Assembly (NCBI GenBank): GCA_030018315.1
Contig: JASEGA010000021.1
Coordinates: 1 to 35,712, forward strand
Source: a bacterium
GTDB lineage: Bacteria; Hydrothermota; UBA3073; JACQXS01; JAGMCI01
Length of the DNA stretch: 35,712 nt
Direction: 5' to 3'
Part shown: positions 1 through 35,712 of the stretch, in pieces
Layout of the letters: each line of letters starts with the position of its first letter
Numbering within the stretch: the first letter of the stretch is position 1
Translations under genes and position numbers: made by a program
Notes under the pieces: generated by a model
What the model was told of the DNA's origin: nothing
Seen by the model: only the letters and a program-made list of their open reading frames with translations
Database searches by the model: none

Positions 1-104
1 CAAGCAAAAAGTGGGAGGTGATTTAAAAATTTTAGCATCTGTAGTCTCTTTATTTACAAAGAATTACGAATGCTAAACAGCCTTAATTAAGAAAGGAGGG
101 GAAG

Positions 105-1880
105 ATGAAAAGCATGTATATTTTTATAAGTTTGCTTCTTATTTCTACTACAATAGAGGCAGAGCTTCCTACTGCAAAAGGATTAGTAAAGTCAAATGAA
201 AGGCTCAGTCTGTTCAATCTTCAATTGAGGCAACTTTTTCAATCCAATTCGCAGAATCCTGTGGATAGGTTAGAATATAAGCCTGAGTGCATTTTGCCGA
301 TACCACAACATAGGGAAGGCGATTATACTTTTGGCAAGAATATTCAGGTAAATGATGATTCAGCAGGCACAGCATATCACTCTACAAGAGGGGCTGGAGG
401 TGCTAATATCATTGTAGCACGTGGTGACACGCTATATATTGTGTGGTCAGATGCTCGTGAGTGTACAACTGGTTCACAGATTTACTTTGCTAAAAGTATA
501 AATGGAGGTGTGAGCTTTCTACCAAATGTTAAAGTAGATGATATACCTCCACACTCATCAATTAAGTTGGCACCTTCTATAGCAGTTGACGGCCTTGGTA
601 GAATCTATATAGCTTGGTCAGATTCACGAAGCGGAAATTTTGATGTATATTTTGCAAAGAGTGAGGACGGTGGTGTAACTTTCAGTAAAAATATATGTGT
701 AACTGACACAGGTAGCCGAACGAATCAGGATGTGAGCATAGGAGTGGCTGGTGATAATATTTACATTGTATGGGCTGACACGAGACACTGGGATGGTTCT
801 GGTAATCCTAGAGAGTATATCTATTCTGACAGAAGCAGAGATGGTGGGCTCACATTTGGGAAAGATATAAAAGTTGATGACTTCCATGTGGATGGTCCAC
901 CAGTGAGTGAGATGTGTCCATGTATTGATGTAATAGGAGATACTGTATATGTTGTATGGTATCATTTGAATTTTGATCCACTTGAGGGGAATATTCGGTT
1001 TGACAAAAGCATTGATGGTGGTGTAACATTTGGAACTGACGTTAAGATTCCAGCATCCGGATTCATGCAGCTTTATCCCTCTCTCACAGTTGATAGGAAT
1101 AGTACAATCCACATAGCCTTTTATAATGTGACTAATGCATTCATCCTCCAAGTCCTGTATGCAAAGAGTACAGATGGTGGTGCTTCATTTAGCCAAATTA
1201 CGGAGGTCACAGATACGACATTGCGTTTCAGTGGCAGCAGTATAGATATAGCTACTGATACAGACTGCAACCCATATATTGTGTGGGAAGACGGGAGAGA
1301 TTCAGTAGGCATCACTCATCCATACTTTAGCTATAGCGATGATGGCGGTAATTCATTTAGCAAGAATGTACGAGTAGTGGATAAACCGGGTACAATAGGT
1401 GATGTGGACCAATATGGAGTGGGATTAGCAGTAGATGATAACAAAAATGTCTATGCAGTATGGAGTGATAGACGCAACCATAACAAGTGGTATGATATAT
1501 ATTTTGCTAAAGGGACACAAGTAGGAATAGAAGAAAGCTCAAAGCTCAAAGCTCAAAACTTAAAACTGGAAACCTATCCTAACCCATTTAACAGAGAGAC
1601 TGTTATCTATTATCTCTATTTATCAGGAAAACACGATGATTATCCAATTAACCTCGCCTGTCATAGTGAAGTGGCGGGCAGGGATTTGCGATTAGCGATT
1701 TATGACTTGACTGGCAGATTAGTTCGCACATTTCCAATTTCCAATTCCATTACTTGGGATGGTAGAGATAATTGTGGCAAGTTATTACCGAGTGGTGTCT
1801 ACTTTTGCAAGTTATTCACAGAATCCTGCGGACGGGTAGATGATAAGAGTTTAACCAAGCAAATCATTCTGTTGAGGTAA
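105..1880 (+). CDS. Secreted Asp-box (BNR/sialidase-like) beta-propeller protein with C-terminal sorting domain
   Basis: 591 residues. An N-terminal signal peptide ends near residue 19 (TTIEA). The body has six Asp-box-like repeats of the form S-x-D-G-G-x-x-F followed by K-N-V-x-V-x-D, each preceded by a V-W-S-D/W-E-D strand, as expected for a six- or seven-bladed propeller of the sialidase/BNR superfamily. I see no sialidase arginine triad, so catalysis is doubtful; carbohydrate or surface binding is more likely. Residues about 500-591 form a FlgD-like/Por-type C-terminal domain (YPNPFN, IYDLTGRLV, WDG, LPSGVYFCKL, ending KQIILLR) of the type used for export and surface attachment in WOR-3/Bacteroidetes-like bacteria. 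The start has a strong Shine-Dalgarno (AGGAGGGG). Three short DNA repeats fall inside the frame (about 251-269, 1535-1565, 1817-1836); see findings. Exact ligand unknown. Confidence 0.85.
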   Translation: MKSMYIFISLLLISTTIEAELPTAKGLVKSNERLSLFNLQLRQLFQSNSQNPVDRLEYKPECILPIPQHREGDYTFGKNIQVNDDSAGTAYHSTRGAGGANIIVARGDTLYIVWSDARECTTGSQIYFAKSINGGVSFLPNVKVDDIPPHSSIKLAPSIAVDGLGRIYIAWSDSRSGNFDVYFAKSEDGGVTFSKNICVTDTGSRTNQDVSIGVAGDNIYIVWADTRHWDGSGNPREYIYSDRSRDGGLTFGKDIKVDDFHVDGPPVSEMCPCIDVIGDTVYVVWYHLNFDPLEGNIRFDKSIDGGVTFGTDVKIPASGFMQLYPSLTVDRNSTIHIAFYNVTNAFILQVLYAKSTDGGASFSQITEVTDTTLRFSGSSIDIATDTDCNPYIVWEDGRDSVGITHPYFSYSDDGGNSFSKNVRVVDKPGTIGDVDQYGVGLAVDDNKNVYAVWSDRRNHNKWYDIYFAKGTQVGIEESSKLKAQNLKLETYPNPFNRETVIYYLYLSGKHDDYPINLACHSEVAGRDLRLAIYDLTGRLVRTFPISNSITWDGRDNCGKLLPSGVYFCKLFTESCGRVDDKSLTKQIILLR

Positions 1881-2013
1881 GACTTAAATTATGAAAATTA
1901 TGAGAAATCTAAATCCAAAATAGTAGTCAAAGCTCAAAAGTAGGGAGTGCCTCTCTCCAGTAAGAAGGTGAGTTTTGCATTAGGAAGGAAATTGGGGTGG
2001 TATCTGATTTTTC

Positions 2014-2041
2014 TTGACAACCAATTTTTTTAATGTAATAT
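2014..2041 (+). promoter_or_regulatory. Sigma-A-type promoter of the pseudopilin-like gene
   Basis: TTGACA at 2014-2019, 16-bp spacer, TAATAT at 2036-2041. The start codon at 2051 is only 9 nt beyond the -10 box, so the transcript should have almost no 5' leader; no Shine-Dalgarno is visible. Confidence 0.6.
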
Positions 2042-2050
2042 TTCGGTGTA

Positions 2051-2554
2051 ATGATAAAGAAACGCTTTCCTTGGCTTGAGTTTTTGATAGGAGTATCGGC
2101 GTGTAGCTTATTATGGCTACTTGGCTACCCTCAGTATGAGGAAAGAGCAACTATAGCTAAACGCTACCAGGTGCGTGTAAATATGTATACACTTGCAGCT
2201 GCTATTGAGAATTATGCAGCCTATAATAATGGTAAATTTCCTACTCAATTAGCAGATTTTGCAGAGTTCTTTGCCCCACCTATAAATCCATACACTCACA
2301 AACCAATTGGGAAGGAGGAAATAAAAATATTCCAATATGAGTCGAAAGATGAGCCAAGAGCTAAGTCTATTGAAAGTAAGAATGGCAGGCTCCGTGGTGC
2401 CCCAGGTACATTAGCTTACGGTTACTTTATTACTCCTGAAGACACACTCCCCTCTGCTTATGGGATTGTAGGATTTGGGCAAGATGGTGCGCCACTTGCA
2501 GACCGTCTACCATCAGGTGAAATAGAAGTCTTTATCTTACACGAGAGCGATTGA
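2051..2554 (+). CDS. Pseudopilin-like (type II secretion GspG/type IV pilin-like) protein
   Basis: 167 residues. A short basic head (MIKKR) precedes FPWLE and a hydrophobic stretch of about 17 residues, then a helical segment (YPQYEERATIAKRYQ, NMYTLAAAIENYAAYNNGKFP) that strongly resembles the alpha-1 helix of type II secretion and type IV pilins, including the N-Y-x-x-x-x-G-x-F/Y-P boundary. A Glu sits five residues after the Arg, where the conserved Glu+5 of a processed pilin would be, but the usual Gly at -1 is Arg and Pro is at +2, so processing by PilD is uncertain. The C-terminal half resembles the calcium-loop region of GspG-like proteins. It stands alone with its own promoter; no secretion ATPase or other pilin gene is nearby. 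Function in assembly is inferred. Confidence 0.6.
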   Translation: MIKKRFPWLEFLIGVSACSLLWLLGYPQYEERATIAKRYQVRVNMYTLAAAIENYAAYNNGKFPTQLADFAEFFAPPINPYTHKPIGKEEIKIFQYESKDEPRAKSIESKNGRLRGAPGTLAYGYFITPEDTLPSAYGIVGFGQDGAPLADRLPSGEIEVFILHESD

Positions 2555-2838
2555 ATAAATTCAAAACTTAAATCTCTAAAACAAATACCTAAATTCCTAA
2601 AGCATTAACCGCAGATGAACACAGATAAACACTGATTATTTAAGGATAAACACGTTTTTTTATTTTTACTCAAGAAATCTGTGTACATCAGCGTCTATCT
2701 GCGGTTTCAAAAATTAACGCATTATCACGGTTAAAATTACATACCAAAATGCAAAAATTGACAACGAAGTTGACATTAGAGCGTCATATTTGAATTTTGA
2801 TTTGTCATTTTGCATTTTGATATTTAATATTTATTCTA
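2555..2838. other. Non-coding stretch made mostly of repeats
   Basis: No credible gene. Contains the imperfect inverted repeat described separately (2607-2707) and, around 2745-2825, AT-rich text built of TTTTGCATTTTGAT- and CATTTTGCATTTTG-like units, the same style of short repeat as the AAAATGC units at the bamD start (8792-8809). No terminator or promoter could be assigned. Confidence 0.5.
2607..2707. repeat. Imperfect long inverted repeat (about 101 bp)
   Basis: Left arm begins AACCGCAGATGAACACAGAT at 2607; the right arm ends ATCTGCGGTTT at 2707. The arms of about 33 nt pair with scattered mismatches around a T-rich centre. Resembles the dispersed CCGCAGATGAACACAGAT repeat I recognise from many environmental bacterial genomes (memory, not a search). 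Confidence 0.7.
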
Positions 2839-3000
2839 CGCCGCCGACAGGAATCGGACCTCCACACCCAGCTCCGTCCCGCACAAAATAGTGTGCCCGG
2901 AGGGACTTGAACCCTCAACCATTGGCTCCGGAGGCCAACGCTCTATCCAATTGAGCTACGAGCACATTTGTGCGGGATAGCCATTGAGCTACGGGGGCTC
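2839..3000 (-). other. Degenerate tRNA-like halves enclosing the tRNA-Arg gene
   Basis: On the minus strand, 2998 reads GCCCCCGTAGCTCAATGG, a standard tRNA 5' half (acceptor strand plus D-stem start). After the complete tRNA-Arg, 2860-2840 reads a T-arm-like GGTCCGATTCC followed by CGGCGGC, which pairs with GCCCCCG at six of seven positions. Between these halves and the tRNA-Arg lies an 11-bp perfect inverted repeat (2877-2887 and 2967-2977). No anticodon arm remains in the outer copy, the T-loop has C instead of T at position 55, and the T-stem is imperfect. I read it as a broken tRNA, or a tRNA-like fold, carrying tRNA-Arg at the tip of an extended stem. Confidence 0.55.
2892..2965 (-). tRNA. 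tRNA-Arg (anticodon CCG)
   Basis: All arms fold: acceptor GTGCTCG with CGGGCAC (one G-U pair), D-stem GCTC/GAGC, anticodon stem TTGGC/GCCAA around loop CTCCGGA (anticodon CCG, reads CGG), and T-arm GAGGG-TTCAAGT-CCCTC. Discriminator A is at 2892. CCA is not encoded (the 3' continuation is CTATTTT). Closely matches the usual bacterial tRNA-Arg(CCG). Confidence 0.94.
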
Positions 3001-3061
3001 CCTTCTCAATCGAGATAAATTCTTCTGTTATAATAGTCCATAAGTTCATAAATGTCAATAT

Positions 3062-4003
3062 TTAATATAATTTAAATGTCGCTTTTGCAAAGACTCCCAG
3101 CAGACATAGACGTTCTTGTATCCGACATCCGATAGAAAGTTGCCACCATTTACTTATTACTTGTGCAGGATTAGAAGAGGTTCTAAGTGTACAGATGGCA
3201 TCAAGTCTTAATTTTTTTGTTGCTTCTATACATTTATCTATGACAGCTTTCGGATTCTCTATTACTCCACCATGTCCAGTAATTATGAGCTTAGGGTTAA
3301 GCCCTTGTATAATCTTAAGTGAAGAGATAGCAGCATCAATATCAGATGATGGCATATTCAGGACTGCAAATGGTATATGTTTACCATGAGCGATAAGGTC
3401 GCCTGTTATAAGAATATTTTCATTAGTAATGTAAAAGCCAACCTCCTCCGGAGTATGACCTGGCAAATATAGTACTTTAATTCCGTTCAATAGTTCACCA
3501 TTTTTGAATATGCCATCTACTTTAACCTTTCTCCAATTTAGAGTTATAGAGTTCACGCCTAACTTTGTTAACGATTCCGTAATCTTTTCTATCACTTTAG
3601 CTTTTTTGGGTTCATTTTTAAAAATATGAGTAAGTAGGGGGGCAACGCTTTCCTTTTGCTGATTTGAAACAGCCTGCACAGGGTGAGGCGACTCCAAGAT
3701 AGTTTTTGCTATAGGATGACAAAAGACTTTTGAGTTAAATTTGGACTTCAAAAATCTGACAGCTTGAGAATGGTCAGGGTGGGCATGTGTAAGCCAGATT
3801 TCGTCTATTGCTTGGACTCCAAGTTCATTTAATTTTGATAGTAGGCGTGATGAGTTACCAAACGCTGTAATTCCGGGGTCAACTATTATAGATTTACCCT
3901 GCCTCTTTGAAAAAGGGTGGAGTAAACCATTCTTTATAAGTACGGAGTTAGAATGGACAAATCTTTGCTTGAACAAAAATATATGGTCAGAAATCTGTAT
4001 CAA
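3062..4003 (-). CDS. MBL-fold (metallo-beta-lactamase superfamily) hydrolase
   Basis: 313 residues. Metal-binding motif THAHPDHSQA, a second zinc region LYLPGHTPEEVGF, the Asp strand NILITGDLIAHG and a late His in IITGHGG are all present and ordered as in glyoxalase II/RNase Z-like MBL proteins. A helical segment of about 80 residues is inserted between the HxHxDH motif and the GHT motif, as in several broad-specificity MBL hydrolases. Substrate unknown. The only start consistent with the fold is TTG at 4003, since an in-frame TGA is three codons upstream; no Shine-Dalgarno is visible. It lies 53 nt downstream of the penicillin-binding protein gene, with a 27-bp palindrome between them, and may be expressed by read-through. 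The final 25 residues are Cys/Trp-rich and unlike the family. Confidence 0.85.
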   Translation of the reverse strand: MIQISDHIFLFKQRFVHSNSVLIKNGLLHPFSKRQGKSIIVDPGITAFGNSSRLLSKLNELGVQAIDEIWLTHAHPDHSQAVRFLKSKFNSKVFCHPIAKTILESPHPVQAVSNQQKESVAPLLTHIFKNEPKKAKVIEKITESLTKLGVNSITLNWRKVKVDGIFKNGELLNGIKVLYLPGHTPEEVGFYITNENILITGDLIAHGKHIPFAVLNMPSSDIDAAISSLKIIQGLNPKLIITGHGGVIENPKAVIDKCIEATKKLRLDAICTLRTSSNPAQVISKWWQLSIGCRIQERLCLLGVFAKATFKLY

Positions 4004-4012
4004 AATTGGTCA

Positions 4013-4039
4013 GTAGGGGCAGGGTTACCCTGCCCCTAC
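4013..4039. repeat. 27-bp perfect palindrome (element copy A)
   Basis: Arms GTAGGGGCAGGGT and ACCCTGCCCCTAC are perfect 13-bp complements around one central base. Same length and consensus as the two copies inside purL (26887-26913 and 26997-27023). Lies between the pbp and MBL genes, with no T-tract beyond it, so it is not a typical intrinsic terminator. Confidence 0.92.
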
Positions 4040-4056
4040 ATCAGTTACGCTACCTA

Positions 4057-6057
4057 CTACTTCTTCTTTACTGAGCTATGTATATCACAGACTGTAGCTG
4101 GCTCAGTTCCGTTAATAAAAACTTCTTCTCTTACAGATTCGCAAAAAGGGGTCGCAAGTTTACCAGAAGTCTCGCATATCTTCTTGGTTACAATTCCTTG
4201 CGGTGCCTCAAATGCTTCAATTAGTGTATCTCTTGTTGCCTTTATCATAAAATCAGTCCATATAGGGAGCGCAAATACTGAGCCAGTAGCATTCTTATAA
4301 ATCTTCTTCATTTGGTCATATCCAACCCATACTCCACAAGCAAGTGAAGGTGTAAACCCAATAAACCAAGCATCAGTGCAATTATCTGTTGTCCCAGTCT
4401 TACCGGCTGATGGTATAGTAAATCCCAATACTCTTGCATTAACTCCTGTCCCTTCATCTAATACACTTTGCATTAAGCTTGTTATCAAATAAGCAGTTTC
4501 ACAGGATATAATTTGTTCACTAAATTCTTGGTGTTCGTATAAAAGCTTGCCTTTCTCATCTACTATCTTTTGTATCATAAATGGTATAGTTCTTACTCCA
4601 TAATTAGCAAGTGTAGCAAAAGCTGATACCATGTCAATGAGTGTAACTGAGCTACAGCCGAGTGCCAGTGAGAGCACTGGTTCAAGTGGCGATGTTATCC
4701 CCAACCTCCTTGCATATCCAATCACTTTTTCAGGCCCAATCCTCATAATAAGTCTAATAGCAACAAGATTTCTTGATAATGCAAGCCCCTTGCGTAAAGT
4801 TACTGGACCAAGAAATTGGTTGTCAAAGTTGCTCGGTGAGTAGATGCCTGCTCCCGGTATATTAACAGTAATTGAGTCATCAAGTACAATAGATGCAGGT
4901 GTATAACCTGATTCTAGTGCAGCTATCCAAGTAAATGGCTTAAATGCAGACCCCGGCTGCCGTCTTGCATCCATAGCTCGATTAAACATGCTTTTACTAA
5001 AATCTCTACCCCCAACCATGGATAGTATTGCACCGGTCTTTGGCTCAATTGCAACTATAGCAGATTGCAACGGCTCAAGAGTATCTCTAAATCTATAAGT
5101 AATGTCAAGTCTGTTGAGCCCCTCTTTAACAGATTTTTCAGCCGCCTGTTGCAAGTCAATATCAAGAGTAGTATAAATTGAGGCACCGCCTCGATAGAGT
5201 AAGTCGGGTCCAAATCTCTCTGTTACCCATTTCTTAACTTCTTCTACAAAATAAAGCCCAATTCCTTGAGGTATTGGACTTCTAATAACTCCGAGTGGTG
5301 CATTTTTAACCCTCGCTGCCTCTTCTTTTGAGATTATTCCTTCATTAGCCATCAAATTAAGAACAAATGCCCTACGTCTAATAGCAGACATTGGATGAAT
5401 GATAGGGTTATATAATATAGGACCTCTCGGCAGTCCAGCAAGTAAAGCACACTCTGCAATAGAAAGCTCAGTTGCGGACTTACCAAAATAGAGCTCAGCT
5501 GCAGACTCTACCCCATAAGCACCATTTCCATAATAAATTTGATTTAGATAAAGTTCGAGAATGTCAGACTTAGAATAACTATGTTCAATATTGATGGCAA
5601 GTAAAGTTTCTTTGATTTTGCGAAGTACACTCCTTTCCTGAGTTAAAAAAAGGTTGCGTGCCAGTTGCTGTGTTATTGTTGAACCTCCTTGTGTAACTCT
5701 TAGATGCAAAATGTTAGCAAGCATAGCCCTTGTAATCCCAGACAGGTCAATGCCCCAATGACGATAAAATTTTCTATCCTCAGCCAAAATAGTAGCATCA
5801 ATAAGTGGTTTTGGAATATCTTCAAGTGGAATAGGAATTCTTCTCTGTTCGTAAAATTCGTGTAACACTTTACCATTCCTATCATAGAGACGCGTAATTT
5901 TAGATGGAATATAGCTCTCAAGTAAAGTCACAGATGGTAGTGTCTTATTTAGAGTATAAACAAGTGAGAACAAAAAACCGGCACAAAAACTGTAAATACC
6001 AAAAACTACGAATACAATTTTTTTTATTTTTATTGTTTTTGCTTTACGCTTTTTCAT
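4057..6057 (-). CDS. Class A penicillin-binding protein (PBP1A-type glycosyltransferase/transpeptidase)
   Basis: 666 residues from the ATG at 6057. Basic N-terminus, one membrane segment (about residues 14-38), then a GT51 glycosyltransferase domain with catalytic Glu93 in the EDRKFYRHWG motif and QGGSTITQQLARN. The transpeptidase domain has GSAFKPF (Ser370, Lys373), SRN (428-430) and KTGTTDN (553-555), so both activities look intact. It polymerises lipid II glycan strands and cross-links peptides in the periplasm. An upstream in-frame TTG at 6093 is rejected as the start because it is the first base triplet of the -35 box. The promoter lies 7 nt before the ATG, so the mRNA should be leaderless. 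MITE copy 1 sits just upstream. Confidence 0.95.
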   Translation of the reverse strand: MKKRKAKTIKIKKIVFVVFGIYSFCAGFLFSLVYTLNKTLPSVTLLESYIPSKITRLYDRNGKVLHEFYEQRRIPIPLEDIPKPLIDATILAEDRKFYRHWGIDLSGITRAMLANILHLRVTQGGSTITQQLARNLFLTQERSVLRKIKETLLAINIEHSYSKSDILELYLNQIYYGNGAYGVESAAELYFGKSATELSIAECALLAGLPRGPILYNPIIHPMSAIRRRAFVLNLMANEGIISKEEAARVKNAPLGVIRSPIPQGIGLYFVEEVKKWVTERFGPDLLYRGGASIYTTLDIDLQQAAEKSVKEGLNRLDITYRFRDTLEPLQSAIVAIEPKTGAILSMVGGRDFSKSMFNRAMDARRQPGSAFKPFTWIAALESGYTPASIVLDDSITVNIPGAGIYSPSNFDNQFLGPVTLRKGLALSRNLVAIRLIMRIGPEKVIGYARRLGITSPLEPVLSLALGCSSVTLIDMVSAFATLANYGVRTIPFMIQKIVDEKGKLLYEHQEFSEQIISCETAYLITSLMQSVLDEGTGVNARVLGFTIPSAGKTGTTDNCTDAWFIGFTPSLACGVWVGYDQMKKIYKNATGSVFALPIWTDFMIKATRDTLIEAFEAPQGIVTKKICETSGKLATPFCESVREEVFINGTEPATVCDIHSSVKKK

Positions 6058-6064
6058 AATTTCT

Positions 6065-6093
6065 ATTATAGTATAAATCGCAACTTCTGTCAA
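6065..6093 (-). promoter_or_regulatory. Perfect consensus sigma-A promoter of the class A PBP gene
   Basis: On the minus strand TTGACA (6093-6088), exactly 17 bp, TATAAT (6070-6065). The ATG begins 7 nt after the -10 box, which places the expected transcription start at or within a base of the start codon. Confidence 0.8.
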
Positions 6094-6116
6094 TCCAAAA
6101 TTTTTTTTAAAAAAAC

Positions 6117-6277
6117 TTGCTTTATTGAATAATTCGCTTTACAAAACTTGTAACACCTTAATTGACACCGATTTATGAGATTCTTCACTTTGTTCAAAAT
6201 GACAAGGTCAAAATTGTCTAAAACCAAGTCAGAGGTTGAAAATCAAAGGTGCCAAAAATATTTATTCAACAAAGCAA
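6117..6277. mobile_element. MITE-like element, copy 1 (161 bp)
   Basis: Bounded by 16-bp terminal inverted repeats: TTGCTTTATTGAATAA on the left, TTATTCAACAAAGCAA on the right (one mismatch). About 93% identical by eye to 14076-14237. No coding capacity. Contains an internal GAGATTCTTCACTTTGTTCA module related to the insertion in the SPOR gene at 16981-17020. Sits between the divergent pbp and lipoprotein promoters, so both promoters lie at its edges. Confidence 0.85.
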
Positions 6278-6284
6278 ATAAAAC

Positions 6285-6312
6285 TTGACAAGTTTTTAAA
6301 TATAAATATAAT
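6285..6312 (+). promoter_or_regulatory. Sigma-A-type promoter of the two-lipoprotein operon
   Basis: TTGACA at 6285-6290, 16 bp, TATAAT at 6307-6312. The -35 box lies inside a perfect palindrome, AAAACTTG-A-CAAGTTTT (6280-6296), 3 nt from the right end of the MITE; a dimeric regulator could read it. The start codon is 185 nt away, so this gene, unlike several others here, has a long leader. Confidence 0.65.
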
Positions 6313-6462
6313 TTTAAAATTACTAAAAGCAGAAGCAGTTATTGTAGTTATCTAAAATAACAGGGGTTAAAATTTTTGACTGCTACTAACTTTTTGAAAG
6401 GGGGTGATAAAGTATAAAAAGAAAAGAGGATTTTTGGGAGGAGTGACTTGAAGTGTTAATGG

Positions 6463-6485
6463 TTACTCCAAATAAATTGGAGTAA
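6463..6485 (+). promoter_or_regulatory. 9-bp stem-loop just 5' of the Shine-Dalgarno
   Basis: TTACTCCAA, loop ATAAA, TTGGAGTAA: a perfect 9-bp stem directly abutting AGGAGGTG. It is at the end of a leader of about 180 nt (6313-6497) in which no gene is convincing. Such hairpins beside a ribosome site often stabilise abundant lipoprotein or porin mRNAs; that role is inferred. Confidence 0.55.
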
Positions 6486-6497
6486 AGGAGGTGTAAT

Positions 6498-7010
6498 ATG
6501 AAGAAGGGGGCATATCTTTTAGCCATATTTGGCATAGTTGCTCTCATTTTAGGCTGCGAAGCTCAAAGAGTGAGACAAGCAGTCGAGGGACTGAAGCCTG
6601 AAGTCCAAAATCTTGCTACAAAGCTGGACGCTGCCAAGGGGATATTGGGAACAGTTGGGGATTTGGAGGCTAAAATAGCTGGTAAAGTAGAGAAGGCGCA
6701 GATTGACGAGCTCTTGGGTAAAATAAGTGAGACGAAGACCTCTATAGCAGATGTATTGGCGCTTGAGGATAAGATTGGAACACTTATGGATACACTTGTA
6801 ATTCTTGATAGGAAGGCGACTGGTAAAGTGAAAGAAGATGTATCCGCTCTCTCCGCAAAAGTAGGTGAGTTAAGTGCAGGCTTAGGTGCATTTAGGGCTG
6901 CAGATATGAGACTTGATAACTTAAAGGCAAAGCTTGAGGCAATGAAGGAAGTACCAGCACCTAAGAAAGCAATACCAGCTAAGCCTAAGATAAAGAAGAA
7001 AGTAAAGTAG
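6498..7010 (+). CDS. Small coiled-coil lipoprotein with Lys/Pro-rich tail
   Basis: 170 residues. Lipobox LILGC places the mature N-terminus at Cys20. The mature chain is almost wholly helical, with heptad-spaced Leu/Val/Ile, repeated A-K-x-G and V-x-x-L-x-x-K-I segments and no aromatic core, so a long coiled coil is likely. It ends in a Lys/Pro/Ala tail (from about 153: VPAPKKAIPAKPKIKKKVK), a charged end that could sit on peptidoglycan or DNA-free polyanion. This architecture recalls Lpp-like envelope spacers, but I recognise no family. Strong Shine-Dalgarno AAGGAGGTG. Cotranscribed with the next lipoprotein (15-nt gap). Abundant expression is inferred from the promoter, leader hairpin and SD. 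Confidence 0.85.
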   Translation: MKKGAYLLAIFGIVALILGCEAQRVRQAVEGLKPEVQNLATKLDAAKGILGTVGDLEAKIAGKVEKAQIDELLGKISETKTSIADVLALEDKIGTLMDTLVILDRKATGKVKEDVSALSAKVGELSAGLGAFRAADMRLDNLKAKLEAMKEVPAPKKAIPAKPKIKKKVK

Positions 7011-7025
7011 TATATATGTGGAGGA

Positions 7026-7796
7026 ATGATGAAGAGAGGATTATTACTACTTGGTTTATTTCTAATAGCTCTGTTTAGTTTCTTTGGCTGCGAAAAAAAG
7101 CCGACAGAACCAGTTGTAGTGGGGGCACCAGAAAATTTTACTATTGTGGTGGCAGGAACTGACTCCCTCTCTTTAAAACTGAGCTGGGAGACATCTCCTA
7201 CGAGTGTAGATGGATACATTATCTACTTTGAGAACTCACCTATTGAGACGACAGCCGCCCTAAGCTACACATATAAGCCTAATTCACTCGGTGATTACAA
7301 AGTGACCGCATACAAAGGGACGACAGAGAGTAGTCCTTCAAATACAGTGTCTACAAAACTTGTTTCGGCTATTAACCAAGGACCTGTGTACTGGACAAAT
7401 GATCCAGACCCTAATCATCCGAGTGGATACGGGTGGAGTGCTGACGGTAGTGGCGCCTGTTACGCTATAGCCCCACCACAGTATCCCAACAAAGATAAGA
7501 TAGACTTTATTGTGGATGGTTATTTTGATTTAAGAAATCCTGCCGACCTATACGATCCTACATGGCATACTACAGGAATTGCATATAGCGACCAGTGGAC
7601 TTACGATAATCTTGCAGAAGCACCTGCAACTGGTTATATGAACTTTCAAGATGTAGTAGCTCAAGGCACTTATATTTTATGGGTTCACGGTAAATACTAT
7701 GTGAAACTTGGGATAACAGGAGTAGATGAGGGAGTTCATAGCATTACTTTTAAGTACGGGTTCCAGAAGATACAAGGCTTCAGGAGACTAAAGTAA
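7026..7796 (+). CDS. Lipoprotein with fibronectin type III-like domain
   Basis: 256 residues. Lipobox FFGC gives a lipidated Cys22, followed by a short linker (EKKPTEPVV). Residues about 34-112 look like a FN3/Ig-like beta-sandwich (APENFTIVV, LSLKLSWETS, VDGYIIYFEN, YKVTAYKGTTES). The C-terminal 140 residues (QGPVYWTNDPDPNHPSG, aromatic and Gly/Asp-rich) are a separate beta-rich domain that I do not recognise. The starting ATG-ATG is preceded by GGAGG. Second gene of a two-gene operon that ends at the terminator at 7835-7864. Probably an outer-membrane-anchored surface or periplasmic binding protein; ligand unknown. Confidence 0.82.
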   Translation: MMKRGLLLLGLFLIALFSFFGCEKKPTEPVVVGAPENFTIVVAGTDSLSLKLSWETSPTSVDGYIIYFENSPIETTAALSYTYKPNSLGDYKVTAYKGTTESSPSNTVSTKLVSAINQGPVYWTNDPDPNHPSGYGWSADGSGACYAIAPPQYPNKDKIDFIVDGYFDLRNPADLYDPTWHTTGIAYSDQWTYDNLAEAPATGYMNFQDVVAQGTYILWVHGKYYVKLGITGVDEGVHSITFKYGFQKIQGFRRLK

Positions 7797-7834
7797 AGAT
7801 TTTGGGCGCGTTGATCTATGCGCCAATAGAATAC

Positions 7835-7864
7835 AAAAAGGGCAGTTTAAAAGCTGCCCTTTTT
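7835..7864 (+). terminator. Intrinsic terminator after the lipoprotein operon
   Basis: AAAAAGGGCAG, 8-nt loop, CTGCCCTTTTT: a GC stem with A- and T-tracts on either side, able to stop transcription in both directions. A smaller GC hairpin with a bulge (TTGGGCGC...GCGCCAA, 7802-7826) precedes it. Confidence 0.88.
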
Positions 7865-7894
7865 AATTTCATAGCTCCAAGAATTATTAAGAGC

Positions 7895-7922
7895 TTGACA
7901 AATTAATGGGTCATAATATAAT
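7895..7922 (+). promoter_or_regulatory. Sigma-A-type promoter of punA-bamD
   Basis: TTGACA at 7895-7900, 16 bp, TATAAT at 7917-7922. The leader to the ATG at 7966 is about 36 nt and ends in AAGGAGGTAAT, a classical ribosome site. Confidence 0.7.
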
Positions 7923-7965
7923 TCATAATTGTTTATAGCTATTTTATTTTTAGTAAGGAGGTAAT

Positions 7966-8793
7966 ATGAGTAATTTAAAGCAAATGATTAATGAAACCAT
8001 AAAAGTCATCAGAGAGAGGACTGCATTTAAGCCAGGGATTGGTATAATACTTGGGACAGGACTTGGAAAGCTTGTTGAGTATATAAATGATGAAATCTCT
8101 ATCCCATACAGTGAACTACCTCATTTCCCTATCCCTACAGTTGAATCGCATGCTGGTAGGCTTATATTTGGTAGATTATCAGGTAAGCCTGTACTCGCTA
8201 TGCAGGGCAGGTTTCATTATTACGAAGGATACTCAATGCTACAAGTTACCTTTCCTGTCAGGGTTATGAAATTTCTTGGCTGTGAACTCCTAATTGTATC
8301 AAATGCTTGTGGTGGTGTAAATCCATTGTTTGAGAGGGGTGATGTTATGGTGATTTGTGACCATGTCAACCTTATGCCTGAAAATCCGCTACGTGGCAAA
8401 AATGACGACTCAATTGGTGATAGGTTTCCAGATATGTGCAATGCGTATGATAAGGGGCTTATAAAGTTAGCAGAGAATGTAGCTATGAAGCAAGGTATTA
8501 CACTAAAAAAGGGCGTATATGTTGGATTACAGGGACCGTGTTTTGAGACAGCCGCTGAATATAGGATGATTAGGAATATAGGAGGTGACGCAGTCGGTAT
8601 GTCTACAGTGCCTGAAGTCATTGTTGCAAGGCATATGGGGATGCAAGTCTTAGGAATCTCAATAGTAACTGACATCGGCTTCCCTGATGCACTTGAGCCT
8701 GTCTCTCATAAGATTGTTATAGCAGCTGCTAATAAAGCTGAACCTAAATTAACTAAACTGATTGAAGGAGTAGTAAAGGAAATCAAAATTTAA
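7966..8793 (+). CDS. punA: Purine nucleoside phosphorylase, trimeric PunA/MTAP family
   Basis: 275 residues, full length for the trimeric NP-I subfamily. Cleaves purine nucleosides with phosphate to the base and ribose-1-phosphate. Visible motifs: phosphate loop GTGLG (30-34), GRFHYYEGY (81-89), SNACGGVNP (112-120), base-binding Glu194 in GPCFETAAEYR, GMSTVPEVIVARH (211-223) and His248 near the C-terminus. The residue that corresponds to Asn243 of human PNP (ITN) is Asp236 here (VTD), as in MTA phosphorylase, while His248 (human His257, binding the ribose 5'-OH) is kept. That combination suggests preference for 6-aminopurine nucleosides such as adenosine, not methylthioadenosine; see findings. 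Strong SD; overlaps a bamD-containing operon by adjacency (1 nt gap). Confidence 0.95.
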   Translation: MSNLKQMINETIKVIRERTAFKPGIGIILGTGLGKLVEYINDEISIPYSELPHFPIPTVESHAGRLIFGRLSGKPVLAMQGRFHYYEGYSMLQVTFPVRVMKFLGCELLIVSNACGGVNPLFERGDVMVICDHVNLMPENPLRGKNDDSIGDRFPDMCNAYDKGLIKLAENVAMKQGITLKKGVYVGLQGPCFETAAEYRMIRNIGGDAVGMSTVPEVIVARHMGMQVLGISIVTDIGFPDALEPVSHKIVIAAANKAEPKLTKLIEGVVKEIKI

Positions 8794-8794
8794 A

Positions 8795-9436
8795 ATGCAA
8801 AATGCAAAATTATATAGGTCACTACTCACGATATTTTGCTTACTTAGTTGCTCAAGGCATAAGACAGAGGTTAAATTAAATGTAGAAGACGAGTTTACAC
8901 TTGCCAAATCTGAATTTGAGTATAAGCATTATGACAAGGCAATAGATGGATTTAAGCGAGTCATTTTTCGCTACCCGGGTAGCAAGTGGGTTGAGGAATC
9001 GCAATACTTGTTAGCAAAAGCTTACCTTGAAAAGAAAGATCATACACAGGCTGAGCTTGAATACGACTTCTTTATCCAGAGTTATCCACGTTCAAGGTTT
9101 GCAGATGATGCATACTTTGAGCTCTCTCTTTGCTATTTTAAAGAATCGCCCCCATACGGAATTGAGCAATCGCTGACTAAAAAGGCACTTCAATTGTTTA
9201 GGTCATTCATTGCCAAATATCCAGATAGCGAACTTATAGATAAGGCAAGAGAATACGAAAAAAAGTGTATTGATAAGCTTGTAAAGAAGGAGCTTGAGAC
9301 TGCTAAATTGTATGTTAAATTAGGTAAGCCAGCGTCAGCTATCTTGTATCTTAAGGACATACAGCAAAGCTATCCTGATAATTCATACTCAAAAGAGATA
9401 GCTCGGTTACTTGAGTATATAACTCATAACAAGTGA
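8795..9436 (+). CDS. bamD: BamD-like outer-membrane assembly lipoprotein (TPR)
   Basis: 213 residues. Lipobox LLSC (lipidated Cys about residue 19), then TPR-like helical repeats of the BamD/YfiO type: EFEYKHYDKAIDGFKRVIFRYPGS, SQYLLAKAYLEKKDHTQAELEYDFFIQSYPRS, and KALQLFRSFIAKYPDSE followed by the long C-terminal helix pair. BamD scaffolds the BAM machine that inserts beta-barrels in the outer membrane. No bamA is in this window. The start codon overlaps a repeat of AAAATGC units directly after the punA stop, and I see no good Shine-Dalgarno, so translation is probably coupled to punA. Pairing of a nucleoside phosphorylase with bamD is unusual. Confidence 0.85.
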   Translation: MQNAKLYRSLLTIFCLLSCSRHKTEVKLNVEDEFTLAKSEFEYKHYDKAIDGFKRVIFRYPGSKWVEESQYLLAKAYLEKKDHTQAELEYDFFIQSYPRSRFADDAYFELSLCYFKESPPYGIEQSLTKKALQLFRSFIAKYPDSELIDKAREYEKKCIDKLVKKELETAKLYVKLGKPASAILYLKDIQQSYPDNSYSKEIARLLEYITHNK

Positions 9437-9547
9437 AGACATAGATTAGGCTGTTTAGAAATGAGATATAAATTTAGGAGGGAATTCTAAAAATCAGCGT
9501 GTTTGTTTAAGGAACATGTAAAACAACAGAGACCATATTATTATCCA

Positions 9548-10861
9548 CTATAACCTCTCTAACTTATGTGACCAGCTCGGTGAATATGCACCATCAGTTG
9601 AAGTTATAACTCTCTGCTCACCCCCATCCCATCGCATAGTGTAGAGTTTATAGACTCCACTCCTATTAGAGCTAAACACTATATGCAAGCCGTCCGGAGA
9701 CCAGTGTGGGTCTTCGTTACTACCTTCTGATGTCAGTTGGACTTGATTTTCACCACTTATGTCAATAATAAATATCTGAGGTCCCCCTTCATCTAATTGT
9801 GATACATATGTGATGAGATCGCCTCTCGGTGACCATGCAGGTGCTGTATTATAATTTCCATCAAATGTTAGACGCCGAACATCTGTGCCATCAATGTCTG
9901 TTATATATATCTGAGGACTACCTGCTCTATCTGATACAAATGCAATCTCTCTACCCGTAGGAGACCAGGTTGGTGAAGTATCTATTGCAAAATTATTTGT
10001 CACCCGCTTTAATCCATGTCCGCTTACATCCATAATGTATATTTCTGGATTACCATCTTTTGTAAGTGTCAGTGCAATCCTTTTGCCATCAGGTGAGAAA
10101 CTTGGAGTAGAGTTGAGTCCATTAATAGATGATAGGAGCTTAACTTTTCCATCTTTAATATCTACAAGGTAAAGGTTTAAGTTCTCGCTATCGTAAGAAG
10201 AGAAAGCAATACACCTATCTTTAGGTGACCAATCAGGGAAAAGGCATAGTTTACCTATAGTAGTCAATTGTTCAATATTGAAGCCGTCATAGTCAACTAT
10301 TGCAATCTCTTTAGTCCTCCCTGTTTTCATAGAGAAAGCAATCTTTGTCTGTGAAACACCATCTTCACCGGTCAAAAATTTTATCACATCATCCGAAATT
10401 TTATGCGCTACAGCCCTTGAGTTTTTACTTAATGTGTAGCTATTATTAAATATCTCTTTCTTTAGCCCTATGTCATAAACCCGAATAAGGAGATACAGCT
10501 TACCTTTCCAGAATAAGAACTCTTTAGCTAACAGCTCACCTGTGAGTAGCACTTCAGCAGTAGCCCAGCGATTGAAGTCTGGAATCTTACTTTTTACGCT
10601 ATCAAGAGATATCGCCTCAATTGGAGATACAAGATTAAAATGTAGTGAAAATATCAAATCTTGTTCAACAACATTTTTTATCTCTCTTATTTGGTTTTTT
10701 AACGATTCTGGTACCTGTTCTTTGGAGATAAAATCCTCTATCCCTAACCTTATTTGCCTTTTTGGCTTCCCTGCAGTAGTTAGCTTTAACCATACCTCTT
10801 CAGGGGGTACTTGTCCCGGTGATACCTGTGATAAAAGTAGTATAATAATTATTGCGTGCAT
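9548..10861 (-). CDS. tolB: TolB, periplasmic beta-propeller of the Tol-Pal system
   Basis: 437 residues. Signal peptide to about residue 16, an N-terminal alpha/beta domain (to about 150: LGIEDFISKEQ, DLIFSLHFNLVSP, WATAEVLLTGELL) and a six-bladed propeller with the TolB repeats (IAFSMKTGRTKEIAIVDYDG, FPDWSPKDRCIAFSS, TPSFSPDGKRIALT, SPTWSPTGREIAFVSDR, APAWSPRGDLITYVS, PHWSPDGLHIVFSSNRSG). TolB connects Pal and TolA during outer-membrane constriction at division. Its ATG lies within the last codons of tolA (13-nt overlap), so it is the last gene of the cpoB-tolQRAB operon and translationally coupled. It converges with bamD; the 110-nt gap holds no evident terminator. Confidence 0.95.
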   Translation of the reverse strand: MHAIIIILLLSQVSPGQVPPEEVWLKLTTAGKPKRQIRLGIEDFISKEQVPESLKNQIREIKNVVEQDLIFSLHFNLVSPIEAISLDSVKSKIPDFNRWATAEVLLTGELLAKEFLFWKGKLYLLIRVYDIGLKKEIFNNSYTLSKNSRAVAHKISDDVIKFLTGEDGVSQTKIAFSMKTGRTKEIAIVDYDGFNIEQLTTIGKLCLFPDWSPKDRCIAFSSYDSENLNLYLVDIKDGKVKLLSSINGLNSTPSFSPDGKRIALTLTKDGNPEIYIMDVSGHGLKRVTNNFAIDTSPTWSPTGREIAFVSDRAGSPQIYITDIDGTDVRRLTFDGNYNTAPAWSPRGDLITYVSQLDEGGPQIFIIDISGENQVQLTSEGSNEDPHWSPDGLHIVFSSNRSGVYKLYTMRWDGGEQRVITSTDGAYSPSWSHKLERL

Positions 10862-11433
10862 TCAAACTCTAAATGAACTTTTAATTGCTTATCTCCAAAT
10901 TCAGAAGGTAGTGGTGGCAGCCTTTTTGTCACATAAACTGCCCTTAACGCTAATTGGTCATAGTAACTATCGCCTGAACTTTTCTCTAATTTTATGTCCT
11001 CAATTAAGCCGTCGGTGGCGATTGTAAAATAAACAACTGCTGATAGTTTCTTGCCACCTTCGTACGGATTTAGCCAGTTGTCTCCTATTTTAGAAAGAAT
11101 CATATTGAGATAATATGAATATCCAAAAGACGAGACACCGCTAACTTTTATACCTAATCCGGAAGGAAAACGAACAATTGCTTCTTTCTCAAGTGGTACC
11201 TGTTCTTTTGGTTTAGCGACTTCCTTTTTCTTGATAGCCTTTGCTTTTGGGGATGGTGGTTTAGAAACCTGTATACCACCTATTTCTGCTTCTGTTTTAG
11301 GACCAGAGACTATGCTGACCGTATATATAGCTGGATAAGATCTATCAGCTTCTTTTGTCTGTAACCTTGCGACTCCGAATATAGAAAAAACTGCCGAATG
11401 TAAAAGAATTGATAGAAATATTTCCTTTGTCAC
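10849..11433 (-). CDS. tolA: TolA/TonB-type energy-transducing protein
   Basis: 194 residues. N-terminal membrane anchor (about residues 5-22, FLSILLHSAVFSIFGV), a short Pro/Lys linker (SKPPSPKAKAIKKKEVAKP), and a C-terminal TonB/TolA-like domain: YYLNMILSKIGDNWLNPY, VVYFTIATDGLIEDIKLEKSSG, DQLALRAV, PPLPSEF. Its position between tolR and tolB makes TolA the natural role: it carries the TolQR proton-motive signal across the periplasm to Pal-TolB. The linker is far shorter than the helical domain of E. coli TolA, and the C-domain resembles TonB. GTG start at 11433 overlaps the tolR stop (GTGA). Confidence 0.85.
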   Translation of the reverse strand: MTKEIFLSILLHSAVFSIFGVARLQTKEADRSYPAIYTVSIVSGPKTEAEIGGIQVSKPPSPKAKAIKKKEVAKPKEQVPLEKEAIVRFPSGLGIKVSGVSSFGYSYYLNMILSKIGDNWLNPYEGGKKLSAVVYFTIATDGLIEDIKLEKSSGDSYYDQLALRAVYVTKRLPPLPSEFGDKQLKVHLEFECTQ

Positions 11434-11840
11434 TTTGAGACAGTACCTTTCCTTTTAGGTTCAGCTATCAAGCTTAAGTTTTCTATCCCTATTTCCTTAA
11501 TTCTACCTATTACCTCCATCACTAATCCATAAGGAACACCCTCATCTGCCTTGAGATAGACTAATGGGTAGCGAGCTCTACTTATTTTGGCTTCAAGCAC
11601 CTTTTCAAAATAACTAAGTGACACTTGTGTCTCTTCAACGAAGATTCTACCTTCCTTAGTTATTGATACCACTATACCCTCTTCTTTTTGCGCCGTTGCT
11701 GCAGAGGTACGTGGTATATTTACATTTATACCAGACTTTAAAAATGTACCTGTAACAATAAAGATAATGAGAATAGTTATACTTATATCTGCAAGTGAGG
11801 TGATATTCATTTCAGATATGGGACGGAGTTCGTGTCTCAT
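11430..11840 (-). CDS. tolR: TolR/ExbD-family proton-channel subunit
   Basis: 136 residues from ATG at 11840. Cytoplasmic N-terminus (MRHELRPISEMNITSLAD), one membrane helix beginning with the essential Asp (LADISITILIIFIVTGTF), then the periplasmic domain (VNIPRTSAA, GIVVSITKEGRIFVEE, YPLVYLKADEGVPYGLVMEVIGRIKEIGIENLSLIAEP), all typical of TolR/ExbD. An in-frame GTG at 11852 is rejected because it lies inside the upper arm of a 12-bp hairpin (11847-11878) that ends 6 nt before this ATG. No Shine-Dalgarno is seen, so the hairpin may set the TolR:TolQ ratio. Forms the proton channel with TolQ. Confidence 0.92.
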   Translation of the reverse strand: MRHELRPISEMNITSLADISITILIIFIVTGTFLKSGINVNIPRTSAATAQKEEGIVVSITKEGRIFVEETQVSLSYFEKVLEAKISRARYPLVYLKADEGVPYGLVMEVIGRIKEIGIENLSLIAEPKRKGTVSK

Positions 11841-11846
11841 ATAACG

Positions 11847-11878
11847 AACCACGAGATTTCACAGTTAATCTCGTGGTT
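11847..11878 (-). promoter_or_regulatory. Perfect 12-bp intercistronic stem-loop between tolQ and tolR
   Basis: Arms AACCACGAGATT and AATCTCGTGGTT, loop of 8 nt. It fills most of the tolQ-tolR gap and ends 6 nt before the tolR ATG. In the gene direction no T-tract follows, so it is not a standard terminator of this operon; on the plus strand TTAATTTTTAG follows. A translation or mRNA-processing control element is inferred. Confidence 0.75.
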
Positions 11879-11898
11879 AATTTTTAGTAAGTAAAACC

Positions 11899-12600
11899 TC
11901 ATAAACTTAATTCATTTCTTATCTCACTCGTAACTAAAGTGATAAATCTGTCCATCTCACTTGATAGCCTTTTTGATACATTTATAAAATAGTTATACGC
12001 TATAAGTGCTGGTATAGCAACGAGTAAGCCAGCCACTGTTGTTATCAATGCTTCTGCTATACCTGGTGCTACTATATCAATATGCGCAGAGCCAAATGTT
12101 TTTATATCCAAGAATGCTTCCATCACCCCCCACACTGTACCTAAAAGCCCAATAAAAGGGCTTACAGCACCTGCTGTGCCTAAAATTATAAGATGATTTT
12201 CAAAATTATCTATCTCCTCCGAAGCTACCGTTTGTAGACTTGAAATAATATTAGGCATTAAATCAGATTGAGTTTTATTCGACATTTGGATTTTTGCATT
12301 TGAGCTTTTTAACATAGCCTTCATTTTATCTGTCCTCTTTATCCCTTCTGTAAGTATAGCCGAAAGAGGGCTATCATTAAAGTTCATATTAGATGAGGCT
12401 AACATCTTCTTTTTCCTGGACCCAATAAATTTCAGTAACTCTCTATTTCTTCTGATTTTTCTTCGGCTGAGGTTGTATTTTTTAATAATTAATGCCCAAC
12501 AGACAATGGAGAAGATAAGTAGTATAATTAAGATACCCTTTGCCATCCCACCACAGGTGATGACTATCTGTATCACTCTTGATGCTAACCCCGTCCCCAT
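11899..12600 (-). CDS. tolQ: TolQ/ExbB/MotA-family proton-channel subunit
   Basis: 233 residues with three membrane segments: about 17-38 (GGMAKGILIILLIFSIVCWALI), then a cytoplasmic loop, about 140-160 (LIILGTAGAVSPFIGLLGTVWGVMEAF) and about 175-200 (GIAEALITTVAGLLVAIPALIAYNYF). These carry the TolQ/ExbB signatures GLLGTVWGVM and the Thr/Ala-rich TTVAGLLVAIPA stretch. Five TolQ with two TolR convert the proton-motive force into motion of TolA. Starts 2 nt after the cpoB stop with no clear Shine-Dalgarno, so translation should be coupled to cpoB. Confidence 0.94.
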   Translation of the reverse strand: MGTGLASRVIQIVITCGGMAKGILIILLIFSIVCWALIIKKYNLSRRKIRRNRELLKFIGSRKKKMLASSNMNFNDSPLSAILTEGIKRTDKMKAMLKSSNAKIQMSNKTQSDLMPNIISSLQTVASEEIDNFENHLIILGTAGAVSPFIGLLGTVWGVMEAFLDIKTFGSAHIDIVAPGIAEALITTVAGLLVAIPALIAYNYFINVSKRLSSEMDRFITLVTSEIRNELSL

Positions 12601-12602
12601 AG

Positions 12603-13307
12603 TTATTGTAGAGTTTTAAGTCTCTCTTCAGCCAATTTTGCTTCGTTAGAATTAGGGTATTCCTTTAATAGCCTATCCAAACATTCTCTACCTTTGTCAC
12701 GATTTCCAATCGCAATATAAGAGAGTGCCGTCTTGTAAATAGAACTTGCAACTTTGTTCCCTTTTGGATAATTCTTTTCTACTTTTTCGAATTCTAAAAT
12801 TGCAGCCTCATATTTTGATTGAGCGTAGAGACATTCACCAATCCAATACTGTGCATTGTCTGCAAGGTCTGAGTCCGGAAACAATTCAAGGTATTTCTTG
12901 AAACCGGTAATAGCAAGTTCATAATCACCCCTTGTCATATCAAGGTGGGCTGTATCGTATATCTTATAGTGGGCAACGATAGTAGATTCTGGGATAAGCG
13001 ATTCTGCTACTACTGGTTTGGTAGCTATTCCAAGTTTTTTAGATAGTTTAGCTATCTGTGTCTCGTTATCTGTAAGCCTTGACTCAAGTATCTGTAGCCT
13101 ATCCTCTATACGCTCCAATCTTGCTATTTGTTCAGCTCTTGTCTCAAGGATTAGTTCAGTTTCTTTATTGCTGGTAGAAACAAAGAGGGTATCAAGATGA
13201 CATACTTTTTGCTCTATGTGGTCAACTTTGTACCGTGTGTGCTTTATCTCTTCACGAATACCACACCCACAGGCAACAATGATAAACAAAAAAATTGCCT
13301 TCTTCAT
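12603..13307 (-). CDS. cpoB: CpoB/YbgF-like Tol-associated TPR protein
   Basis: 234 residues. Signal peptide with a possible lipobox (VACGC, two Cys at the edge), a coiled-coil segment of about 75 residues (residues 20-95, heptads through KVDHIEQKV, ARLERIEDRLQILESRLTDNE), then three TPR repeats (HYKIYDTAHLDMTRGDYELA, FKKYLELFPDSDLADNAQYW, FEKVEKNYPKGNKVASSIYK). Coiled coil plus TPR is exactly the CpoB/YbgF plan; CpoB tunes PBP1B and TolA at the septum. The presence of a class A PBP elsewhere in the window fits. Promoter TTGACA-N17-TAAAAT ends 9 nt before the ATG, so this first gene of the tol operon is probably leaderless. Confidence 0.88.
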   Translation of the reverse strand: MKKAIFLFIIVACGCGIREEIKHTRYKVDHIEQKVCHLDTLFVSTSNKETELILETRAEQIARLERIEDRLQILESRLTDNETQIAKLSKKLGIATKPVVAESLIPESTIVAHYKIYDTAHLDMTRGDYELAITGFKKYLELFPDSDLADNAQYWIGECLYAQSKYEAAILEFEKVEKNYPKGNKVASSIYKTALSYIAIGNRDKGRECLDRLLKEYPNSNEAKLAEERLKTLQ

Positions 13308-13316
13308 TTATAAAAC

Positions 13317-13345
13317 ATTTTACATATCTAAAAAGCTTTTGTCAA
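13317..13345 (-). promoter_or_regulatory. Promoter of the cpoB-tolQRAB operon
   Basis: Minus strand TTGACA (13345-13340), 17 bp, TAAAAT (13322-13317), then 9 nt to the cpoB ATG. No Shine-Dalgarno in that gap; leaderless mRNA inferred. Shows that pal, upstream, is a separate unit. Confidence 0.7.
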
Positions 13346-13446
13346 TTTTTTTCTGGAGTTAGAAACGGTAGTAAAATTTAATTTACAGTTAAAGTTATGT
13401 GGGAGCACTCCAAGAAGCACCTCCACTATTTAGTAATAGGAACCAT

Positions 13447-13478
13447 CTCTCACTGCGAGCGACAGCGAAGCAATCTCC
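13447..13478. repeat. REP-like module TGCGAG...CGAAGCAATCT
   Basis: CTGCGAG, CGACAG, CGAAGCAATCTCC. The outer halves match the element at 22818-22862, where the centre is replaced by a 22-bp palindrome. Sits in the 250-nt pal-cpoB gap (13308-13557), the rest of which holds CTCCAC-like short repeats and the cpoB promoter. Confidence 0.6.
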
Positions 13479-13557
13479 ACCCACAGTTGTGAGTAGAGAA
13501 CAAACCCCACCTACAGCTTTAGTATATTCTATAGAGAAGCAGTATCTTTGTTTTCTA

Positions 13558-14019
13558 TTATTTGATTACAAACTCGGCTCTCCTATTCTTAGGTAAATCT
13601 CGTGGGTCAAGTGGCCTCTCTTCACCATAACTTATAGTGGAGAGACGATCGGGCTTAATTCCTAAATTAATAAGGTAATCTTTTGCTGCCTTAGCACGCT
13701 TCCACCCCAATGCCATATTGTATTCGGCTGTGCCAATTTCACAACAATGACCTTCAATAAGAACATTTATATCCGGATGCTCTCTAAGTACTTTAGCATT
13801 ATTCTCTAAAATCTTGGCATCTCCCGGTCTTATATCATACTTATCAAAGTCAAAGTTGATTCTGTTCAGTTCTACTTTTGCCACCTCTGGTTCAACTTCA
13901 GGTTTAGTAACTTCCACTTTCTCCTCAGGCACAACCACCTCTTCCTTCACCACTTTCTTCTTCGGGAAGCAGCCCAATATAAATAGGCTGCTAACCGCAA
14001 TTAAAAATGCCCATCTCAT
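13558..14019 (-). CDS. pal: Pal, peptidoglycan-associated lipoprotein
   Basis: 153 residues. Lipobox FILGC, an acidic/Val-Lys-Pro linker (KKKVVKEEVVVPEEKVEVTKPEVEPEV, seen as a repeated V-E/K-P pattern), then an OmpA-like peptidoglycan-binding domain: INFDFDKYDIRPGDAKILENN, VLIEGHCCEIGTAEYNMALGWKRAKAAKDYLI, DRLSTISYGEERP. The usual EGHTDERGT motif reads EGHCCEIGT here, so the Thr-Asp of the diaminopimelate-binding loop is Cys-Cys, a substitution worth noting. Own promoter and SD (AAAGGGGGGTG). Placed first in the cluster, unlike E. coli where pal follows tolB. Confidence 0.94.
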   Translation of the reverse strand: MRWAFLIAVSSLFILGCFPKKKVVKEEVVVPEEKVEVTKPEVEPEVAKVELNRINFDFDKYDIRPGDAKILENNAKVLREHPDINVLIEGHCCEIGTAEYNMALGWKRAKAAKDYLINLGIKPDRLSTISYGEERPLDPRDLPKNRRAEFVIK

Positions 14020-14042
14020 AATTTCACCCCCCTTTCATAGAA

Positions 14043-14070
14043 ATTTTATATACTTAAAATCCTTTGTCAA
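14043..14070 (-). promoter_or_regulatory. Promoter of pal
   Basis: Minus strand TTGACA (14070-14065), 16 bp, TAAAAT (14048-14043). MITE copy 2 starts 5 bp upstream of the -35 box. The short leader carries GGGGGG as ribosome site. Confidence 0.55.
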
Positions 14071-14075
14071 GTTTT

Positions 14076-14237
14076 TTGCTTTGTTGAATAATTCACTTTA
14101 CAAAACTTGCAACACCTTGATTGACACCGATTTATGAGATTCTTCACTTCGTTCAGAATGACAAGGTCAAAATTGTCTAAAACCAAGTTAGAGGTTTGAA
14201 AATCAAAGATGCTAAAAATATTTATTCAACAAAGCAA
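14076..14237. mobile_element. MITE-like element, copy 2 (162 bp)
   Basis: Perfect 16-bp terminal inverted repeats TTGCTTTGTTGAATAA and TTATTCAACAAAGCAA, no coding capacity, about 93% identity by eye to 6117-6277. GTTTT flanks it on both sides (14071-14075 and 14238-14242), a possible 5-bp target duplication, though in a T-rich context. Lies between the end of mutS and the pal promoter. The remaining 14238-14334 is AT-rich and shows nothing I can name. Confidence 0.87.
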
Positions 14238-14334
14238 GTTTTTTGAAAAAAAAGTGTAAAAAGTGTTAAGAAATGTTTAATTAAAAAATTAGTAATTTAC
14301 TATAATCAGGAATAGATACTTCTTAAATACCCTC

Positions 14335-16863
14335 TTATTCTCTAAGTGATTTTAGCTTCTTGATTAAAAGCAGTGCGTCAATAGGAGTTATTTTATCAAG
14401 CTCTATCTTGTCAAGTTCTTTTAAAACTGGCGGCTCTTTTAGTTCAAATAAATCTACTTGTTTTGACTTTGCTCGTATTTTGCTTGCTTTTCGCTCATTT
14501 AGTTCAAGTGTATGCAAAATCTCTTTCGCCCTTTTAATCACAACTTGAGGTAAGCCTGCAAGCTTTGCTACATCTATTCCATAAGATTCATCACAGCCAC
14601 CGGGCCTGAGCTGTCTTAAGAATATTATCTTGTCCTCATATCGCTTAACAGCAATTTGGTAATTTTTTATCTTTGACGAAATTGTAGCAAGTTCAGTTAG
14701 TTCATGGTAATGAGTAGCAAAAAGTGTCTTACACCCAATACGATTTGATAAATATTCAATAGTAGCCCATGCAATTGACATACCATCAAAAGTAGATGTC
14801 CCGCGTCCTATTTCATCAAGTAAAACGAGGCTCCTTTTACTTGCATTATTCAATATGTTAGCAGTCTCATTCATCTCTGCAAGAAATGTAGAGACTCCGC
14901 GTGTTAGGTCATCACTTGCCCCAATCCTCGTAAATATGCGGTCACAAACCCCTATACGAGACTCGGTTGCAGGCACAAATGAGCCTATCTGTGCCATAAC
15001 TACAATTAAGCCGACCTGTCTTAAGTATGTTGATTTTCCAGCCATATTAGGACCTGTTATTATATAAATCTCACTATCTTTTTCAAGTATAGTTGGATTA
15101 GGTACAAATTCACCTTCTCTAAGTAGTTGCTCTACAACTGGGTGTCTACCATTCTTAATTATTATAGAGTCACCATCATCTACAACAGGTCTTGTATACC
15201 CATTCCTTTTTGCTACCCATGCAAACGAAGCAAATGTATCAAGTTCTGCAATCTTTTTAGCCACATACTGGATTTCAGTAGTCTTTTTTGCAACCTCTTT
15301 TCTTAGGTCACAGAATAGCTCATATTCAAGCTGCTTTATACGCTCCTCTGCTGATAAAACTTTTGACTCGTATTCTTTAAGCTCTTGTGTAATAAATCTT
15401 TCACCACTCACAATAGTTTGCTTTCTTATGTAAGTTGGGGGTACAAGTTTAAGATTTGGCTTTGTCACTTCAATATAATATCCGAAGACATTGTTAAATC
15501 CAACCTTCAATGATTGTATTCCCGTTCGCCGTCTCTCGTTAGACTCAAAGTCTGAAATCCACTGCTTACCAGAAAAGGCAAGCTTCCTGAGTTCATCAAG
15601 TTCTTTATTAAATCCAGCCTTTATAATGCCACCGTCTTTGATAGTTGGCGGTGGATTATCTACAATTGCTCTATCAATAAGTGAGACAGTGGAGTCAAAG
15701 TTACCAAACTTATAATCTTTTCCACAGGATCCTTCGTAAAACTTGTCCGGTAGAATAGAGTTTAACTCAGGCAAAATCTTAAGTGCATTACCAATCATAA
15801 CAAGCTCTCTTGCATTTGCACGCTCACCTGACACTTTTGCTATTAGACGCTCAAGGTCTGTAATCTTTGAAAGTAGCCTCCGTAACCCATCAAGTAATGT
15901 AGTAGAATTGACTAATTCTTCTACCTTATCAAGCCGTGAGTTTATTTCTTTGGCATCAATTAAAGGGAAGTTAATAAGATTTCTGATAAACCTTCCCCCC
16001 ATTGGAGTACAAGTGTGGTCCAATACCCAGAGCAGTGTGCCTTCACCTTCTGAGCCGCCAATCTTTTGAGTAAGTTCAAGATTCCTCCTTGTAGGTTCAT
16101 CAATAATTAAGTGATTAGAAAGAAAATACGGAGTTACACGATTTATATATTCAAGTCCTTTCTTTTTTGTCGCTTTTATATAAGCAAGTGCGGCACCACC
16201 AGCCCCTATGCCAAGCTTTAAATCTTTGCACCCAAAGCCGTCAAGAGAAGCCACTTTAAAATGTTCAGTAAGCTCATTAAGAGCAAACTCGTACGAAAAC
16301 TCGTAAGGCTCTATTTGAGTAAATTTGATTAATTCAAGTCCCTTAATTTTAAGGGTAGCAGGCGCTATAATTTCGGCAGGGTTAACTTTTTTAAGTTCAT
16401 CTTGTAGTTCATCTTCACTGAGTTCTGTAATTTTAAAATCACCAGTTGATAAATCAACGAGTGCAAGTCCATATTTATTGTTATCATATGCAATTGATGC
16501 AAGATAGTTATTTTTATTGGATTCAAGTAACGAATCGTCAAGTAGTGTTCCACTTGTTATCACCTCAACCACATCCCTTTTAACGAGCTTACCCGGCTTT
16601 GGCTCTTCAAGTTGCTCACATATAGCTACTTTATAACCAGCTCTAACAAGCTTAGCAATATATGGCTGAACTGAATGATATGGGACACCTGCGAGTGGAA
16701 CACCTTGCTGGCGTTGAGTAAGTGCAATACCTAAGATTTTTGAAACTAAAACTGCGTCATCATAAAATGTTTCGTAAAAGTCGCCTAACCTGAAGAATAA
16801 GATAATATCCTGATATTTCTTCTTTATCCTTGAATACTGTTCTAAAAGCGGGGTAAGATTCAT
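14335..16863 (-). CDS. mutS: MutS DNA mismatch-recognition ATPase
   Basis: 842 residues, full length. N-terminal mismatch-binding domain with the wedge FYE (Phe29, Glu31 in LGDFYETF), connector, lever/clamp domains (IGGSEGEGTLLWVLDHTCTPMGGR, FNNVFGYYIEVTKPN) and C-terminal ABC-type ATPase: Walker A GPNMAGKST (604-612), signature region STFLAEMNETANIL, Walker B LVLLDEIGRGTSTFDG, and the H-loop TLFATHYHELTEL. It scans DNA for mismatches and recruits MutL; no mutL is in this window. The ATG overlaps the stop of the upstream TPR-SPOR gene (ATGA), so the two are translationally coupled and transcribed from the promoter at 17547-17575. Confidence 0.97.
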   Translation of the reverse strand: MNLTPLLEQYSRIKKKYQDIILFFRLGDFYETFYDDAVLVSKILGIALTQRQQGVPLAGVPYHSVQPYIAKLVRAGYKVAICEQLEEPKPGKLVKRDVVEVITSGTLLDDSLLESNKNNYLASIAYDNNKYGLALVDLSTGDFKITELSEDELQDELKKVNPAEIIAPATLKIKGLELIKFTQIEPYEFSYEFALNELTEHFKVASLDGFGCKDLKLGIGAGGAALAYIKATKKKGLEYINRVTPYFLSNHLIIDEPTRRNLELTQKIGGSEGEGTLLWVLDHTCTPMGGRFIRNLINFPLIDAKEINSRLDKVEELVNSTTLLDGLRRLLSKITDLERLIAKVSGERANARELVMIGNALKILPELNSILPDKFYEGSCGKDYKFGNFDSTVSLIDRAIVDNPPPTIKDGGIIKAGFNKELDELRKLAFSGKQWISDFESNERRRTGIQSLKVGFNNVFGYYIEVTKPNLKLVPPTYIRKQTIVSGERFITQELKEYESKVLSAEERIKQLEYELFCDLRKEVAKKTTEIQYVAKKIAELDTFASFAWVAKRNGYTRPVVDDGDSIIIKNGRHPVVEQLLREGEFVPNPTILEKDSEIYIITGPNMAGKSTYLRQVGLIVVMAQIGSFVPATESRIGVCDRIFTRIGASDDLTRGVSTFLAEMNETANILNNASKRSLVLLDEIGRGTSTFDGMSIAWATIEYLSNRIGCKTLFATHYHELTELATISSKIKNYQIAVKRYEDKIIFLRQLRPGGCDESYGIDVAKLAGLPQVVIKRAKEILHTLELNERKASKIRAKSKQVDLFELKEPPVLKELDKIELDKITPIDALLLIKKLKSLRE

Positions 16864-17534
16864 CGTCTTACAACAAATCCATTTAATCCATTTTCAAGCA
16901 TAAACTTTTTTGCATCCTCTCTTGAACTAAATTCACCTATCATAACTTTATAATAGTTATCTTCATTCACAATGTAAGGTAGATTCTTCCCCTTCACTTC
17001 GTTCAGGGTCAGAATGACAGATAGGCTTTCCTTGAGTTTTTCAGCATTCTTTTCTTCTTGGAAAGCACCGACTTGGACAGCATATTTATTTGCAGAATCT
17101 CCTACGAGCCGTATGGCCTGTGGAGAAATAAATGAGTAAATTATAGCAATCCATTCTTTAGCAGCTTTAGCACATAATCCCTTAGGATAAGAGGTTACAA
17201 CTTTTTCGTAATTTTTTAATGCTTCAATATATTCACCTTTTGCATAATAGTATTGTGCAATCCTATACAGAGCACTGTCAGCTATCCCAACTTTGTTGGG
17301 ATATAAAGCGAGAATCCTTTCATAGTAACTAATAGCCTCTTTTTGGTCTTTTCTCAACTTTCCAGCCCAATAGAGAACATAAGGAGTAAGTTCATGCTCA
17401 GGATATTGAATTAGGAAACGCTTAACCTTTCTGCTTGCACCATCAAAGTCACCTTTGGTATAAGCCTTTTTTGCATCCTTGTAAAGTTCTAATGGTGACA
17501 GAGTAAATAATAAGATTAAGCATAAATTTTGCAT
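16860..17534 (-). CDS. TPR protein with C-terminal SPOR domain, interrupted by a repeat
   Basis: 224 residues. Signal peptide (MQNLCLILLFTLS), three TPR-like repeats (residues about 17-120: DAKKAYTKGDFDGASRKVKRFLIQYPE, AISYYERILALYPNK, ALYRIAQYYYAKGEYIEALKNYEKVVTSYPK seen as the pattern) and a SPOR peptidoglycan-binding domain from about 150 (KYAVQVGAFQEEKNAEKLKE ... YYKVMIGEFSSREDAKKFM ... GFVVRR). SPOR binds denuded glycan at division sites. Residues 172-185 (SVILTLNEVKGKNL) are encoded by a 40-bp repeat (16981-17020) that enlarges the alpha-1/beta-2 connection in frame. Promoter 12 nt upstream, no SD. Operon with mutS is unusual; functional link unknown. Confidence 0.83.
   Translation of the reverse strand: MQNLCLILLFTLSPLELYKDAKKAYTKGDFDGASRKVKRFLIQYPEHELTPYVLYWAGKLRKDQKEAISYYERILALYPNKVGIADSALYRIAQYYYAKGEYIEALKNYEKVVTSYPKGLCAKAAKEWIAIIYSFISPQAIRLVGDSANKYAVQVGAFQEEKNAEKLKESLSVILTLNEVKGKNLPYIVNEDNYYKVMIGEFSSREDAKKFMLENGLNGFVVRR
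16981..17020. repeat. 40-bp dispersed repeat inserted in frame in the SPOR gene
   Basis: Begins AGATTCTTCCCCTTCACTTC and ends TCAGAATGACAG. It shares AGATTCTTC, ACTTCGTTCAG and AATGACA with the internal module of MITE copy 2 (about 14137-14163) and, less exactly, copy 1. The SPOR reading frame stays open across it. Confidence 0.8.
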
Positions 17535-17546
17535 ATAATTATAATA

Positions 17547-17575
17547 TTTATATTATAAATTTATTCACTTGTCAA
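17547..17575 (-). promoter_or_regulatory. Promoter of the TPR-SPOR/mutS operon
   Basis: Minus strand TTGACA (17575-17570), 17 bp, TATAAA (17552-17547); 12 nt to the ATG at 17534 with no Shine-Dalgarno. Near-leaderless transcript inferred. Confidence 0.65.
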
Positions 17576-17672
17576 GTTTTCGCTTTTAATAAAATAAATT
17601 AAGGAGATAAACAGCGTCTATTTTTGTTGACAAGCTTAAACTTATATGATAAAGTCAATTCAGGGAGGTAAA

Positions 17673-18914
17673 ATGAAACAATTAAGAAAGCCTATCTATG
17701 TGACAGCAGGCTACAACACAATTTCACTCGGCTCAGGTAGGAAAGAATTTAGTCCAAAGGCAGCAAGACCTGGGCTTGAGCATTATATTTCAGAGGCTGG
17801 TAATGGTGCGATAGCACAGATAAATGAGCCAGCTAACATTGACGAAGGAGTAATTACAAACTTTATGGCAGAAAGGTATTGCCGACAAGGAAACAGGCCC
17901 GGTTTCTTCCCTATGATTCATCCATCATTTCAGTATAAGCCAGCTACAGGGGTTGAGGGTGCTTGTGGGTCAGGTGGACTCGGTCTTGTTGTAGCCTGTA
18001 AGACTATACTTGCAGATGTTGCTGATGCTGTTCTTGTAATAGGAGTTGAAGTCCAAAACACTGTAAAAGCAGTTTATGGTGCCGACTATCTTGCAGGTGC
18101 AGGTTGGTATGCTGGTGAGAGGAAGCAAGGGCATGCTCACTTCTTTCCAGCACAATTCTCAGACCGTGCCGGCGCATACTTTGATAAATTTGGTAAAGAT
18201 AAGACAAGGGAGGCTATGGCTCGTTGGTATGAGCAGGCAATTTTGAATGCACGCAAAAACCCTAAAGCACAAGAATATCACAATACAATAGATGACTTAT
18301 TTGCAGTTGGGATGACACCACCAAATCCGAGTGTATTCTGTGAGCATATTAATGTATACGATTGCTCAAAGGTATCTGATGCCGCATCTGCAATTATATT
18401 TGCAAGTGAAGAAGGGCTTAAGAAACTTGGCGTCTCTAAGAAAGATGCTGCTGAAGTTGTAGCTTGGGGTCAATGTGAGGATGACATAACAAAGAAACCT
18501 CCAGACCTCACTAAATTAACTACTACACAAAAAGCAGTAGAGTTAGCTTATGAAAGGGCAGGAATTTCAAGCAAGGACATAAGTGTGCTTGAAGTACACG
18601 ATTGTTTTACAATTAGTGGCGTGTTATCAATGGAGGCTACTGGACTTGCAAGATATGGTGAAGGGGCAGACTTTGTTAGAGAAGGAAGGACAAGAACTGA
18701 AATCCCTACTAATACAACTGGTGGTCTTATTGGTTATGGCCATCCTGTAGGTGCATCAGGAGTAAGGCAGGCTGTTGATATTATGCACCAGTTGATAGGG
18801 AAAGCGGGTGATTGTCAAGTAGAGATTGACTCCAATCGTCCATATGGGATGATGATATCAATGGGTGGCAATGATAAGACTGTAGTAGTGATGATATTCA
18901 AAAAGATAGAATAA
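17673..18914 (+). CDS. Thiolase-family acyltransferase (SCP2/archaeal-type thiolase)
   Basis: 413 residues from the ATG at 17673, chosen over the ATG at 17646 because GGGAGG lies 4 nt before it. Nucleophilic Cys98 in GACGSGG, His309 in LEVHDCF and His357 in GLIGYGHPVGASG. As in the SCP2-thiolase/archaeal acetoacetyl-CoA thiolase group, the second classical thiolase Cys near the C-terminus is not in a CxG motif (the end reads MISMGGND). These enzymes make or cleave 3-ketoacyl-CoA, in archaea usually with an HMG-CoA synthase and a DUF35 protein; neither neighbour is present here, so the pathway is open. TTGACA at 17627-17632 may be its -35, but no good -10 is spaced from it. Confidence 0.9.
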   Translation: MKQLRKPIYVTAGYNTISLGSGRKEFSPKAARPGLEHYISEAGNGAIAQINEPANIDEGVITNFMAERYCRQGNRPGFFPMIHPSFQYKPATGVEGACGSGGLGLVVACKTILADVADAVLVIGVEVQNTVKAVYGADYLAGAGWYAGERKQGHAHFFPAQFSDRAGAYFDKFGKDKTREAMARWYEQAILNARKNPKAQEYHNTIDDLFAVGMTPPNPSVFCEHINVYDCSKVSDAASAIIFASEEGLKKLGVSKKDAAEVVAWGQCEDDITKKPPDLTKLTTTQKAVELAYERAGISSKDISVLEVHDCFTISGVLSMEATGLARYGEGADFVREGRTRTEIPTNTTGGLIGYGHPVGASGVRQAVDIMHQLIGKAGDCQVEIDSNRPYGMMISMGGNDKTVVVMIFKKIE

Positions 18915-18922
18915 AGTCATCA

Positions 18923-18955
18923 GAGTTCATTGAGTCTATTGAGTCGTTGAGTTAA
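18923..18955. repeat. Short tandem repeat, period 8-9
   Basis: GAGTTCATT, GAGTCTATT, GAGTCGTT, GAGTTAA in series, immediately after the thiolase stop. Similar low-unit repeats occur at 1535-1565, 20200-20227, 20291-20330 and 24201-24228. Confidence 0.6.
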
Positions 18956-18992
18956 ATAGTTATGTATGTTTGTTTAAGTTAAGGGAAGGACA

Positions 18993-20438
18993 ATGTTTAA
19001 TAAAATAAATAAATGGGCGGACCAACTTATTGTATTTTTTGGTGCAATAATCTTAAGCACTAATCTTACATTAGCTGATTGGGTAAGAGAAGATATTGGG
19101 GCAGGTGTTGGGCGCATATCGGATGTTACAGTAGGTAATGGCAGGAACGATGACACCTCACGTGTCTATGCAGCATGCTGTGACAGTCATATATATGAAT
19201 TTACATATTATGAACGAGGCTGGATAAAGGTGGATGTTGGGTCAGGTGGACGCGCTATGCATTGTTTAGTGATTGGGACCGGTAGGAATGACACCACTTT
19301 GCGCATCTATGCAGCGTGTGAGGATAATTCTATATATGAGTTTAGTTGGACTGGAGGAGGTTGGACAAAAGTTAAGGTTGGGGAAGTTGAGCCCGGTGAT
19401 TGGGGGATGAGCACTGTAGCAATTGGGGCAGCCAGGAATGATGATACACTTCGCCTATATACAGGCTGTTTTGAGCCATTTCAGGGTGTATACGAGTTTA
19501 GCTGGGATGGAGTGAGCTGGATAAGGAAACGTATAGGCACATTTTATTACCCAGTGGAGTGTATAACAGTGGCTAACGGGCGTAATGATGGTGTGATGCG
19601 TCTCTATATAGGGACCGCTCTTGAGCACTATGGGCATGTTGTAGAAAAGTGGTATCAAGGAGGTTCTTGGCCAAGTGAGATTATAAATGCCGATCTTTTG
19701 CTACCAATACTTGATATTGCAGTTGGGCCGGCTCATAACGATGACACTTTACGAGTCTATGCAGGAGCTAGACTAAAACCAAATATAATAGAGATTACTT
19801 GGTCTCAGGGTATGTGGGGATATTGTCAGCGGGTGAGTGATACTGGTAGAGCTATTATGTATGGTGTAGCGGTTGGGGCTGGCCATAATGATGGTGCGAT
19901 GTATATCTATGGAAGTAATCAGGACTCGCATATTTATGAGTTTTTGTACAAAGGTGAAGTTTGGAAAGTAACAGATATAGGGTTTGGTGGAAGCGGTACA
20001 TCACAAGATGCGATGTATTGTGTAGCAGTTGGTAATGGTAGGAATGATGATACTATACGTGTTTATGGTGGGTGTCAGGACAATCATATTTATGAGTTTA
20101 CATATCGGATAAGTGGTGTAGAAGAGGAACAAGCAGAAAGAAGTAAGAAGCGAGCAGTAAGATTACTACAGAACTACCCAAATCCATTTAGCCAGTCTAC
20201 AGTTATCAGTTACCAGTTACCAGAAGCCAGAATACAGAAGTTAGGAGTCAGATTAACGATTTATGACCTTACTGGTAGACTTATCAAAGAATTTAATCAT
20301 TTAACCAATCAACCATTTAACTGGCTAACTTGGGATGGCAAGGATGATGATGGAAATAAATTACCCACTGGATTATATTTTTGCAAGTTAGAGATAGGTA
20401 AAGAAAGCTTGGCAAAGCAAATAATTTTACTGAGATGA
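18993..20438 (+). CDS. Secreted seven-bladed beta-propeller protein with C-terminal sorting domain
   Basis: 481 residues. Signal peptide ends about residue 29 (LTLA-DW). Seven repeats of about 45-50 residues each carry a (G/A)-(R/H)-N-D-x-x-x-R-(V/I/L)-Y core followed by a Y-E-F-x-Y/W strand (GRNDDTSRVY, GRNDTTLRIY, ARNDDTLRLY, GRNDGVMRLY, AHNDDTLRVY, GHNDGAMYIY, GRNDDTIRVY), so one blade per repeat closes a seven-bladed propeller. I know the type from WOR-3-like genomes but no named family. Residues about 390-481 are the FlgD-like/Por-type export domain (LLQNYPNPFS, IYDLTGRLI, WDGKDDDG, LPTGLYFCKL, KQIILLR). Two tandem DNA repeats lie inside this domain (20200-20227, 20291-20330). SD GGGAAGGA. 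Confidence 0.85.
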   Translation: MFNKINKWADQLIVFFGAIILSTNLTLADWVREDIGAGVGRISDVTVGNGRNDDTSRVYAACCDSHIYEFTYYERGWIKVDVGSGGRAMHCLVIGTGRNDTTLRIYAACEDNSIYEFSWTGGGWTKVKVGEVEPGDWGMSTVAIGAARNDDTLRLYTGCFEPFQGVYEFSWDGVSWIRKRIGTFYYPVECITVANGRNDGVMRLYIGTALEHYGHVVEKWYQGGSWPSEIINADLLLPILDIAVGPAHNDDTLRVYAGARLKPNIIEITWSQGMWGYCQRVSDTGRAIMYGVAVGAGHNDGAMYIYGSNQDSHIYEFLYKGEVWKVTDIGFGGSGTSQDAMYCVAVGNGRNDDTIRVYGGCQDNHIYEFTYRISGVEEEQAERSKKRAVRLLQNYPNPFSQSTVISYQLPEARIQKLGVRLTIYDLTGRLIKEFNHLTNQPFNWLTWDGKDDDGNKLPTGLYFCKLEIGKESLAKQIILLR

Positions 20439-20462
20439 GTCAACGGATATGAGGTTAACAAT

Positions 20463-20490
20463 GTAGTGGCATATTGCAATACACCACTAC
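20463..20490. repeat. 28-bp palindrome between convergent genes
   Basis: Arms GTAGTGGCATATTG and CAATACACCACTAC, complementary at 12 of 14 positions. Its ends resemble those of the 27-bp elements (GTAG.GGC ... C.CTAC). Lies in the gap between two convergent genes; no long T-tract follows. Confidence 0.8.
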
Positions 20491-20543
20491 AAAATAAAGA
20501 ATTACTTTCTCTATTCTTTGCAAAATCAAGTTCTTTTTAAGGC

Positions 20544-22244
20544 TTATCTCAAAATGCTCAACTTATCAGTTGCAGAGTAGTCTCCAGCACTAAGCCTGTA
20601 AAAATATACTCCATTCGCAACCTTCTTGCCAGCCTCATCCGTACCATCCCATCTCACTTTATGAGAACCGAGATTCTGATACTCATCCACAAGCACTTTA
20701 ACTATCCTGCCAGTTATATCATATACCTTCAAATTTACTCGTGAAAGCTCATGATTTATATAGTATGGGATAGTAGTCACCCGAGTAAATGGATTAGGAT
20801 AATTTTGTAGAAGTGTAAACTTTGTAGTAGGTAGAGCCCGCTCTTCTACACCCATACTTTTAGCAATAAAGACTACTTCCCTTGTAGCTCCTGAATCAAA
20901 TGGTGCATCTCCTTGATTCCATATATGGAGTAATGCAAAGTTATCTGTAACTACTGCGTTATAGGCATCGTGATAAAGAATCTCAATACTATCAGCTCTA
21001 AAAGGTAGAAAGTCTATTAGAGCCTGCTCTGCCCTTTCCCCTAATGCAACACCATCACGTGTAGCCGTTACCCTATAAGTAACAGTATCTCCATTTATAA
21101 TAAATTCACGCCTAAAGTTAGGCTCCATCACAGGGTCAAATCGAATATCACACGAAGGTTCACCATACCAGCCCCAGACATCCCTTTCCCTATTCATCTC
21201 ACTATAATTTGTACCGGGAACATGATACTCCATACAAAATAACAATGCCTGGTTAGTAATGTAAAACGACTCTGCCCAAGTGTGTAAGCCCTGTTCTGGC
21301 CATAGATAGCCATGGCCTTTCATATAGACTGTAGCTACTGGAATTGTACTCCCCCAATACCCAATTACTCCACCAGTATGTGCCCAAGAAGGAACAAACG
21401 AGCCGCTACCTAATATTTGACCGTGATTACAGTTATATGGCGCAAAGAATACCTTTGGATTAGTTGAATTCACATTTATATTAGAGCCTGTATATGGGTC
21501 ACCATACACCTGACCATTGCTTGACCGAAAATAGCCCTCGTAACCAGGACTAGGGTAATGCAGTTGCCAAGTATCATGGCTACCATGGCCGCCAGGCATC
21601 ACGAGGTCAAATGTATTTGTATTAAGTAAAGTGACCATAGTATCTGTACAATCCTGTGGCCCATCAGTGTATTTCTCAATAGTGTCACAATCCGGGCGCT
21701 TTACCCATACCATTCCGTATACATGACAGGCAAAATACATACCCTGCCTCACATAATTAAGAAGACCGCCACAGTCTTTAAGCAGGATATTAGAAATAGT
21801 AAGTGAAGGTGTAGTTGCTATCCTCATCGCATCATCCGCTACATAGCCAGTTAATATAGCCCATACTGCATCCCCATACGGGTCGTCATCAAGTGCTCTG
21901 GTAAGCTGGTGTATCCTTCTTACATATTCAGTCGAGCCTACACTTGTGATGTCACTAACTTTAGCTACAAAACAGATATGCGTCGGTCTATATGTAGAGA
22001 GAGCTGATTGAACATCCCACACATTTCCAGTATGAGTAAATACAACACCCTCATGTCTTGCCTGTAAAGTATCAACAACTGCAGCCCAAGACGAGTCTTC
22101 AAGTGTTGAGCTCTTTACTACAATCGCATAATTAAATGGGGGGGCACTCATCTCCACAGGATTCTGTGAACCTTTTATAGTGGAGTCAGCTAAGCTAACA
22201 GCTACCACAACTATCACTGCTAAAAATACAAAAAAGTACTTCAT
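20544..22244 (-). CDS. Secreted peptidase C25 (gingipain)-like protein with C-terminal sorting domain
   Basis: 566 residues. Signal peptide (about 1-19), then a caspase-like C25 domain: candidate catalytic His220 in PGGHGSHDTW and Cys272 in FAPYNCNHGQ, with the preceding parallel strands FNYAIVVKSS, HICFVAKVSD and FDLVMPGGHG. Gingipain-type cysteine proteases have this His-then-Cys order and strand context. Residues about 395-470 look like an Ig-like domain, and 480-566 the FlgD-like/Por-type export domain (LLQNYPNPFT, VYDITGRIV, WDGTDEAGK, NGVYFYRL, ending KLSILR). Start preceded by AGGAGGTG; a TTGACA lies about 25 nt upstream of the SD. The SQNPV segment just after the signal is encoded by a dispersed DNA repeat. 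Protease activity is predicted only. Confidence 0.78.
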   Translation of the reverse strand: MKYFFVFLAVIVVVAVSLADSTIKGSQNPVEMSAPPFNYAIVVKSSTLEDSSWAAVVDTLQARHEGVVFTHTGNVWDVQSALSTYRPTHICFVAKVSDITSVGSTEYVRRIHQLTRALDDDPYGDAVWAILTGYVADDAMRIATTPSLTISNILLKDCGGLLNYVRQGMYFACHVYGMVWVKRPDCDTIEKYTDGPQDCTDTMVTLLNTNTFDLVMPGGHGSHDTWQLHYPSPGYEGYFRSSNGQVYGDPYTGSNINVNSTNPKVFFAPYNCNHGQILGSGSFVPSWAHTGGVIGYWGSTIPVATVYMKGHGYLWPEQGLHTWAESFYITNQALLFCMEYHVPGTNYSEMNRERDVWGWYGEPSCDIRFDPVMEPNFRREFIINGDTVTYRVTATRDGVALGERAEQALIDFLPFRADSIEILYHDAYNAVVTDNFALLHIWNQGDAPFDSGATREVVFIAKSMGVEERALPTTKFTLLQNYPNPFTRVTTIPYYINHELSRVNLKVYDITGRIVKVLVDEYQNLGSHKVRWDGTDEAGKKVANGVYFYRLSAGDYSATDKLSILR

Positions 22245-22319
22245 CTTGCACCTCCTGTTTTAAAGGTAATCTTCCAAATCCTACTTGTCAAGAAAAAAAA
22301 ACTGGTTTACACAAAATTT

Positions 22320-22817
22320 TTATCCCTCATTTTTTAAAAGAAGTTCTTTTTCAATCTCTTTAAGTTCATCGTGTTTGAGGATTGGTTTTTCAGATTCAGA
22401 CGACACTCTTTTAGGTTTATCCTTTATTTTGAAGAATTCTTTTACCCCTAATACATTTGCATTCAATAACAATGCCCTCTCTCTTAGTTCCTTATCACTG
22501 GTAATCACAACTGTAAGTTTTGGATTAGCAGCCTTTTCTACCAATCTGATAATATAGTCATCAGCACTCATAGTATGAGTAAAAATTACCTGTATAGGGG
22601 ATGTATTTAAAGGGTAGTCGTCTAACCCAGGATTGCCATCAAAAACGACTGTGACACGATTCTTCAAACTACCTTGTGGCTTTTTAGTTCGTATGTAGCT
22701 TACAAGTTTCCCTCTACTTTTTTGTAAATTTTTAACTGAATTACCTCTAAAATAAGGCATCTTGTGTAGCAGTGCATGAAGTATGTTGTAGCCGTCAAGA
22801 ATATAATGAATAGCCAT
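22320..22817 (-). CDS. NYN-domain (YacP-like) RNase family protein
   Basis: 165 residues from the ATG at 22817. PIN/NYN fold acids visible: Asp8 and Asn11 in YILDGYNILHA, VVFDGNPG, MSADDYIIRLVEKAA, VVITSDKELRERA and an acidic C-terminal helix. YacP/Rae1-like proteins cleave mRNA on ribosomes in Firmicutes; for this lineage RNase activity is an inference. The frame stays open to a TTG at 22862 through a repeat element (22818-22862), but the fold begins at MAIHYILDG, so I take the ATG as start. There is no Shine-Dalgarno: the element ends at the base before the ATG and replaces any natural leader. Isolated from other genes. Confidence 0.82.
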   Translation of the reverse strand: MAIHYILDGYNILHALLHKMPYFRGNSVKNLQKSRGKLVSYIRTKKPQGSLKNRVTVVFDGNPGLDDYPLNTSPIQVIFTHTMSADDYIIRLVEKAANPKLTVVITSDKELRERALLLNANVLGVKEFFKIKDKPKRVSSESEKPILKHDELKEIEKELLLKNEG

Positions 22818-22862
22818 AAGATTGCTTCGTCCCCCGACTTGTCGGGGGACTCGCAACGACAA
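22818..22862. repeat. Hairpin-bearing REP-like element abutting the NYN gene start
   Basis: Contains a perfect palindrome with arms GTCCCCCGAC and GTCGGGGGAC (22829-22850, 2-nt loop) between AAGATTGCTTCG and CTCGCAACGAC. The flanks match the module at 13447-13478 in reverse orientation. In the mRNA it would form a strong hairpin directly before the start codon. Confidence 0.82.
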
Positions 22863-23265
22863 CTATTATATTAAAACTAAAAAGTCAAAACTGCAAGTAA
22901 AAAATATCCTTAATGTGTGATGTAATCATTTTAGAACTCCGATTTACATTAAATTTTTCAAAAATCTACTTGACTTTTTTGGAAAAAAAGTTATATATCA
23001 GTACTTTGTCAAAAATGGGTGTAAAATTATATATAAGTCATTGTAATTCATAGGGTTAAACATGATTGGCGATAAAATTCCAAATTACAAGCACCAAATT
23101 CCAAACAAATCCCAAATTCTAAATCCAAATTTTCAAGACAGGTTTGGAATTTGGGACATTAGGATTTTAAGCTATCGAGGCTTTTTTTGAGACAGAGTAA
23201 AAGGATAAGTGCAATTTTCATATGAGATTTAACAAAGGACTGATATATAATTATGGAGGTGCAAA
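22863..23265. other. Intergenic region with repeat and promoter-like sites
   Basis: No gene seen in 403 nt between divergent genes. A TTGACT-N16-TATATA pair at 22970-22997 could drive the TonB-like gene, and a TATAAT at 23247-23252 lies just before its SD. An AAATTCC-type repeat occupies about 23077-23175. Confidence 0.45.
23094..23154. repeat. Inverted repeat with 13-bp arms, CCAAATTCC type
   Basis: Arms CCAAATTCCAAAC (23094-23106) and GTTTGGAATTTGG (23142-23154) are perfect complements. The loop has further AAATCC-like units. Of the common dispersed CAAATTCCAAAT repeat style. Confidence 0.75.
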
Positions 23266-23862
23266 ATGAATAATAGAGATTTAAAAGAAATAACACCTTT
23301 CTATACAAAACTCGGTCTCTTAATAATACTGGTTATACTTTGTTTAGCTTGTCTATTTATTCCTGAGACTAAGCCTAAACCTTACAAGCTAAAAGCAGCA
23401 ACACCGTTCAAGCCAATACCATTACCACCTCAGCTTGTGCTACTACAGGAGCCACCTCCTAAACCAAAACTGCCTGTAGCAGCGAAAACCGATGAAGAGG
23501 TAGAAGCACCAACAATTGAGCGCACTATCTTTGAAGAACCCTTAGGGAGGCTACCTGAACTGAAGCCTGAGATTGTTCCTTTTATAGGGGTAGAAGTTAA
23601 ACCAGAGTTACTCAATTGTGTGGCACCAGAGTATCCTGAGCTTGCCTGTAAAGCTGAGATTGAAGGCACTGTTCTCTTAGAAATTATAATAGATACACTT
23701 GGGAGAGTTGTTGATATTAAAGTAACGAAGTCTTTACACGAGTTATGTGACCTATCAGCTATAAATGCAGTACGCCAGTGGATATATTCACCCGGTAAGC
23801 AACGTGGTAAACCTGTACTTGTGCGACTTGAAGTACCTGTCAGATTTATGCTTGAAAGATGA
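23266..23862 (+). CDS. TonB-family energy transducer
   Basis: 198 residues. Cytoplasmic start, one membrane helix (about 16-33, LGLLIILVILCLACLFI), a Pro/Lys-rich periplasmic stretch (KPIPLPPQLVLLQEPPPKPKLP) and a C-terminal TonB domain (APEYPELACKAEIEGTVLLEIIIDTLGRVVDIKVTKSLHELCDLSAINAVRQWIYSPGKQRGKPV as its pattern; the YP and W-x-Y-x-P features are typical). It would pass the proton-motive force to outer-membrane receptors, but no receptor or ExbBD is adjacent; it might borrow TolQR. SD GGAGGTG 4 nt before the ATG. Second TonB/TolA C-domain in the window. Confidence 0.88.
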   Translation: MNNRDLKEITPFYTKLGLLIILVILCLACLFIPETKPKPYKLKAATPFKPIPLPPQLVLLQEPPPKPKLPVAAKTDEEVEAPTIERTIFEEPLGRLPELKPEIVPFIGVEVKPELLNCVAPEYPELACKAEIEGTVLLEIIIDTLGRVVDIKVTKSLHELCDLSAINAVRQWIYSPGKQRGKPVLVRLEVPVRFMLER

Positions 23863-23950
23863 ACTATCTTAATACATAGTTTGGATTAAATTGTACACTA
23901 AACTATCTTCAATAACCATTAGTCTACCTCTTTATTTTTCTCTTTTTTAC

Positions 23951-23979
23951 TTGTCTTTTATGGATATTTTAGGTATAAT
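23951..23979 (+). promoter_or_regulatory. Promoter of the purL operon
   Basis: TTGTCT at 23951-23956, 17 bp, TATAAT at 23974-23979. The ATG is 17 nt beyond the -10 box; the leader would be about 10 nt of A/T only, with no Shine-Dalgarno. Confidence 0.65.
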
Positions 23980-23996
23980 TATTTAAATTATTTATT

Positions 23997-26900
23997 ATGT
24001 TTAGAATTGAAGTAAAAAAGAAAGATAATATAGAAGGCGATAAGCTTAAGAAAGATATATTTGACCTCGGAATTAATGTCCAGTCTGTAGAAGTCATCTA
24101 TACTTATTTAATTTTTGGTAACCTTACAAAAATTGATGTTCAAAGAATTGCACAAGACTTGCTTGCAGATAAAGTATGGGAAACATATAAGATAAATCCT
24201 AAACGCCAAATGCTAAATGCTAAATGCTTTACTATTGAGGTAGCTTATAATCCTGGCGTTATGGATGCAGTAGCTATAAGTGTAGTTAAGGGAATGCAGG
24301 ATTTAGGAATTAAAGGAGTAGAAGCAGTAAAGACAGCTAAAAAGTATTTAATTACAGGGGCACTGTCAAAACAGGAGCTTGAATTTGTAGCTGATAAGCT
24401 ATTAGTTAACCGCACTATTCAGCATATTGTTAGAAATGAAGAATATATTGTTACAACTCCAAAGTATTCTTTTAAACTCGTATCTGTAGATTTACTTACT
24501 GCATCAGATAAGGACTTATTGAACATAAGTAAACGTGGTATGCTTGGTCTTAATTTAATTGAGATGAAAGCAATTCAAAAGCATTTTATGAAACTTGCAC
24601 GCAACCCTACTGATGTTGAGCTTGAGACAATAGCACAGACTTGGTCTGAGCATTGTGTACATAAGACATTTAAGTCAATGATTGAGTTTAACGGTAAGCT
24701 TATTCCACCACTTATTGATACAATTATGCAGGTCACAAATGAACTATCACCAAGCTGGTGTGTATCTGTTTTCAAGGATAATGCAGGTATAATCAAATTT
24801 GGCGACGGCTACAATATCTGCTTCAAAGTAGAGACCCATAATCATCCGTCAGCACTTGAGCCATATGGTGGGGCAGGCACTGGTATAGGTGGTGTCATTA
24901 GAGACCCATTGGGGACAGGACTTGGTGCTAAGCCAATCCTGAATACAGATGTGTTTTGCTTTGGACCACCAGATTATCCTCATAAAAGACTACCACCGGG
25001 AACACTGCATCCACTTCGTATTATGAAAGGGGTAGTAGCTGGTGTTAGAGATTACGGTAATAAAATGGGTATACCAACAGCGAATGGCGCAGTTTTGTTT
25101 GATGATAGATACATTGGTAATCCAGTAGTTTATTGTGGCACTGTTGGCTTAATACCTGATGATAAGTGTAAAAAAGAAGTAGTATGTGGTGACTTAATTG
25201 TCCTTGTTGGTGGTAGGACTGGCAGAGATGGTATTCATGGTGTTACATTTGCATCAATTGAGCTTACTAAGGAGTCTGAAGAGATTTCAAGTGGTGCTGT
25301 CCAGATTGGTAACCCAATAACTGAAAAGAAGCTTGTTGATATACTTTTAAAAGCAAGAGATAGAGGTCTTTATCGTGCTATAACAGACTGTGGTGGCGGT
25401 GGTCTATCATCAGCTATAGGTGAACTTGCACACTCAACCGGAGCAATAGTTGATTTGGATAAAGTGCCACTTAAATATGAGGGGCTTTCCTACAGTGAAA
25501 TATGGATATCTGAGGCACAGGAGCGTATGATAATATTTGTGCCACCAAAAAAATTAGCCGAATTACTCGAATTATGCAGAAGTGAAGATGTAGAGGCTAC
25601 TGTTATTGGTGAAGTTACCGATGATAAGACATTGATACTTAGGTATGAAGGCAATGTTGTTGGCAAACTTGATATGAAGTTCCTGCATGAAGGGTTACCT
25701 TTACCTATAAAGTATGCAAGTTGGAAGCCGAAAAAGTTTAATGAGCCCAAGTATATTGAACCTAAGGACTTAACCCCATATTTATTGTGTATACTTTCAA
25801 GTTTAAATGTTTGTAGCAAAGAGTGGGTTATTCGACAGTATGACCATGAGGTGCAAGGTGGTAGTGTATGTAAGCCACTTGTTGGCTATGATGGGCCAGG
25901 TGATGCCTGTATTGTAAGACCATTACTTAATTCTAACCGTGGTATTGTTATTGGCTGTGGTATTAATCCAAAGTATGGTGACCCTGAACTTGATTCAGGG
26001 GACCCGTATTGGATGGCAGGCTCGAATATTGACGAGGCAATACGAAATGTTGTAGCAGTGGGCGCTAATCCTAAGCGTGTCGCAATACTTGATAACTTCT
26101 CTTGGGGTAACCCGGATAAGCCGGATAGGTTAGGTGAGCTTGTTCGTGCTGTTCAAGGCTGCTATGATATAGCTAAGGCTTACAAGCTACCATTTATATC
26201 TGGAAAAGACTCGTTAAATAATGAATACAAAATAGGGAAGCGCTCAATCTCAATACCACCGACACTACTTATCTCTGCTATTGGGATTATAGAAGATATA
26301 AATAAAGCAGTCTCTATGGACTTAAAGGCTTCCAATGACCTTATATACATAATTGGTAAGACATATAATGAACTTGGTGGCTCTCATTATTACGAAATAC
26401 GGAGCTTTGTGAGTAATTGTGTTCCAAAAGTGAGACCCAAGCCATCGCTATTTAGCGCTCTTCATAACGCAATAAAAACTGGTCTTGTTAAGGCATGCCA
26501 CGACTGTTCTGAAGGCGGTATAGGCGTAACATGTGCGGAGATGTGTTTTGCAGGCGGGATAGGGATGAAAGTATGGCTCAATAAGGTAATTTGTGGGGAA
26601 ACTATTACCAAAAATGACCAAATATTATTCTCTGAATCTAACTCAAGATTCATTGTAGAAGTAGCAAGAGAAAACAAATCTGAGTTTGCGAGTATGCTAT
26701 CAGAAATTGATTTTGCTGAGATTGGAATAACTACTAATAGAGATGAGTTAGAGATATTTGGATTAAATGGTAAGCCGATTGTGAAGTCAAAAATTAGTGC
26801 TCTCAAATCTGCATGGCAGAAGCCACTTAGGTTACAAAGAATAGAACATAAGAAGCAAGAAGCAATAGGCACTGAGCCAGTCCATTGTAAGGGCGGGGTA

Positions 26901-27671
26901 ACCCCGTCTATACGTAAATATAGTAAAACACGCACACTAATTTTAAGGACTGCTGGCACTAACTGTGATATAGAGACTAAAGTTGCGTTTGAGGTTGTAG
27001 GGGCGAGGTCATCTCGCCCCTACATCGTTGACTTGGTTCATATAAATGAACTAATAAGACATAAAAAGTCGCTTAATGACTACGACATACTTGTCATTCC
27101 CGGTGGCTTTACTTATGGGGATGATATTTCAGCCGGTAAGATACTTGCAAATGAGCTAAGATTTAAATTAGGTGAAGATGTAGATAAATTTGTTACTTCT
27201 GGTAAGCTTATACTTGGAATTTGTAACGGGTTTCAGGTGCTTGTCAAGCTTGGTTTACTACCTTATGGTAAATTAGGTGAACAAGTTATCACTCTAACTA
27301 ACAATGTATCAGGTCTATTTCAATGTGAGTGGGTAGCGCTTGAAGCTCCCAAGACTAACTGTATATTTACAAAAGGGATTGATGAAATTGAGCTCCCAAT
27401 TGCACACGCTGAGGGTAGGTTTGTAGCACAACCATCAATAATAAAAGAACTTAATAAAAATAGACAAGTAGCACTTAGATACAAAGGTTATAATCCAAAT
27501 GGCTCAATGGACAACATTGCTGGTATATGTGACACGAGTGGCAGAATATTTGGGCTTATGCCACACCCAGAAAGGTTCATATTTGAGACACAATATCCAA
27601 GATGGACGAGAGCTAAAAAAGAACCACAAGGATTGATAATTTTTAGGAATGCAGTTGAATACATTCAATGA
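23997..27671 (+). CDS. purL: Phosphoribosylformylglycinamidine synthase, single-chain PurS-PurL-PurQ fusion
   Basis: 1224 residues. Fourth step of purine synthesis: FGAR + glutamine + ATP to FGAM. Two PurS-like alpha/beta repeats (about 1-165), the synthetase core with TWSEHCVHK, FKVETHNHPSALEPYGGAGTG, CGGGGLSSAIGELAHSTG, SEIWISEAQERM, WGNPDKPDRLGELVRA and FISGKDSLNNEY, then a class I glutamine amidotransferase domain from about 980 with VIPGGFTYGDDISAGKI, Cys1076 in GICNGFQ, LPIAHAEGRF and MPHPER. Length and order match the one-chain clade found in Clostridia and bifidobacteria. Odd: palindromic DNA elements lie in frame at residues 662-668, 964-972 and 1001-1009, and a heptamer repeat at about 69-78. 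All active-site motifs survive. First gene of an operon with a macrodomain and an OsmC gene. Confidence 0.96.
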   Translation: MFRIEVKKKDNIEGDKLKKDIFDLGINVQSVEVIYTYLIFGNLTKIDVQRIAQDLLADKVWETYKINPKRQMLNAKCFTIEVAYNPGVMDAVAISVVKGMQDLGIKGVEAVKTAKKYLITGALSKQELEFVADKLLVNRTIQHIVRNEEYIVTTPKYSFKLVSVDLLTASDKDLLNISKRGMLGLNLIEMKAIQKHFMKLARNPTDVELETIAQTWSEHCVHKTFKSMIEFNGKLIPPLIDTIMQVTNELSPSWCVSVFKDNAGIIKFGDGYNICFKVETHNHPSALEPYGGAGTGIGGVIRDPLGTGLGAKPILNTDVFCFGPPDYPHKRLPPGTLHPLRIMKGVVAGVRDYGNKMGIPTANGAVLFDDRYIGNPVVYCGTVGLIPDDKCKKEVVCGDLIVLVGGRTGRDGIHGVTFASIELTKESEEISSGAVQIGNPITEKKLVDILLKARDRGLYRAITDCGGGGLSSAIGELAHSTGAIVDLDKVPLKYEGLSYSEIWISEAQERMIIFVPPKKLAELLELCRSEDVEATVIGEVTDDKTLILRYEGNVVGKLDMKFLHEGLPLPIKYASWKPKKFNEPKYIEPKDLTPYLLCILSSLNVCSKEWVIRQYDHEVQGGSVCKPLVGYDGPGDACIVRPLLNSNRGIVIGCGINPKYGDPELDSGDPYWMAGSNIDEAIRNVVAVGANPKRVAILDNFSWGNPDKPDRLGELVRAVQGCYDIAKAYKLPFISGKDSLNNEYKIGKRSISIPPTLLISAIGIIEDINKAVSMDLKASNDLIYIIGKTYNELGGSHYYEIRSFVSNCVPKVRPKPSLFSALHNAIKTGLVKACHDCSEGGIGVTCAEMCFAGGIGMKVWLNKVICGETITKNDQILFSESNSRFIVEVARENKSEFASMLSEIDFAEIGITTNRDELEIFGLNGKPIVKSKISALKSAWQKPLRLQRIEHKKQEAIGTEPVHCKGGVTPSIRKYSKTRTLILRTAGTNCDIETKVAFEVVGARSSRPYIVDLVHINELIRHKKSLNDYDILVIPGGFTYGDDISAGKILANELRFKLGEDVDKFVTSGKLILGICNGFQVLVKLGLLPYGKLGEQVITLTNNVSGLFQCEWVALEAPKTNCIFTKGIDEIELPIAHAEGRFVAQPSIIKELNKNRQVALRYKGYNPNGSMDNIAGICDTSGRIFGLMPHPERFIFETQYPRWTRAKKEPQGLIIFRNAVEYIQ
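24201..24228. repeat. Heptanucleotide tandem repeat inside purL
   Basis: AAACGCC followed by three AAATGCT units, in frame between the two PurS-like repeats of the protein. Confidence 0.65.
25982..26000. repeat. 19-bp palindrome inside purL
   Basis: CCCTGAA, CTTGA, TTCAGGG, with further GACCC on the right flank. Encodes part of GDPELDSGDPYW, where family members I recall read GDIDPYW, so about five extra residues (662-668 region). Confidence 0.7.
26887..26913. repeat. 27-bp palindrome inside purL (element copy B)
   Basis: Arms GTAAGGGCGGGGT and ACCCCGTCTATAC, same length and consensus as copy A at 4013-4039 with three arm mismatches, so older. Read as CKGGVTPSI (964-972) in the linker before the glutaminase domain. 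Confidence 0.85.
26997..27023. repeat. 27-bp palindrome inside purL (element copy C)
   Basis: Arms GTAGGGGCGAGGT and ATCTCGCCCCTAC (one mismatch). Exactly nine codons, read as VGARSSRPY (1001-1009) within the glutaminase domain, in a different frame of the element than copy B. Confidence 0.92.
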
Positions 27672-27686
27672 TTTTTAATTAGGGAA

Positions 27687-28220
27687 ATGGAAATTAAAGT
27701 AAATGGACGAACTATTAAACTCTTGCTCTGTGACATCACAGAACTTACTGTAGATGCTATTGTCAATGCTGCTAATACTCGCTTATGGATGGGTGGTGGT
27801 GTCGCCGGTGCTATACGGAGGAAGGGTGGACCGGAGATACAAAAAGAATGTAACAATATAGGTGGTACATTTGTAGGGAGTGCAGTCATAACAAGTGGTG
27901 GCAATTTGAATGCTAAATATGTTATACATGCAGTAGGACCACGTATGGGAGAAGGGGATGAGGATGTTAAACTTAAAAATGCTACTATTAACAGCCTTAA
28001 ATTAGCGGATAAGTATAAATTGAAGACAATCGCATTTCCTGCGATATCAACAGGTGTATTTGGCTTCCCTATGGACAGATGTGCTAAGATTATGCTATCT
28101 ACAACAATGGAGTATCTGAAAGAAGATACACAAATTAAGAAAGTAATCTTCTGCCTATATGATAAAAAGGCATTTGATACATTCAAGCAGCCACTTGCTA
28201 AGAAATTGGAGGTAAAATGA
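27687..28220 (+). CDS. Macrodomain protein (ADP-ribose / O-acetyl-ADP-ribose hydrolase type)
   Basis: 177 residues, a stand-alone macrodomain of the YmdB/MacroD type: VNGRTIKLLLCDITELTVDAIVNAANTRL core pattern with the NAAN motif, the Gly-rich WMGGGVAGAIRRKGG loop, GSAVITSGGNL, YVIHAVGP and the phosphate loop AISTGVFGFP. These bind ADP-ribose and remove it from proteins or from O-acetyl-ADP-ribose. Starts 15 nt after the purL stop and overlaps the next gene by ATGA, so purL, this gene and the OsmC gene look like one operon. Why a macrodomain travels with purine synthesis is not explained by the sequence; salvage of ADP-ribose-derived metabolites is one guess. Confidence 0.93.
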   Translation: MEIKVNGRTIKLLLCDITELTVDAIVNAANTRLWMGGGVAGAIRRKGGPEIQKECNNIGGTFVGSAVITSGGNLNAKYVIHAVGPRMGEGDEDVKLKNATINSLKLADKYKLKTIAFPAISTGVFGFPMDRCAKIMLSTTMEYLKEDTQIKKVIFCLYDKKAFDTFKQPLAKKLEVK

Positions 28221-28630
28221 CAGAAGTGAGGACAAAATTTATTGATGGTATGCGTTTTATATCTATGACAGATAGCGGTCATTCAATAGTTACGGATGCT
28301 GCAAAAGATAAAGGGGGAGTTGACTCTGGGCCGCGTCCTATGGAACTACTACTTGTAGCTCTTGCTACTTGTACTGGGATGGATGTTGTCTATATATTAA
28401 GGAAGATGAGACTTGACCCCAGCGGGATTGAGATTTCAGTCAAAGGTGAAAGGAAAGAAGAACACCCAAAAGTTTATAATAAAGTGCATATAACTTATGT
28501 ATTTCAAGACAAATTACCGGAGCCTAAAATAAAAGAGGCAATAGAACTATCACTTAACAAATACTGCCCAATAGCCGCCCCATTAAAAGCAGTCGGTGAG
28601 CTAACTTACGAGTACAAAATTATTCATTGA
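28217..28630 (+). CDS. OsmC/YhfA-family thiol peroxidase-like protein
   Basis: 137 residues. Typical OsmC features: PRPMELLLVALATCTGMDVVYIL helix with Cys52, and Cys117 in LNKYCPIAAPLKAV, the two redox Cys of the family, and the GERKEEHPKVYNKVHITYVF strand. Family members reduce organic hydroperoxides with dithiols, though the shorter YhfA group is less characterised. ATGA overlap with the macrodomain gene, preceded by GGAGG. Followed by a weak hairpin at 28652-28676. Confidence 0.9.
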   Translation: MTEVRTKFIDGMRFISMTDSGHSIVTDAAKDKGGVDSGPRPMELLLVALATCTGMDVVYILRKMRLDPSGIEISVKGERKEEHPKVYNKVHITYVFQDKLPEPKIKEAIELSLNKYCPIAAPLKAVGELTYEYKIIH

Positions 28631-28651
28631 GATAGACTGAAATGTGTAACT

Positions 28652-28676
28652 TAACCCTTCAGGGTTGATAATTTTT
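28652..28676 (+). terminator. Possible weak terminator of the purL operon
   Basis: AACCC-TTCA-GGGTT hairpin (28653-28666) followed by GATAATTTTT. The stem is only 5 bp, so efficiency is doubtful. Confidence 0.4.
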
Positions 28677-28722
28677 CACAGCTAAAGCTTTGAGTTACAG
28701 ATTCTGTTTACATCAATGATAA

Positions 28723-28860
28723 TTAAAGTAGGCTCTTTATTTCTTCTTCAATTTCTTTCTCTATCCCTTCTGTAAAGCCGACATGCTTGAACGCAATTTT
28801 ACCCTCCTTATCAATAATATAAGTCACCGGTATAGCTTGTATGCTGTATTTCTTGAAGAT
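28723..28860 (-). pseudogene. C-terminal fragment of a TlpA-like thioredoxin gene
   Basis: Minus strand encodes about 45 residues with no start and an in-frame stop just upstream: IFKKYSIQAIPVTYIIDK, EGKIAFKHVGF, EIEEEIKSLL and stop. It aligns without gaps to the last 45 residues of the intact TlpA-like gene at 31307-31825 (NIQAIPTTYIIDKEGKIA, HVGFKEGMEVEIEKEIKSLL). The active-site Cys pair is missing. Lies 28 nt past the M64 protease stop, so it is a remnant of a local duplication. Confidence 0.85.
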
Positions 28861-28888
28861 ACTACATATAATTCAGTAAAGCTGATTT

Positions 28889-30709
28889 TTATTTAACTAA
28901 CACCATCTTGCAGGTAAGTACTTTACCATTAGACTCTAATCTACAGAAATATATACTATTACCCACTAACTTTCCATAGTCATCTGTACCATCCCATATT
29001 ACTGCCTTGTAACCAGGTTTGTCTCTCTTATCTATTAGAGTTCTTACCCTCTGACCTGCAAGATTATAAACTACAAGCTTAACTTTACCTTTCTCAGGTA
29101 ATGCGTATCTTATATGAGTAATTCTATTAAATGGATTAGGTTGACTCTGTGAAAGTGAAAATACAAGTGGAACATCAAATGATGCTGAGACGCCGGGAGG
29201 CGCAGTAGTAACAGTAACAGACCAGTTGCGTTCACTACCATTCACTAAAAGAGGCGGTGGGTCCCTGCGGACCCACTTAGTTGTGTCTTTGACTGTCACC
29301 TTAACTTCAAATTTGCCAGCAGTATCAGGAGCTACAAACAGAAAGCTATCAGTAGTTACGCCTTGTGAGGAGCCATTAACTAACCAATTAACTTCAGTAG
29401 TTGGGGCAGTGAGTTTATCAATCTTAAGTTGTAAGGTATCATTGACCCCTATAGCGACACTATCTGAATTTGGATAGGCGCTATCTATAAGTGTTGCAAT
29501 ATTAAAACCATAAATGCGCTTTACAAGTTGCTCCCTACAAACTGCACAATATTTATCCAAGAGTCTACGCATCATACAACTATTATATGTAGGACGGCCA
29601 TGCCCTGTCGGGTCATAACAACAGCCCCACCAAAAACCCACTCCTTCTGTACCAACCCAAACTTCCCATATTGGATGAGTTGGGCTATCGTCACAATTGA
29701 CTCCGTTAGCGGGAGTACCGCCTGGAGAATCATATTCATCCAATAACCAACCAAAAGCATGACCCATTTCATGTGCCATTACACGGTTCATGGAATACCC
29801 ATTATAGGAAACCGCTATACCCTGCCAGTACCCGGCTCCACCATATACCCAACAATTTGCTAAAACAAGTATTAAATCATAATCTGGAGCAGACTCAGCT
29901 GCCGCCCATACTTTGGAAGTATTGATGTGTAGTAATCTACCCGAATACCCGCCATCAAGTGCTGTATTTACCACTGCACTGGGAGAGGGACAACCAGAGT
30001 CAATGCCAGACTCTTCAGAGATTACATCTACTCTATGCACATTAAAATATTTTGCGTATTCCTTATAGGGAGGAACTATAGAAAATAGATAGTTTATAAG
30101 TGTGTCAACATTATCATGATACTTTGCCATTTCAGCATTCGTGTACCCATCCCCCAGCACAACTATATCAATACGATTAGTGATGTGTCCATTGTTGATT
30201 ATGGTCTCACAATCCCAGAGTCTCTTGCGACGCCTACTCTCTCCTCTTAACTTCTCTATCTCTTCTTCACTAGTAGCTCTTGTCCATACTACATCACCTT
30301 TAGGCGATAATACCTCAATTTTAGCCATATTTGAAAAGAGAGGCAACCTGACAACAAAATCGGTTTCATCCAATTTTTGTATACCACCAGTGAGTTCACC
30401 TTCTTCAGATAGATAATCGTAAAACACAATTGATGGGTCACCAATGGAGACAAAGTGTAATACTTTACTTTCTTTGCTATAAATTTTTGCCCTATACCTG
30501 TCGTATTTACACTCACAATCCAGCCTTTGTCCTATAAATCCGGGTGCTATTCGTATACCTTTCTCAGTTATCAAACCCTTAGAATAGTGCAATTTGAGTA
30601 TTAACACTTCAGCCTTCACTTGTGCTAAATTAAGATTGTCTCCAACTGCATACCTTATAGGAAACAATAGCAAAGCTGTCAACCATACAAGTTTACCAAA
30701 TTTTACCAT
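28889..30709 (-). CDS. Secreted peptidase M64 (IgA-peptidase-like) with C-terminal sorting domain
   Basis: 606 residues. Signal peptide (1-23), an N-terminal beta-rich domain (to about 150), then an M64 metalloprotease domain from about 165 (NRIDIVVLGDGYTNAEM) with zinc motif HEMGHAFGWLLDEYD (His313, Glu314, His317, with the M64-specific DEY). After a PKD/Ig-like segment (about 415-510) the FlgD-like/Por-type export domain ends the chain (SQSQPNPFN, VYNLAGQRV, WDGTDDYGK, SIYFCRL, CKMVLVK). SD AGGAGGG. A 20-bp palindrome (29257-29276) inserts KWVRRDPPP-like residues (478-485) in the Ig-like part. Its N-terminal domain is duplicated in the next gene upstream, whose last 17 nt overlap this start. 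Confidence 0.85.
   Translation of the reverse strand: MVKFGKLVWLTALLLFPIRYAVGDNLNLAQVKAEVLILKLHYSKGLITEKGIRIAPGFIGQRLDCECKYDRYRAKIYSKESKVLHFVSIGDPSIVFYDYLSEEGELTGGIQKLDETDFVVRLPLFSNMAKIEVLSPKGDVVWTRATSEEEIEKLRGESRRRKRLWDCETIINNGHITNRIDIVVLGDGYTNAEMAKYHDNVDTLINYLFSIVPPYKEYAKYFNVHRVDVISEESGIDSGCPSPSAVVNTALDGGYSGRLLHINTSKVWAAAESAPDYDLILVLANCWVYGGAGYWQGIAVSYNGYSMNRVMAHEMGHAFGWLLDEYDSPGGTPANGVNCDDSPTHPIWEVWVGTEGVGFWWGCCYDPTGHGRPTYNSCMMRRLLDKYCAVCREQLVKRIYGFNIATLIDSAYPNSDSVAIGVNDTLQLKIDKLTAPTTEVNWLVNGSSQGVTTDSFLFVAPDTAGKFEVKVTVKDTTKWVRRDPPPLLVNGSERNWSVTVTTAPPGVSASFDVPLVFSLSQSQPNPFNRITHIRYALPEKGKVKLVVYNLAGQRVRTLIDKRDKPGYKAVIWDGTDDYGKLVGNSIYFCRLESNGKVLTCKMVLVK
29257..29276. repeat. 20-bp palindrome inside the M64 protease gene
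   Basis: GTGGGTCC, CTGC, GGACCCAC: perfect 8-bp arms around 4 nt. In frame, minus-strand residues 478-485 (WVRRDPPP region). Confidence 0.8.
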
Positions 30710-31196
30710 GATACCCTCCTTTTTTTCTTAATTTTTCAATCTCTTTGTTAGTAATACTCCTTACCCATACTATTTTACCTTCAGGTGATAATATCTCAAT
30801 TTTAGCCATATTTGGAAGGACAGGCAATCTTACGACAAAATCGGTCTCATTGAGCTTCACTGTGCCTCCTCTTAGTTCTTCCTCTTCTAATAGATAATCA
30901 TAGAAAATAACTGATGGGTCACCAATAGAAACATAATGCAATACATTTCCCGCCGGGCCGTAAATTTTTGTAGTATATCCTCTGGACTCAGTCTCCCAAT
31001 TCGAGTTTTGTCTTATAAATCCGGGTGCTATTCGTATGCCTTTCTCAGTTATTGAGCCATCAGAATAGTGTAGTGTAAGCGTCATCACTTCAGCCTTTCC
31101 TTGGAGTAAACTGGCATTTTTCTTATTTGCACACCTTATGTAAAGCGAGAGCAAAACTATTAACATTACCCACCCAAATTTAGCCTTTTTCCCCAT
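30693..31196 (-). CDS. N-terminal-domain-only paralogue of the M64 protease
   Basis: 167 residues from the ATG at 31196 (a GTG six codons earlier is possible). After a signal-like segment it aligns through its length to the N-terminal 170 residues of the downstream M64 protease: LTLHYSDGSITEKGIRIAPGF against LKLHYSKGLITEKGIRIAPGF, VSIGDPSVIFYDYL, LNETDFVVRLPVLPNMAKIEILSPEG. It stops exactly where the protease domain would begin, at a stop that overlaps the next start by 17 nt. Either a broken duplicate kept in frame, or a stand-alone domain or inhibitor-like partner of the protease. The open frame without decay argues that it is expressed. Confidence 0.8.
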   Translation of the reverse strand: MGKKAKFGWVMLIVLLSLYIRCANKKNASLLQGKAEVMTLTLHYSDGSITEKGIRIAPGFIRQNSNWETESRGYTTKIYGPAGNVLHYVSIGDPSVIFYDYLLEEEELRGGTVKLNETDFVVRLPVLPNMAKIEILSPEGKIVWVRSITNKEIEKLRKKGGYHGKIW

Positions 31197-31242
31197 AATA
31201 ATCTTTATTGGCACTCAACAATCTAGCACAAAACTCGAGCAT
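31180..31242 (-). CDS. Possible 20-residue leader peptide
   Basis: ATG at 31242 is preceded by GGAGGGTGAGGA, the best ribosome site of the region, and opens a frame of 20 codons (MLEFCARLL...YYGEKG) whose stop overlaps the ATG of the next gene by 17 nt. The next gene lacks its own SD, so translational coupling through this leader is plausible. The junction copies the 17-nt overlap between the next two genes. Could also be the remnant of a third copy. Confidence 0.4.
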   Translation of the reverse strand: MLEFCARLLSANKDYYGEKG

Positions 31243-31258
31243 TCCTCACCCTCCATAT

Positions 31259-31288
31259 ATAATATAATCTATTTTCTTAGTTTGTCAA
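31259..31288 (-). promoter_or_regulatory. Possible promoter of the M64 paralogue pair
   Basis: Minus strand TTGACA (31288-31283), 18 bp, TATTAT (31264-31259), followed by ATATGGAGGGTGAGGA. Confidence 0.5.
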
Positions 31289-31306
31289 CTCAATATTTCG
31301 TTCAAG

Positions 31307-31825
31307 TTAAAGTAGGCTCTTTATTTCTTTTTCAATTTCTACTTCCATTCCTTCTTTGAAGCCAACATGCTGAGAGGCAATTTTACCTTCCTTATCAATA
31401 ATATAAGTTGTAGGTATAGCTTGTATATTGTATGTCTTAACGATATCGGGTGTGCCTATAAGCACAGGATAATTAATCTTATATGACTTAGCAAACTTGT
31501 TTAGCTTTTCCTTTTTATCAAATCCAATTCCAAGTATAATAAGCCCTTGTGTTTTGTATTTATTGTAAAGTGATATAAGTTTAGGTATCTCTACCCTACA
31601 CGGTGGGCACCATGTAGCCCAGAAGTCAATAACTACAACTTTACCCTTTTGCTCACTTAGAGTGTAGCGCTTACCTTTTAAGTCATCAAGTGTGAAATCT
31701 GGTGCAATCCTTTCAGTAGATTCGTTTGACTGTGTTGTCTTCTCTGTCTTTTCATTCTTTGCCTCCCTTTTGCAACTTGGCAGTCCCAAAGCTACTACCA
31801 AAAATGCAAGCACTAATTTATTCAT
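31307..31825 (-). CDS. TlpA/ResA-like thioredoxin-fold lipoprotein
   Basis: 172 residues from the ATG at 31825. Lipobox LGLPSC (Cys18), a polar linker (KREAKNEKTEKTTQSNEST), then a TlpA/ResA domain: APDFTLDDLKGKRYTLSEQKGK, DFWATWCPPCRVEIPKL with Cys73 and Cys76, LIILGIGFDKKEKLNKFA, and the cis-Pro AIPTTYIIDKEGKI. Such membrane-anchored proteins reduce or isomerise disulfides of exported proteins, fitting a locus with exported, Cys-containing proteases. Follows the aldehyde dehydrogenase gene by 16 nt, no SD. A 3' fragment of a second copy is at 28723-28860. Confidence 0.93.
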   Translation of the reverse strand: MNKLVLAFLVVALGLPSCKREAKNEKTEKTTQSNESTERIAPDFTLDDLKGKRYTLSEQKGKVVVIDFWATWCPPCRVEIPKLISLYNKYKTQGLIILGIGFDKKEKLNKFAKSYKINYPVLIGTPDIVKTYNIQAIPTTYIIDKEGKIASQHVGFKEGMEVEIEKEIKSLL

Positions 31826-31841
31826 CACAATAAAATTAACG

Positions 31842-33326
31842 CTATTCTCCCTTCCATGTATCTATCTGAGCTTTCTGTAGTTTACCTGAATAGTCAATGT
31901 AAACTGTTTGAATCTCAGTAAATATTTCATAAGCGGTCCAGCCACCTTCTCTATGTCCATTGCCAGTATTCTTTACACCTCCAAACGGTAGGTGGCACTC
32001 TGCCCCAATTGTAGGTCCATTTACATAAGTTATACCAGCCTCAATACGCTCAATTGCGACCATTGCAGAATTTACATTACGAGTATAAATAGAAGAAGAT
32101 AACCCATATTTGGTAGAGTTTATAACATCAATTGCTTCATCTAAATCCTTTACTTTAAGTACTGCAAGCACTGGGCCAAATATTTCCTCTTGTGCAATCC
32201 GCATATTAGGATGCACCCCAGTAAACACTGTTGGCTCATAGAACCAGCCATCCTTACATTCGCCTTTGGTATAAAAATTGCCACCGCATACAAGGGTTGC
32301 ACCCTCACTCTTTCCAACCTGAACATACTCATGCACCTTTTCACGCTGTCGTTTAGACACGAGTGGTCCCATCTCTACAGACTCATCAAGCCCATTCCCA
32401 ATCTTTATACGCTTTGCCCTATCTACCAGCATATCTACAAATTTATCATGGATAGGAGTATGCAAAATCAACCTTGAAGTCGCGGTGCACCTCTGTCCCG
32501 TAGTCCCAAATGCACCCCAAATTACACCTTCTAAGGCAAGCTCAAGGTCTGCATCCTCCATAACAATTTGAGCATTCTTGCCACCAAGTTCCAAAGATAC
32601 TCGCTTTAGTCCTTTACCTGCTATTTCTGCAATCCTACTACCAGTCTCAACTGACCCTGTAAAACTTACCACCCCTACACCGGGATGGGTAGCAATTGCT
32701 TCACCTACAAGCTCACCAGAACCATGAACAAGATTTATGGCTGTAGGTAGAACACCTGCCTCAAGTAACAGCTCAACAAGCCTGGTAGCAGTCATAGGAG
32801 ACTCACGCGATGGCTTAAACACAATAGTATTTCCAGCAAGTAAAGCAGGGATTAGCTTCCAGCAAGGAATGGCAGCCGGGAAGTTCCATGGGGTTATTAA
32901 CCCAGCTACTCCAATAGGTCTCCTAAATGTGAGACAAACCTTATTACGCAGCTCTGATGGCACAGTCTCACCAAAGAAACGCCGTCCTTCACCAAATGCA
33001 TAATATGCAGTATCTACACCCTCTTGAACATCACCTCTTGTTTCTTTAAGCACTTTGCCCATCTCCTGAGTTTCAATCCTTGCAAGTTCCTCTTTATATT
33101 TAGTAAGTAAATCACCAAAATTTTTCATAATTTCACCACGCTTTGGAATAGGTAATTTACTCCACTCAGTGAATGCAGTCTTAGCACTCTTTACTGCTTT
33201 ATCTACATCATCAGCCCCAGAGTAGGGAAAGACGCCAACCTCTTCTTGGGTTGCAGGGCTTGTCTTAACAAAAGTCTCACCACTACGGGCTTCTATCCAT
33301 TTCCCATTTATATAATTTTTGTACAT
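31842..33326 (-). CDS. NAD(P)-dependent aldehyde dehydrogenase
   Basis: 494 residues, full length for the ALDH superfamily. Oxidises an aldehyde to its acid (or acyl) with NAD(P). Catalytic Cys280 in GQRCTATSRL, base Glu246 in LELGGKN, oxyanion Asn148 in TPWNFP, and EEIFGPVLAV, FGGVKNTGNG. The C-terminal motif GPTIGAECHLPFGGVKNTGNGHRE (read as a pattern) resembles ALDH groups often annotated as semialdehyde or aminoadipate-type; substrate is not settled by sequence. Starts with GGGGGTG 4 nt before ATG. Third gene of an operon after the PAS-DUF835 and DUF362 genes (11-nt gap). Confidence 0.95.
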   Translation of the reverse strand: MYKNYINGKWIEARSGETFVKTSPATQEEVGVFPYSGADDVDKAVKSAKTAFTEWSKLPIPKRGEIMKNFGDLLTKYKEELARIETQEMGKVLKETRGDVQEGVDTAYYAFGEGRRFFGETVPSELRNKVCLTFRRPIGVAGLITPWNFPAAIPCWKLIPALLAGNTIVFKPSRESPMTATRLVELLLEAGVLPTAINLVHGSGELVGEAIATHPGVGVVSFTGSVETGSRIAEIAGKGLKRVSLELGGKNAQIVMEDADLELALEGVIWGAFGTTGQRCTATSRLILHTPIHDKFVDMLVDRAKRIKIGNGLDESVEMGPLVSKRQREKVHEYVQVGKSEGATLVCGGNFYTKGECKDGWFYEPTVFTGVHPNMRIAQEEIFGPVLAVLKVKDLDEAIDVINSTKYGLSSSIYTRNVNSAMVAIERIEAGITYVNGPTIGAECHLPFGGVKNTGNGHREGGWTAYEIFTEIQTVYIDYSGKLQKAQIDTWKGE

Positions 33327-33337
33327 CTCACCCCCTA

Positions 33338-34411
33338 TTAAACTTTTATTAGTTTATACTTCTGTGTTCCAAGTCCAATTTGTTCAGCATAATTAAGTTG
33401 CACCTCTGGCTCAGCAGATGGATGAAGCTTACCAAATTTACCAAGAGAAGCTTTATTCACCAAGTCAAATGATGCAGCGTCTATACTTACTGGGTCAAGT
33501 GATGCAAGTATCCCAATATCAGGTACAACGGGAGGGTCACTTGAACCCCAACAATCGCAAAGAGGGGTAACATCAGTTATAAAATTGATGTAACCAACAC
33601 GTTTACCAGTAACTGCTCCCTTTGCATACTCTATCATCCTCTCCTGTAGCTGAACTGATACATCTTCCCAATTTATTTTAATAGCCCCAATCTTACATAC
33701 ACTGATACATACAGCACAGCCAATGCATTTGGAACTCAAAATCTTTGCTACATCTGTTATTTTGATAGCATCTGCTGGGCACCAACGCTTGCAAGCACCG
33801 CATCCGGTACACTCATCACCGACCCATGGTGATACACTTGAGTGTTGCTCAAGTTTACCTGCCTTTGAAGCGCACCCCATTCCTAAATTCTTAAGTGCAC
33901 CACCAAATCCTGTTACATAATGACCTTTGAAATGTGATATAACAATCATAATGTCTGCATAATAAATTGAACTCGCTATCTTTAGCTCATTGAAGTGTTT
34001 TCCATTACTCTTAACTTTAATATGCTCTTCACCCCTAAGGCCATCAGCAATAATAATTGGGGCTCCGTTAAATCCGTGCTCAGCTGCTAACCTAATATGA
34101 GACGGAGCGTCACCACGTTCACCTACATATAGTGAATTTGTATCTGTAAGAAATGGGAGCCCACCTTTTAATTTTATAATTTCAACTATTTTTTTGACAA
34201 AAACTGGTTTTACAAAGCCTGTATTACCACGCTCACCAAAGTGCAGCTTACAAGCTACAAGAGGCTTCACCCCAAGCTCTTTTTCTTTAAATAAATCCAA
34301 TAATCCTGACCGGATGAATAGACTATCAAGCTTTGAGATTATATCTTGTGATGGGTAAGATTTTTTGCGGAATCCTGTAGAGAAGTCAATAAAGTAAACC
34401 TTGCTTATCAC
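33338..34411 (-). CDS. DUF362 protein with two [4Fe-4S] ferredoxin motifs
   Basis: 357 residues. N- and C-terminal halves of a DUF362 domain (VACKLHFGERGNTGFVKPVF, FLTDTNSLYVGERGDAPSH, ISHFKGHYVTGFGGALKNLGMGCASKAGKLEQHSS; later DIGILASLDPVSIDAASFDLV) surround a 2[4Fe-4S] ferredoxin insert with CTGCGACKRWCP and CIGCAVCISVCK. DUF362-ferredoxins are widespread in anaerobes, and the function is unassigned; an electron-transfer or iron-sulfur-handling role is inferred. GTG start at 34411 directly follows the stop of the PAS-DUF835 gene. With the aldehyde dehydrogenase next door, a shared redox pathway is possible. Confidence 0.93.
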   Translation of the reverse strand: MISKVYFIDFSTGFRKKSYPSQDIISKLDSLFIRSGLLDLFKEKELGVKPLVACKLHFGERGNTGFVKPVFVKKIVEIIKLKGGLPFLTDTNSLYVGERGDAPSHIRLAAEHGFNGAPIIIADGLRGEEHIKVKSNGKHFNELKIASSIYYADIMIVISHFKGHYVTGFGGALKNLGMGCASKAGKLEQHSSVSPWVGDECTGCGACKRWCPADAIKITDVAKILSSKCIGCAVCISVCKIGAIKINWEDVSVQLQERMIEYAKGAVTGKRVGYINFITDVTPLCDCWGSSDPPVVPDIGILASLDPVSIDAASFDLVNKASLGKFGKLHPSAEPEVQLNYAEQIGLGTQKYKLIKV

Positions 34412-35608
34412 TCACTTTAATTCTTCAGCTTTTTTCTCTAAAATTGATAATTGTGCATCAGTAAAATCGTCCGGATCTATAGTAATGAGCAGATTTGAGT
34501 CACCCCCAGAGATCATTCTCTTCATAGTATACAAAAATTTCATTGCCTGTTCAAAGCCATTAAGTAGCTTTATATGGTTAAAGCAGTCAATCAATACTAC
34601 AGAGTTTTTAACACTATTAACATACTCTGACACAGTAGCAGTTAGCTCATCTAACTTTGTGAATGGAATTGTACGCTCGCTTTCATCTGTTCTAAAAGTG
34701 AGCCAAATAATAGGTGTCTTTGTAAGCCCATACATTCTCCTAACTTCTTCAGGATGTAGTTTAGTAAAACATAACCCTTGACTACCGTGTGTAATTTGGA
34801 TTAAGAAGGTTTCGTAACTTTTCTTTAGACTCTTTTCTTTAATAAAATAAATATTACCCATTTTTAACGAATATTTAAGCGGCAATTTTATAAGTCCGAG
34901 TGCTATCTGCAAATTTCGGTCACGCTCCCTCAGCCTCTCTATTTCACGTCCATTATGGGCTACACCAACAATCCCAATTACATTATCGTCTTTATCACGC
35001 ATTACAGAACTAGAAAATATAACAGGTATTTTATCACCAGATTTTGTTACACAAGTTAACTCATAATCGCGGATATAATCGCCTTTAATCAATTTTTCGA
35101 AATCCCTTCCTTTAAATGGTGGCTCCTCAGTGAATAACATTCCGGCTGGCTTATCAATTAGCTCTTCTTCTTTATAACCCAGAAGGGTACAAGTAGCTTT
35201 ATTAACTGCCGTAATTTTACCATTTAAGTCAATCACAATTAAGCTATCAGCCATATCTTTAATGATACTATCTAACTCCTTGTATGCTTCTCTCAGCTCT
35301 ATCATTTTATTACGCTCTGCTTCCAATTTACTACGCTCCGCTTCTACTATTTTATTCCGTAAACGCTTTATTGTCAGTTCAGTTAAAATCACATGGGCAC
35401 AAAATAACAGTGATAAACCTACAAATCCTAAAAGTAGGACGTTGAGAGTGTATTCCTTAATCCCAACAGTCTCAAATCTCCAATAAAAATATGCTAATGA
35501 AATAAAAAATACAAATGCCAAAAATAATCCAGTTATCAATGCCCATAACTGCCACTCACGCCGCTCTAACCCTTTTAATTCATCTGCTACTTTTAGTAAT
35601 TTAGCCAT
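34412..35608 (-). CDS. Membrane PAS-domain sensor with DUF835
   Basis: 398 residues. Two membrane helices (about 22-44 and 55-76), a coiled coil (about 78-112, EAERSKLEAERNKMIELREAYKELD), a PAS domain (about 112-225: MADSLIVIDLNGKITAVNKATCTLLGYKEEEL, DYELTCVTKSGDKIPVIFSSSVMRDKD, IGIVGVAHNG) and a C-terminal DUF835 domain (about 250-398: GNIYFIKEKSLKKSYETFLIQ, SVVLIDCFNHIKLLNGFEQAMKFLYTMKRMI, LLITIDPDDF). No histidine kinase, GGDEF or output domain follows, so DUF835 is the effector; in archaea and some bacteria it is a RecA-like, non-catalytic signalling fold (memory). Promoter 7 nt before the ATG. Confidence 0.88.
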   Translation of the reverse strand: MAKLLKVADELKGLERREWQLWALITGLFLAFVFFISLAYFYWRFETVGIKEYTLNVLLLGFVGLSLLFCAHVILTELTIKRLRNKIVEAERSKLEAERNKMIELREAYKELDSIIKDMADSLIVIDLNGKITAVNKATCTLLGYKEEELIDKPAGMLFTEEPPFKGRDFEKLIKGDYIRDYELTCVTKSGDKIPVIFSSSVMRDKDDNVIGIVGVAHNGREIERLRERDRNLQIALGLIKLPLKYSLKMGNIYFIKEKSLKKSYETFLIQITHGSQGLCFTKLHPEEVRRMYGLTKTPIIWLTFRTDESERTIPFTKLDELTATVSEYVNSVKNSVVLIDCFNHIKLLNGFEQAMKFLYTMKRMISGGDSNLLITIDPDDFTDAQLSILEKKAEELK

Positions 35609-35615
35609 ATTTTTA

Positions 35616-35643
35616 ATAATAACAGTTTTTGACTTTCTGTCAA
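35616..35643 (-). promoter_or_regulatory. Promoter of the PAS-DUF835/DUF362/aldehyde dehydrogenase operon
   Basis: Minus strand TTGACA (35643-35638), 16 bp, TATTAT (35621-35616). The ATG at 35608 is 7 nt past the -10 box; leaderless mRNA expected. Confidence 0.7.
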
Positions 35644-35712
35644 TAAAAAATTTTGTTTGTAGTTATTATTTTAAAATGTTAAAGATAATTATTACGTGAA
35701 AATGTTAAATTT

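Follow-up and report, generated by a model that had tools for sequence, protein, structure and literature searches.

Nested tRNA genes in a Hydrothermota contig and in related genomes suggest a possible mobile unit, so far undescribed, that puts its own copy in place of a tRNA gene

Why does a complete tRNA gene lie between the two halves of another tRNA gene? The question is raised by a locus in contig JASEGA010000021.1 of an uncultured bacterium, of which 35,712 nucleotides were analysed (this whole stretch of DNA is called the window). The original prediction placed a complete tRNA-Arg(CCG) inside the halves of another tRNA, and this was confirmed with ARAGORN and Rfam, which call that gene (2965-2892, minus strand) as the sole cloverleaf of the locus; the cloverleaf is complete and scores 70 bits against an Rfam gathering cut-off of 29. 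All features of the nested locus are on the minus strand, from 2998 to 2839. Read 5' to 3' on that strand, a promoter-like sequence is followed by the outer 5' half, the left arm, 1 base, the tRNA, 4 bases, the right arm and the outer 3' half:

3030..3058, minus strand: predicted sigma-70-like promoter, TTGACA-17-TATTAT, 31 bp upstream of the outer 5' half (consensus scan, 11/12)
2978..2998, minus strand: outer tRNA-Arg 5' half, GCCCCCGTAGCTCAATGGCTA (acceptor strand, D-stem 5' strand, part of the D-loop)
2967..2977, minus strand: left inverted-repeat arm, TCCCGCACAAA (exact repeat)
2892..2965, minus strand: inner complete tRNA-Arg(CCG) (ARAGORN, Rfam, genome tRNA inventory)
2877..2887, minus strand: right inverted-repeat arm, TTTGTGCGGGA (exact repeat)
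2839..2876, minus strand: outer tRNA-Arg 3' half, CGGAGCTGGGTGTGGAGGTCCGATTCCTGTCGGCGGCG (anticodon CG, anticodon-stem 3' strand, T-arm with one mismatch, acceptor strand, discriminator G)

The two arms form a perfect 11-bp inverted repeat, located exactly where it had been predicted. A perfect repeat of this length was found in 14 of 20,000 shuffles of the window flanks, and no other tRNA of the source genome (G000) has a flanking inverted repeat above 9 bp. The unit measured from arm to arm is 101 bp long, and the tRNA is its only content. An Rfam scan of the locus found no intron and no RNA family besides tRNA, so that a self-splicing intron or another RNA family was rejected; a match to YrlA is below threshold (17.8 bits against a cut-off of 69) and is caused by the tRNA part.

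The outer halves, here called the shell, are the remains of a tRNA-Arg gene. Their acceptor strands pair at 6 of 7 positions when read from the sequence, as anticipated, the exception being one C:C. The 3' half had been described as a T-arm plus acceptor strand; both are there, together with part of the anticodon and the 3' strand of the anticodon stem, because this half opens within the anticodon (CGGA, then GCTGG). Between them the halves lack three pieces of a tRNA (D-stem 3' strand, anticodon-stem 5' strand and part of the anticodon loop), and joining the halves would therefore give no tRNA. With both halves taken together the best isotype match of the shell is Arg, which led to rejection of the idea that the outer tRNA is the missing Asn tRNA of G000. 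(Both tRNA-Asn(GTT) and tRNA-Arg(TCT) are absent among the 45 tRNAs found in this genome, whose assembly is rated 96.5% complete.) The inner tRNA differs in sequence from the outer one, both halves of which are dead. A search for a second tRNA-Arg(CCG) turned up none among the 45 tRNAs of G000, leaving the inner gene as the only one.

The window's locus is one of a series. A search with the outer 5' half provided the first lead, and further cases were found by pattern and covariance-model searches; at least nine nested tRNA loci are present in relatives within the phylum, covering six isotypes (Arg, Thr, Gly, Ile, Ala and Val). G001, the nearest relative, has nested Ala(TGC), Ile(GAT) and Gly(TCC) genes. 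Gly(TCC) is also nested in G007, Val(TAC) in G005, Thr(TGT) in G098, and Thr(GGT) in G000, in several genomes of family f12 and in G092. In G000 a nested Ile gene just downstream of the 16S rRNA gene has a decayed shell whose acceptor is still paired at 7/7 positions. Remnants with one outer half surround Gly and Thr(TGT) in G000, Gly and Val(GAC) in G005, and Val(TAC) in G007. A covariance model of the nested structure (R1) scores intact nests above 140 bits and does not separate decayed ones; with the best 20 candidates per genome scored, the window reached 83.5 bits, similar to other, apparently plain tRNAs. No viral contig with the cassette pattern was found.

Two of these loci can be compared with an uninterrupted counterpart. 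In G011, from the same class, the 5' half of an outer tRNA-Arg(TCG) is followed by CCCCACACC, a different and complete tRNA-Arg(TCG), GGTGTGGGG and the outer 3' half, whose first bases are exactly the anticodon TCG. In the congener G014 the outer Arg(TCG) tRNA is uninterrupted, and the two loci are syntenic, with 489 bp upstream at 96.5% and the tRNA 3' half at 97.8%. The two genomes thus hold the filled and the empty version of one Arg(TCG) site. Thr(GGT) is likewise nested in G000 and intact in its family-mate G001, with the same small gene downstream. An empty version of the window's own Arg(CCG) site was not found in near relatives, because the adjacent metallo-hydrolase (P0001) has no clear ortholog in them.

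The nests follow common rules. For each of the 11 nested shells that retain both halves, the highest isotype score is that of the inner tRNA; among five one-half shells, three match the inner isotype and two give no clear assignment. In the nests with a legible or placeable outer anticodon (Arg TCG, Thr GGT, Thr TGT), this belongs to the same isoacceptor as the inner one, and inner and outer tRNA are on the same strand in every nest. The stems mostly open with TCCCG, TTCCG or CCCCG (G011 and the decayed Thr nest of G000 are exceptions), the arms of other intact nests are 7-11 bp long, and arms and the inner flank CACTTTTG(G)T are common to different classes. In the Ala, Ile, Gly and Val nests the stem replaces tRNA positions 27-43 exactly, while part of the outer anticodon arm is retained in the Arg and Thr(TGT) nests. 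No target duplication was seen at the nests. Preservation of the shell varies widely: Gly and Val shells are fully paired, T-stems are broken in the Ala and Ile shells, both Arg shells have lost a D-stem strand, the shell T-arm is damaged or deleted in G113-G115, and the shell is almost wholly eroded in G021, G100, G102 and G002.

The ancestry of the inner genes is clearest for Thr(GGT), a locus surveyed in about 40 genomes. The 39 sequences compared fall into a native type (GCCCA..., 20/39) and a GCCTGG type (19/39), which form separate clades with support of 100/99. In G000 and several f12 genomes the GCCTGG type sits inside recognisable remains of a GCCCATG-type shell; in other genomes its surroundings are eroded. 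Since the type label is itself based on sequence, the argument rests on how the types are distributed across hosts. The embedded GCCTGG-type genes in native-type shells of f1, f12 and f32 form one clade (100/99), in families that otherwise have the native type. G000 and G001, from one family, carry different types at the same site; the G000 type and its inner flank are common to f12, which belongs to another class; and the gene of G092 (f32) groups inside f12. The tree of inner Thr(GGT) genes is in conflict with the host families, and the shells are the native tRNA in stages of decay. For the window's inner Arg(CCG), identity is about 92% to the gene of one f28 genome and 84-89% to those of three f10 genomes, and 68-69% to Arg(CCG) of f2, from the same order; its placement in the tree has modest support.

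How could such nests arise? Probably a promoterless tRNA cassette of ~100 bp, bounded by inverted repeats, enters the resident isoacceptor gene at its anticodon arm, where it comes under the resident promoter and assumes the function of the resident tRNA, and the shell around it then decays. At the window's locus, a unit of arm, complete tRNA-Arg(CCG) and arm would have landed in the anticodon arm of a resident tRNA-Arg in the same orientation, destroying it. The inner tRNA would then be transcribed from the resident's promoter and, by the processing route that we infer, cut out by ordinary tRNA 5' and 3' processing. Once it was the only tRNA-Arg(CCG), the host would depend on the cassette, and the outer halves would erode as a relic. 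A promoter would not fit into the cassette, which would therefore need to land in the sense direction in a transcribed tRNA gene, and the isotype rule would follow from selection, since a cassette with the same isoacceptor should make up for loss of the resident; presumably only sense-strand insertions with the same isoacceptor survive. A promoter-like sequence precedes the outer half in the window, at Thr(GGT) of G000 and at Val of G005, five other loci checked have no promoter-like match upstream, and the Gly nest of G001 sits in a tRNA cluster. The original prediction that a tRNA-Arg copy had inserted into a tRNA and broken it was right in essence, although the event is no one-off and belongs to a recurrent, isoacceptor-matched replacement.

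A broader form of this model is given slightly better than even chances: a mobile element with a promoterless tRNA as its sole cargo would spread by replacing the cognate isoacceptor gene, the host would become dependent on it, and repeated rounds would nest tRNA genes like Russian dolls. The cassette would move as a unit, probably with horizontal transfer. No transposase or recombinase was found linked to it, and an enzyme of some known type may still turn out to mobilise it. The Thr(TGT) nest of G098 has arms CCCCGCACC, a free palindrome with these arms at the same locus, and upstream a second Thr-like 5' shell that ends in TCCCGCATC and whose 3' partner was not found; this arrangement is consistent with two successive insertions. 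In G001 (contig C30, loci L247 and L328), Gly(CCC) and Val(GAC) lie together between the half-palindromes TCCCGCAC and GTGCGGGA, behind a Gly 5' shell, possibly as a two-tRNA cassette.

The nest arms also occur as free-standing palindromes of ~24-26 bp (TCCCGCAC...GTGCGGGA), with 49 copies in G001, 5 in G004, 4 in G005 and 1 in G007; G000 has no arm palindrome of that form. Dispersed palindromes with the same arms suggest that one system acts on both palindromes and cassettes. Several of the palindromes L199-L211 (G001, G004, G005, G007) are in the loop of another inverted repeat, and others are within long open frames. The window has a second palindrome family, GTAGGGGC...GCCCCTAC, at 26996-27024 and 4013-4039. 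The former copy is in frame inside a large purL-like ORF (23997-27671), to which it adds roughly VGARSSRPYI, and it resembles insertion of a palindromic element into a protein-coding gene. Partial Thr copies lie beside intact Thr(GGT) in G003 (L293), G006 (L294) and G012 (L296); in these copies a hairpin, TCCCGCC...GGCGGGA, stands exactly in place of the anticodon arm, and an inner tRNA is absent.

Nests might instead have arisen locally, if a palindrome formed, or a hairpin was repaired, in one of two tandem copies of a tRNA gene and one copy thereby came to lie inside the other with no mobile cassette. The shared isotype of inner and outer tRNA speaks for this, as do the partial tandem copies of Thr that carry hairpins in G003, G006 and G012, and the fact that no enzyme was found. 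The exact replacement of positions 27-43 in the Ala, Ile, Gly and Val nests also fits, and it counts against the cassette, since simple insertion does not predict it; together with the hairpin-only copies it leaves room for a hairpin-replacement or repair mechanism. We nevertheless regard a local origin as unlikely: the inner Thr(GGT) genes of distant families form one clade that differs from the local native type, the arms and inner flank recur in different classes, and the window's inner Arg(CCG) is closer to that of distant families than to that of its own order.

A second alternative, which we judge quite improbable, is a functional composite RNA, in which a tRNA-like shell is kept and its anticodon arm forms an extended helix bearing a whole tRNA, with a role in processing, stability or some non-decoding function. 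The Gly shells of G001 and G007 differ at 2/72 positions and their inner tRNAs at 9/73 (Fisher p = 0.056), in comparison with the usual tRNA-Gly the acceptor and D-stem of these shells have changed in pairs, the Gly and Val shells are fully paired, and the folding of the composites is better than that of shuffled sequences (z -2.7 to -3.6). Against this stand the broken Ala and Ile T-stems, the D-stem strand absent from both Arg shells, and the persistence of the inner tRNA where the shell is half or wholly lost (Gly in G000 and G005; G021, G100, G102). The tRNA-in-tRNA precursor first suggested for the locus is unsupported as a general reading, because shells in every state from complete to wholly eroded surround inner tRNAs that are still intact; the intact Gly and Val shells make a functional tRNA-in-tRNA RNA possible in some cases. 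An assembly error fusing two ordinary tRNA genes, named at the outset as a possible refutation, is barely credible even though the genomes may be metagenome assemblies, because the same anatomy recurs in independent assemblies of several families, including the single-contig genomes G112 and G113, and inverted repeats, isotype and strand all agree.

Genes for tRNA count as stable landmarks, exploited by mobile DNA and kept intact by it. In the present loci, essential tRNAs have been destroyed again and again, and an isoacceptor of separate ancestry, embedded in the remains, has taken their place. The recurrence of this gene-inside-gene replacement for six amino acids suggests a mobile unit, so far undescribed, that substitutes its own copy for a tRNA. 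If the cassette model is true, it describes a selfish route to fixation through instant essentiality and a borrowed promoter, and a mechanism for the horizontal replacement of tRNAs. Such shells escape annotation, ARAGORN and Rfam having given only the inner gene here.

A search of open-access papers for tRNA-in-tRNA genes gave nothing relevant, and several known systems share part of the pattern. Integrative elements that target tRNA genes (tyrosine-recombinase islands and proviruses) usually use the anticodon stem-loop, and transcription of the resulting gene depends on the resident promoter (reviewed in PMC8371274). They are alike in that mobile DNA enters tRNA genes (PMC8371274), but they have an integrase, direct att repeats and a restored resident tRNA, whereas the cassette is ~100 bp long, holds a tRNA alone between inverted ends, and leaves both outer halves dead, a separate tRNA substituting for the destroyed resident. 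Introns and split or permuted tRNAs likewise have an insertion in or near the anticodon loop; unlike these, the insert here is itself a tRNA, and its removal leaves the outer tRNA incomplete because part of it is missing. REP/REPIN and MITE-like repeats are short, dispersed, non-autonomous palindromes, with copies in open frames; the perfect 11-bp arms are inverted-repeat ends of the same kind, and the arm palindrome is dispersed in G001 and in a few copies in G004, G005 and G007 but has no copy of that form in G000. Unlike the cassette, tRNA cargo or tRNA replacement is not reported for such elements in, for example, PMC3116915 and PMC3733652. In fungal mitochondrial plasmids a tRNA on a mobile element likewise replaces the host copy and creates dependence (PMC9925561); there the tRNA is on the plasmid and the host gene is lost, whereas here the substitute lies inside the host gene.
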